NCBI RefSeq assembly: GCF_022569295.1
Contig: NZ_JAKFIA010000001.1
Coordinates: forward strand, 139,001-203,000
Direction: 5' to 3'
DNA length: 64,000 nucleotides
Source: Pedomonas mirosovicensis
GTDB lineage: Bacteria; Pseudomonadota; Alphaproteobacteria; Sphingomonadales; Sphingomonadaceae
The notes under the pieces are model-generated. The model was not told the origin of the DNA. It saw only the letters and a program-made list of their open reading frames with translations, and searched no databases. Positions 1-64,000 of this stretch are shown in pieces (the stretch's first letter is position 1; every line of letters starts with the position of its first letter). The position numbers and the translations under genes are program-made.

Positions 1-300
1 GACGATGCGCTCCGACGGCACGCCGGCCGCCAGCGCCCGCTTCAACTCGCCGAGCGAGACCACGTCCGCCCCCGCGCCGCGACGGGCCAGGGTCGAGATG
101 ACCGCCTGGTTGGAGTTGGATTTGACCGCAAAGCACACCAGCGCATCCAGCCCTTCAAGGGACTGGGCGAACACGTCGAAGTGCCGCTCAAGCGTGGCGG
201 TGGAATAGCAGTAGAAGGGCGTGCCAACGGCTTCGGCCATCTTGGCGACGGGTACGTCCTCGGCGAACAGCTGCCCGTCCCGGTAAGCGAAATGACGCAT
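1..300 (-). CDS. lysA: diaminopimelate decarboxylase, N-terminal part (runs off the left edge)
   Basis: This is the N-terminal 100 residues of a PLP-dependent decarboxylase that converts meso-diaminopimelate to lysine in the cytoplasm. The start is the ATG at 298-300. The beginning (MRHFAYRDGQLFAEDVP) and the motif CFAVKSN, with the PLP-binding lysine at residue 60, are typical of the family. The gene lies 3 bp downstream of the small lipoprotein gene on the same strand, so argH, the lipoprotein and lysA form a probable operon. The C-terminal PLP and substrate residues lie outside the window. Family assignment is firm; full-length integrity cannot be judged. Confidence 0.93.
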   Translation of the reverse strand, partial: MRHFAYRDGQLFAEDVPVAKMAEAVGTPFYCYSTATLERHFDVFAQSLEGLDALVCFAVKSNSNQAVISTLARRGAGADVVSLGELKRALAAGVPSERIV

Positions 301-303
301 GGC

Positions 304-525
304 TCAGTTCCTCGGGCCTTCGGCTGTCGTCGAAGGCGTAGAAAGTTCTCTCGATGCCGGCGGCTGGGGATGCGCCGGCACAGGCGCTGGCGGCTGGATG
401 CCCCCGCTCTTCTCCACCCAAATCGGCGCGGGCGGCTGCGTGCCGGCCGGCGGCTCCAGCGCGCCGCGCTTGCCGCACGCGGCAACGGCGAGAAGGCCGA
501 TCAAGGCAAGAGCAGTGCGGTTCAT
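304..525 (-). CDS. lptM: small LptM-like lipoprotein
   Basis: A 73-residue protein with a short hydrophobic leader ending in a lipobox (LLAVAAC, cysteine at residue 17), followed by GKRGALEPP. In the LptM family, a small lipoprotein binds the LptD/LptE translocon and helps it mature at the outer membrane. The rest is a Pro-rich low-complexity tail with a repeated PPAP-type pattern. Its ATG overlaps the argH stop codon by 4 bp (ATGA), so it is translationally coupled. The lipobox and neighbourhood (argH upstream, lysA downstream, a common alphaproteobacterial order) support the call. The exact function in this organism is inferred. Confidence 0.72.
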
Positions 526-1934
526 AGGCCCAGTTCCTTCAGCCCCAGTTCTTTCCGGGCAGCCTCCACCTGCGCCTGCACCTGGCTCGGCGCGGTGCCG
601 CCATAGCTCTTGCGGCTGGCAACGGACGCCTCGACGGTGAGAACCGAGTAGACATCCGCGGTGATGCGCGCATCGATGGTCTTCAGGTCGTCCAGCGACA
701 ACTCATGAAGCATGACGCCCCGGCTCTCCGCCAGTTTCACGGCATTGCCGGTGATGTGGTGGGCATCGCGGAACGGCACGCCCGCCGCGCGCACCAGCCA
801 GTCGGCCAGGTCTGTCGCGGTGGAGAAGCCGGAGGCGGCAGCCGCGCGCATGGGCTCGGCGTTGAACACCAGCGTCTCGACCATGCCGGTGGTGGCGGCA
901 AGGCACAGGGCAAGCGTGTCGAACGCCTCGAACACCGGCACCTTGTCTTCCTGCATGTCCTTGGAATAGGCGAGCGGCAGGCCCTTCATCACCACCGCCA
1001 GCCGCTGGAAGTTGCCGAGCAGGTGCCCGGCCTTGGCGCGCACCAGCTCCGCCGCATCCGGGTTGCGCTTCTGCGGCATGATGGAGGAGCCGGTGGAGAA
1101 GGCATCCGGCAGGCTGACGAACCGGTAGGGCTGGCTCGCCCAGATGATGATCTCTTCCGCCAGGCGCGACAGGTGCAGGCCCGCCAGGCCCGCCGCCGAG
1201 AGGAACTCTAGCGCGAAATCGCGGTCCGACACGGAATCGAGGCTGTTGGCGGTCGGCCGGTCGAAGCCGAGCGCCGCGGCCGTGTTGAAACGGTCCGTCG
1301 GGAAGCTGGTGCCAGCCAGCGCCGCCGCGCCCAGCGGGCACTCGTTCAGCCGCTTGCGGGCATCCTGAAAACGCCCGCGATCGCGGCGAATCATCTCGTA
1401 ATAGGCCATCAGGTGATGACCAAGGGTAACGGGCTGCGCCACTTGCAGGTGAGTGAAGCCGGGCATCACCGTCTCCACATGCTCCGCGGCGCGAGTGACC
1501 AGGGCCACCTGAAGCGCGCGCAGGGCAGCGTCGATCTGGTCGATGGCGTCACGCACCCAGAGCTTGAAATCGGTCGCTACCTGATCGTTGCGGGAGCGGG
1601 CGACATGCAGCCGCTTGGCGGGCTCGCCGATCAGCTGGGCGAGGCGCGCCTCCACATGCATGTGGATGTCCTCAAGCGCGGGGTCTTCCACCAGCTTGCC
1701 CGCCTCGATCTCGGCGGCGACCTGATCGAGCCCGGCCTGGATGGCAGCATTATCCTCGGGCGACAGGATGCCCTGCGCGGCGGCCATGGCGGCGTGGGCC
1801 TTCGATCCGGCAATGTCCTGTTTCCACAGGCGCTTGTCGAAGCCGATCGATGCGTTAATCTCCGTCATGACCGAAGACGGTCCGCCACTGAAACGACCGC
1901 CCCACAACTGGTTGGCCGCCTTGCTGTTCGCCAT
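522..1934 (-). CDS. argH: argininosuccinate lyase
   Basis: 470 residues, normal for the family. It cleaves argininosuccinate to arginine and fumarate, the last step of arginine synthesis. It belongs to the fumarase/aspartase superfamily, shown by the signature [12 protein letters not shown] in the second half, with the catalytic serine in the SSIMPQ loop. The N-terminus [13 protein letters not shown] is characteristic. It is the first gene of the argH - lipoprotein - lysA run on this strand. The divergent amidohydrolase starts only 32 bp away, so the two promoters must be very compact or overlap. Confidence 0.97.
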
Positions 1935-1966
1935 CTGCCTTATCCCGACCTCAGGAGCCTACACTC

Positions 1967-3322
1967 ATGTACCAAGCACGCAACGGTTGCCGCAGCAATG
2001 CACGCCATGGCGCATACGGCCTTGCGCTTCTCGCCGCAAGCGCCTTGGCCCCGCTCAGCACGGCGCTGGCCGCCCCGATCGAGGCGACAGCCCCGGCCGT
2101 GACCGTCCTCAAGGCCGGGCGGCTGGTGGACGTGGCGACGGGCAAGGTGAAGACGGATCAGGTCCTCATCATTTCGGGCGATACCATCACGAGCGTAGGC
2201 CCCGCAGGTTCCACCGCCATTCCGGCGGGCGCAAGCGTCATCGACCTGTCGGACTCGACGGTGATGCCGGGCTTCATCGATACCCACACCCACGTGACCG
2301 CCAACCCTTTTGAGGGCAGCTACGAGGGGCTGGCGACCTCCATCCTCCGCGCCACGGTGCGGGGCGTCGCCAACGCGCAGAAAATGCTGCTGGCAGGCTT
2401 CACCACCGTTCGCGATGTGGGCGCGCCGGGCTTCTCGGACGTGGCGATTCGCGATGCCATTGCCGACGGCGAGGTGCCGGGGCCGCGCATGCTGGTCTCG
2501 GGCCCGGCGCTGGGCATTACCGGCGGGCACTGCGACAACAACATGCTGCCGCCCGAATACGAGGACAAGAGCGAGGGCGTGGCCGACGGACCGACGGAAG
2601 TGCGCCGCGTGGTGCGCCGCAACGTGAAGTATGGCGTCGATGTCATCAAATACTGCGGCACGGGCGGCGTCTTCTCCAAGGGTACGCAGGTGGGCGCGCA
2701 GCAGTACACCGAGGAGGAAATGCGAGCGCTGATCGATGAGGCGCACATGCACGGCCGCAAGGTCGCCGTGCATGCCCACGGCACCGAAGGCATCAAGGCG
2801 GCGCTGCGAAGTGGCGTCGATACGGTGGAGCACGCCAGCATGATTGATGACGAGGGAATTGCGCTCGCCAAGAAGACCGGCGCGTTCCTCTCCATGGACA
2901 TCTACAACACCGAATTCACCCAAAGCTACGGCAAGGCCCACGGCGTGCTGGAGGAGTTCCTGCGGAAGGACCGGGAAGTGGCGCAGGTGCAGCGCGACAA
3001 CTTCAAGAAGGCCGTGCAGGCTGGCGTGAAGCTGACACTGGGTTCGGACGCGGGCGTCTACCCCCACGGCGACGGCGGCAAGCAGTTCGCGGTGATGGTG
3101 GAATACGGCATGACGCCGATGCAGGCCATCCAGGCCGCCACCCTCAACGGCGCGCAGGCGCTGGGCGTGGAGAAATCCTGGGGCCAGCTCGCCCCCGGCC
3201 TCAAGGCGGATATCGTCGCGGTGAAGGGCGATCCCATCGCCAACATCCGCGAGCTGGAAACCGTGGACTTCGTGATGAAGGGCGGCACCATCTACAAGAA
3301 CGAGCTGGCCCTGAACCCGTAA
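1967..3322 (+). CDS. secreted metal-dependent amidohydrolase (Xaa-Pro dipeptidase / imidazolonepropionase-like)
   Basis: 451 residues with a signal peptide (hydrophobic LALLAASALAPLSTALA, cleavage near residue 36), so it probably acts in the periplasm. The amidohydrolase metal site is complete: HTH at 107-109, a probable carboxylated lysine K228 in VIKYCGTGG, H269 in VAVHAHG, H289 in TVEHAS and D361 in LGSDAG. Members of this subfamily hydrolyse X-Pro/X-Arg dipeptides or related cyclic amides. The substrate here is not determinable. A CAGGAG ribosome site precedes the ATG. It sits between argH (divergent) and the TlpA gene (same direction, beyond a terminator). Confidence 0.9.
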   Translation: MYQARNGCRSNARHGAYGLALLAASALAPLSTALAAPIEATAPAVTVLKAGRLVDVATGKVKTDQVLIISGDTITSVGPAGSTAIPAGASVIDLSDSTVMPGFIDTHTHVTANPFEGSYEGLATSILRATVRGVANAQKMLLAGFTTVRDVGAPGFSDVAIRDAIADGEVPGPRMLVSGPALGITGGHCDNNMLPPEYEDKSEGVADGPTEVRRVVRRNVKYGVDVIKYCGTGGVFSKGTQVGAQQYTEEEMRALIDEAHMHGRKVAVHAHGTEGIKAALRSGVDTVEHASMIDDEGIALAKKTGAFLSMDIYNTEFTQSYGKAHGVLEEFLRKDREVAQVQRDNFKKAVQAGVKLTLGSDAGVYPHGDGGKQFAVMVEYGMTPMQAIQAATLNGAQALGVEKSWGQLAPGLKADIVAVKGDPIANIRELETVDFVMKGGTIYKNELALNP

Positions 3323-3351
3323 GTGGAGGGGCGCGGCACAGAGCCCCACGG

Positions 3352-3387
3352 GGGCGCGCGGGGCTTGGCCCGGCGCGCCCTTTTCTT
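3352..3387 (+). terminator. intrinsic terminator after the amidohydrolase
   Basis: Perfect 8-bp stem GGGCGCGC (3352-3359) / GCGCGCCC (3373-3380) followed by TTTTCTTT. Confidence 0.8.
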
Positions 3388-3428
3388 TACCTGTTGGCCT
3401 GGCTGAGATTTTCAGGAGGACCCAGGCG

Positions 3429-4016
3429 ATGCTGCGCCGTTTGTCTCATGTCTTCACCCTTGCCGCCTGCGCGGCGGGCCTTGCAACCCTCGCCCCGGCC
3501 GCAGCCTTCGCGGCCCCGGCCAAGACTGACCTCAGCCGCTTTGCGACCGGCGACCTCCAGCGGCTGGACTTTTCACAGGCAGGCACCCCTGCCCCCGAGA
3601 CCACGTTCGAGGCCAAGGGCGGCAAGACGGCCAGCCTCGCCGACTTCAAGGGCAAGGTCGTGGTGCTGAACCTGTGGGCCACCTGGTGCGCGCCGTGCAT
3701 CACCGAAATGCCTTCGCTCGATAAACTGCAAGCCATGTTCCCCAAGAAGGACGTGGCGGTCGTCACCGTCTCCATGGACATGGCGGGCTGGCGCGTGGTC
3801 GAGCCCTTCTGGCAGAAGCGGGGCCTCAAGAACATCGCCCCCTACCTCGACAAGAAAAACCAGCTCGCCCTCGGCTTCAAGGCGCGCGGCCTGCCGCTGA
3901 CCGTGATCTACGACCGCAAGGGCAAGGAAGTCGCCCGCATCGCCGCCCCCGCCGAGTGGGACGCCAAACCCGCCATCGACCTGATCGCCGTGGTGGTGGC
4001 GCAGGGGAAGAAGTAG
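3429..4016 (+). CDS. TlpA-family thiol:disulfide oxidoreductase
   Basis: 195 residues. A signal peptide (about residues 1-29, ending AAAFAAP) precedes a thioredoxin-fold domain with the redox motif WCAPC (C87, C90) and a cis-proline loop (RGLPLTV). Such periplasmic proteins reduce disulfides during cytochrome c or oxidase assembly, or protect against oxidation. The target here is unknown. A strong AGGAGG-like site (aggaggacccaggcg) precedes the ATG. A TlpA homologue near argH is a recurrent alphaproteobacterial arrangement. Confidence 0.92.
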   Translation: MLRRLSHVFTLAACAAGLATLAPAAAFAAPAKTDLSRFATGDLQRLDFSQAGTPAPETTFEAKGGKTASLADFKGKVVVLNLWATWCAPCITEMPSLDKLQAMFPKKDVAVVTVSMDMAGWRVVEPFWQKRGLKNIAPYLDKKNQLALGFKARGLPLTVIYDRKGKEVARIAAPAEWDAKPAIDLIAVVVAQGKK

Positions 4017-4038
4017 GGATTCTGTTTGCGGGAGTTTT

Positions 4039-4082
4039 GCGGGGGTCTTAACCCCCGCGCCCCCATTCGATTATCGGGCCGT
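4039..4082 (+). repeat. dispersed hairpin-plus-tail repeat, copy 1 (after TlpA gene)
   Basis: Stem GCGGGGGT (4039-4046) / ACCCCCGC (4051-4058) with loop CTTA, then the conserved tail GCCCCCATTCGATTATCGG (4059-4077) running into GCCGTG. It starts 22 bp after the TlpA stop codon and points in the same direction. Confidence 0.75.
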
Positions 4083-4103
4083 GTGTGTGGCGAGGTTGTC
4101 CCC

Positions 4104-4373
4104 CTAAGCCGCAGCTTCAGATCGCTTGCGGCGAAAAAGCCGCAAAATAACGTACCCCAGCTTCTGCGCGCCAGCGAAGATTACGGCAAAGATCACGTTC
4201 AAAACCAGAGCGAGAAGCAGCCCTCCAATGCCGTGGACGGTCTGTCCTCCCGAAGTGACGGTGTTTGCCCCAAAGAGTGCCGAAATGCCCATGAGCAGAA
4301 AAAACGGCGACATTCCCAGGGCAAGAGTTACGAAACACAGGCCATAGCCCGGAGCGCGATTTGTTACTTCCAT
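4104..4373 (-). CDS. small two-helix membrane protein of unknown function
   Basis: 89 residues from the ATG at 4371-4373, chosen because GGGGGAT lies 5 bp upstream. There are two hydrophobic segments (about residues 13-34 and 49-70) and a basic C-terminal tail (LFRRKRSE). No family is recognised. The region reads less GC-rich than its neighbours. It lies between the TlpA gene (convergent) and a GST gene on the same strand upstream, separated by a copy of the dispersed repeat, so it is probably monocistronic. Confidence 0.6.
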   Translation of the reverse strand: MEVTNRAPGYGLCFVTLALGMSPFFLLMGISALFGANTVTSGGQTVHGIGGLLLALVLNVIFAVIFAGAQKLGYVILRLFRRKRSEAAA

Positions 4374-4474
4374 GATATCCCCCAATTACCTAGGATAAGG
4401 TTGCCAAAGAAGCAGCGTCCCCGCAACGATACAAGGTGTCCGCCCCCTACCCATCCGGGGTTTGCACAGTGCGC

Positions 4475-4530
4475 CCCTTCCCGCGTACGCCCCTTCAAAA
4501 GCCGGGGTGCAGGGGTCCGAGACCCCTGCA
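4475..4530 (-). repeat. dispersed hairpin-plus-tail repeat, copy 2 (after GST gene, minus orientation)
   Basis: Stem TGCAGGGGTC / GACCCCTGCA (4508-4530 with loop CGA), 13 bp beyond the GST stop codon. The tail, read on the minus strand, is divergent (CCCCGGCTTTTGAAGGGGCG). Confidence 0.65.
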
Positions 4531-4542
4531 AAAAACAAGCGA

Positions 4543-5202
4543 TCAAACCGTCAGTTCATACTTCTCGATCACCCAGGGCTCGGCCTTGCCTGCCGCGATC
4601 CATTCGGCGACGAAGGGCTGGGCGAGCATGGCGTTCACATACTCCTGCGCCTCCGGCGTCAGTTTCACGTCGTAGGTGACGAAGCGGGTGACGACCGGGG
4701 CGTACATGCAGTCGGCAGCACAGAACGCGCCGAACAGGAACGGCCCGCCCGCGCCGTACGTCTTGCGGCACTCGGCCCAGATCGCCTGCACACGGTCGAT
4801 GTCGGCCTGCGCGTCGGCGGGCACCGCGAAATTGGGATAGGTGCGGCGCACGTTCATGCCGAGGTTCTGGCGCAGGGCCTGAAAGCCCGAGTGCATCTCG
4901 GCGCTCACCGAGCGGGCGATGGCGCGGGCCTTGCTGTCCTTGGGCCACAGCCCGGCCTCGGGGACAAGCTCGGCCAGATATTCGATGATGGCGAGCGAAT
5001 CCCAGATCCTGAGGTCGCCATGCCGGAGCAGCGGCACCTTGCGGTTGGGCGAATTGGCGGCGAGCCAGGCGTTGGTTTCCTCGGTAAACAGGCACAGAAC
5101 CGTCTCGTCGAACGGCAGGCCGCTGGCCTTGAGCGCCAGCCACGGCCGCATGGACCAGGAGGAATAAGCCTTGTTGCCGATTGTGAGGTGAAGATCCGCC
5201 AT
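4543..5202 (-). CDS. glutathione S-transferase family protein
   Basis: 219 residues. The N-terminal thioredoxin-like domain begins LTIGNKAYSSWSMRPWLAL, where the serine in the SSWS region is the likely glutathione-activating residue. NRKVPLL (with the cis-proline) and IWDSLAIIEYLAE follow, then an all-helical C-terminal domain. Proteins with this N-terminus group with the YfcF / maleylacetoacetate isomerase-like GSTs. Substrate is unknown. Divergent from a second, unrelated GST gene across a 112-bp intergenic region. Confidence 0.88.
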   Translation of the reverse strand: MADLHLTIGNKAYSSWSMRPWLALKASGLPFDETVLCLFTEETNAWLAANSPNRKVPLLRHGDLRIWDSLAIIEYLAELVPEAGLWPKDSKARAIARSVSAEMHSGFQALRQNLGMNVRRTYPNFAVPADAQADIDRVQAIWAECRKTYGAGGPFLFGAFCAADCMYAPVVTRFVTYDVKLTPEAQEYVNAMLAQPFVAEWIAAGKAEPWVIEKYELTV

Positions 5203-5314
5203 CTGCCGTCTCCTTCGGAATGCGTGGGGCGACGCCGCGCCGCCCGCTCAGATGCCTAGCGCAACGAGGGCGGATTGGGTAGCGTCCGCCGCAGCTTACA
5301 AGGAGCGAACCCCC

Positions 5315-5914
5315 ATGAAACTCTACCACGCCGCCCCCAGCCCCTTTGCTCGTAAGGCGCGCATCGCAGCGAACTTGCGCGGCCTTGCCGACCGGCTCGA
5401 ACTGGTCGCCGTCGACGCCATGGCGAGCCCGCCGGAACTGGTGGCCGCCAACCCGCTCTCCAAAATCCCCGCGCTGCTGACCGACGACGGCCAGTGCCTC
5501 TACGACAGCCCGGTGATCTGCGAATATCTCGATGAACTGGGCGACGCCCCGCGCCTCTTCCCCGCCGCAGGCCCGGCCCGCTGGACTGCGCTCCGCCTGC
5601 AAGCCTTGGGCGACGGCATCATGGATGCGGCGCTCGCCGTGGTTTACGAAAGCCGCCGCCCGCCGGAAGACGCCCGCGCCGCCAACATCGCCCGCCAGAA
5701 AGCCGCCATTGCCCGCGCCCTCGACGCCCTGGAAGCGGACATCGACACGCTCGAAGGCCCGTGGACCATCGGCTCCGTCACCGCCGTCTGCGCGCTGGGC
5801 TATCTGGAATTCCGGCTGGGTGCGGACAACTGGCTCGCCACCCGGCCCAGGCTGGCGGCGTGGTACGCCAAGGCGAGCGCTGAACCGCTGATTGCCGAAA
5901 GCGCCCCGGCTTGA
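5315..5914 (+). CDS. glutathione S-transferase family protein
   Basis: 199 residues from ATG 5315 (AAGGAGCGAACCCCC upstream). The N-terminal domain MKLYHAAPSPFARKARIAA has the SPFARK active-site segment. NPLSKIPALL holds the cis-proline, and YDSPVICEYLDE binds the gamma-glutamyl part of glutathione. The helical C-terminal domain follows. It resembles GstB/YibF-like cytoplasmic GSTs. It is followed after 18 bp by a copy of the dispersed terminator-like repeat. Confidence 0.88.
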   Translation: MKLYHAAPSPFARKARIAANLRGLADRLELVAVDAMASPPELVAANPLSKIPALLTDDGQCLYDSPVICEYLDELGDAPRLFPAAGPARWTALRLQALGDGIMDAALAVVYESRRPPEDARAANIARQKAAIARALDALEADIDTLEGPWTIGSVTAVCALGYLEFRLGADNWLATRPRLAAWYAKASAEPLIAESAPA

Positions 5915-5932
5915 TTCTGGTTCAGGAAGTTT

Positions 5933-5978
5933 GTGGGGGTCTATAACCCCCACGCCCCCATTCGTTTATCGGGCCGCG
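5933..5978 (+). repeat. dispersed hairpin-plus-tail repeat, copy 3 (after GST gene)
   Basis: Stem GTGGGGGT (5933-5940) / ACCCCCAC (5946-5953), loop CTATA, then the tail GCCCCCATTCGTTTATCGGG and CCGCG. The best match to the family consensus together with copy 1. Confidence 0.78.
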
Positions 5979-6106
5979 CCTCTGGGTTTGGGTGGCGCCC
6001 TGACGGCGAACGATCGCTTCCCATCCGGGGCGGACCTGACTTCAGTTTCAGCCGCCCTTCCTGTTATTGCTGCCCAGATCTGGCGATCGTTATGCAGACA
6101 GTCGCA

Positions 6107-6686
6107 TTATCCCTCAAGGCGGGCCAGCAGCTCGCAAACCGCGCGTGAATAGTCCTCATCCCCGGCATCGCTCGCTGCCGGATTCGAACCTGTGCTCCCG
6201 CCGCCCATCGCTGTCGCAAGTGCTGCACCGTGGGTGTAGTCCACAAGAATGTGCACCCATAGTCGAGAGTGCAACGCCGGGAGCCCAAGTTCGCCGAGCA
6301 GCTCTGCAAGGCTCTCGGTGATGCGCTTGGCGTGATCAGGGAAAACCGCTGGCCGGGTAAAGATGGCGAGCGTTAAATTTGGATGCCGCACCACCTTCGA
6401 GCGATAGGCGCTCAACAGCCCCTCGATACGCGATCGGACACATCCCGCCGGGGGGTGCGTCAACATCTGAGTAGACCATATCCCCCAATGCTCTGATCAA
6501 TCCGTCTCGATCCTGAAAATGATGGTAGATCGTCATCGGACTGATGCCGACGCGCATGGCCAAGGCGCGCATCGTCAACCCTTCCAGCCCCTTACTATCC
6601 AAAAGGCCCAGGGCTTCAGAAAGAATCTTTGCTGGTGAGACGCTCTCCGTGCCGCCAGAGGGCCTGCCTCGGCCTCGCGTGGTCAT
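6107..6686 (-). CDS. TetR-family regulator, frameshifted as sequenced
   Basis: Read from ATG 6686, the first part carries a complete TetR helix-turn-helix (LTMRALAMRVGISPMTIYHHFQ). The frame then breaks in a run of six C (6452-6457 on the plus strand). The C-terminal ligand-binding half (CVRSRIEGLLSAYRSK onward, stop at 6107) continues in another frame. Removing one C restores a single protein of about 192 residues (DVDAPPAGCVRSRIEG at the join). It overlaps the reductase gene by 4 bp (ATGA), so both form an operon probably repressed by this protein through the palindrome at 7226-7256. Homopolymer sequencing error is likelier than true decay. Confidence 0.82.
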
Positions 6687-7219
6687 GGCACGACAGTATA
6701 AGTCGATTGCACCAGCCCGGACGGAAACGAACGGGTGCTCACATGGGTGAGAGGAATCTCGCGCGAGACCGGACCGAACAAGGGGCGGCCGGTGCCGAGC
6801 AGTATCGGGACGCGGGTGATCACCAGATCGCGGATCAAGCCTTCGCGAAGGAAGGACTGGATAACGCGCCCTCCATCAACATAAACGCGACGGTGCCCTT
6901 CCGCTTCAAGCATCGCCATCGCCTGCTGTGGCGACTGTCCCGAGAAGCGGACTTTACCTGCAAGATCGGCCGGAACCGCTTGGTCCGCCAGGGTGGCGGA
7001 AAGAACGAGCACCGGACGATTGTATAGCCAGGGTTTCTTGTCACGCACTGTTTCGAAGGTGCCCCTGCCCATTATTATGACGTCGATGTCCTTTATGAAG
7101 TCATCATAACCGTGATCCTCGGCAGGATCGTCGCGCTCGATCAGCCACTCAATGGCACCGTCCTCGCACGCGATAAACCCGTCCAAGCTGGTTGCAATAA
7201 AAACATGGCCGGTGATCAT
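6683..7219 (-). CDS. dihydrofolate reductase family protein (RibD C-terminal domain type)
   Basis: About 178 residues. It begins GHVFIATSLDGFIACEDG, then has IIMGRGTFETV and YVDGGRVIQSFLREGLI, the usual NADPH-binding pattern of the RibD-C / DHFR-like family. Members are NADPH-dependent reductases, mostly of unknown substrate. The ATG at 7217-7219 is preferred over the ATG at 7231, because the upstream one lies inside the -10-like TATAAT and operator palindrome. It is the first gene of a two-gene operon with the TetR gene and is probably induced by a ligand of that regulator. Confidence 0.85.
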   Translation of the reverse strand: MITGHVFIATSLDGFIACEDGAIEWLIERDDPAEDHGYDDFIKDIDVIIMGRGTFETVRDKKPWLYNRPVLVLSATLADQAVPADLAGKVRFSGQSPQQAMAMLEAEGHRRVYVDGGRVIQSFLREGLIRDLVITRVPILLGTGRPLFGPVSREIPLTHVSTRSFPSGLVQSTYTVVP

Positions 7220-7225
7220 CTTACA

Positions 7226-7256
7226 CCCCATAATTATACAGCGTATAATTATGGGG
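7226..7256. promoter_or_regulatory. perfect 31-bp palindromic operator over the reductase/TetR promoter
   Basis: Arms CCCCATAATTATAC (7226-7239) and GTATAATTATGGGG (7243-7256) are exact inverted repeats of 14 bp around AGC. On the minus strand the right-hand half contains TATAAT immediately upstream of the gene, so a bound dimer would cover the -10 region. This is the expected arrangement for autorepression by the TetR protein of the operon. Confidence 0.8.
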
Positions 7257-7396
7257 TTGCACGACGTGTCAATCCCCCATGATAATTGCGGTGAATACAA
7301 GCCGCCGCTCCGCCTCCCACCATTAGCGGAGGCTGGCTGGTTTTGGGCTTCCAAGTGCAGCAAAAAACGGACGCGCCCGGCCATTCCTGCACACGT

Positions 7397-7437
7397 CCCG
7401 ATAAACGAGTGGGGGGTGTGGGGGTTAAGACCCCCAC
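7397..7437 (-). repeat. dispersed hairpin-plus-tail repeat, copy 4 (after hbd, minus orientation)
   Basis: Stem GTGGGGGT (7418-7425) / ACCCCCAC (7430-7437). The tail on the minus strand reads ACCCCCCACTCGTTTATCGG. It sits 24 bp after the hbd stop codon in the direction of transcription. Confidence 0.75.
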
Positions 7438-7461
7438 GAAAAGCCCCTTACTGGATACCCC

Positions 7462-8337
7462 CTACCGCGTCGGCACCGGCGTCTCGCCGGAATAGTCGTA
7501 GAAGCCGCGGCCGGATTTGCGGCCGAGCCAGCCGGCTTCGACGTATTTCACCAGCAGCGGTGCGGGGCGGTATTTGGGATCGCCGAACCCTTCGTGCATG
7601 ACGCGCATGACGGCGAGCATGGTGTCGAGCCCGACGAAATCCGCCAGTTGCAGCGGGCCCATGGGATGGTTGGCCCCCAGCTTCATGCCGTTGTCGATAT
7701 CTGTGACGGAGCCGACGCCGTCCTGAAGCGCGAAGATGGCCTCGTTGATCATGGGGCAGAGGATGCGGTTGACGACGAAGCTGGGCTGATCGTCGGCGGC
7801 GACCACGGTCTTGCCCATGCGCTCGGCGACCTGACGGAGGGCGCTTGCGGTGGCGTCGGAGGTAGCGATGCCGCGAATGACCTCAACCAGCGCCATCATC
7901 GGCACGGGGTTGAAGAAGTGCATGCCGCCGAAGCGGTCCGGCCGGTCGGTGGCGGCGGCGAGGCGGGTGATGGAAATGGAGGAGGTGTTGGTGGCGATGA
8001 GGGCTTCCGGCGTCAAAATGGCGGCCAGCTTGCCGAAGATCTCCCGCTTGATCGCCTCGTTCTCGGTGGCGGCCTCGATCACGAGGTCGGCCGATGCGAA
8101 ATCCGCGTAGTCGGTGGTGAGCGAGATGCGGGCGAGCGCCGCCTGCATGTCGGCCGTGGTGATGACCTCCTTCGAGACCTGCCGCTGCATGTTCTTCTCG
8201 ATGGTGGCGCGGCCCTTCTCGGCCCGGTCCATGGAGACTTCGGCGATGGTGACGGCGTAGCCCGCCAGCGCCGCCACGTGGGCGATGCCGTTGCCCATGA
8301 GCCCCGCGCCGATGACGCCGATGGTGTTGATGGTCAT
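7462..8337 (-). CDS. hbd: 3-hydroxybutyryl-CoA dehydrogenase
   Basis: 291 residues. The N-terminal Rossmann domain with [10 protein letters not shown] (residues 10-19) binds NAD(P). The family signature [14 protein letters not shown] with the catalytic histidine (GGMHFFNP) follows, then the C-terminal dimerisation domain ([19 protein letters not shown]). It interconverts (S)-3-hydroxybutyryl-CoA and acetoacetyl-CoA. It lies downstream of etfB-etfA, separated by an intrinsic terminator, which suits a role in short-chain acyl-CoA oxidation whose electrons pass through ETF. Confidence 0.94.
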
Positions 8338-8387
8338 GGTTGTTCCCTCCCCCTCAAAGAGACGTTTCCGCCTGTTTCATAACAGAA

Positions 8388-8417
8388 AAGCCCGCCTGCA
8401 CGGGTGCGGACGGGCTT
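8388..8417 (-). terminator. terminator between etfA and hbd
   Basis: Stem AAGCCCG (8388-8394) / CGGGCTT (8411-8417), with an inner GCAC/GTGC pairing. Read on the minus strand it ends in CTTTTCTG. It lies 31 bp after the etfA stop codon, so hbd probably has its own promoter. Confidence 0.65.
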
Positions 8418-8447
8418 CTTCCGTTTCGTTGCGAACCTCGCAGGCCT

Positions 8448-9380
8448 TTAAAGCTTCGAGGTCATCTCCGGCACGGCCTGGAACAGGTCCGCCACCAGCC
8501 CGAAGTCGGCCACCTGGAAGATGGGGGCTTCTTCGTCCTTGTTGATGGCGACGATGACCTTGGAATCCTTCATGCCCGCCAGATGCTGGATTGCGCCGGA
8601 AATACCGGCGGCGATGTAGAGCTCGGGCGCGACGATCTTGCCGGTCTGGCCGACCTGATAGTCGTTGGGCATGTAGCCCGCATCGACCGCCGCGCGGGAT
8701 GCGCCGATGGCCGCGCCCAGCTTGTCGGCCAGCGGCTCGATGACGGTCTTGAACGCATCGGCCGACCCCAGCGCACGGCCGCCGGAGACGACGATCTTGG
8801 CCGAGGTCAGCTCCGGGCGATCCGACTTGGACAGCTCGGCCCCGACGAAGCGGGACAGGCCAGCGTCACCCTTGCCCGCCACGGCCTCGACGGCTGCGGA
8901 GCCCCCGGCGGCGTTTGCCTTCGGGAAGGCGGTGGCGCGCACGGTGATGACCTTCTTGGCATCCGACGACTGGACGGTCGCAATGGCGTTGCCCGCGTAG
9001 ATCGGGCGCTGGAAGGTATCCGGCCCCTCGACGGCGGTGATGTCGGAGATCTGCGCCACGTCGAGCAGCGCCGCCACGCGCGGGGCGACGTTCTTGCCGA
9101 ACGAGGTGGCCGGGGCCACCAGCGCATCGTAGCCCGCCATCAGATCAACGAGCAGCGGGGCGAGGTTTTCGGCAAGGCCGTTGGCGAGAGAGGCATCATC
9201 CGCCAGCAGCACCTTGGCGACGCCTTCCACCTTGGCGGCGGCGTCGGCCGCAGCTTGCGCGCCTTGACCGGCCACCAGCACATGCACATCGCCGCCGAGC
9301 TTCGAAGCCGCAGTGACGGCCGCCAGCGTGGCGTCCTTGAGGCCGGTGTTGTCGTGTTCTGCCAGAACCAGGACGCTCAT
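8448..9380 (-). CDS. etfA: electron transfer flavoprotein alpha subunit
   Basis: 310 residues. The N-terminal ETF domain begins [11 protein letters not shown]. The C-terminal FAD domain carries the family signature with [17 protein letters not shown] and [13 protein letters not shown]. With EtfB it forms the FAD/AMP heterodimer that collects electrons from acyl-CoA dehydrogenases and passes them to ETF-quinone oxidoreductase. Its start overlaps the etfB stop by 4 bp (ATGA), showing translational coupling. Confidence 0.97.
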
Positions 9381-10126
9381 GCGATCGCTCCCACTTCCTT
9401 GAGTTTACCGATCAGCTCATCAACGCTGCCGACCTTGATGCCCGCCTGCCGCTTGGGCGGCTCGGTGACCTTCAGCGTCGTGAGGCGCGGGGTGACATCA
9501 ACGCCGTAGTCGGCCGGGCTCTTCTCGGCGATCGGCTTGGACTTGGCCTTCATGATGTTGGGCAGCGAAGCATAGCGCGGCTCGTTGAGGCGCAGGTCGG
9601 TCGTCACCACCGCCGGGAGCTTGAGCGCGACGGTTTCAAGGCCGCCGTCCACCTCGCGGGTGACGGAAACCTCGCCCTCTGCGGGCTCCACCTTGGAGGC
9701 GAAGGTGCCCTGGGCCCAACCCAGCAGGGCGGCGAGCATCTGGCCGGTCTGGTTGCTGTCGTCGTCAATGGCCTGCTTGCCCATGACGATCAGCTGGGGC
9801 TGTTCCTCGCCCGCCACCTTGGCGAGCAGCTTGGCGACGGCGAGCGGCTCGACCGCGCCTTCGGCCTTGATGAGAATGCCCCGGTCCGCGCCCATGGCGA
9901 GGGCGGTCCGCAGGGTCTCGGTCGACTTCTGCTCACCGATGGAGACCACGACGACTTCCGTCGCCACGCCCTTTTCCTTGAGGCGAACCGCTTCCTCGAC
10001 CGCGATCTCGTCGAAGGGGTTCATGCTCATCTTCACATTGGCGAGCTCAACGCCCGTCTGGTCCGGCTTCACGCGGACCTTCACATTCGCATCGACCACC
10101 CGCTTGACGGGCACCAGAACCTTCAT
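9377..10126 (-). CDS. etfB: electron transfer flavoprotein beta subunit
   Basis: 249 residues from ATG 10126, chosen because [20 protein letters not shown] is the family's normal start and GGAGTG lies just upstream. An in-frame extension to 10393 is not needed. The beta-subunit signature ([18 protein letters not shown], then [16 protein letters not shown]) and the AMP-binding region ([20 protein letters not shown]) are present. It is the first gene of etfB-etfA. A PduO-type adenosyltransferase lies 242 bp upstream on the same strand. Confidence 0.97.
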
Positions 10127-10368
10127 TCCATCACTCCTCTTCGGCCACGGGAGGAGGAGGACCTTCGTCCCCCGATCAAAAAGCTTTGGCGAAACCGCCA
10201 ATTGCTTGGCGTTTGCGTCAACTGGGCCAACCGTGTCAACTCCGGCACCCCATAATTCACGCGCTATAAGCGCACCCACCCCATTTCTGACGGAAACGGG
10301 GCCTTTCCTCCGGCCAGAACGCCGGTATAGCCGCCAGAATGACAGGCCAAAACAAAAGACGGTTTTTT

Positions 10369-10938
10369 CTACCGGTTCGCGCCCGGCACCCACAGCACGT
10401 CCGCCCGGCCCCTGTCATTGAGGTGGCGGGCCAGCACGAACAGGTGATCAGACAGGCGGTTGAGATAGTGGATGACGACCGGGTTGATCGCCTCCTGCTC
10501 GGCCGCGTGGGTTGTCATGCGCTCGGCCCGGCGCACCACCGCGCGGGCAAGGTGCAGGTGGCTTGATGCCGCCGAGCCGCCCGGCAGGATGAAGCTGTTC
10601 AGCGGCTCCAGCTCCGCGTTCAGCGCGTCGATCTCCCGCTCCAGCCGCTCCACCTGCGAGGGCTGGATGCGAAGCGCGCCCTCCATGTCGACGCCCGGCG
10701 TGGCGAGGTCCGCGCCAAGGTCGAACAGATCATTCTGGATGCGGGCGAGCATGGCGTCCGCCTCCCTTGCCGCCTCGCCCGCCGTGTGCAGGCGGGCAAG
10801 CCCGATGGCCGAACTGGCCTCGTCCACCGTGCCGTAGGCCTCGATGCGAAGCGCGTGCTTGGGCAGGCGGCTGCCGTCGACGAGGCTGGTTTGCCCCTTG
10901 TCGCCGCCGCGGGTGTAGATCCGGGTCAGCTTCACCAT
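10369..10938 (-). CDS. PduO-type cob(I)alamin adenosyltransferase
   Basis: 189 residues. The N-terminal [11 protein letters not shown] is the ATP-binding motif, and [19 protein letters not shown] plus the C-terminal RRAERMT and [14 protein letters not shown] are typical of this trimeric family. It transfers the adenosyl group of ATP to cob(I)alamin to make adenosylcobalamin, cofactor of methylmalonyl-CoA mutase. It follows the HIG1-type gene by 3 bp, so the two are co-transcribed. No cobalamin riboswitch was seen upstream. Confidence 0.93.
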
Positions 10939-10941
10939 GGT

Positions 10942-11145
10942 CTAGCTGCGGCCGCCAACCATCAGCAGCACGATGATGACCGCCAGAACGGTGAGACCCT
11001 GGAACAGGATGCGATACCACATCATCTTGTTCTGCTTCTCGCCCGACACGTCCTTGCCGGAGCCGAGGAGGACCAGACCGCGAACCAGCGCGCCCACAGT
11101 CAGCAGCGCGCCGATGATGATTACAGCCAGCATGAAAGCGTTCAT
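10942..11145 (-). CDS. HIG1-type twin transmembrane protein
   Basis: 67 residues from ATG 11145, with AGGAGGATAGAGACG upstream. Two transmembrane helices (about residues 5-27 and 45-63) flank a basic loop with QNKMMWYRILFQGLTV, the HIG_1_N family core. Family members associate with cytochrome oxidase and respiratory supercomplexes in the inner membrane. It is a constant neighbour of the PduO gene in alphaproteobacteria, an association known from context rather than mechanism. Confidence 0.85.
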   Translation of the reverse strand: MNAFMLAVIIIGALLTVGALVRGLVLLGSGKDVSGEKQNKMMWYRILFQGLTVLAVIIVLLMVGGRS

Positions 11146-11257
11146 CGTCTCTATCCTCCTGAGAAGCCGGGCTTTCCGAGAAGCCGAACCTCTTGAGAAG
11201 CCGGGAATTACCCCCAAGCCAACGTGTGGATTACCGGTTTTCTCCGCTGCCTGCAAA

Positions 11258-12118
11258 TCACGGCCAAAGGCCGAGGCGGCGGAAGACATCTTCCCGCGTC
11301 CACCCCTGCTGGCGCAGGTCGGCCAGCGAGGGCGAGCCCGCCCGCTTGGCAAGGCGCTGGCCGGTCTCGTCGGTGAGCAGCGCATGGTGATGATAGCGCG
11401 GCGTCGGCAGCTGCAACAGCGCCTGCAGCAGCCGGTGAATGTGGGTGGCGTGGAACAGGTCCTGCCCCCGAATGATGTGGGTGATGCCCTGGAGCGCATC
11501 ATCCACCGTCACCGCCAGGTGATAGCTGGCGGGCGTTTCCTTGCGGGCGAGCACCACGTCGCCAAGGCTGGCGGGATCGGCCGCGACCTCTCCCGCCTCC
11601 GCATCCTCCCACGTGAGCGGACCGGTGAGCCCGAGCGCCCGGTCGACATGAAGGCGCAGCGCATAAGGCGCCCCGGAGGCGATGCGCGCCTCCTGCTCCT
11701 CCGCCGGGAGGCGCTTGCACAGGCCGGGGTAGAGCGGGCCATCAGGGCCGTGGGGCGCCGCGCCCGAGCGGGCGACCTCGGCGGCAATGTCCTTCCGGGT
11801 GCAGAAGCAGGGATAAAGCAAGCCCATGGCCGACAGGCGATCGAGCGCGGCCCGGTAATCGGCCATGTGCGCGCTCTGACGGCGCACCGGCTCCTCCCAC
11901 TTAAGGCCGAGCCAGCCCAGATCCTCGAAGATGCCCTCCACCAGCTCCGCCCGGCAGCGGGTGGCGTCGATGTCCTCGATGCGAAGGAGGAAGCGCCCGC
12001 CGTGCCCGGCGGCGAAGCGGGCGTTCAGCAGCGCCGAGAAGGCATGGCCCAAGTGCAGGCGGCCGGTGGGCGACGGCGCGAAGCGGGTGACGACGGGGAA
12101 GGATTCAGGCGCGGCCAT
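11258..12118 (-). CDS. gluQRS: glutamyl-Q tRNA(Asp) synthetase
   Basis: 286 residues, the length of the truncated GluRS paralogue that attaches glutamate to queuosine in tRNA-Asp. The class I motif is present as FAPSPTGRLHLGHA. The zinc-ligand region CFCTRKDI pairs with YPGLCKR. The KMSKS counterpart is degenerate (QRLAKRAGSPSL). The anticodon-binding domain of true GluRS is absent, as expected. It is monocistronic on present evidence. Confidence 0.93.
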   Translation of the reverse strand: MAAPESFPVVTRFAPSPTGRLHLGHAFSALLNARFAAGHGGRFLLRIEDIDATRCRAELVEGIFEDLGWLGLKWEEPVRRQSAHMADYRAALDRLSAMGLLYPCFCTRKDIAAEVARSGAAPHGPDGPLYPGLCKRLPAEEQEARIASGAPYALRLHVDRALGLTGPLTWEDAEAGEVAADPASLGDVVLARKETPASYHLAVTVDDALQGITHIIRGQDLFHATHIHRLLQALLQLPTPRYHHHALLTDETGQRLAKRAGSPSLADLRQQGWTREDVFRRLGLWP

Positions 12119-12466
12119 GACGGCGCACCCTAGACCGGGGCGGCCCGTTCTGGAAGAGGGGGCGGCAGGGGATTTAATTCACATGTATTGCTTTTTGCCT
12201 ATTGACGGCGGAAACAAGCAAGAATAAATAGAGAACATTCTGGCAATTGCCAAGGGCGTACGGGTGACTGAAGAAGCTGGTGAGTGGGTGAGGCGTTGGC
12301 GTGGAAGCGTGTGGCCTGTCGCGTGGCGTTTCGCTCTTTCTCATTGTTGGACAAGCGCCCCGGTGCGGCACGCCACGCCCGCCGGGCGGCAGGGAATGCA
12401 ACCCGGAACCATTGGCGACCCAGCCGGCTGTATGACGCGCCTCGCCCTGAGGGGAGGCGCGAGCCC
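12119..12466. other. 348-bp non-coding stretch
   Basis: Between the gluQRS start and the HPP gene stop. No convincing gene is visible. An AT-rich block at 12175-12250 could hold the gluQRS promoter. The palindromic CCTGAGGGGAGGCGCGAGCCCTCAGG near 12446-12471 lies at the end of the HPP gene and may terminate it. Confidence 0.4.
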
Positions 12467-13135
12467 TCAGGAGATTGCCGGGGCAGGCTCCGGGCGGCGC
12501 GGATAGGGCACGCGGGTGAGGCGATGGTAGAGGCAGGCCGTCGCCACCAGGCAGGCGGAGCCCAGCAGCACCGGCATGAACAGGAAGCCGAAATTGGGAT
12601 CGGACGCGAAGACGACCAGCGGGTTGCCGCCGGCGGGCGGGTGGGTGAGCCGCAGCGCCGACATGATGGTGATGGCCAGCCCCACGCCCATTGCCGCCGC
12701 CCACCAGGTGTCGGGCAGGAAGGCGTGGAGGATCAGGCCGACGAGCGCGCCGATGAAGTGCCCGCCCACCACATGGGCCGGCTGGGAGAGCGGGCTGTCC
12801 GGCGTCGAGAACAGCAGCACCGCGCTGGCGCCGAACGGGGCGATCAGGAAGGGGTTGCCGGACCAGACGCTGAGGCCGGCGACCATGCCGATGCCGACGA
12901 TACCGCCCAGCCCTGCCAGGACGGAATGGCGCGGGTGGGTCTTGGGCTGATGACGGGTGATGTAGTGACGCACGGAATTGAACTGCTGCTGAAACGGTGA
13001 CTTGCGGGCAGGCCGGATGCCCGAGCGCCCTGTGACCGTCAACACAGAAAAACTATGCCTTGCCACAGCCCAGTCTGGGCATCTGCGAAACATCGGCGAC
13101 ATTTTCGCGTTTGTTGCCGCCAGAGCAGCAAACAT
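12467..13135 (-). CDS. HPP-family membrane protein
   Basis: 222 residues as the longest reading. The conserved HPP core (HSVLAGLGGIVGIGMVAGL onward, with the family name motif LTHPPAGGNPL) covers four transmembrane helices, and the C-terminal tail is Pro-rich. HPP proteins are integral membrane proteins, some reported as nitrite transporters; role here unknown. The first 55 or so residues lack family conservation, and the true start may be internal, so only the part below about 12970 is secure. Confidence 0.82.
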   Translation of the reverse strand: MFAALAATNAKMSPMFRRCPDWAVARHSFSVLTVTGRSGIRPARKSPFQQQFNSVRHYITRHQPKTHPRHSVLAGLGGIVGIGMVAGLSVWSGNPFLIAPFGASAVLLFSTPDSPLSQPAHVVGGHFIGALVGLILHAFLPDTWWAAAMGVGLAITIMSALRLTHPPAGGNPLVVFASDPNFGFLFMPVLLGSACLVATACLYHRLTRVPYPRRPEPAPAIS

Positions 13136-13303
13136 AGGCTTGACGATACCAGATCATGTCATGTCATTATGATGAAACACGAGGTGTGGTAGACATCGTG
13201 TTGTTGCGGATTGCAAAAGTCGAGCGGCCTCGTCGGCCGGCTTGAGTGCGACAAGTCCGAGCGGTCGCGGTCGCTTTCGAGAGAAAGCGAGAGCGGACCA
13301 AAC

Positions 13304-13869
13304 ATGTACCACCCAACCGTCCTGCCAAAGCTGGAACAATGTCCCGCGCTGGTGCTCAACGCGGACTGTACCCCCTGTCCTACTACCCCCTAAGCCTGTG
13401 GGACTGGCAAACCGCCCTCAAGGCGGTTTTTCTCGATCGGGTGAACATCGTCGCCGAATACGAGCGCGAGGTGCATTCCCCCAGCTTCACCATGAAGCTG
13501 CCCTCGGTCATCAGCCTCAAACAGTATGTGAAGCCGGCCCGCTACCCCGCCTTCACCCGGTTCAACCTGTTCCTGCGGGACCGCTTCGCCTGCACCTACT
13601 GCGGCGCGGGCGAGGACCTGACCTTCGACCATGTGGTGCCGCGCTCCCATGGCGGCCGCACGACCTGGGAGAACGTGACCACCGCCTGCGCGCCCTGCAA
13701 CCTTCGCAAGGGCGGCCGCACCCCCGCCGAGGCGCACATGCACCCGCGCATCAGGCCGCACCAGCCCACCACCTTCGAGCTTCAGCAGAACGGCCGGGCC
13801 TTCCCGCCCCGCTACCTGCACGAAACCTGGCGGGACTATCTCTACTGGGACACGGAGCTGGAGGCGTAA
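13304..13869 (+). CDS. HNH endonuclease, frameshifted as sequenced
   Basis: The expected N-terminus MYHPTVLPKLEQCPALVLNA starts at ATG 13304. The frame then breaks in the run of five C at 13371-13375, and the rest (PLSYYPLSLWDWQ onward) continues in the +1 frame to 13869. One additional C gives a continuous 188-residue protein. The HNH/zinc core is CTYCG, then TFDHVVPRSHGG, then CAPCNLRKG, the usual Cys4 HNH layout. This widespread alphaproteobacterial family has no settled role. The break is probably a homopolymer miscall. Confidence 0.85.
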
Positions 13870-13912
13870 GCGGCAGGCCGGGGATCGGATTATTTTCAGG
13901 CATCTGTTTTTT

Positions 13913-13961
13913 TGCAGAGGGTCGCGGACCCTCTGCACTCCCCTTCGTTTTTCGGGCCGCG
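13913..13961 (+). repeat. dispersed hairpin-plus-tail repeat, copy 5 (after HNH gene)
   Basis: Stem TGCAGAGGGTC (13913-13923) / GACCCTCTGCA (13927-13937), loop GCG, then tail CTCCCCTTCGTTTTTCGGGC and CGCG. The similarity to copy 9 continues for a further stretch (TTTCCGGCG). Confidence 0.75.
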
Positions 13962-14023
13962 TTTCCGGCGCCTGATCGAGAGGCCGTCATTCAGTGGGCT
14001 GCGACCTTCCTCCCGCGCACGTT

Positions 14024-14087
14024 CCTTTAAACAAACAGGCCTTTAAACAAACAGGCCTTTAGACGAACAGGCCTTTAAACGAATAGG
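14024..14087 (+). repeat. tandem array of four 16-bp units
   Basis: Units CCTTTAAACAAACAGG (14024-14039 and 14040-14055), CCTTTAGACGAACAGG (14056-14071) and CCTTTAAACGAATAGG (14072-14087). Read on the minus strand, the unit corresponds to the TTCGTTTA part of the dispersed repeat tail, as if that tail had been amplified. Confidence 0.85.
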
Positions 14088-14113
14088 GGTCGCAGGGGGA
14101 ACAAGCTCCCCCG
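14088..14113 (-). repeat. dispersed hairpin repeat, copy 6 (after DUF2948 gene)
   Basis: Stem GGGGGA (14095-14100) / TCCCCC (14107-14112). On the minus strand it is followed by CGACCCCTATTCGTTTAAAG, the family tail, which merges with the tandem array. It lies 41 bp beyond the DUF2948 stop codon in the transcription direction. Confidence 0.6.
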
Positions 14114-14152
14114 GCATAAAATCACCTGCCCAAAAATCAGTCGAACCGAAAA

Positions 14153-14581
14153 TCACGCCTTGTGGGCGGGCTTGGCGCGGGCGGGCCAGGGCTCGGTCAG
14201 GTCTTCGAGCAGGATCTCGACGCACTCCACCTCCAGCCGCACGGCGGCGGGCCCGGCGAAGTCCAGCTCCAGCGTGGCGGCGCCTTCCGCGCGGGGCGTG
14301 ACAGTGATGGCAAGCAGCTCCAGCACCGCCTCCTTGTCGGCGGCCGACGGCCAGGCCTTGCGGGTGGCCTTCATCACCCCCTCGATCCGCAGGGCGGTGC
14401 GGACGCGCCTGGGCTCTTCCGCCGCATCCTCCCAGCGGAAGCGGTTCATCAACAGCACGAAGCGGCGGGCGCGCGCGTCGAGGCAGACTTCCGAAGGGCG
14501 AACAACCGCATCCTGGATGAGGGCCGAGACGACGGGAACGTCGTCCTGGTCCTGCGCCAGAAGCCGAAGTGGTTTCGACAT
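14153..14581 (-). CDS. DUF2948 family protein
   Basis: 142 residues beginning MSKPLRLLAQDQDDVPVVSA, with RFVLLMNRFRWED in the middle and FAGPAAVRLEVECVEILLED near the end, the conserved blocks of this alphaproteobacterial family of unknown function. No signal peptide or membrane segment. It follows murA by 62 bp on the same strand, a recurrent pairing that suggests co-expression with peptidoglycan precursor synthesis but proves nothing about function. Confidence 0.88.
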   Translation of the reverse strand: MSKPLRLLAQDQDDVPVVSALIQDAVVRPSEVCLDARARRFVLLMNRFRWEDAAEEPRRVRTALRIEGVMKATRKAWPSAADKEAVLELLAITVTPRAEGAATLELDFAGPAAVRLEVECVEILLEDLTEPWPARAKPAHKA

Positions 14582-14643
14582 GCGTTGCGCCTCCTCGCTT
14601 CCTTGCCTCGCCGCTGCCTGGGGCGACCCTGCCGGCAGGCGGA

Positions 14644-15928
<1,285 letters not shown>

Positions 15929-15976
15929 GGAGTCGCTCTTATCCGGCGCGCCGGCCTTTCACAATTCCGCGCCGCG

Positions 15977-16531
15977 TTACAGGCGGGGCAGGGTGACGCC
16001 GCGCTGGCCCTGGTACTTGCCGGCGCGGTCCGCGTAGGAAACTTCGCACGGCTCGTTGCCCTGCAGGAACAGGAACTGGCACGCGCCCTCGTTGGCGTAG
16101 ACCTTGGCGGGCAGCGGCGTGGTGTTGGAAAACTCCAGCGTCACGTGGCCTTCCCAGCCCGGCTCCAGCGGGGTCACGTTCACGATGATGCCGCAGCGGG
16201 CGTAGGTGCTCTTGCCAAGGCAGATGACCAGCACATCCCGCGGGATGCGGAAATATTCGACCGTCCGCGCCAGCACGAAGCTGTTGGGCGGAATGATGCA
16301 GACATCCTGCTTGCGGTCGACAAAGGAGTGGGGCGAGAAGTCCTTCGGGTCCACCACCGCGTTGTCGACGTTGGTGAAGATCTTGAACTCATCGGCCACG
16401 CGCGCGTCGTAGCCATAGGAGGAGAGGCCGTAGGAAATGCAATTCCCCCGCTCCTGCCGGTCGACGAAGGGCTCGATCATCCCCTCGCTCAGAGCCTTCT
16501 CACGAATCCAGCGGTCAGACATCACGGCCAT
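15977..16531 (-). CDS. dcd: dCTP deaminase
   Basis: 184 residues from ATG 16531. It deaminates dCTP to dUTP for thymidylate synthesis. The family signature is complete: [21 protein letters not shown] with catalytic Arg and the downstream Glu in HVTLEFSN, and the N-terminal [15 protein letters not shown]. The trimeric dUTPase-like fold is shared with dUTPase, but the length and YGYDARV block favour Dcd. It lies upstream of murA on the same strand with a 48-bp gap and may be co-transcribed. Confidence 0.96.
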
Positions 16532-16915
16532 GGATTGAAAACTTCCCCTCGCGGCAAGAAACGCAGCTGTTGGCGATGCACGCCCGGAACGACGGGCAGC
16601 GCGGATCTCGCGTTCTAGCCGGTCAGGGTCAAACCGACAAGCTGAGAGCGGGCAACCGAGCGCGGCGGACCGCACATGCCGCACGGCCCATGGGCACGCC
16701 TCCCCTGCTTTTGATTCGCAGGAGAGGCGCTCAGCCAGTGGCTTCGCTCCTCCTGCAACCTTCCTTTCGTTTGAAAGGGCCGTGCCCGGCATAAGCCTCA
16801 GGGTTTACTGAATAGCCAAGGCTCGCACGCCGTCCTGACCGGGTGCGGCCCGATAATACGAAAGCGGGATCGAAAGGGGGGCCTGAGGCCCCCTTAAACT
16901 ACTTGCCTGTGCGCC
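16532..16915. other. 384-bp non-coding stretch with degenerate repeat segments
   Basis: No gene is visible. It holds copy 7 of the dispersed repeat near the methyltransferase stop and a second tail-like piece (CCTTTCGTTTGAAAGGGCCG near 16762). The promoter of dcd presumably lies in the right-hand part, next to 16532. Confidence 0.5.
16848..16895 (-). repeat. dispersed hairpin-plus-tail repeat, copy 7 (after methyltransferase gene)
   Basis: Near-perfect stem AAGGGGGGCC / GGCCCCCTT (16874-16895). Read on the minus strand the tail is CCCGCTTTCGTATTATCGGG then CCGCAC. It starts 20 bp after the methyltransferase stop codon, in the direction of transcription. Confidence 0.7.
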
Positions 16916-17746
16916 TCAGCGTCGCACGGCGATGATCTCCAGCACGGTCGGGGTAATCATCAGGGAAGAGGGCTCCTGGCTGCGCGCCTGGAACTCAGCG
17001 CCGATCTCACCCGCCAGCGCCGGGGCGATGCGGCCCAGCTCCACCAGCCGCGTCAGGTTCACGTCGATGAAGCTGGCGGGCCACTGCCAGACGAAGCTGG
17101 CCGGGGTGATGACATCGATCATGGGCCGCAGTTCGCGAATCTCGAAGCCGGCATCGGTGAGCCAGCCGGGCAGATCAAGCGCGATGTCCGGCTCCCCGCC
17201 CGCATCGCGCCAGCTGGCAACAACTTCGGAGACGAAACGCTCCAGCAGCAGCGAGCGGGGCGCAAGCCGCCAGGTGCGGTAATCGAGGTATTCGTGAAGG
17301 ACGAGCGCGCCGCCCGGCCGCAGCGCCGCGGCAAGGGCGTCGAGCAGAATCGCCGGCTGACGCAGGAAGGCGAAGATCCAGCGGCACCAGGCCCCATCCA
17401 TCGAGCCGTCCATGACCGGCAGGCCATCAACGGTCATGTCACGGCAATGGACAGCAATGTTACCGTAGCCGCAGCGCCGGGCCCGCTCGCGCAGCGCCTC
17501 CACGAACCGGGCCGAGCGGTCGACCGCACACACCTTGCCCTTGGGCCCGACGATATCCGCCAGGTCGAAGGAGGCGTAGCCGGGGCCCGACCCGACATCG
17601 AGGAGACTCTGGCCGACCGTGAAGCCGGCGCGCCGCCATGCATCCAGCGCGCGCGATCGCCAGACCTGATGCTGGAGGCAAAGGCGCTCCACCTCGCCAT
17701 CCTGAATGCCAAGACCATCGTTCCGTTCGCTGCGGGTTTGCGTCAT
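16916..17746 (-). CDS. SAM-dependent class I methyltransferase
   Basis: 276 residues from ATG 17746 (GGGGGAGT just upstream). Motif I LLDVGSGPGYASFDLADIVG is followed by VCAVDRSARFVEAL (acidic residue of motif II) and the post-motif LRPGGALVLHEYLDYRTW. This is a Rossmann-fold small-molecule methyltransferase of the UbiE-like group. The substrate cannot be told. Monocistronic, followed by a dispersed terminator-like repeat. Confidence 0.85.
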   Translation of the reverse strand: MTQTRSERNDGLGIQDGEVERLCLQHQVWRSRALDAWRRAGFTVGQSLLDVGSGPGYASFDLADIVGPKGKVCAVDRSARFVEALRERARRCGYGNIAVHCRDMTVDGLPVMDGSMDGAWCRWIFAFLRQPAILLDALAAALRPGGALVLHEYLDYRTWRLAPRSLLLERFVSEVVASWRDAGGEPDIALDLPGWLTDAGFEIRELRPMIDVITPASFVWQWPASFIDVNLTRLVELGRIAPALAGEIGAEFQARSQEPSSLMITPTVLEIIAVRR

Positions 17747-17924
17747 GACTCCCCCTTGGTCCTCACCTGAGTTTCCGGGTGAAACGACACGCCTCGCCAC
17801 AGGCCGGAGCAGGCCGCGGACGGCCCGCCCATAAGCCCAGGAGTTTACCCGGATAGGGGGGCTAACGCATGGGATGGATTTTCGTGATGCGCGGGCATTG
17901 CGCCAGGCGCATCCTCCGGCCGCC

Positions 17925-18431
17925 TCAACCGCGAATGTGCAGCACGCAGATCAGGGTGAACAGGCGGCGGGCGGTGTCGAAGTCCACGTCCAGCTTGTCG
18001 GCAATGCGTTCCTGCAGCACCTCGGCGGCGTGGTTGTGAATGCCGCGCCGGCCCATGTCGATGGCCTCGATCTGGCTGGGCGAGGCGTTGCGAATCGCCT
18101 GGTAGTAGCTTTCGCAGATGGCGAAATATTCGCGGATCACCCGGCGGAACGGGGTCATGGAAAGGGTAATGGTCTCGAGGAGGTCGCCCTTGTCGGTCGA
18201 GATGTCGAAGGCGAGCCGCCCCTCCTCCACCCGCATCAGCAGCTTGTACGGCCCGCGATAGCCGTTGGGATACTCAGTCCTGGGCGCGAAGCGGTTGCCC
18301 TCCAGCAGATCGAAGATCGCAACCCGCCGCTCCTGTTCCACATCGGCGTTGCGCCACAGGATCGTGCGTTCGTCCAGATCGACGGCGATGATCCGCTGGG
18401 TGTGCTGCTCGCTCTTCATCAAGACCTGCAT
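17925..18431 (-). CDS. UPF0262 family protein
   Basis: 168 residues (starting MQVLMKSEQH, or at the internal ATG five codons in). Conserved blocks are IIAVDLDERTILWRN, VAIFDLLEGN and FRRVIREYFAICESYYQAIR plus RRGIHNHAAEVLQERI near the end. The family is nearly restricted to Alphaproteobacteria and has no known function. It is cytoplasmic by sequence. It lies 48 bp downstream of the TetR gene on the same strand and may be read through from it. Confidence 0.85.
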   Translation of the reverse strand: MQVLMKSEQHTQRIIAVDLDERTILWRNADVEQERRVAIFDLLEGNRFAPRTEYPNGYRGPYKLLMRVEEGRLAFDISTDKGDLLETITLSMTPFRRVIREYFAICESYYQAIRNASPSQIEAIDMGRRGIHNHAAEVLQERIADKLDVDFDTARRLFTLICVLHIRG

Positions 18432-18479
18432 AGCAGATTCCAGGAGAGGACCATTACGCTGAAAATCAGCCGGCCCGCC

Positions 18480-19142
18480 TCAGGGAACGGCCAGCAGGCT
18501 CTCCGGGGTCAAGACCGCCTGAATCAACCGCTCCAGCGCCTCGCCTTCCGCCGCCACCTGCCCGTCGAGCACCAGAAGGCTGAGACCGTGCACCAGCGAC
18601 CAGGCGCGCAGGGCATGGACCCGAATCGCGGCAGTGTCATCCTCCGCCAGGCCCGCCGCCCGCGCCACGCCCCGGCGCAGCCCTTCGACCGCCAGCGCGC
18701 TCGCCGCCGCCAGCGCCTCGTCACGGCGGGCGCTGTCCGTATCATGAAAGCGCCCGAACATCAGGCGGAACAGCGCCGGATTTTGTCGGGCGAAGCGCAC
18801 ATAGGCCAGCCCCGCCGCCCGGAACGCCGCGCGGGGATCGCCCTCGCCCTTGCCCGCCCCCGCCTGAAGGGCGGCAAGACGCTTGAAGCCCTCCGCCGCC
18901 AGGGCCGCCAGCAGCGCCTCCTTGTCGGGGAAATGGCGGTAGGCCGCATTGGGCGACACGCCGACCCGACGGGCCAGCTCGCGCAGGCTGACGGTCCCTT
19001 CCGCCTGCGCCTCCAGCATGTCGAGCGCCGTGGCGATCAGCTCCTCCCGCAGGTTGCCATGGTGATAGCGCCGCCCAGGCACAGACTTGTCCTCGGCGGC
19101 GGATTCAATGTTGACACCGTTTACATTCTGTCGCATCGTCAT
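18480..19142 (-). CDS. TetR/AcrR-family transcriptional regulator
   Basis: About 220 residues, with helix-turn-helix VSLREL ARRVGVSPNAAYRHFPDKEAL at about residues 55-80 and a TetR C-terminal domain with LRAWSLVHGLSLLVLDGQ. The start is uncertain. Readings from GTG 19157 or ATG 19142 or 19136 all run through a repeated DNA motif (19108-19159), which more likely acts as operator sequence than as coding sequence, so the protein may begin further in. It is divergent from the carotenoid oxygenase gene and is its probable repressor as well as an autoregulator. Confidence 0.85.
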   Translation of the reverse strand: MTMRQNVNGVNIESAAEDKSVPGRRYHHGNLREELIATALDMLEAQAEGTVSLRELARRVGVSPNAAYRHFPDKEALLAALAAEGFKRLAALQAGAGKGEGDPRAAFRAAGLAYVRFARQNPALFRLMFGRFHDTDSARRDEALAAASALAVEGLRRGVARAAGLAEDDTAAIRVHALRAWSLVHGLSLLVLDGQVAAEGEALERLIQAVLTPESLLAVP

Positions 19143-19159
19143 GTTAACACCGTACACAT
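19108..19159. promoter_or_regulatory. paired operator-like repeats between TetR and carotenoid oxygenase
   Basis: ATGTTGACACCGTTTACAT (19108-19126) and ATGTTAACACCGTACACAT (19141-19159) agree at 16 of 19 positions, each with ATGT...ACAT ends, and are 33 bp apart, about three helical turns. This placement fits two TetR dimers on one face of the DNA. Confidence 0.65.
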
Positions 19160-19232
19160 AGCGTCGCGCATCTCAACCCCCAAGGCTGGAATCCTGGCCA
19201 GGACTCCGGTCCGAGACCACAGGAGCGTTTCC

Positions 19233-20663
19233 ATGTCTCGTTTTGCTGATCGCGCCCTTGGCGCCATTATACAAGGCATTCAACGTCTGGCCCCCTCTCC
19301 GCGGGAGTCAAATTCCTGGCTGGAGGGCGGCTTCGCCCCGGTTTTCCAGGAGACGGAGGAGACCGCGCTACGGGTGACGGGCAGCATACCACCGGAGCTG
19401 GACGGCCTTTATGCCCGCATCGGGCCGAACCCGGTCCGCCCACCGCGACACGCCGGACGCTACCACTGGTTCTCGGGCGACGGCATGGCCCATGGCGTGC
19501 GCCTGCGCCAAGGACGGGCCCTGTGGTATCGCAACCGCTGGATTCGCACCGGGCCGGTGAGCCGGGCTCTGGGCGAGCCCCCCGCCCCTGGACCGCGCCG
19601 GGGCATCTTCGAGACCGTGAACACCAACATCATCGCCCATGCGGGGCAGATCTGGGCGCTGGTGGAAGCCGGCCCCTTCCCCGTTGCGCTGGACGCAGGG
19701 CTGGAGACGCGCGCCCACACCGACCTTAGCGGCACGCTCGGCACCGCCTTCAGCGCCCATCCGCACCGCGACCCGGCAACGGGCGAGCTGCACGCCATCT
19801 GCTACGACGGCCGGGTGCAGGGGCGGCTGTTCCATGTGGCGGTGGGCAGCAATGGCCGGGTGCTCCGGACGGTCGATATTCCCGTGCGCCACGGCCCGAT
19901 GGTGCACGACTGCGCGCTGACCGGGCGGTATGTCATCATTTTCGACCTGCCCGTGACCTTCTCGGCACGGCGGCTGCTGCGCGGCAGCGCCATGCCCTAT
20001 GCCTGGAACCCGCGCCACGAGGCACGCATCGGCCTGCTGCCGCGCGACAACGAGGCGACGGCTGATGACATCCTGTGGTGCGCCGTCGACCCCTGCTTCG
20101 TGTTCCACAGTTGCAACGCCTACGACCTGCCGGATGGCCGGGTGCAGCTGGATGTGGTGGCGCACGACCGGATGTTCGACCACTCGATCACCGGGCCGGA
20201 TTCGCGCCGCGTCACCTTCGAGCGCTGGCTGATCGACCCGCAGCGCGGCACCACGGCGCGCACGGTCGTGGATGATCGCGGCCAGGAATTCCCGCGCATG
20301 AACGAGCAGCTGGCGGCCCGGCCCTACCGCTATGCCTATGCGGTTTCGTACGGCGAGGATCTGACGGGCGGCACCCGCCTCATCAAGCACGACCTGGAGG
20401 CCGGACGGACGGAGACGCACGACCACGGGCCGGGCCGGGAGACCGGCGAGGCGGTGTTCGTGCCGCGCAGCGGCGCGATGGCGGAAGACGACGGCTGGCT
20501 GCTGAGCTTCGTCTACGACGCCAACCGAGGGGAAAGCGATCTCGTGATCCTCAACGCGCAGGATGTGACCGGCCCACCGCAGGCCGTGGTGCATCTCCAC
20601 CACCGCGTGCCGCACGGCTTTCACGGCAACTGGATCGATGCCGCTGAGGTGGCGATGGGGTGA
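19233..20663 (+). CDS. carotenoid oxygenase family protein
   Basis: 476 residues from ATG 19233 (CAGGAGCG upstream). It is a seven-bladed beta-propeller, non-heme Fe(II) dioxygenase that cleaves a carotenoid or stilbene-type double bond. The four iron-binding His motifs are visible in order: FSAHPHRD, MVHDCALT, FVFHSCNAYD and the C-terminal HGFHGNW. LDGLYARIGPNPVRPP is the family N-terminal block. Substrate unknown (apocarotenoid or lignostilbene are both possible). Expression is probably controlled by the divergent TetR protein. Confidence 0.93.
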   Translation: MSRFADRALGAIIQGIQRLAPSPRESNSWLEGGFAPVFQETEETALRVTGSIPPELDGLYARIGPNPVRPPRHAGRYHWFSGDGMAHGVRLRQGRALWYRNRWIRTGPVSRALGEPPAPGPRRGIFETVNTNIIAHAGQIWALVEAGPFPVALDAGLETRAHTDLSGTLGTAFSAHPHRDPATGELHAICYDGRVQGRLFHVAVGSNGRVLRTVDIPVRHGPMVHDCALTGRYVIIFDLPVTFSARRLLRGSAMPYAWNPRHEARIGLLPRDNEATADDILWCAVDPCFVFHSCNAYDLPDGRVQLDVVAHDRMFDHSITGPDSRRVTFERWLIDPQRGTTARTVVDDRGQEFPRMNEQLAARPYRYAYAVSYGEDLTGGTRLIKHDLEAGRTETHDHGPGRETGEAVFVPRSGAMAEDDGWLLSFVYDANRGESDLVILNAQDVTGPPQAVVHLHHRVPHGFHGNWIDAAEVAMG

Positions 20664-21180
20664 GCGACAATGGTGTTATTTCTATGCAGGGGTCTTGGGA
20701 CCCCTGCGCCCCATTTTGTTTGAACGGGCCGCGCCCGGCATGGCCGTCTCGCGCACCTGAGCAAGCGCATATGCTCCCTAAAATCATTCCGGTTTTTTGA
20801 GGCTGGGCGGGGAGGCGCACAGACATGGTTCTCGTCTCCTTGAGCCCTTGCGGGAATTGAATGGGATGCGTCCGGCAAGAAGGCCTCGCCCACCTGGATT
20901 GAATGCTGAACTGGCCATCTAAAGCGGCACAAACGCTCCTTAAAATTATTCAAGGATCTGCCCTTCCGATGATTTGAATCGCGCGGCTGTTGAGATGGCA
21001 ACGATTCCCTCAGGGGGCGGCCGATGCCGCACCCTGTCCCGCCCGCCACATCACCTCCGGGCGATCGGGCAGGCACAACGCGCCCTGACGGCCGCGGCCC
21101 GGCAAGCGAAAGGGGGCGCGGGGCGAAGCCGCGGGCTGAGCGCCCCCCCGCAAAGAAATACATTTCTGAAGAGAAGCGCC
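20664..21180. other. 517-bp non-coding stretch
   Basis: No gene is seen. It contains dispersed repeat copy 8 just after the oxygenase, and two short related AT-rich pieces (CTCCCTAAAATCATTC near 20774 and CTCCTTAAAATTATTC near 20936) that recur near 37838. The remainder resembles degraded sequence. Confidence 0.45.
20686..20733 (+). repeat. dispersed hairpin-plus-tail repeat, copy 8 (after carotenoid oxygenase)
   Basis: Stem GCAGGGGTC / GACCCCTGC (20686-20707), then tail GCCCCATTTTGTTTGAACGG and GCCGCG. Starts 22 bp after the stop codon, same direction. Confidence 0.72.
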
Positions 21181-21624
21181 TCAGCGCCGCTCGGCGAAGA
21201 ACTGCCTGAGAATGTCGGACGCCGCCGTTTCGGAGAGGCCGCCGTACACTTCGGGGCGGTGATGGCAGGTGGGATGGCTGAACACGCGCGGGCCGTGCTC
21301 CACCCCGCCGCCCTTGGGGTCGCCCGCGCCGAAGTAGACCCGGCGCAGGCGGGCGAAGGAAATGGCTCCGGCGCACATGGGGCAGGGCTCGAGCGTCACG
21401 TAGAGATCGCAGCCCAGCAGGCGCTCGTCCTGCAATCTGGCGGCGGCCTGGCGGATGACCAGCATTTCCGCATGGGCAGTGGGATCGTTGTGCGCGCGCG
21501 TGCGGTTGCCGTCGGCGGCGAGCACCTCACCCCGTTCATCGACGATGACCGCGCCCACGGGCACCTCGCCCCGCGCTGCCGCGAGACGCGCCTGCTCCAG
21601 CGCCATTTGCATGTACCGGCTCAT
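21181..21624 (-). CDS. tadA: tRNA-specific adenosine deaminase
   Basis: 147 residues. The zinc-binding deaminase core is complete: HAEML (His and catalytic Glu at about residues 51-53) and PCPMCAGAI (both zinc cysteines). GEVPVGAVIVD and RTRAHNDPTAHAEM distinguish TadA from guanine or cytosine deaminases. It makes inosine at the wobble position of tRNA-Arg(ACG). Normal length. Confidence 0.93.
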   Translation of the reverse strand: MSRYMQMALEQARLAAARGEVPVGAVIVDERGEVLAADGNRTRAHNDPTAHAEMLVIRQAAARLQDERLLGCDLYVTLEPCPMCAGAISFARLRRVYFGAGDPKGGGVEHGPRVFSHPTCHHRPEVYGGLSETAASDILRQFFAERR

Positions 21625-21735
21625 GGGGCCGCACCTTAATGCGGCGGCTGGCCGGCTGCAAAAGGATCAATGCCGCACGGCGCGGAGCACAACGCAAGGC
21701 CACCCCCGATGCGACCTTTCGCGCCACAGCAGCGG

Positions 21736-21764
21736 TTGACGCCCAAGCGCTTTACCCCTATATG
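21736..21764 (+). promoter_or_regulatory. sigma-70-type promoter of a probable small RNA
   Basis: TTGACG (21736-21741), exactly 17 bp, then TATATG (21759-21764). A near-consensus promoter with no coding sequence downstream on this strand. Confidence 0.75.
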
Positions 21765-21770
21765 AATTCG

Positions 21771-21913
21771 CACTTGAGAATGAATTGCAATTCTTGAGTG
21801 CTGTCATCGAAGGGCCGCCCCCACGGCCAGCGACAGAGTTTCCGTTGCGTTTCTTCCCCCGACACGTGGTCCGTGCGACTTGAGGCGGTGGCTGTCCCAC
21901 CGCCTCTTTTTTT
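21771..21913 (+). ncRNA. probable small regulatory RNA (about 143 nt)
   Basis: Starts about 7 bp after the -10 box and ends in a strong intrinsic terminator: stem GAGGCGGTGG (21882-21891) / CCACCGCCTC (21897-21906) followed by seven T. The body has no ribosome site or ORF. It holds a palindromic GAATTGCAATTC near the 5' end, a CACG/CGTG hairpin at about 21863-21877, and an unpaired TTTCTTCCCCC stretch (about 21850-21860) resembling the C-rich anti-Shine-Dalgarno loops of alphaproteobacterial trans-acting sRNAs. No known Rfam family is recognised by eye. Confidence 0.68.
21882..21913 (+). terminator. intrinsic terminator of the small RNA
   Basis: Perfect 10-bp GC-rich stem, five-base loop CTGTC, seven T. 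Confidence 0.85.
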
Positions 21914-21922
21914 GCGCGGCGC

Positions 21923-22180
21923 TCAATCGGTCGCGCGGCGGCGCGGCGCTTCTTCCCCCTCGATGATCCGGCGCATGTCCGGCGGGACGATGACGCCCGC
22001 CTCTTCGTCAACCAGCACCATGCCCGGCGCCTCCTCAAGCGCAAGGGCGCGAACGACCTGACGTTCCGACTCCGACAACTCCCGGCAGGCATGACGCAGC
22101 CACCGCCGCGTGCGCCAGGCGAGCCTGTCCGCATGGGGCTGAATGCGCCGGCGCGTGAAAAGTCCGTCAAGCCATCTCAT
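21923..22180 (-). CDS. conserved-looking hypothetical protein
   Basis: 85 residues, very basic N-terminal half (FTRRRIQPHADRLAWRTRRWLRH) and acidic middle (LSESERQVVRALALEEAP), then MVLVDEEAGVIVPPDMRRIIEGEE. No signal peptide or membrane helix. The composition and codon pattern look real, but no family is recognised. It lies 10 bp downstream of the membrane-protein gene on the same strand, so they are co-transcribed. The adjacent small RNA converges on it. Confidence 0.6.
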   Translation of the reverse strand: MRWLDGLFTRRRIQPHADRLAWRTRRWLRHACRELSESERQVVRALALEEAPGMVLVDEEAGVIVPPDMRRIIEGEEAPRRRATD

Positions 22181-22190
22181 AGCGGGCCCT

Positions 22191-22703
22191 CTATTTCGCC
22201 AGATGGAAGGGCAGCAGCATGAACGCCGCCACCTGAAGCAGCAGCGACACCAGGATCAGCCGCAATGCCCAGGTGCGGCTGCGGGAGCTGAGCGCATTGC
22301 CTTGCAGATACTGCTCGTAAGCCACCGCATAGCTGGCGGTCAGAACACGCCGCGTGCGTTTGACAATGTTTTCAACCGGCTCCGCCGCCCGCGCGTCGCC
22401 GATAAGGTCGATCAGGCGCGGCGGCTCGTGATAGACGAACAGCCATTCGGCCCGGAAAATCTGATAGGCGGAGGCAAACAGGGCCGCCGCCGCCAAGGCG
22501 CTGAGCAGCAGGATGAGCAGCGTCACCGGCTCCTGCCAGCGCGCGAGGTCGATCTCGACCGCAAGGGTGCTGAAGGCAAACACCGCGAACGACAATGCCG
22601 CCACCGGCGTGCTGACGCTGCTGCGAATCGTCTCGCGACGCGACCGCTCGTTCAGATAGAGCTGCCGGAAATGCTCCAGGTGGAGGTCGGTAATGGGGTC
22701 CAT
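22191..22703 (-). CDS. hypothetical membrane protein with three helices
   Basis: 170 residues. A charged N-terminus (LHLEHFRQLYLNERSRRETI) precedes two close hydrophobic segments (about residues 28-48 and 55-80). A cytoplasmic-looking middle region follows (PRLIDLIGDARAAEPVENIVKRTRR), then a final helix (LRLILVSLLLQVAAFMLLPF). No family is recognised. Probably the first gene of a two-gene unit with the 85-residue protein downstream. Confidence 0.7.
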   Translation of the reverse strand: MDPITDLHLEHFRQLYLNERSRRETIRSSVSTPVAALSFAVFAFSTLAVEIDLARWQEPVTLLILLLSALAAAALFASAYQIFRAEWLFVYHEPPRLIDLIGDARAAEPVENIVKRTRRVLTASYAVAYEQYLQGNALSSRSRTWALRLILVSLLLQVAAFMLLPFHLAK

Positions 22704-22813
22704 GCCGAATTCACGCTCGGCCAGACCGGGAGGTTCCTTACGCCTGCACGAAAAGGGGGAAGCACCCGCACCTTAGACCGCATGGCGTATGGCGCGCCGA
22801 GCACTGCTCTCTT

Positions 22814-22862
22814 TGCAGGGGGGCCTACCCCTCTGCACTCCCGCGATTTTTTCGGGCCGTGG
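22814..22862 (+). repeat. dispersed hairpin-plus-tail repeat, copy 9 (not after a plus-strand gene)
   Basis: Imperfect stem TGCAGGGGGGCC / TACCCCTCTGCA (22814-22837), then CTCCCGCGATTTTTTCGGG and CCGTGG. The only copy that does not follow a gene on its own strand. Confidence 0.65.
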
Positions 22863-22887
22863 TTCCGGCGTCTGCTGGAAATGCCGA

Positions 22888-23070
22888 TCAATCGACAGCC
22901 GGAGCATGATTTGCTTTGGCCCGGTTGGCGATCCACCATGTTCGAGCCGTAATAACGCCGCTCAGGCTCTCCATATCGTAGCGGCGAAGAATCCAAGCTG
23001 TTGGCAGGCCAATCAGCAGGCACGAGGGAAACACCACTGCAAATGCCAGGGCGAGTGCCAATCCCGACAA
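22888..23070 (-). CDS. possible small membrane protein, start unclear
   Basis: About 60 residues with a strong hydrophobic segment (LALALAFAVVFPSCLLIGLP) followed by TAWILRRYDMESLSG. The frame stays open upstream to about 23150 with plausible protein sequence (GALEYGWSLRGFLNVLY), but there is no in-frame ATG, only TTG or CTG. It may start at TTG, be the remnant of a longer gene, or be chance. It lies just downstream of the typA terminator on the same strand. Confidence 0.3.
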   Translation of the reverse strand: MSGLALALAFAVVFPSCLLIGLPTAWILRRYDMESLSGVITARTWWIANRAKANHAPAVD

Positions 23071-23145
23071 ATAAAGAACGTTCAGAAATCCTCGAAGAGA
23101 CCAACCATACTCCAGCGCACCGGCGATACCCTGGATAGAAAAGAA

Positions 23146-23176
23146 AAGGCCCGGCAGATTGCTCTGCCAGGCCCTT
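23146..23176 (-). terminator. intrinsic terminator after typA
   Basis: On the minus strand, AAGGGCCTGGCAGA and TCTGCCGGGCCTT pair around GCAA with one bulge on each side, followed by TTCTTTTC. It lies 36 bp beyond the typA stop. Confidence 0.8.
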
Positions 23177-23211
23177 TCCCACGTGACGAACTTTTGTTCC
23201 TGCGTGCGCGC

Positions 23212-25035
23212 TTATTCAGCGGCGGCGCGGGCGTGACGCTTGCGCTCGTGCGGATCGAGGTAGCGCTTGCGGAGACGGATGACCTTGGGGGTCACTTCCA
23301 CCAACTCATCGTCGGCGATGTAGGCGATGGCCTGCTCCAGCGTCAGCTTCTTCGGCGGGGTGAGGCGGATGTTCTCGTCCTTGCCCGATGCGCGGAAGTT
23401 GGTGAGCTGCTTGGACTTGAGGGGGTTGACCTCAAGATCCTGCTCCTTGGCGTTCTCACCGATAATCATGCCTTCGTAGACGTCATCGCCCGGCGCGATC
23501 ATGATGATGCCGCGCTCCTCGAGGCCCTGCAGGGCGTAGCCCACCGCCTGGCCGGAGCCGAGCGAGATGAGCACGCCGTTCTGGCGGCCGGAGATCGGGC
23601 CCTTGTAGGGGCCATAGCCCTCGAACGAGCGGTTCATGATGCCGGTGCCGCGGGTGTCCGACAGGAACTCGCCGTGGTAGCCGATGAGGCCGCGCGACGG
23701 CGCCTTGAACACGATGCGGGTCTTGCCGCCGCCCGACGGGCGCATGTCGGTCATCTCGGCCTTGCGGAGGCCGAGCTTCTCGACGACGACGCCGGCGAAT
23801 TCCTCGTCCACGTCCACCTGCACGGTCTCATACGGCTCCATGCGCTGGCCGGTCTCGGGGTCGGTCTGGAACAGCACGCGCGGACGGGAGATGGAAAGCT
23901 CGAAGCCCTCGCGGCGCATGGTCTCGATGAGCACGCCCAGCTGAAGTTCGCCGCGGCCTGCCACCTCGAAGCTGTCCTTGTCGGCGCTCTCGGTGATCTT
24001 GATGGCGACGTTGCCCTCGGCCTCGCGCATCAGGCGATCGCGGATCATGCGGCTGGTCACCTTGTCGCCGTCGCGGCCCGCCAGCGGCGAGTCGTTCACG
24101 GCGAAGCGCATGGAGAGGGTCGGCGGATCGATCGGCTGGGCCTCGATCGGCGTTTCCAGCGTCAGCGCGCCGATGGTCTCGCCCACCGTGCCGGTGAGAA
24201 GACCGGCGATGGCAACGATGTCGCCCGCCTGCACCTCATCGACCGGCTGGCGCTCCAGCCCGCGATAGGCCAGCAGCTTGGAGGCGCGGCCCTGCTCGAC
24301 GATCTGGCCGTCCTTGTTGAGCACCTTGATGGGGTCGTTGACCTTGAGGCGACCCTGCTGCACGCGACCGGTCAGCACGCGGCCGAGGAACGGCTCGCGG
24401 TCCAGCAGCGAGGCCAGCATGGCGAAGGGCTCATCGACCGAGCCGACGTTCGGCGTGCCGACGTGCTTGACGATGAGATCGAACAGCGGAGCCAGCGTAC
24501 CTTCGCGGGAGGCCGGGTCCTCGCTGACGTAACCGCCGCGGCCGGAACCATAGAGCACCGGGAAGTCGAGCTGATCCTCATTGGCGTCCAGCGCCACGAA
24601 CAGGTCGAAGATTTCGTTCAGCACTTCGTCCGGGCGGCCGTCCGGGCGGTCGATCTTGTTGACGACCACGATCGGGCGCAGGCCCAGCGCCAGCGCCTTG
24701 CCGGTGACGAACTTGGTCTGCGGCATCGGGCCTTCGGCCGAATCCACCAGCAGGATCACGCCATCAACCATCGACAGGATGCGCTCCACCTCGCCGCCGA
24801 AGTCGGCGTGGCCCGGCGTGTCCACGATGTTGATGCGGGTGTCGCCCCAGGTGACCGAGGTGCACTTGGCGAGAATGGTAATGCCGCGCTCGCGCTCCAG
24901 ATCGTTGCGGTCCATCGCGCGCTCTTCAACGCGCTGGTTATCGCGGAACGTGCCGGACTGGCGGAACAGCTGATCGACGAGGGTGGTCTTGCCGTGGTCG
25001 ACGTGGGCAATGATTGCGACGTTGCGCAGGGACAT
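23212..25035 (-). CDS. typA: translational GTPase TypA/BipA
   Basis: 607 residues, full length. A ribosome-associated GTPase of the EF-G class involved in 50S assembly and stress or cold adaptation. G1 is [11 protein letters not shown]2 lies near ERERGITI, G3 is [12 protein letters not shown] and G4 is NKIDR. The C-terminal domains have [19 protein letters not shown], diagnostic of TypA. Monocistronic with its own terminator. Confidence 0.97.
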
Positions 25036-25262
25036 ATAAATGTAAGCCTCGAGTATGGGATGCCGCCCAGCACGGCACCCCGGAAACGGGTGCCGTCCGG
25101 CACAGCAAATAGGCCAGCATTATTACCGGCAGGTTGCGGCGGACCGGCGCTTATATCCATTTCACCGCATTGCAGCAAGCGCAGCCATAGTACTTAAGTT
25201 TTTTTCCGCCGTGCGGCCGGGGCGCCCCGTCCCGTTCCGGCCGTGCGCGGTGGAACCTTTTC

Positions 25263-25544
25263 TCAGGCGGGAATGACCTGCCGCCAGACAAGAATATCGA
25301 TGCGCCCGAACAGGCCGGCTTTCGCGTAAGGGTCGGCATTGGCGAAGGCTTCCACCTCTGCGCGGCTCTCCGCTTCCACCACCAGCATGGAGCCGATGGG
25401 TTGGCCGTCGTCCGTCAGCATGGGGCCGGCGATCACCACCTTTACCTGGCCGGAATTCACATGCCGAAGGTGCTCCGGGCGGGTGGCGGCGCGCAGATCC
25501 TGCGAATTGGGCTTGTCCCAACCCTGGATGAGGAAGTGGGGCAT
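25263..25544 (-). CDS. YciI family protein
   Basis: 93 residues from ATG 25544 (AAGGAGCCGCC upstream). Dimeric ferredoxin-like fold family: MPHFLIQGWD start, RPEHLRHV, AGPMLTDDGQPIGSMLVVEA, and FANADPYAKAGLFGRIDI. The conserved His and Asp form the proposed active site. Function is not defined for most members. It stands alone and is divergent from the cidA-like gene across a 123-bp region. Confidence 0.87.
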   Translation of the reverse strand: MPHFLIQGWDKPNSQDLRAATRPEHLRHVNSGQVKVVIAGPMLTDDGQPIGSMLVVEAESRAEVEAFANADPYAKAGLFGRIDILVWRQVIPA

Positions 25545-25667
25545 GGCGGCTCCTTCTTGAAGTGCGGACGTTACCCACGGCGCTATAGCGGGCCAAAGCC
25601 GGCGCGTCTCCCCCCTCATCGGAACGCGACCTGCCTGCTTGTAAACCCGGCGGCACAGGTCTAGGGC

Positions 25668-26045
25668 GTGAGCCAAATGTTCCCGCGTTTCCTCCATTCC
25701 GTTCGCGCATACCTGCCCGGCCTCGCCGTGCTGGCGGTGCTGACGCTCGCCGGCTGGTGGGCGAGCCAGCCTCTTGGCCTGCCCGGCCCGGTCATCGGCC
25801 TTGCCGCCTATGTCGCCTTGCTGCTCGCCTTCCCCGCGCTCGAGCGCTCCACGCAGGCCGCCGCCGAAGGGCTGCTGAAGCTGCTCGGCCTGCTCATCAC
25901 TCCCGCCGCCGTGGGGCTGGCGCTGCACGCCGACACGCTGCGAAGCGAAGTGGGCCGGCTGGCGCTGGTGGTGGTGCTCTCCACCGTGGCGACCGGGGTT
26001 GCCACCATGCTCGCCTATAAGGGACTCCGCAAATGGCTGGGCTGA
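25668..26045 (+). CDS. CidA/LrgA family membrane protein
   Basis: 125 residues, four predicted transmembrane helices, with GPVIGLAAYVALLLAFPALE and LLKLLGLLITPAAVGL typical of the holin-like CidA/LrgA family. The start is GTG 25668 or the ATG three codons further in. It overlaps the LrgB-type gene by 13 bp, so the pair is translated together. Such pairs affect murein hydrolase export, programmed lysis or pyruvate transport in other bacteria. Confidence 0.87.
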   Translation: MSQMFPRFLHSVRAYLPGLAVLAVLTLAGWWASQPLGLPGPVIGLAAYVALLLAFPALERSTQAAAEGLLKLLGLLITPAAVGLALHADTLRSEVGRLALVVVLSTVATGVATMLAYKGLRKWLG

Positions 26046-26758
26046 TGGAGATGCTGCCGAATGCTGCAAGCCTCGCCCAGGTGGCGGGCGGCATTCTTGC
26101 CACCATGCTCGCCTACGGGGTGGCGCTGCGCCTCGGCAAGCTCACCCGCCAGCACCCGCTGGCCAACCCCATCCTCATCGCCGCGCTGCTGCTGATCGCC
26201 GGGCTGGCGCTCGCCCGTCTGCCGGTGCGCGGCTACATGAGCAGCGTCGAGCCGCTGCGCTGGCTGCTGGGGCCGGCGACGGTTGCCTTCGGCCTGCCCA
26301 TCTATCGCCAGCGGGCGCTCATCATCTCGGCAGGAAAGGCGCTTATCGGGGCCATTCTCATCGGCTCGCTCGCGGGCATCGTCTCGGCCGTGGGGCTGGC
26401 CAAGCTGCTGGACCTCTCGCCGGTGACCATCAGGGCGCTCTCGGCCAAGTCCATCACCAGCCCGTTCGCCATCGCCGTGATGGAGCGGCTGGGCGGACCG
26501 GCGGAACTGGCGGCGGGCCTCGTCATCGTCACCGGCCTTCTGGGCGCGATCCTGCTGCCCGTCCTCCTCAAGCGCGAGCGGGAGCGCGACCCGGAAAGCT
26601 ACGCGCTGGCGCTGGGCCTTTCCGCCCATATCGTCGGCAGCCAGCACGTGGCGCGCATCGCGCCGCAGGCGCTCAGCATCGCCAGCCTGGCATTGACGCT
26701 GGCCGGGCTGGCCACCACTCTCCTGCTGCCGCTGCTGTGGCCATGGATCGCAGGCTGA
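26033..26758 (+). CDS. LrgB family membrane protein
   Basis: 241 residues, multiple transmembrane helices. The central conserved block LDLSPVTIRALSAKSITSPFAIAVMERLGG is the LrgB/CidB signature. It partners the CidA/LrgA-type protein encoded immediately upstream. The inner-membrane pair acts as a holin/antiholin-like or metabolite transport complex; which is unknown here. Confidence 0.92.
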   Translation: MAGLMEMLPNAASLAQVAGGILATMLAYGVALRLGKLTRQHPLANPILIAALLLIAGLALARLPVRGYMSSVEPLRWLLGPATVAFGLPIYRQRALIISAGKALIGAILIGSLAGIVSAVGLAKLLDLSPVTIRALSAKSITSPFAIAVMERLGGPAELAAGLVIVTGLLGAILLPVLLKRERERDPESYALALGLSAHIVGSQHVARIAPQALSIASLALTLAGLATTLLLPLLWPWIAG

Positions 26759-26886
26759 GCGGAAGAGCCGAACGGACAATATCGGCTTTTTCGATTATTG
26801 AAACGCAAAAATATCATTGCATCGATTACTTGTTTCTGCCCGGTTTCGCTGTATTTTCAGTTCATCAGACAGAGAGGAGACCAGAC

Positions 26887-27378
26887 ATGGCCACGCCAGA
26901 GATGAAGGAAACCCTTGAGATTGGCCTTACCGCCGAGGCGCGCGCCAAGGTCGTCGGCATTCTCAACCGGCTGCTGGCCGATGAATTCTCCCTCTATGCC
27001 CGCGCCCGCGCCTTCCACTGGAACGTGACCGGCCGCCACTTCAAGCAGGACCACGCCCTGTTCGAGGAGGAGTATGAAGCCCTCGACGAGACCATCGACG
27101 AGGTGGCCGAGCGCGCCCGCTCGCTGGGCGGCACGGTGCAGGCGACGCTGAGCCAATATGTGCAGAACCGCACCATTCCCGAGGTGGACAGCACGGAGTT
27201 GACCTCCGAGCAGATGATCGCCTCCATGCGCGATGGCCACGAGGCGCTGGCCCGCCAGCTGCGCGAGGACATCCATGCCGCCGACGAGGTGGGCGACGAA
27301 GGCACTGCCGACTTCCTCACCGCGCTCCTGGAAGCGCACGAGAAGCGGGCCTGGATGCTGCGCTCGCACCTCGCCTGA
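26887..27378 (+). CDS. dps: Dps family DNA-binding ferritin-like protein
   Basis: 163 residues from ATG 26887 (GAGAGGAGACCAGAC upstream). The ferroxidase ligands are in the FHWNVTGRHF and HALFEEEYEALDETIDEVAERAR blocks, as in the Dps dodecamer that sequesters iron and protects DNA from peroxide. The upstream 120 bp is unusually AT-rich. It contains ATCGGCTTTTTCGAT near 26781, a pattern like an OxyR half-site (ATCG-N7-CGAT), so peroxide control is possible. A strong terminator follows. Confidence 0.93.
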   Translation: MATPEMKETLEIGLTAEARAKVVGILNRLLADEFSLYARARAFHWNVTGRHFKQDHALFEEEYEALDETIDEVAERARSLGGTVQATLSQYVQNRTIPEVDSTELTSEQMIASMRDGHEALARQLREDIHAADEVGDEGTADFLTALLEAHEKRAWMLRSHLA

Positions 27379-27451
27379 GGCTGCACGCTAAAACCCACAG
27401 GCTTACCCCCGCGGCCCATTACCCTGCCCCCTCTCGTTGGGCCGCGAGACC

Positions 27452-27502
27452 GCCGGCCGCGCTCCATTCCCCCCTGCAAGGGAGCGCGGCCGGCACTTTA
27501 TT
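27452..27502 (+). terminator. intrinsic terminator downstream of dps
   Basis: Perfect 14-bp stem GCCGGCCGCGCTCC (27452-27465) / GGAGCGCGGCCGGC (27481-27494), then ACTTTATTTG. About 74 bp after the stop codon. Confidence 0.75.
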
Positions 27503-27727
27503 TGTCCCCCAGGTTTTCCGGGCGCACGGCCCCGTGCGCGCAAGCAGCCGACGCCCCTGGCATCCTTGCCATTCTGACGGGCCGCATCGGCTTGCCTGCG
27601 CCCCTTTCCTACAACCTGTCGGACATACGACCATTCCCCTCCGAACACTGACTTGACGAGGACGAAACGTTCGCCATACGTTCTAGTCCGCATATTTCAC
27701 GAAGCCAAACCTCAGGGGACAATCGCA

Positions 27728-28327
27728 ATGGAACTATTCTGGGCACCGCAGACGCGGTCAATCACGGCCCTATGGATGCTGGAAGAGGCGGGGCTTCCCT
27801 ATAGCCGTACGCTGATCGATATTCGCAGCGGGCCGGAGCGGCCGGCCGACTTCCTGAAGGTCAACCCCATGGGCAAGGTGCCTGCCTTGCGCGATGGCGA
27901 GGCGATGATGGGGGAAACCACCGCCATCTGCGCCTATGTGGCGGACAAGGCGCGCAGCGCAGAGCTCGCCCCGACGCTGGATGACCCCGCCCGCGGCCGC
28001 TACCTGCACTGGCTGTATTTCCGCGCCGGCTGCATGGAAGCTGCCTTCGGCGAGAAGCTGCAGGGCTGGACGACGGATTCCACCGCCGCCGGCTGGGGCA
28101 GCTTCGATAAAACCATGGATGTCGTCGAGTCGGCGGTGACGCCCGGCCCCTGGCTGCTGGGCGACCGGTTCAGCGCGGCGGACGTCGCCATGGGCTCCAG
28201 CCTCTGGTACGGCCTGTATCTTCTCAAGGTCATCGAAGGGCGGCCGGGCATCGAGGCCTATGTGGCCCGCTGCACCGAACGCCCGGCCTTCCAGCGGGCC
28301 ATGGCGATCAACGCCGCTGGGGCCTGA
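27728..28327 (+). CDS. glutathione S-transferase family protein
   Basis: 199 residues from ATG 27728 (the in-frame extension to 27653 is not needed). N-terminal domain ELFWAPQTRSITALWMLEEA with the SITALW active-site helix. NPMGKVPALRDG has the cis-proline and GETTAICAYVAD the glutathione-binding acidic region. The helical domain ends RPAFQRAMAIN. It is the third GST in the window and is not close to the other two. Confidence 0.88.
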   Translation: MELFWAPQTRSITALWMLEEAGLPYSRTLIDIRSGPERPADFLKVNPMGKVPALRDGEAMMGETTAICAYVADKARSAELAPTLDDPARGRYLHWLYFRAGCMEAAFGEKLQGWTTDSTAAGWGSFDKTMDVVESAVTPGPWLLGDRFSAADVAMGSSLWYGLYLLKVIEGRPGIEAYVARCTERPAFQRAMAINAAGA

Positions 28328-28788
28328 GCCCCGCGCACGCAATTCTTTATAGCTGAGGCTTTAATCAACGCGGCGGCACGCGCAAGCGCGCTGCCGCGTG
28401 AGGAGCCCCATTGCCCCGAGAACAAGAACAACAGGGGGAAACATGGACGGGCTTTGCGCCAGAGAGAACAGGCGGAGCGCGGGTGGGCGGAGAGAAAATG
28501 GGCAGAGGGCGGCTGGCTGGGCGGCCACTGCCCAGCCCCGACTCGGCCATAACAACGCCGCCCAGGCTTCGAACCCCTGCCCCGATGGCGCAGGGCCTCA
28601 GGCTTGCAGCGGGGATTCCGGGCGGTTAAAACGTCTGTGGGCAGCGTTTCTCCCGGCCTTCCGGCTGGAAACGGTGCGGATCCGGTTTCGCCGGTTGACG
28701 CTCGGGCACGACTCGCCTATACGCCTCCCCTCGTATTTGTCGCCGGGTTTTCGCCCGGTGTCGGCTATTGAAATTGAAGGACCTGATC
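28328..28788. other. 461-bp non-coding stretch upstream of rpmB
   Basis: No gene seen. The right-hand end carries the rpmB promoter (28695-28723) and a short leader with hairpin GCCGGGTTTTCGCCCGGTG at about 28742-28760. Confidence 0.5.
28695..28723 (+). promoter_or_regulatory. promoter of rpmB
   Basis: TTGACG (28695-28700), 17 bp, TATACG (28718-28723). The same layout and -35 as the small RNA promoter at 21736. Confidence 0.7.
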
Positions 28789-29094
28789 ATGTCGCGCGTT
28801 TGCGAACTGACCGGCAAGGGCACCATGGTGGGCAACAACGTGTCCCACGCCAACAACAAGACGAAGCGCCGCTTTCTGCCGAACCTGCAGAACGTGACGT
28901 TCCTGTCCGATGCCCTGGGTTCCTCGGTCACCTTCCGCGTCGCCGCTGCGGGCGCCCGTTCGGTGGAGCATGCCGGTGGCCTCGACAAGTGGCTGCTGAA
29001 GACCCACGACGACAAGCTGTCGCTGAAGGCGCGCCGCGTAAAGCGTCTGGTCGCCAAGGCGCTGGCCGAAGCTTCGGTCGAGCAGGCCGCCTAA
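28789..29094 (+). CDS. rpmB: 50S ribosomal protein L28
   Basis: 101 residues, alphaproteobacterial length. [34 protein letters not shown] is diagnostic (L28 binds the large-subunit rRNA). AAGGACCTGATC precedes the ATG. It has its own promoter about 66 bp upstream and a strong terminator. Confidence 0.98.
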
Positions 29095-29194
29095 GCCGCC
29101 AAACCCAGGCTGATGGGGCCGCCCGGCCCCTCGACTGGCAGGCCGGCACGGCCAGGGCCGCAAAGGCCCAAAATTACGAATCGCAGGATTCAGG

Positions 29195-29230
29195 GACACT
29201 GCGCCGGATATTCCGGCGCGGTGTCTTTTT
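29195..29230 (+). terminator. intrinsic terminator after rpmB
   Basis: Stem GACAC-T-GCGCCGGA (29195-29208) / TCCGGCGC-G-GTGTC (29212-29225) followed by TTTTT. Confidence 0.9.
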
Positions 29231-29300
29231 GTGCGCCCCGAGTAAGGCCGTCTTCCGCAAGGAAGGGAAGGCCGTAGGGCCAACCCCGCAGCGCCGTGGC

Positions 29301-30440
29301 CTACTTCCCGCCCACGGGGGCGGGCACCGCAGCGGCAGGCAGGGCGAACTTCAGCAACAGCGTGCGCTGCAGCGGATTCTGGTTGTTGTCCGCCATCACA
29401 TAAACATCCCAGCCATCGCCGCGCGGCGCAACCGCCAGGGCCTCCATGTTATCGACGCTAAGCGGCGGGGCGAGCCGGGCCAGCAGCTTTCCGGCAAGGC
29501 TGCCGTCGCTGCCAACCGTGTCCAGATCAACCAGTTCCAGGGTGGCAGCCACGCCATCCATCAGGGAGAAATGGCGGGAGAGAACGAGCGCCAGATGCCG
29601 CCCCTTGACGGGCAGGAATACGGCATCGGTGGGCTTGAAATCCGGCACACCCTGATACTTCACCATGGACCATGGCGCGTCCCCGCTCCGGCGGAAGCGG
29701 CCCATGCTCGTATCTTCGGCCAACAGCAGAGCAGCGCCATCGCCGCGCACCGCCATCGCTTCGATGCCTCCGTTGCCGGGCAGGCCGCCGGGCCAGTCCT
29801 CCAACCATCCGGCCAGCCGCTGGGGTGGCTGGCGCAGCGCCGCCGTCAGGCCCTTGGCCTGGGCCGGGTGGCCTTGCGCGGCCTCGGTCTGAGGCTCGGC
29901 CCCGGCGCTGACCGGCACAGCCTCGATCGGAGCCGAATACCGCCAGATGCGATGGTTCCGCTCGAAGGAGACGAGCATGCTGAGGCCGCCCGCCGGGCCC
30001 TGGACCACCTCCAGCCCCTCAGCGTCATAGTCGGGCGCGGCGAGCGGCGCGCCGGCCTCATCCAGCAGCGGGCCACGCATTCCGTCCCTCAGGCCGACGA
30101 GACGCCCGTTCGCCTCGACCGGGCGGACCGCCAGCCAGTGGCCCCGGTCGGAGATGGCGAGCAGCCGCCCGTCAGGCAGAACGCGCAGGCCGGAATAGCC
30201 GCCAAAGCCCTCCGCATCGCTCATGACATGCAGGCCGCCCAGATAGGCGAGCGAGCCCACCGTGGCCTGCGCCGGGTTCTTGGTGTCGAGCGGCACCGGC
30301 CGGACGGTGATGGCGACGGATACCGGCCGCGCGGCCTCGAACGCAGCCGGGCCGGGCGCCGCCGCCCAGGCCCCGCAGACGGCGGCAAGGCCGACAAGAC
30401 CGAGGACAACGCGCTTGCGAATGGGGGCGGAGGGCGTCAT
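29301..30440 (-). CDS. esterase-like activity of phytase family protein
   Basis: 379 residues with an N-terminal signal/anchor (RVVLGLVGLAAVCGAWAAA). The beta-propeller-like domain shows YSGLRVLPDGRLLAISDRGHW, SFERNHRIWRYS, GNGGIEAMAVRGDG and VDNMEALAVAPRGDGWDVYVMADNNQNP, the repeated blocks of the PF13449-type family. Periplasmic phosphoesterase activity is proposed for the family and not demonstrated for most members. It lies downstream of cobT on the same strand (102-bp gap). Confidence 0.88.
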   Translation of the reverse strand: MTPSAPIRKRVVLGLVGLAAVCGAWAAAPGPAAFEAARPVSVAITVRPVPLDTKNPAQATVGSLAYLGGLHVMSDAEGFGGYSGLRVLPDGRLLAISDRGHWLAVRPVEANGRLVGLRDGMRGPLLDEAGAPLAAPDYDAEGLEVVQGPAGGLSMLVSFERNHRIWRYSAPIEAVPVSAGAEPQTEAAQGHPAQAKGLTAALRQPPQRLAGWLEDWPGGLPGNGGIEAMAVRGDGAALLLAEDTSMGRFRRSGDAPWSMVKYQGVPDFKPTDAVFLPVKGRHLALVLSRHFSLMDGVAATLELVDLDTVGSDGSLAGKLLARLAPPLSVDNMEALAVAPRGDGWDVYVMADNNQNPLQRTLLLKFALPAAAVPAPVGGK

Positions 30441-30542
30441 GGCGTGCGCCTCCGGCGCGCATGGACAGGAACAGGTGGCAGGAAAGCCCGGAAAGACGGC
30501 CGGCAGGCGGGCAGCGAGCCGAATGCCATCAGGCCGCCCACC

Positions 30543-32420
30543 CTATCGCCGCGCCGCGCCTCGCCCGGCCTGGGGCCGGGACGCCGGGCGCCGGTCCGCC
30601 TCGAACAGGCTGGCCAGCTGCTCGGTCATCACCCCGCCCAGCTGCTCGGCGTCCATGATGGTGACGGCGCGGCTGTAATAGCGGGTCACATCATGGCCAA
30701 TGCCAATGGCGATCAACTCCACCGGCGACTTGGCCTCGATCCAGCCGATCACCTGCCGCAGATGCTTCTCGAGGTAATTGCCGGTATTGACCGACAGGGT
30801 GGAATCATCCACCGGCGCGCCGTCGGAGATGACCATGAGGATGCGGCGCTCCTCCGGCCGGCCGATCAGACGGTTGTGCGCCCACAAAAGCGCCTCGCCG
30901 TCGATGTTCTCCTTGAGCAGCCCCTCGCGCATCATCAGCCCCAGGTTCTTGCGGGCGCGCCGCCAGGGCGCATCCGCCGTCTTGTAGAGGATATGGCGCA
31001 GATCGTTGAGGCGGCCAGGCATGGCCGGGCGGCCTTCCGCCAGCCATTTCTCGCGCGACTGCCCGCCCTTCCAGGCGCGGGTGGTGAAGCCAAGGATCTC
31101 CACCTTCACCGAGCAGCGCTCCAGCGTGCGGGCAAGGATGTCGGCGCAGATGGCGGCGATGGAAATGGGGCGCCCGCGCATGGAGCCGGAATTGTCGATG
31201 AGCAGCGTCACCACCGTGTCGCGGAATTCCGTATCCCGCTCCACCTTGTAGGTGAGGGAGTGGCTGGGGCTGGTAACGACGCGAGACAGGCGCGCGGTAT
31301 CGAGCAGCCCCTCCTCCTGGTCGAAGTCCCACGAGCGGTTCTGCTGCGCCATGAGGCGGCGCTGAAGCCGGTTGGCCAGCTTGGTAACCACGCCCTGGAG
31401 GTGGGTGAGCTGCTGGTCGAGATAGGCGCGCAGGCGGGTCAGCTCCTCCGCGTCGCACAGCTCCTCGGCCGCCACCGTCTCATCGAAAGCGGTGGTGTAG
31501 ACCTTGTAGTCGAACTGGGGCGTGGCCTCCGACAGGGGCGCATTGGGCCGCCAGGGGGCAACGCCCTCCGGTCCCTCGTCGCCCAGCTCGGGGCTGACGC
31601 TATCCTCGCTCTCCATCTCCGCGCCGGACTGCTCTCCGCGGGCCTCGGCAGGGCTCTCCATCTCCTCCCCGCCCTGGTCCTGGTCGCCTTCGGCGGCGGA
31701 AGACTGCTCCTGGCCGTCCTGATCCTGGTCGCCGGACTGGTCAGCCTCGTCCTTCTGGTTCTCTTCCTGCTCTTCCGGGTCTTCCACCGGCTCGTCCGCC
31801 AGCCCCAGGTCCGCGATGATGCTGCGGGTCATGCGGGAGAAGGCGGATTGATCCTGAAGGTTGGCCTCCAGCGCGTCCAGGTGCGCGCCTGCCCTGGCCT
31901 CGATGCTGGCGCGGACCATATCGACCGCCACGCGGGCACCATCCGGCGGCGCCTGCCCGGTCAGCCGTTCGCGGATCATGAGGCCGATGGCGCTGGCCAG
32001 CGGCACCTCCTCCGAACTCTTGGCGCGGGAAATGGGATCAAGCCGCACCCGCGCCTCGGTCATGCGGGCAAGGTTTTCCGCCACGCCCGCCATCTCGCGG
32101 CTGCCGATGGCCTCCACCCGCGCCTGCTCCGCCGCGTTGTAGATGTCCCGCGCCAGCCCCGCCGCCGGCTGGTTGCGGGCGTGCACCTTGTCATCGTGGT
32201 GCCGCTGGCGCAGCGCATAGGCGTCCACCCAGCCGCGCACCTCCGCCACCTGCTCGGGCGGCAGGTTCCGCATGGGCTGGGGCACCCGCGCCTGGTTGCC
32301 GAGCAGGGCCGGCTTGTCGGCGGTGAAGGTGACATCCGCTTCCGGCAGATGGCCGAGCGCCCGCATGGTCGCGGCCAGCGACTGGCGGAAGTCCTCAAGC
32401 AGGTTGGGTGGGGGCATCAC
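30543..32420 (-). CDS. cobT: cobaltochelatase subunit CobT
   Basis: 625 residues. The N-terminal helical part is followed by a long acidic Glu/Gln/Asp-rich linker (about residues 210-290) and a C-terminal von Willebrand A domain with the MIDAS motif DNSGSMRG and the late [11 protein letters not shown]. With CobS it forms the chaperone-like AAA+/VWA complex of aerobic cobalt chelatase. No CobN (the chelating subunit) or other cobalamin synthesis gene is present nearby. cobS lies 6 bp upstream on the same strand. Confidence 0.95.
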
Positions 32421-32426
32421 GGGGCG

Positions 32427-33446
32427 TTACTTGCGGCTGGCCGCCTTCTGCGCCTTGGAGGCGACGGAGTCGGGCAGCTCCTCGCCGAAGGCGCGCTGAT
32501 AATATTCCGACACGATCGCCCGCTCCGCCTCGTCGCACTTGTTGAGGAACGACAGACGGAAGGCGAACCCGACGTTCTTGAAGATCTCGGCGTTCTGTGC
32601 CCAGGTGATGACCGTGCGTGGGCTCATGACGGTGGAGATGTCCCCCGCGATGAAGCCCTGGCGCGTCATCTCGGCGACGCGCACCATGTTGGCGATGGTC
32701 TTGCGGCCCGCCTCGGTATCATAAGCCTTGCACTTGGCCGCAACGATGCCGACTTCCGTTTCCGCCGGCAGATAGTTCAGGGTCGTCACGATGTTCCAGC
32801 GGTCCATCTGGCCCTGGTTGATCTGCTGGGTGCCGTGGTAGAGGCCGGTGGTGTCGCCCAGGCCCACCGTATTGGCGGTGGCGAACAGGCGGAACCAGGG
32901 GTTGGGGCGGATCACCCGGTTCTGGTCGAGCAGGGTCAGGCGGCCCTCCACCTCCAGCACGCGCTGGATGACGAACATTACGTCCGGCCGGCCGGCGTCA
33001 TATTCGTCGAACACCAGGGCCGTCGGGGTTTGCAGCGCCCAGGGCAGGATGCCCTCGCGGAACTCGGTCACCTGCTTGCCGTCGCGCAGCACGATGGCAT
33101 CCTTGCCGACCAGATCGATGCGGCTGATGTGCGAATCGAGGTTGACGCGGATGCACGGCCAGTTGAGGCGCGCCGCCACCTGCTCGATGTGGGTGGACTT
33201 GCCGGTGCCGTGGAAGCCCTGGACCATGACGCGGCGGTTGAAGGCGAACCCCGCCAGAATGGCCAGCGTGGTATCCGGATCGAACACATAGGAATCGTCC
33301 CGCTCGGGCACGTGTTCATCGGCCACGGAAAAAGCGGGCACCTTGAGGTCAACATCCACGCCAAAGGTTTGCCGGGCATCCACCGTGATGTCCGGGGCCT
33401 CGAGCGCGACGGTGCGCGGGCGGTGGGCGTGGGCTTCAGCAGTCAT
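32427..33446 (-). CDS. cobS: cobaltochelatase subunit CobS
   Basis: 339 residues from ATG 33446. A MoxR-type AAA+ ATPase: Walker [10 protein letters not shown], Walker [11 protein letters not shown], and sensor region [21 protein letters not shown]. Drives cobalt insertion into hydrogenobyrinate diamide with CobT and CobN. It is flanked by the J-domain gene upstream (31-bp gap) and cobT downstream, giving a dnaJ-like/cobS/cobT transcription unit. Confidence 0.96.
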
Positions 33447-33476
33447 AGATCGCAACCTTGCAAACAGCTTAGCGGG

Positions 33477-34079
33477 TCAGGACGAAAAAGCGGGCGACTG
33501 GCTCAGATGCGTATAGGCATCGATCACTTTGTGCAACTGATGCTCTTGGGAGCGGTCTCCGCCGTTGGTGTCGGGATGATAGCGCCGCGCGAGCCGTTTG
33601 TATTGTTTCTTGATGGCTTCAAGCGAGGCATCGTCGCCCAGTCCCAGAACCTTCAACGCCTGCCGGTCCTTGGCCGACAGGCGGGTTCCGTCCGGGCGTG
33701 CGCCGCCCGCGCCGAACCGGCGGGTGAACCCCTGCATGGCCTTCAGGATACCGAGGGGATCATCGATGTTCAGGTCGGCCGGATTGGCGTTGGTGGCAAA
33801 GGGCCGGCTGCCTCGTTCCCACGATGGATGGCCCACGCGCTCGGCCGCCACCTCCTCCTCCGACAGGCCCTTGAAATAGTCATAGCCCGCATTGAAGGCG
33901 CGCACATGCTCCAGGCAGAACCAGTGGTAGCCGTCCCGCTCCGGCCGGGGTGAGCGGGGCGCCCGAAATTCACCGGCCTCCGCGCAGCCCGGAGAGTCGC
34001 AGCGCCGCCCATCGGCGTGGACGACACGGCCGTGAAACCGGCTGGACCGGCCTTTGGGACGGGACTGATACTCAGACAC
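33477..34079 (-). CDS. J-domain (DnaJ-like) protein
   Basis: 200 residues from GTG 34079, chosen for the AAGGAG seven bases upstream. The N-terminal 110 residues carry two CxxxC/H-like features (CDSPGCAEAG, WFCLEH). The J domain is at the C-terminus, with KKQYKRLARRYHPDTNGG containing the HPD motif. This layout recruits Hsp70 to clients. The consistent neighbour cobS suggests the AAA+/VWA complex may be a client, an inference from context. Confidence 0.9.
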   Translation of the reverse strand: MSEYQSRPKGRSSRFHGRVVHADGRRCDSPGCAEAGEFRAPRSPRPERDGYHWFCLEHVRAFNAGYDYFKGLSEEEVAAERVGHPSWERGSRPFATNANPADLNIDDPLGILKAMQGFTRRFGAGGARPDGTRLSAKDRQALKVLGLGDDASLEAIKKQYKRLARRYHPDTNGGDRSQEHQLHKVIDAYTHLSQSPAFSS

Positions 34080-34154
34080 GGGTTCTCCTTGCTGTAACGC
34101 ATGCAGGTTCGTAAAGGGGGGAGCGAACAGCCACGGCTGCCGGATGGAGCTTAT

Positions 34155-34424
34155 ATGGGGCCTGTTGCCAAGGAAGTCAGCCGCCGTTTGAGCGAAACGT
34201 TTCAACCTACCGCATTGGTGGTGCGGGACGACAGCGAACAGCACCGCGGCCATGCCGGCCACCGGGAAGGGGTGGAAACCCATTTCACCGTGGAAATCTG
34301 CGCCGCCGCCTTTGCCGGACGCAGCCGGGTGGAACGGCAGCGCATGGTCTATGCGGCGCTCTCCGACCTGATGAACAACCCCATCCACGCGCTCAGCCTG
34401 AAGATCACCACGCCGGAAGGCTAG
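34155..34424 (+). CDS. BolA family protein
   Basis: 89 residues from ATG 34155. The class II KH-like fold is shown by VSRRLSETFQPTALVVRDDS and the key block HRGHAGHREGVETHFTVEI, including the conserved histidines. RQRMVYAALSDLMNNPIHALSLKI completes the family signature. BolA proteins work with monothiol glutaredoxins in Fe-S sensing or trafficking. It is divergent from the J-domain gene, with 75 bp between the starts. Confidence 0.95.
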   Translation: MGPVAKEVSRRLSETFQPTALVVRDDSEQHRGHAGHREGVETHFTVEICAAAFAGRSRVERQRMVYAALSDLMNNPIHALSLKITTPEG

Positions 34425-34993
34425 GGCCCGCGGCCTTCACTTCGCAGGAAGTGCTTGTTTTGCAGGGGGATCCCAGCCCCTTCCCGCACCCTCCCGTCTG
34501 CTTGGCCGGGCCGCGCCCTGCATGAACTGCGGGGCCCTTGGTGTTCAGTGCCTGCACGCCGGCTTGACCGGCGATGCCCCAAGAAAACGTATGCGGGCCT
34601 TGAGGGGGACGTGAGCCCCCCTGGCCCTTTTGCTCACGCGCTCCCCGCATAGGGTTTGATTGCTCGCGCGCCTTCGGGCTGGCCGCCATCCTCCCGGTTC
34701 TCCGCCGTCCCGCCCCGCGCGATTCCGACCAGAGGACTCGCAACCTTTGACGAGTTCGAACGTTACGGGTCTGACGGGTCCGCAACGCCTTCCTGGTTGT
34801 TACGGAGTCAACAGCCGCGCTCCGTTCGGCGGCGCACGGCAGATGAAAAGGGTGTTCTGGCCTTTGACCGCTTCACCACAGCACAGCGTGACCGCACAGC
34901 GCGGCTTCGGACAAGCCAGATCCGCCCTGCCCGTTCGCGCCCCGGCCACCCGGCCGGACAGCGGAGCCGAAAGATCCGACGCAGGGGGACTTC
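34425..34993. other. 569-bp non-coding stretch between bolA and rpoH
   Basis: Holds dispersed repeat copy 10 after bolA, a minus-oriented degenerate relative around 34590-34640, and presumably the rpoH promoters and a long leader. No coding gene is convincing. The sigma specificity of the promoters cannot be called by eye. Confidence 0.45.
34461..34519 (+). repeat. dispersed hairpin-plus-tail repeat, copy 10 (after bolA)
   Basis: Imperfect stem beginning TGCAGGGGG (34461-34469), then TGCTTGGCCGGGCCGCGCCC tail. It is diverged but in the standard position (36 bp after the stop codon) and orientation. Confidence 0.5.
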
Positions 34994-35887
34994 ATGGCGC
35001 TTAAAACATCACAGCCCTCGGGAATGGAAAGTCAGGCAGTGCTGCGCGCGGCCATGTCCGCGCCCATGCTCGGAAAAGAGGATGAACTGGAACTCGCCCG
35101 CCGTTGGCGCGAACAGCGGGACGTAGATGCGCTCAGGGCGCTCACACGATCCTATTTAAGACTGGTCATCTCCATGGCAAGCCGCTTCCGCAGCTATGGA
35201 TTGCCGGTGTCCGACCTCATTCAGGAAGGAACGGTCGGACTGATGGAGGCCGCCGGCCGCTTCGAACCGGAACGGGAGATTCGCTTCTCCACCTATGCCT
35301 CCTGGTGGATCCGCTCATCGATGCAGGACTACATCCTCAGGAACTGGTCGATCGTGCGGACCGGCACCACGGCGGCGCACAAGAGCCTGTTCTTCAACCT
35401 GCGCCGCCTGCGCGCCCAGATCGTGGGCGACTACGACGGCCCCATGACCTACGCCTCGCGCCAGCTGCTGGCCGAGAAGCTGGGCGTGCGGCTGAAGGAC
35501 GTGGAGGTGATGGAGGCGCGCCTGACTGGCTACGACCGCTCGCTCAACGCCATGGTGGGCGAGGACGGCGAGAGCGAATGGATGGATTTCCTCGCCTCCG
35601 ATGCGCCCCAGCCGGACGAGGAACTGGAGGAGATCAACGACAGCCGCGTGAAGATGGACCTGCTGCGCGACGCCATGAAGATTCTGAGCGAGCGGGAGAT
35701 GACCATCATCCGCGAGCGCCGGCTGGGCGACGACAGCGTGACGCTTGCGGCGCTGGGCGAGCGGCTCGGCATTTCCAAGGAACGGGTGCGCCAGATTGAA
35801 ACCCAGGCGCTCAACAAGCTTCGTACGGCGCTCATCAACCGGGTGGGGGACCCGGTGAGCGCCGGACTGGTCAGCAGCTACGGCTGA
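34994..35887 (+). CDS. rpoH: RNA polymerase sigma factor, RpoH type
   Basis: 297 residues, sigma-70 family without region 1.1. Region 2 is LIQEGTVGLMEAAGRFEPER and FSTYASWWIRSSMQDYIL; the RpoH box region follows with WSIVRTGTTAAHKSLFFNLR. Region 4 has LAALGERLGISKERVRQIETQAL. Alphaproteobacteria often carry two RpoH proteins. The sequence around the RpoH box (TTAAHKSLFFNLRRLRAQ) fits this group and may be the oxidative-stress type RpoH2, but this cannot be settled here. Confidence 0.92.
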   Translation: MALKTSQPSGMESQAVLRAAMSAPMLGKEDELELARRWREQRDVDALRALTRSYLRLVISMASRFRSYGLPVSDLIQEGTVGLMEAAGRFEPEREIRFSTYASWWIRSSMQDYILRNWSIVRTGTTAAHKSLFFNLRRLRAQIVGDYDGPMTYASRQLLAEKLGVRLKDVEVMEARLTGYDRSLNAMVGEDGESEWMDFLASDAPQPDEELEEINDSRVKMDLLRDAMKILSEREMTIIRERRLGDDSVTLAALGERLGISKERVRQIETQALNKLRTALINRVGDPVSAGLVSSYG

Positions 35888-36143
35888 GGACCACGGAGGG
35901 GGGCACCGGCGCGGTGAGCAACGGGCGGGCACGCCCGGAGAGGGGACGGACGATGCCCCGTTGCCTGCCGCGCCGGACCTGCCTCTCCTCCTCCCTCCAC
36001 ACCAGCAAGGCCCTACCCCAACATGGCGGGCCGCCACCTCATCAGCCTCGCAAACATGAGAATTTTCCCAAAGGGGCGTTGATTCCGCTCCAAAGGCAAG
36101 ACATACATCCCAAACCGTCTTTGGGCAGACTTGTCTGCGGCGT

Positions 36144-36219
36144 GCCGGATTAGCTCAGCTGGTAGAGCAACCGCCTTGTAAGCGGTAGGTCGTTGGTTCG
36201 AGTCCGACATCCGGCACCA
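36144..36219 (+). tRNA. tRNA-Thr (anticodon TGT)
   Basis: 76 nt with encoded CCA. The acceptor stem GCCGGAT/ATCCGGC pairs fully. D-arm TAGCTCAGCTGGTAGAGCA, anticodon arm ACCGCCTTGTAAGCGGT with loop CTTGTAA, and T-arm GTTCGAGTC are all intact. Confidence 0.98.
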
Positions 36220-36248
36220 CTTCCCAACCACTCTCCCGCCCTGGCCTC

Positions 36249-37670
36249 TCAGCCGCCCGTGCCCTGACCGTCCTCCCCGTGGGGCAGGCGCGTCATCCGC
36301 CAGGCGGCCATGGCGCCCGCCAACGCCAGGGGAAGAGCCGCGATGAACACCCACAGCGCCGTCGACCGGGCGCTGATAAGCGTCAGCCCCGCGCCGAAGC
36401 CCGCCAGGTTGGCCGTTGCGCCTGCAATGGCCGCGCCTACCGCCTCGCCTGTCTGGCGCACGGCGATGAGGGCGGAGCTGCCGATGGCGCGGTCCTCATC
36501 CGGCAGGGCGGCCAGCACCCGGCGGTTCATCAGGGCGGAGGAAAAGCCGAAGCCCGCCCCCATTATTACCGCCGCCGCAATGACCAGGGGCACGGCCGCC
36601 TCGCGCATCACCAGCGCGAGGAGAATGGGGCCGGCAAGGATGCACGCCGCCCCCAGCCGTATCCAGCGGTCACCCGTTTGCGGCGTGGCGCCCGAGACGA
36701 CGAAGGCGGCCAGCGTCCAGGCCATGGCATGGGCGGCCACCGCATAGCCTGCGGCCAGCGGCGTGAGGCCGTGCAGCTGCTGCAACAGCGCCGGGCCATA
36801 GATGAGAAAGCCGATGGACGTGGCGGTAAGGAAAAACATGGCGGCATAGCCCGCGCCCGGCACGGCGCCGAGGTTGGCGGCCATGCGCGGCAGCAGGCGA
36901 TGCGTCGCCCGCCGGTCGAACCGGAGCAGCCACACGAGCAATCCCAGACCCAGGCCGACCAGGGCCAGGGCCAGGCCCGGCCGCTGGATCATATCCGCAC
37001 AGCCGATGGCGGCAACGGCAAGGCACAAGAGGCCCAGCTGGCGCCAGGGCACCGTTGCGGCCTGGGCCGGCGTGGCCTCCCGCGGCAGCAGAAAGCGGGC
37101 GGCCACGGCAAAGAGGGCGGCCTGCGCCGCGAAGATCCAGAAGACAGTGCGCCAGGAGCCTGCCGCCGCCAGCAGCCCGCCGAGCAGAGGGCCGAGGATG
37201 GTCGCCAAACCCCAGACGGCAGCCACGGCGGCAAAGATGCGCCCCAGATGCCGCTCGGGAAACAGGAAGGCGATGGCGACCATGGCAAGGCCGGACATCC
37301 AGCCGCTGCCGGCGCCCTGAACGACCCGGCCAAGCAGGAACAGACCCATGCCTGGAGCAAGGGCACTGAGCACGCACCCGGCCGTCAGCACCAGACCGGC
37401 CATGACCGTGGCGGGCCGCAGCCCGACAATTTCGGAAAACCGGCCGGCTGAGGCCCCGGCAAGGATGGCCCCCAGCAGGAAGCCGGCAACCGACCAGCTG
37501 AAGAAGGCATAGCCGCCAAGGTCTGCCCCGACGCTCGGCATGATGGTGGCGGTGACCAGGGCATCGGCAGCGTTCAGCCAGACCCCGAGGCAGATGAGGG
37601 CAAAGCGCGGCAACCGGCCTGCAGCCAGAAGATCGGCCCAGGTGGAAGGGGCGTGCCTGTGTTCGCTCAT
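36249..37670 (-). CDS. MFS transporter
   Basis: 473 residues from ATG 37670 (a 30-residue in-frame extension exists but is not conserved-looking). Fourteen or so hydrophobic helices suggest the DHA2-type drug exporter group. Motif-like sequence VVQGAGSGWMSGLAMVAIAFLFPERHLGRIFA covers the antiporter motif C/A region. The N-terminal motif D1-like segment is LICLGVWLNAADALVTATIMPS. Substrate unknown. It is convergent with tRNA-Thr. Confidence 0.88.
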   Translation of the reverse strand: MSEHRHAPSTWADLLAAGRLPRFALICLGVWLNAADALVTATIMPSVGADLGGYAFFSWSVAGFLLGAILAGASAGRFSEIVGLRPATVMAGLVLTAGCVLSALAPGMGLFLLGRVVQGAGSGWMSGLAMVAIAFLFPERHLGRIFAAVAAVWGLATILGPLLGGLLAAAGSWRTVFWIFAAQAALFAVAARFLLPREATPAQAATVPWRQLGLLCLAVAAIGCADMIQRPGLALALVGLGLGLLVWLLRFDRRATHRLLPRMAANLGAVPGAGYAAMFFLTATSIGFLIYGPALLQQLHGLTPLAAGYAVAAHAMAWTLAAFVVSGATPQTGDRWIRLGAACILAGPILLALVMREAAVPLVIAAAVIMGAGFGFSSALMNRRVLAALPDEDRAIGSSALIAVRQTGEAVGAAIAGATANLAGFGAGLTLISARSTALWVFIAALPLALAGAMAAWRMTRLPHGEDGQGTGG

Positions 37671-38152
37671 AGAGGGGATGCCGGCGAAGGGTTTGAACGA
37701 TTTAAAATCAGATCGCCCGGCACTATGGCCGCTTGCCGCGGACAAATCCACATTCGCCAATCCGCACTGGCAACCCCGCCATGGGCTGGGCCTTGCATGC
37801 CTGGCGCTGCGTGGCGGAAATTAAAGAGGCAATCGTTCCTTAAAATCATTCAGCAATTCATCATCGCCGTAGAATGAAGCGCAGCGGGCTGCTGCCCATC
37901 GCGATCCTTTAAAATCCAAGAATAATCCAGCAGGGGCGTCCATCTGCGTCTGCACAGCCATAAAAACAGGACATGAAAAAAACAGAAGAAGCGCGAGGGG
38001 CAAAGCCGCTGGCCGAGCGCCCCTGCTGATATCAAGCGGAACGCAGCCAAAGAAAGCGGGGGCCCAAAAAGAGGGCGGCAGGGTGATGCCGCCCTCCAGT
38101 TTTCCCCGGTGAGGGGAGCGTTTTCCAATGCGAGGGTTACGCGGAAACCAGA
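37671..38152. other. 482-bp non-coding stretch
   Basis: No gene. It contains the PEP-CTERM terminator, an AT-rich piece with CGTTCCTTAAAATCATTCAG (37836-37855) that matches two pieces near 20774 and 20936, and degraded low-complexity sequence. Confidence 0.4.
38066..38096 (-). terminator. intrinsic terminator after the PEP-CTERM gene
   Basis: Perfect 10-bp stem GAGGGCGGCA (38071-38080) / TGCCGCCCTC (38087-38096). On the minus strand it is followed by TTTTT (38066-38070). Confidence 0.88.
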
Positions 38153-38911
38153 TTAATTCCGACGCCGGCGCGCCAGACCCAGACCGGCAATGCCCAGGCC
38201 CAGCAGGCCGAGAGAGGCAGGCTCGGGCACCGGCACGCCGCCTTCGCCGCGAACGATGACGAAGCTTTCGGGACCGCCGTCAACGTCCTCGATGGTGGCC
38301 TCCAGCGCCATGCGGAAATCGCCGAAGTCCTCAGCGCTGAAGATGACTTCGTTCACTTCTTCCTGCTGCGCGGCGTCGATGCCGAAAATGTAGTCGGCAA
38401 TGCCGTTGCCTGGGCTGGTGGTCGCAAACGTGGCATCGCCGTCGATGGCCAGAAGCAGAGTGCCCCCATCATAGAACTTCAGGGTCAGGTCAGTGATGGT
38501 CAAACCATCGCCGCCGGGCTCGGTGGCATCAAAGACGATCAGGATTTCGCTTGCATCCGTGATGCCGAGCGAGCCGATCGTGGGAGTTCCGTACTTCAGG
38601 TCATCAGTCAGCGGCGGCGGCTCGTTACCGCCCAAATTGACGACGCCGTTGCCCATGAACACGCCAGACTCGTTGGGCAAGCAGGCCCCGCTGCCGACCG
38701 CGAACGAGCCGCCGCCGGTAATGCCGACACAGCCGGACTCAGTGCCGTCCTGATCGGGTCCGGTTTCCTGAATCGTCAGGTCACGGTTCACGTTGCCGAA
38801 GCCGAAACCGTTCGTGTCATCAGAGTTCAAAACAACCAGACTGGCTGACGCACTGTGCGAAAGACCAAGCGCCGCAACGCCTGCAAGAAACATACTCATC
38901 ATTATTTTCAT
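38153..38911 (-). CDS. PEP-CTERM sorting domain-containing protein
   Basis: 252 residues from ATG 38911 (AGGAGATACCAA upstream). Signal peptide (MKIMMSMFLAGVAALGLSHS, cleavage after ASAS), then an acidic Gly-rich secreted body. The C-terminal sorting signal is VPEPASLGLLGLGIAGLGL followed by ARRRRN: a PEP motif, a hydrophobic helix and a basic tail. Such proteins are processed by an exosortase and are linked to exopolysaccharide or biofilm formation. No exosortase gene lies in the window. Confidence 0.93.
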   Translation of the reverse strand: MKIMMSMFLAGVAALGLSHSASASLVVLNSDDTNGFGFGNVNRDLTIQETGPDQDGTESGCVGITGGGSFAVGSGACLPNESGVFMGNGVVNLGGNEPPPLTDDLKYGTPTIGSLGITDASEILIVFDATEPGGDGLTITDLTLKFYDGGTLLLAIDGDATFATTSPGNGIADYIFGIDAAQQEEVNEVIFSAEDFGDFRMALEATIEDVDGGPESFVIVRGEGGVPVPEPASLGLLGLGIAGLGLARRRRN

Positions 38912-39355
38912 TTGGTATCTCCTGTCCCGATAGGCCTTGCGGGCAGCCGACATCTGACAACCGGCTCCCCAAGCCCAACAAGAAAGCCCCAACGGCGGAG
39001 CTTCCGCCGTCCAACAAAGCAACTTTCGGGCCAGTCGCTGAATTCCGCACTCTCCGTAACAATTAAATCCTGTTAATTTTACTTTAATCGTAAATATAAC
39101 CGACAGTTTTATTGCCGTATCAAATGCAGTTTATAGATTTTATATTTATTATTTGCTCGCACCGATGACTACTTAACTTATTATCTTTCTTAAAAATCCG
39201 CCATCCGCTCGCCGCAAACCACCCTGGCCTTTCGACCCCAGGGGTTTCCTGCACGGGCAAAGACACCTTTATTCGGTGATTGCGGGAACAATGGCTTGAC
39301 CATCTTCCCCGCGCTCAATATTTCCATGAAGATCGAAACCAAGGGCAGGAGCCGA
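38912..39355. other. non-coding stretch with a strongly AT-rich core (39060-39190)
   Basis: No gene. The core has long A/T runs (for example TTTATAGATTTTATATTTAT near 39129-39148) unlike the surrounding GC-rich DNA. It carries the PEP-CTERM promoter region on one side and the ArsR promoter (TTGACC at about 39295 and a TATTTC -10) on the other. Confidence 0.5.
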
Positions 39356-39703
39356 ATGCTCATGGAACAGGCCGATGCCATCAACGCCTTCGCCGCCCTG
39401 GCGCAGGACACGCGCCTGACCGTGTTTCGCCTGTTGGTGCAGGCCGGGCCCGACGGCCTGACCGCAGGCGCGATCGCCCGGCATCTCGGCGTTCCCGCCT
39501 CTACCATGTCGCACCACCTGGCTACCCTGGAGCGGGCGGGCCTTGCCGTCTCGCGCCGGGAGAGCCGCCAGATCTTCTATGCCGCCGATTATGAAGGCGC
39601 CCGCGGCCTCATTACCTTCCTGATGGAAGACTGCTGCCACGGCCACCCGGAGATTCGCGGCAGCGACAACGCCGCCACGACCTGCTGCCCCACCGAAAGC
39701 TAA
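39356..39703 (+). CDS. ArsR-family metalloregulator
   Basis: 115 residues from ATG 39356, chosen for the AGGAG four bases upstream; the ATG at 39326 lies in the probable -10 region. Winged helix-turn-helix with ADAINAFAALAQDTRLTVFRLLV and VPASTMSHHLATLERAGLAVS. A C-terminal DCCHGHPE and TTCCPTE supply two vicinal cysteine pairs that probably bind As(III), Sb(III) or another soft metal. No arsenic resistance genes are adjacent, so its target is unclear. Confidence 0.88.
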   Translation: MLMEQADAINAFAALAQDTRLTVFRLLVQAGPDGLTAGAIARHLGVPASTMSHHLATLERAGLAVSRRESRQIFYAADYEGARGLITFLMEDCCHGHPEIRGSDNAATTCCPTES

Positions 39704-39817
39704 GAAAAGCCGGGAAGCGCCGGGCAAGGTTTACGGCTGCCTGCAATCCGCCGGCCGGCGGGTGCCCCCGCCCTGCCCAAAGCGCGAAGAGGCGGCGCGG
39801 TTGGCCCGAATAGCTCC

Positions 39818-41404
39818 CTACACCGGCATCAGCTCGTTCACCCGAAGCAGCATGTCGGACATGGAATAGCGCGGAATGTCCGCCAGCCCGATGGGGCCAG
39901 GCTGGTCGAGAATGGAGACGTCTGAATTGCGGATGAGGGCGATGATGGTCTCCGCCACGATGCGCGAGCCAACGGGGCCGAGCGGCTCGCCGCCGTTCAG
40001 CTCCGCCTCGCGCAGGATGTAATACCATAGCGGCGGCGTCTCCAGCAGCCCCACCCGCTCCAGCGTTGCCCCATGCGGGCCGCCGCGCAGCTGGTCGAGC
40101 GTCAGCCGCTCGTGCGGCAGGCCGGTGACGATGATGCGCTCCGCCACCTGCAGGCCATGCGGCAGCGCCACCAGCCGCCCGCGCAGCAGGTTGCGGCTGG
40201 CCAGCGACAGCAGCGCCGGGTCCGCCTCTCCCGCGCCGGAGAACTCGGGCAGGCTTTTCAGCGCAAACGCCATGCTGGTATCGATCTTGCGGGCGCGGTT
40301 GACGACGAACAGGGGCTCCGGCGGGTGCCCCTCGATCTCGAACAGCATCCGCCAGTCCGCTACCCAGTTGGACGGCAGGGTATCACCGCCGAAGAAGGGC
40401 AGTTCGGTTTCGGGATCGGAGCCGGAGAATTGAGTGAACTCGAACAGAAGCTCCAGCGTCGCCTGGGTGATGGCCCCCTCCTGCGAGTGGAAGAAGCGGT
40501 TCCAGTCATAGACCGGCCGGACCATCGAGTGGCCGAAGCGATAGGCCGCCACCGAGAACTCAATGGGCATCATGTCATGCAGCATTGGCGGAAAGATCGT
40601 GTGGCCGTTCAGCAGCACCTGCTGGATGGCGTTGGCATCAACGATGCGCGGCAGGAAGTCCCGCAGCACGATGCGCTGATAGTGGCGGATCGTCGCCTCC
40701 CGCGCGCGGCGGAACAGGCGGGCGGGCGGCAAGGTGGGATAGGCCGCGCGCAGCTCCCGCACGAAGCTGCTGTGAAACTTGAGGAAGGTCAGGTGCAGCT
40801 GGGCGATGGCCAGGTTCTCGTCGTTGCGGGGGTCGCCGATGATCGCCTTGCGGTCCTCGCGCGGCAGGTCATTCGGCACTGCCGGGACCGGGTTTCCGTC
40901 TCCATCCACGCTCTCGCTGCACATCCCCACCCGCAGGGTAGCGCCATCCGCCTCATAAAGCTGGGGGCTGACCTCCGGCCCGCCGCCGTAGAGGCTGTCG
41001 AGATCGAGCGACGGCGTGCGATGGCTGGCCGTGGCGTCCGGATCCGCCGCGCCGCCGCGCGTCAGCCTGGTCTTGTCGAAGGTGATGTCGTGGTCGATGA
41101 ACTGGCCGAGATAGGTGTAGCCCGCCGGGATGGAACTGTTGGGATCAGTGGTGACATCCACCTCCGTCTCCATGGCGAGGCCCAGCTCAATGAGCGCCTC
41201 CGCATCAGGCTGGACCCCCTTGTCGAACAGGCGGCAGAACCGCTGCCGGGGCGCGAGCAGGCGCTTCTCCGGGCTCTGGAAGGGATCGGTGGCCCGCAGC
41301 GCCAGTTCCGGCCCTGCCCGTGCCGCGCGCAAGGCAGACGGGATCAGCGCCCCCTCCACCAGCCCCTCGCCTTCGATCAGATACCGCTCGACGCCGTGAA
41401 GCAT
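39818..41404 (-). CDS. animal-type (peroxinectin-like) heme peroxidase
   Basis: 528 residues. The distal heme site is GQFIDHDITFD (H105), and the proximal histidine is H292 in YRFGHSMVRPVYDW. The NWVADWRMLFEI and LPHGLQVAE regions agree with the bacterial branch of the animal heme peroxidase family (PF03098). No signal peptide is seen, so export, if any, would use another route. Bacterial members can oxidise halides or phenols; activity here is unknown. A single-gene unit between ArsR and CDF genes. Confidence 0.9.
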   Translation of the reverse strand: MLHGVERYLIEGEGLVEGALIPSALRAARAGPELALRATDPFQSPEKRLLAPRQRFCRLFDKGVQPDAEALIELGLAMETEVDVTTDPNSSIPAGYTYLGQFIDHDITFDKTRLTRGGAADPDATASHRTPSLDLDSLYGGGPEVSPQLYEADGATLRVGMCSESVDGDGNPVPAVPNDLPREDRKAIIGDPRNDENLAIAQLHLTFLKFHSSFVRELRAAYPTLPPARLFRRAREATIRHYQRIVLRDFLPRIVDANAIQQVLLNGHTIFPPMLHDMMPIEFSVAAYRFGHSMVRPVYDWNRFFHSQEGAITQATLELLFEFTQFSGSDPETELPFFGGDTLPSNWVADWRMLFEIEGHPPEPLFVVNRARKIDTSMAFALKSLPEFSGAGEADPALLSLASRNLLRGRLVALPHGLQVAERIIVTGLPHERLTLDQLRGGPHGATLERVGLLETPPLWYYILREAELNGGEPLGPVGSRIVAETIIALIRNSDVSILDQPGPIGLADIPRYSMSDMLLRVNELMPV

Positions 41405-41676
41405 AGCCGCCTCCCTCGATCAGGAAGGGAAAAGCTACCACGCCGCCCAAACCGCAAACAGGCGGATTCGGCCGGTATTCTACCATAAGTTACTCATTTT
41501 ATTTAATATTTCTAATAGTCGTTCTCTTGCTGCGGCTACGGCATTGCCGGAAGATGGCGGGCAGAGCGACACCGAAACCGACGACCGGATCGGATCGTCT
41601 CCGGCATCCCCCGCATCAACGTGATGCAAGCCTGGTTGCCAGCGGAACATCTGGTGGCGACACTCATTGTGAGGGC

Positions 41677-42627
41677 ATGACATCCGGCCCCGTCTCCTCC
41701 AAGGCGCCCATCTATGCGGCGCTCATCGGCAATCTTCTGGTCGCCATCACCAAGTTCATCGCCGCAGGGTGGACGGGCAGCTCCTCCATGCTGTCGGAGG
41801 GCATCCACTCCCTCGTCGACACCGGGAACGAGGTGCTGCTGCTCTATGGCATCCGCCGCGCCGGCAACCCGCCGGACCGGGAGCATCCCCTCGGCTACGG
41901 GCGGGAGCTGTATTTCTGGAGCTTCATCGTCGCCCTGCTGATCTTCGCGGTGGGCGCGGGCGTCTCCCTCTATGAAGGCGTGATGCACATACTGGCGCCG
42001 GAGCCGATCGCCGATCCCCACGTGAGCTATATCGTGCTGGGCCTGTCGTTCCTGTTCGAGGGCGTGTCGTGGTGGGTGTCCTTCCGCTCCTTCCGCCGGC
42101 TGAAGGGGGACATGGGCTATCTGGAAGCGGTGCGGAAGAGCAAGGACCCGCCCTCCTTCATGGTGCTGCTGGAGGACACCGCCGCCCTGCTCGGCCTCGT
42201 CATCGCCTTTGCCGGGGTGTTCCTCTCGGTGCAGCTGGGGGATACCCGCATCGATGGCCTCGCCTCCATCGGCATCGGCCTGCTGCTGGCGGTGGTGGCC
42301 GCAGTGCTGGCCCGCGAGAGCAAGAACCTGCTCATCGGCGAGCGGGCCGACGCGCGCCTCAGCCAGTCCATCCTCGCCATCGCGGACGCGGAGCCGGGCG
42401 TGACCCATGCCAATGGCGTCATCACCAGCCACCTCGCGCCCGACCAGGTGGTGGCCGCGCTGAGCGTGGACTTCGACGACCAGCTGCTGGCCGGGGACAT
42501 CGAGACCGCCGTGAGCAACATCGAAGACCGCGTGCGGCAGGCCCACCCGGAGATCTCCGCCCTGTTCGTCAAGCCGCAGAGCACGGAGCAATACCAGCAG
42601 GCAAAGATGAAGCGCTACAAGGCCTGA
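41677..42627 (+). CDS. cation diffusion facilitator family transporter
   Basis: 316 residues from ATG 41677. Six transmembrane helices. The metal-site motifs are SEGIHSLVDTGNE in TM2 and LLEDTAALLGL in TM5. The cytoplasmic C-terminal domain resembles other CDF proteins (DARLSQSILAIADAEPGV). This divergent CDF group exports Zn, Co, Mn or Fe against protons; the metal is not predictable here. The promoter is presumably in the 270-bp region shared with the divergent peroxidase gene. Confidence 0.92.
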   Translation: MTSGPVSSKAPIYAALIGNLLVAITKFIAAGWTGSSSMLSEGIHSLVDTGNEVLLLYGIRRAGNPPDREHPLGYGRELYFWSFIVALLIFAVGAGVSLYEGVMHILAPEPIADPHVSYIVLGLSFLFEGVSWWVSFRSFRRLKGDMGYLEAVRKSKDPPSFMVLLEDTAALLGLVIAFAGVFLSVQLGDTRIDGLASIGIGLLLAVVAAVLARESKNLLIGERADARLSQSILAIADAEPGVTHANGVITSHLAPDQVVAALSVDFDDQLLAGDIETAVSNIEDRVRQAHPEISALFVKPQSTEQYQQAKMKRYKA

Positions 42628-42637
42628 GCAGGCCGCA

Positions 42638-43594
42638 TCACGCCGCGGCCTTGCCCTCCGCCCTCGGCTTGCGCCCGTGGGAGGAGGCGCACCACAGCAC
42701 GCCCGCCACCAGCAGCACGCAGGAGATCACTTCCAGCGCGGTCGGCCAGCGGTTTTCCCACAGGAAGCCGTAGAGCAGGGCGAACAGCGTCTCGAAGATA
42801 ATCATCTGCCCGACCATGGTGAGCGGCAGCAGGCGGCTGGCGCGGTTCCACAGCCCGTTGCCAAGGATGGATGCGCCCAGCGCTACCGCGCAGCTGACGC
42901 CCCAGAAGCGCAGCCAGGCCTCCCCGCCATGGGCCTCGCCGCCGAGGGCGAAGGCGGGCACCGCGAGCACCACCGCCAGCGCGCCGGTGACGACGCCGGT
43001 GAGCAGCGACCAGTCATGCGCCGAAACATGGGACAGGCGGGCGAGCCAGCGGCTGTTGAACACCGCATAGGCCGACCAGGAAAACAGCGCCCCGAAGGCG
43101 CAGAAGATGCCGATGAGCTGTCGCCACGGGTCGCCGCCCGCGCTCTCCCGGCCCAGCGACTCCCAGCCGATGAGACCGACGCCAACGACCGCCAGCGCCA
43201 GCGACGGCAGCAGCGTTCGCAGCGGCACCGCATCGCTCTCCCGGCTGCCGACCACGGTGACGACCACCGGCACGCAGCCGACGATGAGCGTGGAGGCCGC
43301 AACGCCCGCCATCTGCACGGCAGCGGCGAGGAACAGGTAATAGATGATGTTGCCAAGCAGGCTCAGCCAGACGAGCGCAACCCATTCCGCCCGGCCGACC
43401 GCCCCCGATATCCGCCGCCAGCGCGGCAGCAGCAGCGCCAGCGCGATGACGCCATAGGCGAGATACCGCGCGGCCGAGAGCTGGAGCGGCGAGAAATCCC
43501 CCGCGATCTGGGGCGTCAGGAACACCAGCCCCCACAACGCGCCCGCCCCCATGCCGCTGAGGGTGCCCAAAAGCAGTTTGCTGTCCGCACGCAT
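42638..43594 (-). CDS. EamA/DMT-family transporter
   Basis: 318 residues with ten hydrophobic helices arranged as two EamA repeats, starting LGTLSGMGAGALWGLVFLTP. The second repeat begins about GIFCAFGALFSWSAYAVFNS. It belongs to the drug/metabolite superfamily. Typical substrates are amino acids, purines or drugs. The C-terminus is basic (SSHGRKPRAEGKA). Convergent with the CDF gene. Confidence 0.88.
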   Translation of the reverse strand: MRADSKLLLGTLSGMGAGALWGLVFLTPQIAGDFSPLQLSAARYLAYGVIALALLLPRWRRISGAVGRAEWVALVWLSLLGNIIYYLFLAAAVQMAGVAASTLIVGCVPVVVTVVGSRESDAVPLRTLLPSLALAVVGVGLIGWESLGRESAGGDPWRQLIGIFCAFGALFSWSAYAVFNSRWLARLSHVSAHDWSLLTGVVTGALAVVLAVPAFALGGEAHGGEAWLRFWGVSCAVALGASILGNGLWNRASRLLPLTMVGQMIIFETLFALLYGFLWENRWPTALEVISCVLLVAGVLWCASSHGRKPRAEGKAAA

Positions 43595-43733
43595 ACGCCA
43601 ACCTCCGCCGCCGCTATAGCGGAGCGGAAAGCCGCCGTCTTGCGGGAAAACGAAAGGGAGGTGCAGGAGGGGCTTGATCGTTGTGCGCCTCCGCGCACGC
43701 GGCCCCCTCCTGCCAAAAGCTTCCCTGCCTGAA

Positions 43734-45632
43734 TTACTTCAGAATCGCGTCGATCGTCGATGCGGTGTTGGGGTGATAGGTGTCGCGGGCGGTGGCGTAG
43801 GCGCGCTTGGCGATGGCCATGCCCCAGTCCCCCTGCTCCTTCAGTTCCCGGTAAAGCGGGCGCAGGAACAGCGTGCGGCCGACGCTGTTGAGGAACTCCT
43901 CCAGCGCGGGCACGGCGGGCTCCCAGCGGTTGGCGATGGCCAGTTCCAGCCAGGCCGAGCGCACATAGGCGTTGGGCGAGCGGGACAGGTTGAAGGCCTT
44001 GTCCAGATCCGCCAGCTTCTCCGCGGACAGCGCGCGCGGCAGGTTGCCCACGAAGCGCAGCCACTCCTGCGTCGACCAGCCCTTGGTCTGGAGGCTGGCG
44101 GCGGAGGCGTCGTCTTCCGCAAACGCCTTCACCTGCGCGTCCACGGCGGCCAGCGCCTCGGAGTGGAGGCGCACCGCGTTGTCCGGCAGGCCGGTGCCGT
44201 AGGCCCACTTGTCGAGCTGGAGCTTCTCCTCCAGCGCCTTGTCGCCCTTGACGACATGCTGGCGCAGGTCGGCCAGGAAGCCCGCCGTCGTCTGCGGCTG
44301 GAAGGCATGGCGGTTGAAGTAGGAGGTAAGGTAGGCGTCCCACCGCTCGCGGCCCAGGATGGTCTCCAGCGTCCGCAGGAACAGCGAGCCCTTGATGTAG
44401 TCGATCTGGCCCGACTCCTCGCCGTCATCCCCGCGCAGGCGGGTGGCGGGCGCATCCATGCCGCCGGCCAGCTCGATCTCGCGCATCAGGACATCCCAGT
44501 CCAGATCCGCTTCCAGCACGGCGCGCTCCCGGCCGTACATGCCCTCCATGATGCGGTTCTCGAAGTAGCTGGTGAAGCCTTCGTTCAGCCAGCCGTCCGG
44601 CCAGGTGGCGTTGGTGACGAGGTTGCCGGACCAGCTGTGCGCCAGCTCGTGCGCGACCAGGTTCACGTTGGAGCGGTCCCCGGTGAGGAAGGTGGGGGTG
44701 AGGAAGGTGAGCGTCGGGTTCTCCATGCCGCCGTAGGGGAAGGCGGGTGGCAGCACCAGCACGTCATACCGGCCCCAGCGGTAGGGGCCGTAGAGCTTCT
44801 CGGCCACTTCCACCATCTTCTCGGTATCGGCCAACTCGTAGGCGGCGCGGTCCAGCATGGAGGGCTCGGCGTAGACACCGGTGCGCGGGCCCAGCGGACG
44901 GAACGCAAGATCGCCCACCGCCAGCGCGATGAGGTACGGCGGCACCGGCTTGTCCATGGCGAAGCGGAAGGCGCGGCGGCCATCGCCCGCCGGTTCGCCC
45001 TCGGGCGTCAGCCGCTCGGCGCTCATCACCGCCATCAGATCCTCTGGCACCACGAGGCGGGCGGTCCAGGTCTGGCGGATGCCGGGGCTGTCCTGCGTCG
45101 GGATCCAGCTGCGGTTGTTGATGGCCTGCCCCTGGCTGAACAGGAACGGCTTCTTCTTGCCTGCCGTCAGCGCGGGCGGCAGCCACTGCAGGGCGCTCGC
45201 CCCCGGCCGGGCGGTGTAGTGCACGATGATGCGCTTCGCCCCGTTCAGCTGCACGGTGAGCGGCGCGCCCTTCTCCGGCTCCGCCGCGCCGATGGTCCAC
45301 GGCAGCGCCCGGCCCTTGTCATCCGTCACCCGGGTGACGGCGAGGTTCTCGGAATCCAGGATGATCTCCTTCGCGCCCGGCTGGGCCAGAACCGACAGCG
45401 CCGCCGTGCCGCTGAGGGTCTGCTGGTCGAAATCAACGGCAAGGTCCAGGTCCACATGGGTAACGCGGGCGATCTCCGGCCGGGCGTAGGTCATCGCGTC
45501 CTTCGCCTCGGGCGTGGTCAGGATCGGCGCGACGGCCGGGGCCGCAGCGCGCTGGGATTGGGGCGCGGCAAGGGCAGCGGGCGCGGCGCTGAGCAAAAGG
45601 CCCGCGCAGGCGGCAGCAACGAGTGAGCGCAT
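43734..45632 (-). CDS. M1 family aminopeptidase (LTA4 hydrolase/APN-like)
   Basis: 632 residues from ATG 45632 with a signal peptide (MRSLVAAACAGLLLSAAPAA, cleavage after ALA). The exopeptidase motif GGMEN is at 301-305, zinc site HELAH at 328-332 and the third ligand E351 in WLNEGFTSYFE. The C-terminal helical domain matches the leukotriene A4 hydrolase type. Probably periplasmic, releasing N-terminal amino acids from peptides. The S9 peptidase and TonB-dependent receptor close by suggest a peptide-use locus. Confidence 0.94.
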   Translation of the reverse strand: MRSLVAAACAGLLLSAAPAALAAPQSQRAAAPAVAPILTTPEAKDAMTYARPEIARVTHVDLDLAVDFDQQTLSGTAALSVLAQPGAKEIILDSENLAVTRVTDDKGRALPWTIGAAEPEKGAPLTVQLNGAKRIIVHYTARPGASALQWLPPALTAGKKKPFLFSQGQAINNRSWIPTQDSPGIRQTWTARLVVPEDLMAVMSAERLTPEGEPAGDGRRAFRFAMDKPVPPYLIALAVGDLAFRPLGPRTGVYAEPSMLDRAAYELADTEKMVEVAEKLYGPYRWGRYDVLVLPPAFPYGGMENPTLTFLTPTFLTGDRSNVNLVAHELAHSWSGNLVTNATWPDGWLNEGFTSYFENRIMEGMYGRERAVLEADLDWDVLMREIELAGGMDAPATRLRGDDGEESGQIDYIKGSLFLRTLETILGRERWDAYLTSYFNRHAFQPQTTAGFLADLRQHVVKGDKALEEKLQLDKWAYGTGLPDNAVRLHSEALAAVDAQVKAFAEDDASAASLQTKGWSTQEWLRFVGNLPRALSAEKLADLDKAFNLSRSPNAYVRSAWLELAIANRWEPAVPALEEFLNSVGRTLFLRPLYRELKEQGDWGMAIAKRAYATARDTYHPNTASTIDAILK

Positions 45633-45713
45633 GAAAAGACGCCTTTCAGACTGAAAAAGAATATTGCCGGCAACGTTAACGGCCGCGTCCCGCCAGGGCA
45701 ATGGGGGCGGGAT

Positions 45714-46505
45714 CTACAGCCCTTCGGTCGGGATGGCGAGCTGGTTGCCGCAGTGCTTGCAGTGGACGGCATCCGGATCGTGATGGCTGAGGCCGCACTG
45801 GTCGCAAGGGTAGTAGACCTTGGACGGGCGGACGATGGACTGCGCCAGCTTCACGAACAGCGAGATGCCGACGATCATGATGACGACCGAGATCAGCCGC
45901 CCGCTCTCGCCCACCAGGGTGACGTCGCCGAAGCCGGTGGTCGTCAGCGTCGTGACGGTGAAATAGAGCGCGTCGCTGAAGGTGTTGATGGCGGGGTTCT
46001 GGTCCGCCTGCGCCTCGTAGACCAGCGCCGAGGCGACGAACACGAAGATCAGCAGGTTGACCGCGCTGCGGAGCAGCTCGCCCTTTTCGATCAGCCACAG
46101 GTGCCGCTTGGGCAGGTCGCGCAGAAAAGGCACCGCCCGCACCAGCCGCACCACGCGCAGAACCCGCAGGAAAGCAAAGCTGCCGGTGAACCCCGGCCAG
46201 AGGAGGGAGCAGACGATCACCAAATCGAGAATGGTGCTCGGCTGCCGCCAGAACTTGGGCCGGTTGTAGGACACCAGCCCGCGCATCATCACCTCCGCCA
46301 GCAGCAACGCGCCCAGCACGGCATCGAAGATATCCACCCACAGGGTGTGAGGCGTGAAGGTGAGCACCAGAAAGGACAGGACGGTCAGGACATCGAAGAT
46401 GAGGAGGCCGAACTGGAACCCATCGTTGGCATAGAGGCGGCGCAGAAAGACAACGATCTTCGCCATATCCCGCTTCGCCATACTCCGGTCCGATCGTACG
46501 CTCAT
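45714..46505 (-). CDS. voltage-gated-type potassium channel with C-terminal zinc ribbon
   Basis: 263 residues from ATG 46505. Six transmembrane segments. The S4-like helix FLRVLRVVRLVRAVPFLRDL has arginines every third residue. The selectivity filter is TTLTTTGFGD, close to the TVGYGD/TTGFGD class, so potassium or a similar cation. The C-terminus carries a four-cysteine zinc ribbon (CDQCG then CKHCG), an unusual addition that may sense metal or redox state or hold the tetramer together. Confidence 0.88.
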   Translation of the reverse strand: MSVRSDRSMAKRDMAKIVVFLRRLYANDGFQFGLLIFDVLTVLSFLVLTFTPHTLWVDIFDAVLGALLLAEVMMRGLVSYNRPKFWRQPSTILDLVIVCSLLWPGFTGSFAFLRVLRVVRLVRAVPFLRDLPKRHLWLIEKGELLRSAVNLLIFVFVASALVYEAQADQNPAINTFSDALYFTVTTLTTTGFGDVTLVGESGRLISVVIMIVGISLFVKLAQSIVRPSKVYYPCDQCGLSHHDPDAVHCKHCGNQLAIPTEGL

Positions 46506-47054
46506 CACCAACTCCCCAACCCTATGGCGCCGCGCCTCCTCCCGCCGGCGAAGACCACCGCACGGGCGCGAACCCCTGGCGTCAGTGAGAAAACGCCAGG
46601 ACGGCCCCCGAGGCAATCACAAACCGCCCCGCGACACTCCAACAAGGACCCTGAATCTACGACTATAAGAACTGGCGGCATGGCTTGCCTGCCCCTGTTC
46701 CCGGATGGTAATTTCCACATTGCCCTGAGGGGTCGGCAACCCTTCCTCAAGGCACTCGACCAGCGCGTTGATCTGACGTGGAATGTCTATCCTTCTTATC
46801 TTTAATTCGCTCAAGAGATTGAGCACTTTCCAAAAATACGTTTCCGGAAAATACATCGGCGGGGGTTCTCCCCCGCCGATTTTTCCATGGCGGCCACCTG
46901 AGCCCCTCCTGGCGCTGGCTCACCATAACATATTAGGAATATATCGCTTTTCCGCCCGGAAAGGCATGCCATTCGCCTACCCGGCCAATTGCGCGGGCCC
47001 GCCGTTTGATGCAGCCTCACCTTCTTCGCGCACGGGCATCAGGGGGAGGACAGG
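46506..47054. other. 549-bp stretch without a secure gene
   Basis: A strong plus-strand terminator at 46855-46884 has no obvious gene in front of it. The 200 bp before it could hold a 41-codon plus-strand ORF (46680-46805) or a 79-codon minus-strand ORF (46617-46856), neither with a good ribosome site. The right part presumably contains the S9 peptidase promoter. Confidence 0.35.
46855..46884 (+). terminator. orphan intrinsic terminator
   Basis: Perfect 11-bp stem ATCGGCGGGGG (46855-46865) / CCCCCGCCGAT (46870-46880), loop TTCT, followed by TTTT. Confidence 0.8.
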
Positions 47055-49112
47055 ATGCGCCAGGCCGTCGTTGCAGCACTGCTGCTTACATCGCTTTGCC
47101 AGACACCAGCGCTTGCGGCGGAAGCCGCGAGCGGGACCGCAACGCCGCTGATCCCGCGGGAGGCCATCTTCGGCAACCCGGCGCGAAGCGTGGGGCGCAT
47201 CAGCCCGGATGGCAGATGGCTGTCGTGGCTGGCGCCAAAAGATGGCGTGCTGAACATCTGGGTGGCCCCGGCCGACAACCCTTCGCAGGCGCGCGCCGTA
47301 AGCGCGGAGAAAACGCGGCCGATCCGCTTCTACTACTGGTCGCCCGATTCCGCGCAGGTTCTCTACAACATGGATGATGGCGGGGACGAGAACTTCAAGC
47401 TTCACAGCGTGAACGTGCACACCGGCCAGCACCGGGTGCTGACGCCCTTCCCCAAGGTTCGCAACCGCGTCGTCGGCATCAGCCCGCAGGTGACGGACCG
47501 AATTCTCGTCGGCCTCAACCACCGCGACCCGCGCTGGCACGATGTTTACAGCATCGATCTGAAAACCGGCGCGCTGACGCTGGTGCAGCAGAACGACGGC
47601 TATGCCGATTTCATCGCCGACCGCAATCTCAACCTCCGCCTCGCCGCCAAGGCCCGGGATGACGGTGGCACGGACTACCACCGCATCATGGGCGGCGCGA
47701 TCGAGCCGAAGCCTTTCCTCTCCGTCGGGCTGGAGGATTCGCTCACCACCCTGCCGCTCGGCTTCAACGCCGACGGGAAGACCCTTTACTGGATGATGTC
47801 CAGCGGGCGGGACAAGGCGGCGCTGGTGGCGCAGGACATGACGAGCGGGAAGCAGACCATCCTCGGGCAATCGGACCGGGCGGATGTATCCGACGTGCTG
47901 GCCGACCCCAAGACGGGCGAGATGCAGGCCTATGCGGTCAATTACCTGGAGACGCAGTGGACGGCGCTGGCCCCAAAAATCGCCCCGGACATAGCCTTTC
48001 TGCAGGAGAAGCTGAACGGCGAGATCGAGGTGACCTCCCGCACCTTGGCCGATGACCGCTGGATGGTATCCGCCAGCCCGACCGATGCGCCGCCGGCGAC
48101 CTACCTTTATGATCGCCAGGCGAGAGTGCTGACCAGGCTGTTCAGCACCCTGCCGCAGCTGGAGGCCGCGCCGCTGGTGGACATGCACTCCGTCGAGATG
48201 CGCTCCCGCGATGGCCTGACGCTGACCGGCTACGTCTCCCTGCCGCCCGGAAGCGACGCGGACGGCAACGCCCGGCCCGACCGGCCGGTGCCGATGGTTC
48301 TGCTCGTCCACGGCGGCCCGTGGGGGCGGGATACCTCCGGCTTCACGCGGCTTCACCAGTGGCTGGCCAACCGGGGCTATGCGGTGCTCTCGGTGAATTT
48401 CCGCGGCTCGACCGGGTTTGGCAAAAGCTTCATTTCGGCAGGCGACCTGGAGTGGGGCGGCAAGATGCACGACGACCTGATCGATGCGGTCGACTGGGCC
48501 ATCGGGCAAGGCATCGCCGCTAAGGACAAGGTGGCCATCATGGGCGGCTCCTACGGCGGCTATGCGACGCTGGTGGGGATGACCTTCACGCCCGAGCGCT
48601 TCGCCTGCGGCGTTGATATCGTCGGCCCGTCCAACCTCTTCACCCTGCTCGAGACCATTCCGCCCTACTGGGAAGCGCTCCGGCGGCAGTTCTACCGGCG
48701 CATGGGCGACCCCACCACCGAGGAGGGGCGCGCCCTGCTGCGGGACCGCTCGCCGCTTTTCCGCGTCGATGCCATCAAGCGGCCGCTGCTCATCGGCCAG
48801 GGGGCCAACGACCCGCGCGTCAACGTGCGCGAATCCGACCAGATCGTCGCGGCGATGACAGCCAAGAACATTCCGGTCACCTACGCGCTCTACCCGGACG
48901 AAGGCCACGGCTTCGCCCGGCCGGAGAACAACATCGCCTTCATGGCCATTGCTGAGAACTTCCTCCAACCCTGCCTGGGCGGCCGGGCCGAGCCGATCGG
49001 CGCCGCGCTCAAGGGCTCCAGCGTCCGCATTCAAGAGGGGGCGGCGCATGTGCCGGGGCTGGAAGCGGCGGTGGCGGCTTCAGCGGCATCGACACCCCCA
49101 GCCGCCGAGTAG
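47055..49112 (+). CDS. S9 family prolyl oligopeptidase-like peptidase
   Basis: 685 residues with a signal peptide (cleavage near ALAAE, residue 22). An N-terminal beta-propeller ([20 protein letters not shown]) is followed by an alpha/beta hydrolase domain. Catalytic triad: S499 in GGSYGGY, D586 in GANDPR and H618 in EGHGF. The GGSYGGY nucleophile and propeller suit acylaminoacyl or dipeptidyl peptidases acting on oligopeptides in the periplasm. GGGGGAGGACAGG precedes the ATG. It is followed by the TPR/TonB-like gene. Confidence 0.94.
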
Positions 49113-49192
49113 CGCGATGCGCCCTTGTGTCTTCCAATCAGACTAGTCGGTCAATATTGTTCCGGCTCGAAAACATTGGAGGGGGGGAATTC

Positions 49193-50320
49193 ATGGTCAA
49201 CAAGAGGGGAGTGGCGCTGGGGTTGATATTGCTTGCCAGCGCCGGGGCGAGCGACGCCTGGGCGGCGGCGGACTGGAAGGCCGCCAACCAAGCCATGGGC
49301 AAGGCGCTGGAAGCGGGGGACAACCAGGCCGCCTATGCCCACAGCCAGGAAGCGCTGCGGCTTTACAGGGAGGCAGGCGCGCCATCTGAAGAAATGCTGG
49401 TGAACCTTGCCATCAACATGGCGGACATGGCGGGGCGCACCCGCACGGACATCGACGCCAGCCTGCGAGAGATCAAGGCGATCATCAAGGATCTCAAGGA
49501 AAAAGGCCCGGCTTCGGCCAAGAACCGGCTTTACCTGCACAATGTCGTCATCGATCTCTCGAAGGCGCGCGGCTATTGGGCGGACGCGAAGAACGAATAC
49601 CTCGCCCTCATCGCAGCAACGGAGGAAGCGTTCGGGCCGGATAGCCCGGAACTTGCCCTCGTCCATATTGAATATGCCCGTCAAAGCCAGATGCTGGGGC
49701 GGATGCGCTCGGGCCCATGGGGCAATGCCAGCGGGCATCTTGAGGCCGCCGAGCGCATCGCCGGTAAACTACCGCCTGCGAACCTCAACCGGCTGGCGAT
49801 CCTGCGGATGCTCGCCATCTACGACATCGAAGGACGGCGCCACGACGAGGCGGTGCGGCGGCTGGAGGGAATCGTCGCCAAGCTGTCGCCCGACGACAAG
49901 GCGCAGGCTTCCCTGTGGCATCAGACCATGGGCACCCTGGCCGCCACCTTGGCGCGCATGGGCGAGCAGGAGAAGGCCGATGCGGCCATCGCCCGCATCA
50001 TCGCCAACACCCAGGAGAACCCGGAGCCCAAGGCGCTGGTGATGTGGAGCCCAGACCCGCTGGAGGACTGGAACGAAGACCGGATGACCACCTCGGCGAC
50101 CGCGCACTTCGACATCGGCCCGGATGGCCGCGCCCAGAACATTCGCGGCGAGCTGATCTCGGGCAACCCGCAGTATCCCGCCTATGTGGTGGAGGCGATG
50201 AAGAAATGGCGCTGGGTGCCGGTGATTCACGACGGCGTGCCGGAAGTCTCGCGCGAGCACAGCCAGAGGTTCAATGTCTCCCGCGAGCGCGAGGCGCGCA
50301 CCGGCAGTCGCCTGCCCTGA
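49193..50320 (+). CDS. secreted TPR protein with C-terminal TonB-like domain
   Basis: 375 residues from ATG 49193 (GGAGGGGGGG upstream). A signal peptide (ALGLILLASAGASDAWA) precedes helical TPR-like repeats (residues about 25-270, for example AAYAHSQEALRLYREAG). The C-terminal domain AHFDIGPDGRAQNIRGELISG then PAYVVEAMKKWRWVPVIHDG resembles the TonB C-terminal fold. There is no N-terminal membrane anchor plus Pro-rich span as in a true TonB. It probably works at the periplasmic face with the adjacent receptor. Exact role unknown. Confidence 0.75.
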   Translation: MVNKRGVALGLILLASAGASDAWAAADWKAANQAMGKALEAGDNQAAYAHSQEALRLYREAGAPSEEMLVNLAINMADMAGRTRTDIDASLREIKAIIKDLKEKGPASAKNRLYLHNVVIDLSKARGYWADAKNEYLALIAATEEAFGPDSPELALVHIEYARQSQMLGRMRSGPWGNASGHLEAAERIAGKLPPANLNRLAILRMLAIYDIEGRRHDEAVRRLEGIVAKLSPDDKAQASLWHQTMGTLAATLARMGEQEKADAAIARIIANTQENPEPKALVMWSPDPLEDWNEDRMTTSATAHFDIGPDGRAQNIRGELISGNPQYPAYVVEAMKKWRWVPVIHDGVPEVSREHSQRFNVSREREARTGSRLP

Positions 50321-50350
50321 GGACGGCCCGCCCCGTCTCGGGCAAAAGAA

Positions 50351-50378
50351 AAGGCCCGCGCTGCGAAGCGCGGGCCTT
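50351..50378. terminator. bidirectional terminator between the TPR and TonB-dependent receptor genes
   Basis: Perfect 12-bp stem AAGGCCCGCGCT (50351-50362) / AGCGCGGGCCTT (50367-50378) around GCGA, with A-rich and T-containing flanks serving both convergent genes. Confidence 0.85.
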
Positions 50379-50404
50379 CCCGTTTCCGGCCTTTCAGGCG
50401 CTGC

Positions 50405-53095
<2,691 letters not shown>

Positions 53096-53601
53096 TCGCT
53101 CCTCCCCATGTTCAGCCGCGGCGTCTGCACTGCGCGCCGAGCCCTGTCTTTCCGGACGGCCAATCGATTTTTATTTTTTGGCTCAGTCTCTTGGAAGCCT
53201 ATCACTTATGCGGTTGTGATTAAGTGATTTGAATTAACCCCCAGGTAAAGGATTAAAGCCCGCGTCTTTTGTGCAACTCTACCGACTGCCGCATCACACG
53301 CTAGGTCTGGGCTCGGGGGGGCCTGGGTTTCGATTGGGGGCTGGTCGACCTGGGGAAGGAGCGAGCCTTTCCCTCCCAGCACGCCTGGGAAGACGCCCCC
53401 CAAAGGCGCGGGAGGCAAACGGGCCGAGCCGGCCAGCGGCGCTGCCTTGAATTAAATTACGGACGACAGGAAGAATTATCGCCATATATCATTTAAAAGA
53501 ATGATATATTTTTTCACGAACATAGCCGGTAAAATAGCACCAATTCGCATGATTATAGTTGGCGTGCTCTTTTTCTCATTCAGTTCTTATCAATCCATTT
53601 G
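53096..53601. other. 506-bp non-coding stretch with AT-rich palindromes
   Basis: No gene. It carries the inverted repeats ATCACTTA (53201-53208) / TAAGTGAT (53221-53228), near the likely receptor promoter, and ATATATCATT (53484-53493) / AATGATATAT (53500-53509) followed by a T run. The second may be an operator or weak terminator ahead of the acyltransferase cluster. Confidence 0.5.
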
Positions 53602-54692
53602 ATGGAATTATTGATGGACCCCGGCGCGCCCGACAGCTCCCTGATCTTGCCGCTGCGCTTCCAGATCGGCGAACGCACGCTGGCAACGGTTCGACGCCGC
53701 CTGCTCTCACGCAGCCAGGATCTGGAAAGCCTGCTCGATGCGGCGGACGTGACCCTGCCGCCGCTGCCGCCGCACGCGGATGGCCTGCTGCTGCGCTCCG
53801 TCGCCTCCGACCAGCTTGGGACCATCGAGGCGCGGGCGGACGACCTGCTGCTATACGTGCGCCAGCGCTACCCCCGCCATTACGCGCGGCTGGAGGGCAG
53901 CTTCGAGGAGTATCTAGCGGGCTTTTCGCCCAAGTCCCGCTCGACGCTGAAGCGCAAGGTGCGCCGGTTCGAGCAGCTCTCCGGCGGGCGGCTCGACGTG
54001 CGGGAATACCGCACCCCCGTCCAGATGGAGACGTTTCACGCGCTGGCCCGCTTGGTTTCGAAAAAACCTACCAGGAACGGCTGCTGGGCAGCGGCCTGCC
54101 GGACGGCGAGGCCTTCCGCGCCGAGATGCTGGCCAGCGCGGCAGAGGACAATGAGCGCGGCTACCTGCTGTTCCTGGCCGGGGAGCCGGTGAGCTATCTC
54201 TACGCGCCCGTGCGGCAGGGCTGCGTGATCTATTCCCACCTCGGGTATGACCCGGCGCTGGCCGCCCACTCGCCGGGCACCGTCTTGCAACTGGAGGCGA
54301 TGGCGCGCCTGTTCGCCGAGCGGCGCCACCGCTTCTTCGATTTCACCGAAGGCGACGGCCAGCACAAGCGGCTGTTCGCCACCGGCTGCGTGGACTGCGC
54401 CGACGTGCTGCTGCTGCGCCCGAGCCTTTCAAACCGCGTCCTGATCGCAACACACCGCAATTTCCACCTTGGCGTCGAGGCACTGGGAAACGTAGCCGAG
54501 CGTTGGGGCGTGAAGGCGCGGCTGAAGAAGTGGCTGCGCGGGACCCCAACGCTTGAGGCAACCAATGGCGGAGCTGCGACTGCCGGCGCGTCTGAAACAG
54601 AACGAGCGCCTGCGCGCCGCCCTGAAGCCGGGCGGCCTGCGCGGAACCACGGCCTGGCTGATGAAGCGCGTAATGCCGATCGAGATTTATGA
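53602..54692 (+). CDS. BioF2-like (FemAB-type GNAT) acyltransferase, frameshifted as sequenced
   Basis: The first 155 residues run from ATG 53602 or 53614 (FEEYLAGFSPKSRSTLKRKVRRFEQ is the family block). The frame breaks at the six-A run 54061-54066. The second half (KTYQERLLGSGLPDGEAFRAE, then ATGCVDCADVLLLRP) continues in another frame. One added A gives ARLVSKKTYQERLLG and a continuous protein of about 360 residues. The last 45 codons overlap the next gene and look out of frame. A second indel near 54541-54550 would place the stop at 54556 instead. Transfers acyl or aminoacyl groups, probably in surface polysaccharide decoration. Confidence 0.75.
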
Positions 54693-55275
54693 CGTTTTCC
54701 TGGCCTCGGCCGGCGACCTGCGAACCGCGCAGGCGGCAGGCGGCCATAGCAGCGCCGGCATTGACGCCAGCCCGGAGGCCCGGTTCACGGCCCTTCGCAC
54801 CCTGGCGGATTGCGATGCCTGCGGCGAGGCGCTGGTGAGCCGGCTCTCCCGCCAGAGCGGCCATAATGTGCGCCGGATCATCCGCGCCGGCGGCCGGGTC
54901 TATGCCCTGGTGGATGGCGATGCGGTGCTGACCCAACTCACCGTGGACCTACGCGCTCCGGTGGCGGTTGAAACGCCCGTTCCGCTTTTCATCAAGCTGC
55001 CGCCGGCCGCGGGCTTCCTCAGCTATCTCTACACCTATCCCGCCTGGCGGGGGCGCGGCCTGGCGCAGCGGCTGATCCGCCACGTGGTGCGCGGCCTCAG
55101 CGAGGAAGGCACATCGCATTTCGTCTCCCATGTCAGCGCCACCAACATCAGTTCCCAGAACGCATTTCTTGCCAGCGGCTGGCGGCGCGCCGGCCTCCTG
55201 GTGACCGACCGGCGACGGCGAATCCTCTACCAGGGCGGGCTCAACCGGCACGGCATTGCCATCGACCCTGCGTAG
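54565..55275 (+). CDS. GNAT family N-acetyltransferase
   Basis: 236 residues from ATG 54565. The acetyl-CoA-binding motif A is LYTYPAWRGRGLAQRLIRHV (R/Q-x-x-G-x-G/A as RGRGLA). ATNISSQNAFLASGWRRAGL is motif B. The N-terminal 120 residues are extra to a minimal GNAT and resemble those of polysaccharide-associated acetyltransferases. It lies between two BioF2-like acyltransferase genes in the same direction. Confidence 0.82.
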   Translation: MAELRLPARLKQNERLRAALKPGGLRGTTAWLMKRVMPIEIYDVFLASAGDLRTAQAAGGHSSAGIDASPEARFTALRTLADCDACGEALVSRLSRQSGHNVRRIIRAGGRVYALVDGDAVLTQLTVDLRAPVAVETPVPLFIKLPPAAGFLSYLYTYPAWRGRGLAQRLIRHVVRGLSEEGTSHFVSHVSATNISSQNAFLASGWRRAGLLVTDRRRRILYQGGLNRHGIAIDPA

Positions 55276-55324
55276 GTGCGTGCGCGTACTCCCTGAAGGA
55301 CCGGAGCGAGAGAAATACCCAGCA

Positions 55325-56388
55325 ATGCAGGACTGGACGCATGTTGCCGACACGGGGCCGGACGACCGGCAATTCCTGAGGCCCGCCTGGTATCAGGCCT
55401 GGGAAGCCGCCTTCGGCGACGACCGCAACTGGCGCCCCCTGTTCGCTACATCGCCGTTGCGGACGGCGGAGATGCCGCCTGCGTGCTGCCGCTGGGCACC
55501 CAGCGGGTTGGCCCCTTTCCCTTCGCTTCCCTGTGCGGCGGCTACTTTCCCTCGCGCGGCATCCCCTACTGCGGCGCGCCGGACCGGCTGGCCCCGGCCT
55601 GCGAGGCGGCCCTGCGCGCCATGAAGGCCAAGGTGGGGCTACGCCTTGGCCCCGTGCCGCACGACGACGCCATGCTGACGGCGCTGCTGCCGGCGCTGGA
55701 ACGTGGCGGCTGGCGGCTGCTGCGCCAAAGGGTGGGGGTGGAGTTCGTGCTGAAAAACCCCGGCGGCCTTGAGGCCTATCAGGCCGGGCTGAGCAGCAAC
55801 CGCCGCAAGAAGGTGGACTATTACTGGCGCAAGCTGAACGAGGCCGGGAAGACCGAACTGCGCCATTTCAATGGAGCAGGCTGCGATTGGCCCAGCGTGT
55901 TTGCGGACATCCGGGCGGTGGAGGCCGCCTCGTGGGTGGCCCAAACCGGTGAGCCTCGCTTCCTTGGAGCGCGCAACGAGCGGTACTGGAACCAGCTGAT
56001 GGACGATCCCTGGTTTAACCAGGCGGTCAACGTGTGGCTGATCGACCACTGCGGCACGCCGGTGAGCTTCGCGCTGACGCTCGATTCCGGCAGCACCCGC
56101 TATGTCATTGCCAACAGCTTCGACGAGCGGGTGGCGAAGTTCAGCACCGGCTCCAAAATCTATCAGCAGCTGATCTTCGATGCCTTCGGGCGCGGGCTGA
56201 GCCAAGTGAACATCGGCCTTGGCGATTCCGGCTACAAGTCGGGCTGGGGCGCGCGCCCGGCCTCAACCCTGATCGATGTCATCGCCTTCGCGCCGAGCCT
56301 TGGCGGCAGGACCGCCCTGCTGGCGGCACGGGCGCGGGAAGCCGCCGCGCAGATCCGCAAGCGGCGATCGCGCAGCCGGCGGAAATAG
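55325..56388 (+). CDS. BioF2-like (FemAB-type GNAT) acyltransferase, frameshifted as sequenced
   Basis: Begins MQDWTHVADTGPDDRQFLRP at ATG 55325 (a typical opening for this family). The frame breaks at the five-C run 55435-55439, and RYIAVADGGDAACVLPLGTQ continues in another frame to 56388. One added C gives NWRPPVRYIAVADGG and about 354 residues. Family blocks: LSSNRRKKVDYYWRKLNEAGK, SWVAQTGEPRFL, WLIDHCGTPVSFALTLDSG and LGDSGYKSGWG. Third member of the acyltransferase trio. It is convergent with the deacetylase gene, with 4 bp between the stop codons. Confidence 0.82.
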
Positions 56389-56392
56389 CGCG

Positions 56393-57454
56393 TCAGATCC
56401 GGCGCGCCTCCGCCCGCTGCCGGGCCCGCGCGCGCGCAGGCGTGGCCGGGGGAGGAGCGACCGGCCACGGCGGCGCGGGCCGGCGCGTCGCCCGCTCATA
56501 GCGGATCGAGGCCAGCAGCTGCGCGCCCATGCGGTGGGCCGTTCGCAGCAGGTTGGGCGACAGGCGTGCAGTGGGCCGCGCCTGCCCCAGAGTTGCCGGA
56601 TCGACCTGGCTGTAGGTAAGCGCCCGCAGCCCGCTGGCGGGGTTGGCAACGAAGGCGCACAGGCGCTCGAACCGTTCCACCACCGTGCGGTTGGCGCGCT
56701 GCCGGTCGCGGCTCAGCAGTTCGAAACTGTGGGAGACCAGGGTGAAATAGCGCTGGCCTGAGGCTGCGGCATGGCGCAGCGCGGCCCGCATCTCCCACGC
56801 CGACAGGGCGCAAAGCTGGGCGGGACGCAGCCCGCCCGGCCGGTCGGCGATGCAGCTGATGGGAAACTCCACGACGCCGTGATGCAGAACCGGCTCCACG
56901 ACGCTGAGCGGCAGGGACAGCCGGGGCCGATCCCCCAGATAACCTGGGTTGAAGCTGGTATCGTAGCGGATGCCCAGCCGGGCCAGGGCGCGCAGGGTGT
57001 TGTCGTCTGCCCCGTAGTTGCCGGCCCGGAAAGCCAGAGGCTCCGGCGCGCCGGCCGCCACCAGCAACTCCTTCGCCATGTTGAGGAGGACGAGCTGGTC
57101 CTCGTAGCTGAAGCTGCCGATATTGGCGGCGCGCCGCCCGCCCACCGGATCGAACGGCAGGTAAGGCAGCCATTCCGTGTGAATGTGCAGCTGGATCTCA
57201 TGCCCGGCTTCCAGAATGGGGGCGAGGATGCGCTTGAGGAGATCAAGGCCGAACACCTGCGCCGGCATGGGGTCGACGAAGAACACCGCCTTCAGGCCAT
57301 AGGCGTCGAGCCGGCAGATCTGGTGGGAAATGCCGAGGGTGCCGTCGCCACAGACGCCAAAGACCGACTCCAGCAGGTTGACCCTGGGGGTGAGGCCCTG
57401 CAGGTGCCGCCCCAGCGACAGCTCCGTATCGATGGTGATGAAGACGCCCGTCAT
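56393..57454 (-). CDS. polysaccharide deacetylase family protein
   Basis: 353 residues from ATG 57454 (GGAGAGCCT upstream). NodB-homology-like fold: GVFITIDTELSLG has the catalytic/metal Asp region, EIQLHIHTEWLP holds the histidine pair (H-x-H), AFRAGNYGADDNTLRAL is motif 3, and TLVSHSFELL contains the late His. The C-terminal 40 residues are Pro/Arg/Ala-rich and disordered. It would remove N- or O-acetyl groups from a surface polysaccharide, which suits the three acyltransferase genes convergent with it. Confidence 0.87.
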   Translation of the reverse strand: MTGVFITIDTELSLGRHLQGLTPRVNLLESVFGVCGDGTLGISHQICRLDAYGLKAVFFVDPMPAQVFGLDLLKRILAPILEAGHEIQLHIHTEWLPYLPFDPVGGRRAANIGSFSYEDQLVLLNMAKELLVAAGAPEPLAFRAGNYGADDNTLRALARLGIRYDTSFNPGYLGDRPRLSLPLSVVEPVLHHGVVEFPISCIADRPGGLRPAQLCALSAWEMRAALRHAAASGQRYFTLVSHSFELLSRDRQRANRTVVERFERLCAFVANPASGLRALTYSQVDPATLGQARPTARLSPNLLRTAHRMGAQLLASIRYERATRRPAPPWPVAPPPATPARARARQRAEARRI

Positions 57455-57773
57455 AGGCTCTCCGCCATGGGATTCGGGAACGTGGGTTTCAGGGAGGAAC
57501 CACCACGCAAGCGCCACCAAGCGACGGCCACCAATCGATGAATGACGTCTCGATGCTCGGAACGGGAAGAAAGCGATACGGGGAAAGAAAACCAGCGTGC
57601 GGCAGGGCCATCACCAGGGCCCTACGCTTTCATGATTATCCCATGAAAACCGGCCTGCCTGTCAACCAAGCTGGGGTCTAAGGTTCGCCGGTCTACCCAA
57701 GGCGAAAGCACGCCGCGCCCCACGCGAAGCGTGACCGCAGAAAAACCAGGCAGGCGCAGGAAGAAAGGAAAGG
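57455..57773. other. non-coding stretch upstream of the deacetylase
   Basis: No gene. A promoter is suggested on the minus strand by TTGACA near 57661 and a GATAAT near 57636, straddled by the inverted repeat TTTCATG (57628-57634) / CATGAAA (57642-57648). The spacing is longer than ideal. Confidence 0.4.
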
Positions 57774-57821
57774 TGGCGCACCCGACACGATTCGAACGTG
57801 TGGCCTTTGCCTTCGGAGGGC
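57774..57821 (-). other. attachment site: 3' fragment of tRNA-Arg(CCG)
   Basis: Read on the minus strand, the fragment runs from the anticodon loop (GCCCTCCGAAGGCAAAGG, anticodon CCG) through the T-arm (ACACGTTCGAATCGTGT) to the acceptor end GGGTGCGCCA. The 5' half of the tRNA is missing. The sequence right of 57821 is not tRNA. This is the expected left junction (attL) of an element integrated in the 3' end of a tRNA-Arg gene. Confidence 0.85.
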
Positions 57822-57833
57822 GGCGACCGTGGG

Positions 57834-57862
57834 CTTTCCCGAACTTTCCCGACCTTTCCCCG
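57834..57862 (+). repeat. three phased repeats CTTTCCCGA
   Basis: CTTTCCCGA at 57834-57842 and 57844-57852, and CTTTCCCCG at 57854-57862, exactly 10 bp apart. Between the att core and integrase, they are good candidates for integrase arm-type sites. Confidence 0.7.
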
Positions 57863-57915
57863 CTTGTCCAAGCCCTTCTATTCTTTGGAAAAACAGGGCA
57901 TGGAGCAGGCGCGAG

Positions 57916-57970
57916 AAAACTCCGGAAAACTCCGGAATATTCCGCCGCGTGATTCCTATATGATTCCTGT
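57916..57970 (+). repeat. two further short-repeat arrays before the integrase
   Basis: AAAACTCCGG (57916-57925), AAAACTCCGG (57926-57935), AATATTCCGC (57936-57945), then TGATTCCTATA (57950-57960) and TGATTCCTGTA (57961-57971). They probably bind integrase, excisionase or a regulator of the integrase promoter. Confidence 0.65.
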
Positions 57971-57999
57971 AACCTGAAAGGCCATTGAAAGGGGGCAGC

Positions 58000-59277
58000 A
58001 TGGCAAGGCTCACAAAGCGGCTGATCGACACCCTTCAGCCGCGGGACAAGGATTACTTTGAGTGGGATGACGAACTGCCCGGCTTCGGGGTGCGTGTGTG
58101 GCCCACAGGCAAGAAGGTCTATGTGGCCCAGTATAGGGCTGGCACCCGCCTTCGGCGCATGAAGATCGGAGCGCATGGCCCCCTGACCGTCGAGGAGGCC
58201 CGCAAGGAGGCCCGAGTCATTCTGGGGCAGGTGGCTCGGGGTGAGGATCCGCAGGAGGACAAGCAGACCCGCCGCAAGTCTCTGACCGTCACCCAGCTTT
58301 GCGACGACTATCTGAAGGCTGCCGAGAAGGGGCTTGTCATGGGCAAGCGCCGGCAACCGAAGAAGGCATCCACGCTCTACAGCGACCGGGGCCGCATCGA
58401 GCGGCATATCAAACCCCTGCTGGGCAAGAAGCTGGTCCGCGATCTGACGCAAGCTGACATCAACCGCTTCATTCGGGACGTATCCGCCGGCAAGACGGCC
58501 ACAGTCGTGACCACTGAGCGCAAGGGTGGCAAGGCGGTGGTGGAGGGAGGGGCAGGCACGGCGGCGCGCACAGCCGGGCTGCTGGGCGGCATCCTCTCCT
58601 TCGCAGTGGCGGAAGGCATTATCCCCTTCAACCCGGCAACCGGAGTGAAGCGCCCGGCCGATAACCGACGGCAGCGGCGACTGAGTGTCGATGAGTACCG
58701 GGCGCTGGGCAAGGCGCTGGCAGCGGCGTCGGCAGACCGGGAGACGGAACAGGGGCTTTATGCCATCTGGCTGCTGGCCCTCACCGGATGCCGCCTGGGC
58801 GAGATTCAGAACCTCAAGTGGGCGGAGGTGGACAAGGAAGGCGGCTGCTTCCGGCTGGAAGACTCCAAGGAGGGGGCATCGGTCCGCCCGGTGGGCCGGG
58901 CTGCCTTTGATGTGATCGAGCAGATCGCCCCGGAGGACGGCAACCCGTTTGTGCTGACCGCCATCAGGGGCGAGGGAGCCTTCAGGGGCATGGCTCGCGC
59001 CTGGAGGCGTGTGATGGACCGGGCCAAGCTGGAGGGGGTGACGCCCCACACGCTGCGCCACTCCCTTGCCAGTGTGGCGGCGGACCTCGGCTTCACGGAA
59101 AGCGTTGTGGCGGCGTTGCTTGGGCATTCAGCCGGATCCGTGACCTCGCGTTATGTCCATCACCTCGACAGCGTGCTGATCGCGGCGGCCGACAAGGTGG
59201 CCCGGACCATCCACAGCATGATGACTAAGGCCGAAGGAAAGGTGGTCCCTCTTCCGCGCCGGGCGCAGGGAGGCTGA
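58000..59277 (+). CDS. tyrosine-type site-specific integrase (DUF4102 N-terminus)
   Basis: 425 residues from ATG 58000 (AAAGGGGGCAGC upstream). The N-terminal arm-binding DUF4102 domain has FEWDDELPGFGVRVWPTGKK, then a core-binding SAM-like domain (about residues 90-200). The catalytic domain has R in LTGCRLGEIQNLKW, HTLRHS, GHS and the nucleophile Y385 in SRYVHH. This is the P4/island type that integrates into tRNA genes, matching the tRNA-Arg fragment 180 bp upstream. Confidence 0.95.
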   Translation: MARLTKRLIDTLQPRDKDYFEWDDELPGFGVRVWPTGKKVYVAQYRAGTRLRRMKIGAHGPLTVEEARKEARVILGQVARGEDPQEDKQTRRKSLTVTQLCDDYLKAAEKGLVMGKRRQPKKASTLYSDRGRIERHIKPLLGKKLVRDLTQADINRFIRDVSAGKTATVVTTERKGGKAVVEGGAGTAARTAGLLGGILSFAVAEGIIPFNPATGVKRPADNRRQRRLSVDEYRALGKALAAASADRETEQGLYAIWLLALTGCRLGEIQNLKWAEVDKEGGCFRLEDSKEGASVRPVGRAAFDVIEQIAPEDGNPFVLTAIRGEGAFRGMARAWRRVMDRAKLEGVTPHTLRHSLASVAADLGFTESVVAALLGHSAGSVTSRYVHHLDSVLIAAADKVARTIHSMMTKAEGKVVPLPRRAQGG

Positions 59278-59306
59278 AAATGCCTCACGCGAACATCTAT
59301 TTTTCC

Positions 59307-59409
59307 GGGGAACATGGGGAACACGGGGAACACCGCCTTTAACTGGCTGATCTATATACGGATTTTCTGTTCCCTATATATGATAGAGGTTAGGGAACAC
59401 TAGGGAACA
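59307..59409. repeat. GGGAACA iteron cluster, possible replication origin
   Basis: Three exact tandem 9-mers GGGGAACA(T/C) at 59307, 59316 and 59325. Then comes an inverted pair TGTTCCCTA (59368-59376) / TAGGGAACA (59391-59399) around an AT-rich centre, and one more TAGGGAACA at 59401-59409. The boxes resemble the GGTGAACAG-type iterons bound by P4-like primases, and a primase gene begins at 63920. Confidence 0.6.
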
Positions 59410-59531
59410 AAGAAAAGGCCGGGCAACCGTCAGGAGATGCGTGTTCGCCCCCCATCCAGCTGGTGTCGGAATTGCCGACGGCAGGCCTTGGGTTTTCGCC
59501 AGAGCCGGCGGAAACCGCGCCCAAGATCTAT

Positions 59532-59558
59532 GCGTGACGCGGCGTGACAATGCGTGAC
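59532..59558 (+). repeat. three phased GCGTGAC boxes
   Basis: GCGTGAC at 59532-59538, 59542-59548 and 59552-59558, exactly 10 bp apart. Confidence 0.7.
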
Positions 59559-59560
59559 CT

Positions 59561-59611
59561 GCCGTCCACAGTATGGACGGCATCAGCCGACCCTCTCCAT
59601 TGTGGAGGGTC
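59561..59611. repeat. two adjacent palindromes
   Basis: GCCGTCC (59561-59567) / GGACGGC (59575-59581) and GACCCTC (59589-59595) / GAGGGTC (59605-59611). Their centres, like the terminator at 59713, contain TCCA...TGGA. Confidence 0.6.
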
Positions 59612-59708
59612 AAGCTGTGCCAGGCTAAGTTAAGCTTAGGGGCACGGCCCCATCAAGGCCTTCACCTTTACCCTCACCAATGGGTGGCTTTGGTGAGCCT
59701 CAGGCAAA

Positions 59709-59739
59709 CAAAAAGGGTGTCCATATTGTGGACACCCTT
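59709..59739 (-). terminator. terminator of the winged-helix-like gene
   Basis: Perfect 10-bp stem AAGGGTGTCC (59713-59722) / GGACACCCTT (59730-59739), followed on the minus strand by TTTTGTTTG. Confidence 0.75.
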
Positions 59740-59824
59740 GGCGAACCTGTGCATTTTTTGCACGCGTTGACCTGGCTTATGGGGCTGGCCCTTGCCTCAC
59801 CCCCTATCGCCAAGGCCACGACGA

Positions 59825-60085
59825 TCACCCCCGGCGGCCCGAAAGCCATTCGACGGCCAGCCAGCCCTTTTCCGTGATCTTGAAGGTACGCCCGTGCAGA
59901 GACGGTTTGCCTTCAACAGCAAGCCCCTTTTCTATCAGCGCATCCATGCTCTTTTGGCCGACGCCCACCGCCTTCGCCAGCGGCTCAAAGTCGATCCCGA
60001 CCCGAGAGAAGGCGCGCAGCGCCCGCTTTTCGGCCCCGGTGAGGTCGCGCCAGTCTGATCTATCGAATGTGATTGCTTCGCTCAT
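59825..60085 (-). CDS. small hypothetical protein, winged-helix-like
   Basis: 86 residues from ATG 60085. SDWRDLTGAEKRALRAFSRVG is helical; FEPLAKAVGVGQKSMDALIEKGLAVEG looks like a DNA-binding helix-turn-helix, and the end TFKITEKGWLAVEWL has the wing-like pattern of small repressors. No exact family is recognised. It is transcribed toward the integrase region and ends at its own terminator, so it may control excision or replication functions. Confidence 0.6.
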   Translation of the reverse strand: MSEAITFDRSDWRDLTGAEKRALRAFSRVGIDFEPLAKAVGVGQKSMDALIEKGLAVEGKPSLHGRTFKITEKGWLAVEWLSGRRG

Positions 60086-60216
60086 GCCTACCTACCTCTT
60101 CTGCTGAGCAGCGCCAGCCTAACACTTCGAAAAGCACGAACGGAAGCGGCGCTGGCGTAGGCATTGGAGGCTTGTGCCGTGCGATGACGAAGCGAGACGG
60201 GCCCGGGAACCAAGGC

Positions 60217-60256
60217 GTCAACCGAAAGTTGACTCTGGAACCAAGTTTGATAAAGT
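60217..60256 (+). promoter_or_regulatory. promoter with overlapping inverted repeat, ahead of a possible RNA
   Basis: TTGACT (60229-60234), 16 bp, TAAAGT (60251-60256). GTCAAC (60217-60222) / GTTGAC (60228-60233) form a 6-bp inverted repeat over the -35. Confidence 0.45.
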
Positions 60257-60262
60257 GTCGAC

Positions 60263-60398
60263 AAGTTGGTTTGAGAGGTGGAACCGCTACCCACACACTT
60301 CACTGGCTTCGGCAAGTGGAGTAGAGGCTTCGAGCCAAGAGATCGCGCTTTGCAACGCGCTCAAACCATTCAAGGGAGAGCCTAGGCTCTCCCTTTTT
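60263..60398 (+). ncRNA. possible structured RNA (about 135 nt) on the element
   Basis: Bounded by the promoter above and by an intrinsic terminator, AAGGGAGAGCC (60372-60382) / GGCTCTCCCTT (60385-60395), which runs on into TTT. It has no ribosome site or convincing ORF. Short hairpins can be drawn (ACTTCACT with AAGTGGAGT around GGCTTCGGC, GGCTTCGAGCC, and GCG/CGC at about 60341-60356). It ends against the 3' end of the convergent nuclease-like gene, so it could act on that mRNA. Confidence 0.45.
60372..60398 (+). terminator. terminator of the possible element RNA
   Basis: 11-bp perfect stem centred on CCTAGG, T run on the plus strand. There is no T run on the minus side, so it is not primarily the terminator of the convergent gene. 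Confidence 0.7.
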
Positions 60399-60399
60399 A

Positions 60400-60837
60400 T
60401 TACAGGATGCGATGAAGGCGTCTAGCCGCCCTTCGCTTATCTACCGTGACCTGGTTGATGGTATAGGCAGACTTCACACTATACCCGCCCTCTTTGTTCC
60501 GCTCGAAGCCGATAGCCACCAGACCGTAGGGGTTCGGTGCCTCTTCAGGCAACCGACGCACAACATAGAAGTTGTCGGCGTGTTTGGGATCCTGCCCGAC
60601 GTACAAAGGCCCGGTCACGATGTCCGCGATTGCGGCTATGATGTGCGGGTAATCGTCGGGGTGGTCTTCGGCGATGTGTCTGTGACAGGCGGGGCTGACC
60701 GAAACCACGCCGGGCTCCAGTTCGGTGCCCAGCGCGCCATTGATCTTGTCTACGGGTAGCGGCCCAACAATGATTGCCGGGTACTTGCGCTTCGCTGCTG
60801 CGGGACGGCGAGGCGCAACCGGGCGAGGACTGCTCAT
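60400..60837 (-). CDS. probable BECR-fold (PBECR-like) nuclease, toxin-like
   Basis: 145 residues with a basic Pro/Ala-rich N-terminal 20. The remainder follows the pattern of phage/mobile-element Barnase-EndoU-colicin E5/D-RelE-like nucleases: VSVSPACHRHIAEDHPDDYP, IADIVTGPLYVGQ, FYVVRRL, YGLVAIGFERN, and YSVKSAYTINQ with a late Ser. The probable active site is the H-x-x-x-H pair with S/Y late, which would cut RNA. The start codon overlaps the RHH gene by 4 bp (ATGA), so both are produced together as in a type II toxin-antitoxin operon. Fold assignment is by eye. Confidence 0.6.
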   Translation of the reverse strand: MSSPRPVAPRRPAAAKRKYPAIIVGPLPVDKINGALGTELEPGVVSVSPACHRHIAEDHPDDYPHIIAAIADIVTGPLYVGQDPKHADNFYVVRRLPEEAPNPYGLVAIGFERNKEGGYSVKSAYTINQVTVDKRRAARRLHRIL

Positions 60838-61001
60838 TTTTGCTCGCGCTTGCTCGCCTCAAGGCCGAGGTCGATCAGGCGGCGGATAGCTTCGGATTCA
60901 GTTTTGATCCTGTTCTCGAAGCGATAGCCCTCAATCTCCCGCACTTTCTCGTGCGACAGAGAAACAAGTTTTCGAGTCGTGGTCTCGCGGTTGATAGCCA
61001 T
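60834..61001 (-). CDS. ribbon-helix-helix protein, probable antitoxin/autorepressor
   Basis: 55 residues from ATG 61001. RKLVSLSHEKVREIEGYRFE then IKTESEAIRRLIDLGLEASK is the standard Arc/CopG-like pattern (beta strand, helix, and SEAIRRLI helix). ATG 61001 is preferred over an upstream TTG/ATT-type reading because a good promoter (TTGCCG, 17 bp, TATATC) ends 7 bp before it. The transcript would then be leaderless. Two matching operator boxes flank the promoter. Overlap with the nuclease-like gene supports a toxin-antitoxin unit. Confidence 0.75.
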   Translation of the reverse strand: MAINRETTTRKLVSLSHEKVREIEGYRFENRIKTESEAIRRLIDLGLEASKREQK

Positions 61002-61004
61002 GTA

Positions 61005-61056
61005 GGTGATATAACCGACAATGGTGTTGACGGCAAGTGTTGTGAGTGATATCACC
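61005..61056 (-). promoter_or_regulatory. promoter and paired operator boxes of the RHH/nuclease operon
   Basis: GGTGATATAACC (61005-61016) and AGTGATATCACC (61045-61056) are near-identical 12-bp palindromes 40 bp apart. On the minus strand -35 TTGCCG is 61031-61036 and -10 TATATC is 61008-61013 (17-bp spacer), so one box covers the -10 and the other lies upstream of the -35. Confidence 0.7.
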
Positions 61057-61068
61057 GTTGCGAACCAA

Positions 61069-61092
61069 GGGGAGGTTGCCGCCTCCCCTCGG
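61069..61092. repeat. strong hairpin between the toxin-like operon and the next genes
   Basis: AGGGGAGG / CCTCCCCT around TTGCCG (about 61069-61092), with no T run. It may separate divergent transcription units. Confidence 0.5.
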
Positions 61093-61126
61093 CTCTAACC
61101 ACCAACCGTCTTACCAGGAGACGATC

Positions 61127-61783
61127 ATGGCTGAGCCATGCCTTAACACATCACGCCGGGAAGTTCTCGGCATTCTGGCAGCATCCTCTTTGATCGCTGC
61201 GCCCGCCGCACTGGCGCAAACAACTGACCGATCGGCCTGGAGGGCGGCGGTGGCCGAATACGAAGCGGCAGAGGCCGAGCTTGAGGCTGCAATTGCTCGC
61301 AACGATGCAGCAATCGAGGCCTATCTTGACGATCTTCCGCCTACACCGCCGCTTCAGATGAACAAGATTGTGCAGTTCCCCAATGGCTCCCAACGCACCC
61401 TGCCTGTAGCTTTTGGCAGCGAGAATGAACTGCGCGGACCCTGCCTGTATGAATGGACCCTTCTGGGGGTTGCTTACGCCGAGGCACGGAGGGATCTGAT
61501 TCCTTTGTGGGATGAGTGGCACCGGCAAGCGACAGCAATCAAAGCGAGACGCAACTGCGAAGAGATTGAGGTGGCTTGTGGAGCGGCAGAGGATCGGCAC
61601 AGCGCAGCCCGCCGCCGCCTGTTGGAAACGCCTGCGCCCGATCTTCAGGCGGCCATCTACAAGCTACGCCTGCTGTGGGGCGATGATGGCGAGGGCTGTC
61701 CGGTCAACGAGGACAAGCGCCTTGTCGTTGAAGACCTGAACCGTCTTGCAGCAGAGGCCGAGTGGGCCGGAGGGAGGGCGTGA
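61127..61783 (+). CDS. hypothetical protein with twin-arginine-like leader
   Basis: 218 residues from ATG 61127 (CAGGAGACGATC upstream). The leader SRREVLGILAASSLIAAPAA LAQ looks like a Tat signal with cleavage after ALA. It is followed by a Glu/Ala-rich helical region (EYEAAEAELEAAIARNDAA) that could be coiled-coil, then mixed sequence with WTLLGVAYAEARRDLIPLWDEWH. Three cysteines are spread through the mature part. No family recognised. Its stop overlaps the start of the next gene (TGATG). Confidence 0.65.
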   Translation: MAEPCLNTSRREVLGILAASSLIAAPAALAQTTDRSAWRAAVAEYEAAEAELEAAIARNDAAIEAYLDDLPPTPPLQMNKIVQFPNGSQRTLPVAFGSENELRGPCLYEWTLLGVAYAEARRDLIPLWDEWHRQATAIKARRNCEEIEVACGAAEDRHSAARRRLLETPAPDLQAAIYKLRLLWGDDGEGCPVNEDKRLVVEDLNRLAAEAEWAGGRA

Positions 61784-62235
61784 TGGACATTCAGACAACC
61801 TCTGCGAATCGGCGGGCCGTGCTGGGCCTGCTGGCCGCCTCGTCCATTATGGCACTGCCTGCCGCGGCGCTTCCTGCTGCGGTTCATGACAACCCGGATG
61901 CCCGACTGCTGGCGGCGTTTGACACATACTGCGTGGCTTTTCGTGAACTGCGCGACGCGCCGATTACCAATACTGATCGGGACAACGACCAGTTTTACGC
62001 CCGCATGGATGCGGCCAGTGACGCCATGTTGCGCGAGCCAGCTTACACGCCCGCAGGCATTGCGGCAAAGCTGTGGGTTGGCGTGCATCACACTTGGCAT
62101 GAGCCGATGATTGACGCAGCCATTCTCGGCGAGCGCGAATTGACTGCGGATGACATCGATGCGCTCGACTACTACCAGAAATTGATCTGGTCAGCCCTGA
62201 CCGACGCGCGGCGGCTTGCCAAGGCAACGCATTGA
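61783..62235 (+). CDS. hypothetical protein with twin-arginine-like leader
   Basis: 150 residues from ATG 61783 (GGAGGGAGGGCG upstream). The leader NRRAVLGLLAASSIMALPAA closely parallels that of the preceding gene (RR-x-VLG-x-LAASS). The body is acidic and helical (DDIDALDYYQKLIWSALTDA). No family recognised. Translationally coupled to the upstream gene. Exported small proteins are unusual in the early region of an integrative element; alternatively RR may not be a functional Tat signal. Confidence 0.65.
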   Translation: MDIQTTSANRRAVLGLLAASSIMALPAAALPAAVHDNPDARLLAAFDTYCVAFRELRDAPITNTDRDNDQFYARMDAASDAMLREPAYTPAGIAAKLWVGVHHTWHEPMIDAAILGERELTADDIDALDYYQKLIWSALTDARRLAKATH

Positions 62236-62461
62236 GGGGGCTGCACCGGGCGGGGATGTCAATTCAACTGACACCCCTGCCTGTAATTCGGCAGTCACCG
62301 AAAAACGGCGTCGGCTCAGGCGGCATCCTTAGCCGAATACCCCCCCTTAAAACCCCCGTCGGAACCCCCGTCCAATGGGCGTTCTTCGGCCAGTAGGAGC
62401 AGGCAAGTGGATCAGGGCTACGGCTGGCTTGCAAAAAAAGCGCGGTGCATACAACGCTCTA

Positions 62462-62496
62462 TTGACACGCCAACAAGCGTGGGAGATAACACGCTT
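62462..62496 (+). promoter_or_regulatory. promoter and operator of a leaderless MerR-like gene
   Basis: TTGACA (62462-62467), 17 bp, GATAAC (62485-62490); ATG follows at 62497, seven bases after the -10, predicting a leaderless transcript. AAGCGTG (62475-62481) / CACGCTT (62490-62496) form a 7-bp inverted repeat around the -10. Confidence 0.7.
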
Positions 62497-63060
62497 ATGA
62501 CCGATACGATCCGAATCCCTGAATTCCGTCACGCCAGCTTCCTCCCTATGGAGGTTGAGGCGATCACCAACATTAAGCCCGCGACCATTCGCGATTGGCG
62601 GCGGCGCGGATTCATCCCGCCTCGCGAAGGCCAGGGCTGGCAGCGCTTCACTCTGTTTGAGGTGGCCGAGTTACTAATTCTTCGGACCCTGTCCGATCAA
62701 GGAGTTGGCCCCCAGCGGGTTGGAGCTTGGCTGTCAGCAATGGCATCGCACGTCACCCAGCACGCGATGGCCAATGAGGCCGCTTGGGAAACCATCGAAG
62801 GATACCAAGCTTGGTGTGAAGACATTGCTGATCGAGAAAGCCGGCCGCTTGCATTCACGACCAAACGGTTCGGCATCATCCTGCCCGCGCCGGGCGGCAT
62901 CCATGCGGTCGATGATCTGAATAGCTTTTATCAGCAACTGAGCCCAGAGGCTTCTGCCGTCACTATCGTTCTCGACCTGATGGCACTTGGCAATAATCTG
63001 CGAAGCCGCGCCCAGAAGCCCATCGCTACGGTTGAATGGTGGGAAGGCCAAGAAATTTGA
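62497..63060 (+). CDS. MerR-like helix-turn-helix regulator
   Basis: 187 residues from ATG 62497. The N-terminal domain has EVEAITNIKPATIRDWRRRGFIPPREGQGWQRFTLFEVAELLILRTLSDQGV, a MerR-type helix-turn-helix with wing. The C-terminal 100 residues (TTKRFGIILPAPGGIHAVDDLN) are not the usual coiled-coil effector part and are unassigned. Leaderless by position, with an operator on its own promoter, so autoregulation is likely. Probably controls the early genes of the element. Confidence 0.75.
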   Translation: MTDTIRIPEFRHASFLPMEVEAITNIKPATIRDWRRRGFIPPREGQGWQRFTLFEVAELLILRTLSDQGVGPQRVGAWLSAMASHVTQHAMANEAAWETIEGYQAWCEDIADRESRPLAFTTKRFGIILPAPGGIHAVDDLNSFYQQLSPEASAVTIVLDLMALGNNLRSRAQKPIATVEWWEGQEI

Positions 63061-63137
63061 GATTTCCCCGCCCCCTGCTCCGAGAGGCTGACGCGGCGCA
63101 GCCAACAACGAAAAGCTTTCCTCCCTGGGGGCGGCCC

Positions 63138-63156
63138 GCTCGAAAGAGCGGGGCAT
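63138..63156. repeat. hairpin in the region before the AlpA-like gene
   Basis: CCCGCTC / GAGCGGG around GAAA (about 63138-63156). No T run. Its role is unknown; a translation or transcription attenuator for the following genes is possible. Confidence 0.45.
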
Positions 63157-63276
63157 ATCAAGGGTCAAGGAAGGCAACGCCGCAACAATTCATGGGGGAA
63201 CCGGAACATGACGAGCAACACGGGGCACGCATCGGGATAACCGGCAGCCCACTGCTCCTTTAGCAGGAGACCAAAC

Positions 63277-63555
63277 ATGGGTGAGATCACCAAGCCCGCT
63301 TCGGCGGGAACGGCCGCACTTTGCCTGCCGCCAGCCCTTCGCAAGCCGCGCCTCCGCCGCTGGGAGGCCTCGGAGTATCTGCGCCTGGTGCATGGCATCG
63401 AGGTAGCCCCCGCAACCCTGAGCAAGTGGGCGTCGGTGGGCGGCGGCCCAAGGTACAGCCGGATCAATCGCACCCCCCTCTACCCGGTTGAAGAACTGGA
63501 CCGCTGGGTGGCGTCCAAGATTTCCGCCCCGGTCAGCAGCACTTCGGAGGAGTGA
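63277..63555 (+). CDS. AlpA-like DNA-binding protein
   Basis: 92 residues from ATG 63277 (AGGAGACCAAAC upstream). RRWEASEYLRLVHGIEVAPATLSKWASVGGGPRYSRINRTPLYPVEELDRWVASKI is the helix-turn-helix/MerR-like layout of AlpA-type regulators that switch on integrase or excision in P4-like and ICE-like elements. The stop codon is 2 bp before the next start, so it is translated with the following two genes. Confidence 0.82.
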   Translation: MGEITKPASAGTAALCLPPALRKPRLRRWEASEYLRLVHGIEVAPATLSKWASVGGGPRYSRINRTPLYPVEELDRWVASKISAPVSSTSEE

Positions 63556-63557
63556 GC

Positions 63558-63920
63558 ATGAGCCTTGAAGCCGTGGCCCCGAAATTGACCAAGCTGCTGC
63601 CCCTGCTCGGCACCAATCACGACGGCGAGGCGCTGGCGGCGGTGCGTGCCATCGAGCGCACGCTGAAAAGCGCCGGCCTGGACTTCCACGATCTGGCCTC
63701 ATCCTTGGAAGCCATTGCCGCACTTAGCCGCGATCCTCAAACGTGGGAGGAAGTGGCTATCTGGTGCCGGGACAACGACCACGGCCGCCTTGCGCCGCGG
63801 GAGAGGGAGTTCGTCACAAGCGTGGCCGCCCACCTTGTTTGTGGCCGCCAGCCGACCGAAGCACAGGAAGCATGGCTCCGCGCCATCTATGTCCGGATGC
63901 GGCGGGAGGCGACACACTGA
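63558..63920 (+). CDS. small conserved element protein of unknown function
   Basis: 120 residues from ATG 63558, chosen for GGAGG at the right distance. Acidic and helical (LTKLLPLLGTNHDGEALAAVRAIERTLKSAGLDFHDLASSLE). Proteins like this sit next to primase genes in alphaproteobacterial integrative elements, an association known from context. Stop overlaps the next start (TGATG). Confidence 0.65.
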   Translation: MSLEAVAPKLTKLLPLLGTNHDGEALAAVRAIERTLKSAGLDFHDLASSLEAIAALSRDPQTWEEVAIWCRDNDHGRLAPREREFVTSVAAHLVCGRQPTEAQEAWLRAIYVRMRREATH

Positions 63921-64000
63921 TGGATTACGCCCGCATCAACGCTGCGGCTCTAGCCGTGCTGCCGTCTCTGGTGGCGCGCTGGCTGCCGGATGGCCGGTGC
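63920..64000 (+). CDS. probable primase (P4/toprim-type), N-terminal fragment cut by the window edge
   Basis: Only 27 codons: MDYARINAAALAVLPSLVAR and WLPDGR. This opening is the usual start of the long primase/helicase-like proteins of alphaproteobacterial islands (about 600-800 residues). The rest lies past the right edge. Identification rests on the short match and operon position. Confidence 0.5.
   Translation, partial: MDYARINAAALAVLPSLVARWLPDGRC

Follow-up and report, generated by a model that had tools for sequence, protein, structure and literature searches.

Signals and layout of the locus

The window analysed here, a stretch of 64,000 nucleotides in all, contains an interval between tadA and a gene for an 85-aa protein in which a small RNA is predicted on the plus strand, opposite to both neighbouring genes. 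The features of the locus and its surroundings are listed below.

21181..21624, minus strand: tadA, divergent neighbour (PF14437 and PF00383, both over the cut-off)
21736..21764, plus strand: sigma-70-type promoter TTGACG-N17-TATATG (read from the sequence; unit scan with Markov control)
21771..21913, plus strand: predicted small RNA of ~143 nt (promoter and terminator, without coding signal, fold z -3.2 to -3.5)
21771..21800, plus strand: 5' hairpin of 11 pairs, two of them G-U, with loop GAAUUGCA (z -4.8 against shuffles)
21850..21860, plus strand: pyrimidine stretch UUUCUUCCCCC, candidate pairing region (pair probabilities, seed test)
21882..21913, plus strand: intrinsic terminator, perfect 10-bp stem and T7 (sequence, terminator scan)
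21923..22180, minus strand: gene for an 85-aa protein, convergent neighbour, no Pfam match
22191..22703, minus strand: gene for a 170-aa protein, no Pfam match

The promoter hexamers lie at 21736-21741 and 21759-21764 on the plus strand with a spacer of 17 nt, and the 5' end of the RNA at 21771 is placed from the position of the -10 box. This box, TATATG, matches TATAAT at four of six positions and lacks the final T, and the promoter is absent from a stricter standard promoter scan (0 in 20800-22900). The terminator stem (21882-21906) begins 117 nt after the promoter and is followed by T7 at 21907-21913; on the minus strand no T run follows the hairpin, and the terminator signal is therefore strand-specific. 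The leftward-reading tadA starts at 21624 and the 85-aa gene ends at 21923, and the nearest recognised upstream gene on the plus strand, which we take to encode a carotenoid oxygenase, ends at 20663. Because no recognised plus-strand gene leads into the terminator, it serves a transcript that starts in the interval or one that is antisense to tadA. The promoter, the ~143-nt body and the 10-bp terminator with seven T claimed in the initial annotation are all borne out by the sequence and the scans.

How often such units arise was assessed with a looser promoter rule, set after the locus was seen, that accepts at least five of six matches in the first hexamer and at least four of six in the second, with TA first. 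Both strands of 464 kb of the genome (the window and the adjoining 400 kb) contained 20 promoters and 24 perfect-stem terminators, which formed three pairs with a body of 30-300 nt: 21736-21913, 60229-60400 and one beyond the window. Ten Markov control sequences, equal to 20 strands, gave 0.7 terminators and 8.9 promoters per strand and no pairs. Given the real terminators, simple arithmetic predicts ~0.14 chance pairs, compared with the three seen in 464 kb. Together with the terminator itself, the unit scan supports the view of a well-delimited small RNA gene.

The second unit, 60229-60400 on the plus strand, combines the promoter TTGACT-N16-TAAAGT with a terminator and is predicted to fold into a closed multi-stem junction (fold z -4.1). 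It gives a sub-threshold Rfam match to skipping-rope RNA (RF02924; 27.6 bits against a cut-off of 36.7). Across 98 genomes RF02924 had sub-threshold matches (E <=0.01) in five and none over the cut-off, and this stricter search did not return 60229-60400 itself. With its fold and its sub-threshold match, this rival unit means that the description of 21736-21913 as the cleanest non-coding gene in the window may not hold.

Predicted fold and coding potential

Folded from 21771, the RNA reaches -54.4 kcal/mol, with z scores of -3.2 and -3.5 in two runs, and the signal is located in the two end hairpins. None of 300 shuffles was as stable as the 5' hairpin. The middle of the RNA (21801-21881) folds no more stably than its shuffles (z 0.27); once the terminator is removed, the body reaches a z of -1.2, with 40 of 300 shuffles equally stable. 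The absolute energy is ordinary for this GC-rich window, since 46 of 100 other 143-nt stretches are equally stable. The 5' palindrome was also considered as a shared operator and rejected, its inner 26 nt having a single copy in the genome when up to three mismatches are allowed.

The pyrimidine stretch UUUCUUCCCCC had been described as unpaired. In the predicted fold this holds for UUU and three C (unpaired probabilities 0.89-0.97) and for the last C (0.63); CUUC is mostly paired (0.20-0.27 unpaired), its partner being GAAG at 21809-21812 with a probability of ~0.75.

A single plus-strand frame of at least 20 codons lies wholly within the RNA, a 32-codon frame with a TTG start at 21785-21883. 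Its GC3 is 0.63, compared with 0.84 in long open frames selected by their codon bias; its codon log-odds per codon is -0.53, compared with +0.24 for the 85-aa gene, +0.37 for tadA and +0.44 for the 170-aa gene. The earlier statement that there is no ORF is thus nearly right: a frame is present, and its codon statistics are non-coding. That the transcript is an mRNA for a 32-residue protein, read from the TTG at 21785 as far as the stop codon at 21883, where the terminator stem begins, would agree with the coincidence of frame end and stem start; it is very improbable, as the TTG falls within the 5' hairpin loop, GC3 and codon usage are those of non-coding sequence, and a DNA-level search of family genomes found no related DNA.

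Comparison with known RNA families and predicted target pairing

No Rfam family reached its gathering cut-off at 21736-21913, and in the whole window a single tRNA (36144-36216) did so. The housekeeping RNAs (6S, SRP, RNase P, tmRNA and tRNA) gave no Rfam match at the locus. Searched in E-value mode (E <=5), 21600-22000 returned suhB and three other families only; AbcR (alpha-r15) and other alphaproteobacterial sRNAs of Rfam were found neither at gathering for 21736-21913 nor in this wider search. The family comparison covered the families in Rfam; published sRNAs of the order also exist outside it, such as those of Zymomonas mobilis, and a search of the literature for sRNAs under the names Sphingomonadales or Sphingomonadaceae found none. 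At this scope, the earlier remark that the family of the RNA is not recognised is supported.

The best sub-threshold Rfam match at the locus is suhB (RF00519), with 25.7 bits against a cut-off of 41 and an E of 0.0027 for 401 bases. SuhB/MmgR RNAs resemble the locus in being small, with a C/U-rich stretch ahead of a strong terminator. The suhB matches in the same genome (E <=0.01) score 32.4, 32.4, 26.0, 25.7 (the locus) and 25.2 bits, and matches of 24-26 bits also occur elsewhere in the genome at terminators. One weak match stands behind what is presumably a PEP-CTERM protein gene, and the ~25-bit level was therefore taken as background.

A SuhB-like core, AUCCUCCCCAAGGA, is common to seven loci in five near relatives, all seven below the Rfam cut-off. 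A second model was built from 15 relatives' sequences, these seven and eight over the cut-off, with the genome under study excluded; it kept four base pairs and was run with default filters, and close to half of its sequences (7/15) are thus below the Rfam cut-off. In the genome it finds, at 42.2 bits, the locus L216:963-1049, equivalent to G000:C1:1587262-1587348 on the plus strand, and 21736-21913 is not among its 25 matches up to E 10 (469 kb, default filters). The core AUCCUC, invariant in the 15 SuhB-like sequences, is absent from the locus. Since the model finds the likely SuhB of this genome elsewhere and not at 21736-21913, and in view of the Rfam score and the relatives' loci, membership of SuhB was rejected; that the locus is a divergent copy of the SuhB/MmgR family has only the slightest probability, its top rank among sub-threshold matches notwithstanding. 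The two also differ in length, the SuhB of Sphingopyxis granuli being, in the available text of PMC6563040, an Hfq-dependent RNA of 61 nt, compared with the ~143 nt predicted here.

Two further observations concern SuhB-like loci of this genome and its clade. The locus L216:963-1049 is the genome's likely SuhB, although it scores 32.4 bits, below the cut-off, with Rfam. RF00519 exceeds its cut-off in one of 12 genomes (this one and 11 near relatives) compared with 47 of 59 genomes sampled more widely, and may under-report this clade. A separate sRNA-like locus at ~2297033-2297220 on the minus strand (L214, G000:C1:2296300-2297900) has C-rich stretches CUCCUCUCCUCCCCCC, GUCCUCCCCCG and AUCUCCCCC before a terminator, sub-threshold Rfam matches to suhB (32.4 bits) and SorX (29 bits), and a similar-looking counterpart in another genus (L215, G012:C54). 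It has the anti-Shine-Dalgarno look that was earlier attributed to 21736-21913.

Predicted pairing with target mRNAs was examined at 373 gene starts, as given by a simple gene caller, comparing ribosome regions with coding controls and each seed with 20 letter shuffles. UUUCUUCCCCC prefers ribosome regions by -1.02 kcal/mol, with 19 compared with 4 of 373 at -12 or below; its shuffled seeds (-1.33, sd 0.20) are at least as good. No effect was seen either for the 27-nt region around it (0.03 compared with 0.50, sd 0.56, in shuffles), for the second C-rich loop (0.49 compared with 0.74, sd 0.47) or for the loop of the 5' hairpin (0.19 compared with 0.17, sd 0.22). The seed of the genome's SuhB-like RNA beats its shuffles by ~3 sd (-0.73 compared with +0.49, sd 0.37), which indicates that a genuine seed does register in this test. 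A generic anti-Shine-Dalgarno sequence beats its shuffles by ~1 sd only, and shuffles of a U/C-rich seed can resemble one.

In architecture the RNA resembles AbcR1/AbcR2 (alpha-r15) of the Rhizobiales, which, in the available text of PMC8844928, likewise have a hairpin at the 5' end and a single-stranded pyrimidine motif flanked by stem-loops. The AbcR sRNAs are described there as using CUCCUCCC and UUCCCCUC (aSD2), and of these motifs only UUCCCC is common to the locus. The 5' hairpin loop at 21771-21800 does not contain CUCCUCCC, and the motif here is partly paired. Because the preference of UUUCUUCCCCC lies within that of its shuffles and only UUCCCC is shared with AbcR, masking of ribosome sites is not claimed. 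The anti-Shine-Dalgarno loop proposed in the initial annotation fares poorly, with four bases mostly paired in the predicted fold and a ribosome-site preference no greater than that of shuffled seeds, and such a reading of UUUCUUCCCCC is weak. Of the earlier account as a whole, the promoter, the terminator and a well-delimited sRNA gene of unrecognised family stand, the unpaired stretch stands in part and the absence of an ORF nearly so.

Distribution among relatives and origin of the locus

DNA searches returned little beyond the locus itself. Among 59 relatives one genome matched, its own; neither this list nor that of the family genomes drawn for TadA includes another genome of the genus. 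In 397 family genomes 75 matched at E <=0.1, where only the genome's own match exceeded 37 nt and, apart from a match in G237, the other, weak matches spanned 17-37 nt with E >=0.00165. In 396 order genomes two matched at E <=0.001, the genome itself and one inside a coding frame; the sets overlap, and two candidates were scored per genome in the family and order searches. The latter match, in genome G237 (27 nt, 93%), was set aside because it lies inside a 448-codon open frame, the start of which we take to be that of a seryl-tRNA synthetase. Viral contigs contained no match to an 18-nt pattern, and plasmids gave one 27-nt match with an E of 0.5.

A covariance model built from the single sequence and run on 20 near genomes recovered the locus and 13 weak matches (<=26.2 bits), with a match at E <=1 in nine of the 20 genomes, its own included. 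The four best of these were rejected, being ends of open frames before terminators (G079, G129 and G012) and the SuhB-like locus of G122, and no convincing homologue was present among the matches read (four best in context and four more as alignments, of 13). As no homologue was found, neither covariation nor any trace of purifying selection is seen. Fast-evolving sRNAs escape such searches, and the absence of homologues is thus not proven.

The neighbourhood of tadA was compared across the family. TadA was found in 147 of 149 family genomes drawn (own included), and the 30 best loci, the genome's own and those of 29 relatives, were examined over 800 nt upstream. At a distance of up to 300 nt from tadA, only the genome itself, and none of the 29 relatives, has a terminator on the strand of the sRNA; seven relatives have one farther out (463-627 nt). 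Open frames were followed in five of these seven, L060 and L065 being left out: the frame in L052, L057 and L059 is presumably that of ribosomal protein L28, L058 probably has the same in a shifted frame, and in L050 no open frame ends there. A TadA search of genome contigs returned a best identity of 74% among the matches listed (best 80 loci), and no near relative. Relatives of the 85-aa gene exist in two of 148 other family genomes, G013 and G126 being genomes in which the 170-aa and 85-aa genes also adjoin, with neither tadA nor typA beside them in the sequence examined. In neither does a terminator lie within 1200 nt downstream of the two genes on the corresponding strand. Conservation of the RNA between tadA and the 85-aa gene was thus sought from both sides and not found. 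The 170-aa protein gave only weak matches in PADLOC (best E 0.0021).

Ten of the 29 relatives' loci examined have typA within 1.5 kb on the upstream side of tadA and in the same orientation (L037, L039, L041, L043, L045, L046, L051, L053, L054 and L062, where typA of L045 is identified by 27 matching residues at the end of the locus). In G079, the closest genome by TadA (76%) among the 149 drawn, 30 nt separate the stop codon of typA from the point where the TadA match starts; this distance is 26 nt and 28 nt in two more relatives, 618-1097 nt in the other seven of the ten, and 1587 nt in the window. The extra DNA in the window holds the 170-aa gene, the 85-aa gene and the sRNA locus. This variation (26-1097 nt in 10 relatives) suggests that DNA has been gained or lost here repeatedly. 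Since the two genes recur together elsewhere and have no terminator there, the pair is cassette-like, and the RNA seems to have been added at this site, for which gain here and loss elsewhere are both possible.

The arrangement raises the alternative that the transcript is a cis-antisense RNA: if the 85-aa mRNA runs on towards tadA, the RNA would be fully complementary to the 3' end of that mRNA and to the tadA leader, and would regulate tadA or the operon locally. Gene order and strands favour it, the 170-aa, 85-aa and tadA genes all being on the minus strand, and no terminator-like site was found on that strand between the 85-aa gene and tadA. However, there is no coding overlap, the RNA ending 9 nt short of the 85-aa stop and beginning 146 nt upstream of tadA; such a role would call neither for a terminator of its own nor for a stable hairpin; and in G079, the relative closest by TadA, tadA comes straight after typA, leaving no room for such an RNA. 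This alternative is accordingly improbable. The unit could also be a fortuitous or decayed promoter-terminator pair without function, producing transcriptional noise in a recently changed interval, which would be in keeping with the imperfect -10 box, the variable interval and the lack of a detected homologue in the genomes searched. The strong perfect terminator, the significant 5' hairpin and the excess of observed over chance pairs in 464 kb render this explanation unlikely.

The most likely reading, and one that we hold to be probable from the sequence signals, is an independent, lineage-restricted small non-coding RNA gene of the Hfq-type, trans-acting kind. The locus has the general features of such sRNAs, namely its own promoter, a U-tail terminator, a non-coding body and an intergenic position, and Hfq is encoded in the genome (PF17209, 112 bits). 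The sigma-70-type promoter would start a ~143-nt transcript that ends at the intrinsic terminator; its ends would be protected by the stable hairpin at the 5' side and by the terminator with its U tail, which would also allow Hfq to bind; and the loosely folded middle, with its U/C-rich stretch, would probably pair with target mRNAs and lower their translation or stability. The rarity of such units (three in 464 kb, none in 20 control strands), the strand-specific terminator, the 5' hairpin with its z of -4.8, the non-coding frame and the presence of hfq support an sRNA gene of this kind, as may the AbcR-like combination of a 5' hairpin and a pyrimidine motif between stem-loops (available text of PMC8844928). 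Counting against it are the lack of a detected homologue among the genomes covered, the imperfect -10 box, a middle no better than shuffles, an ordinary fold energy and a preference of UUUCUUCCCCC that lies within composition.

In comparison with the lineage-specific trans-encoded sRNAs catalogued in the Rhizobiales, the RNA predicted here is known from the sequence of one genome alone, and it is probably a young but otherwise ordinary regulatory RNA of bacteria. Tentatively, it may be a new sRNA gene outside described families, born or gained in one lineage within the variable typA-tadA interval, with or after the two-gene cassette of the 170-aa and 85-aa genes. Most bacterial genomes have many orphan sRNA candidates, and this locus would otherwise be one more of them. 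If it is transcribed, it would be a datable young sRNA gene, its gain or loss being placeable between two genomes because typA and tadA are 30 nt apart in G079.
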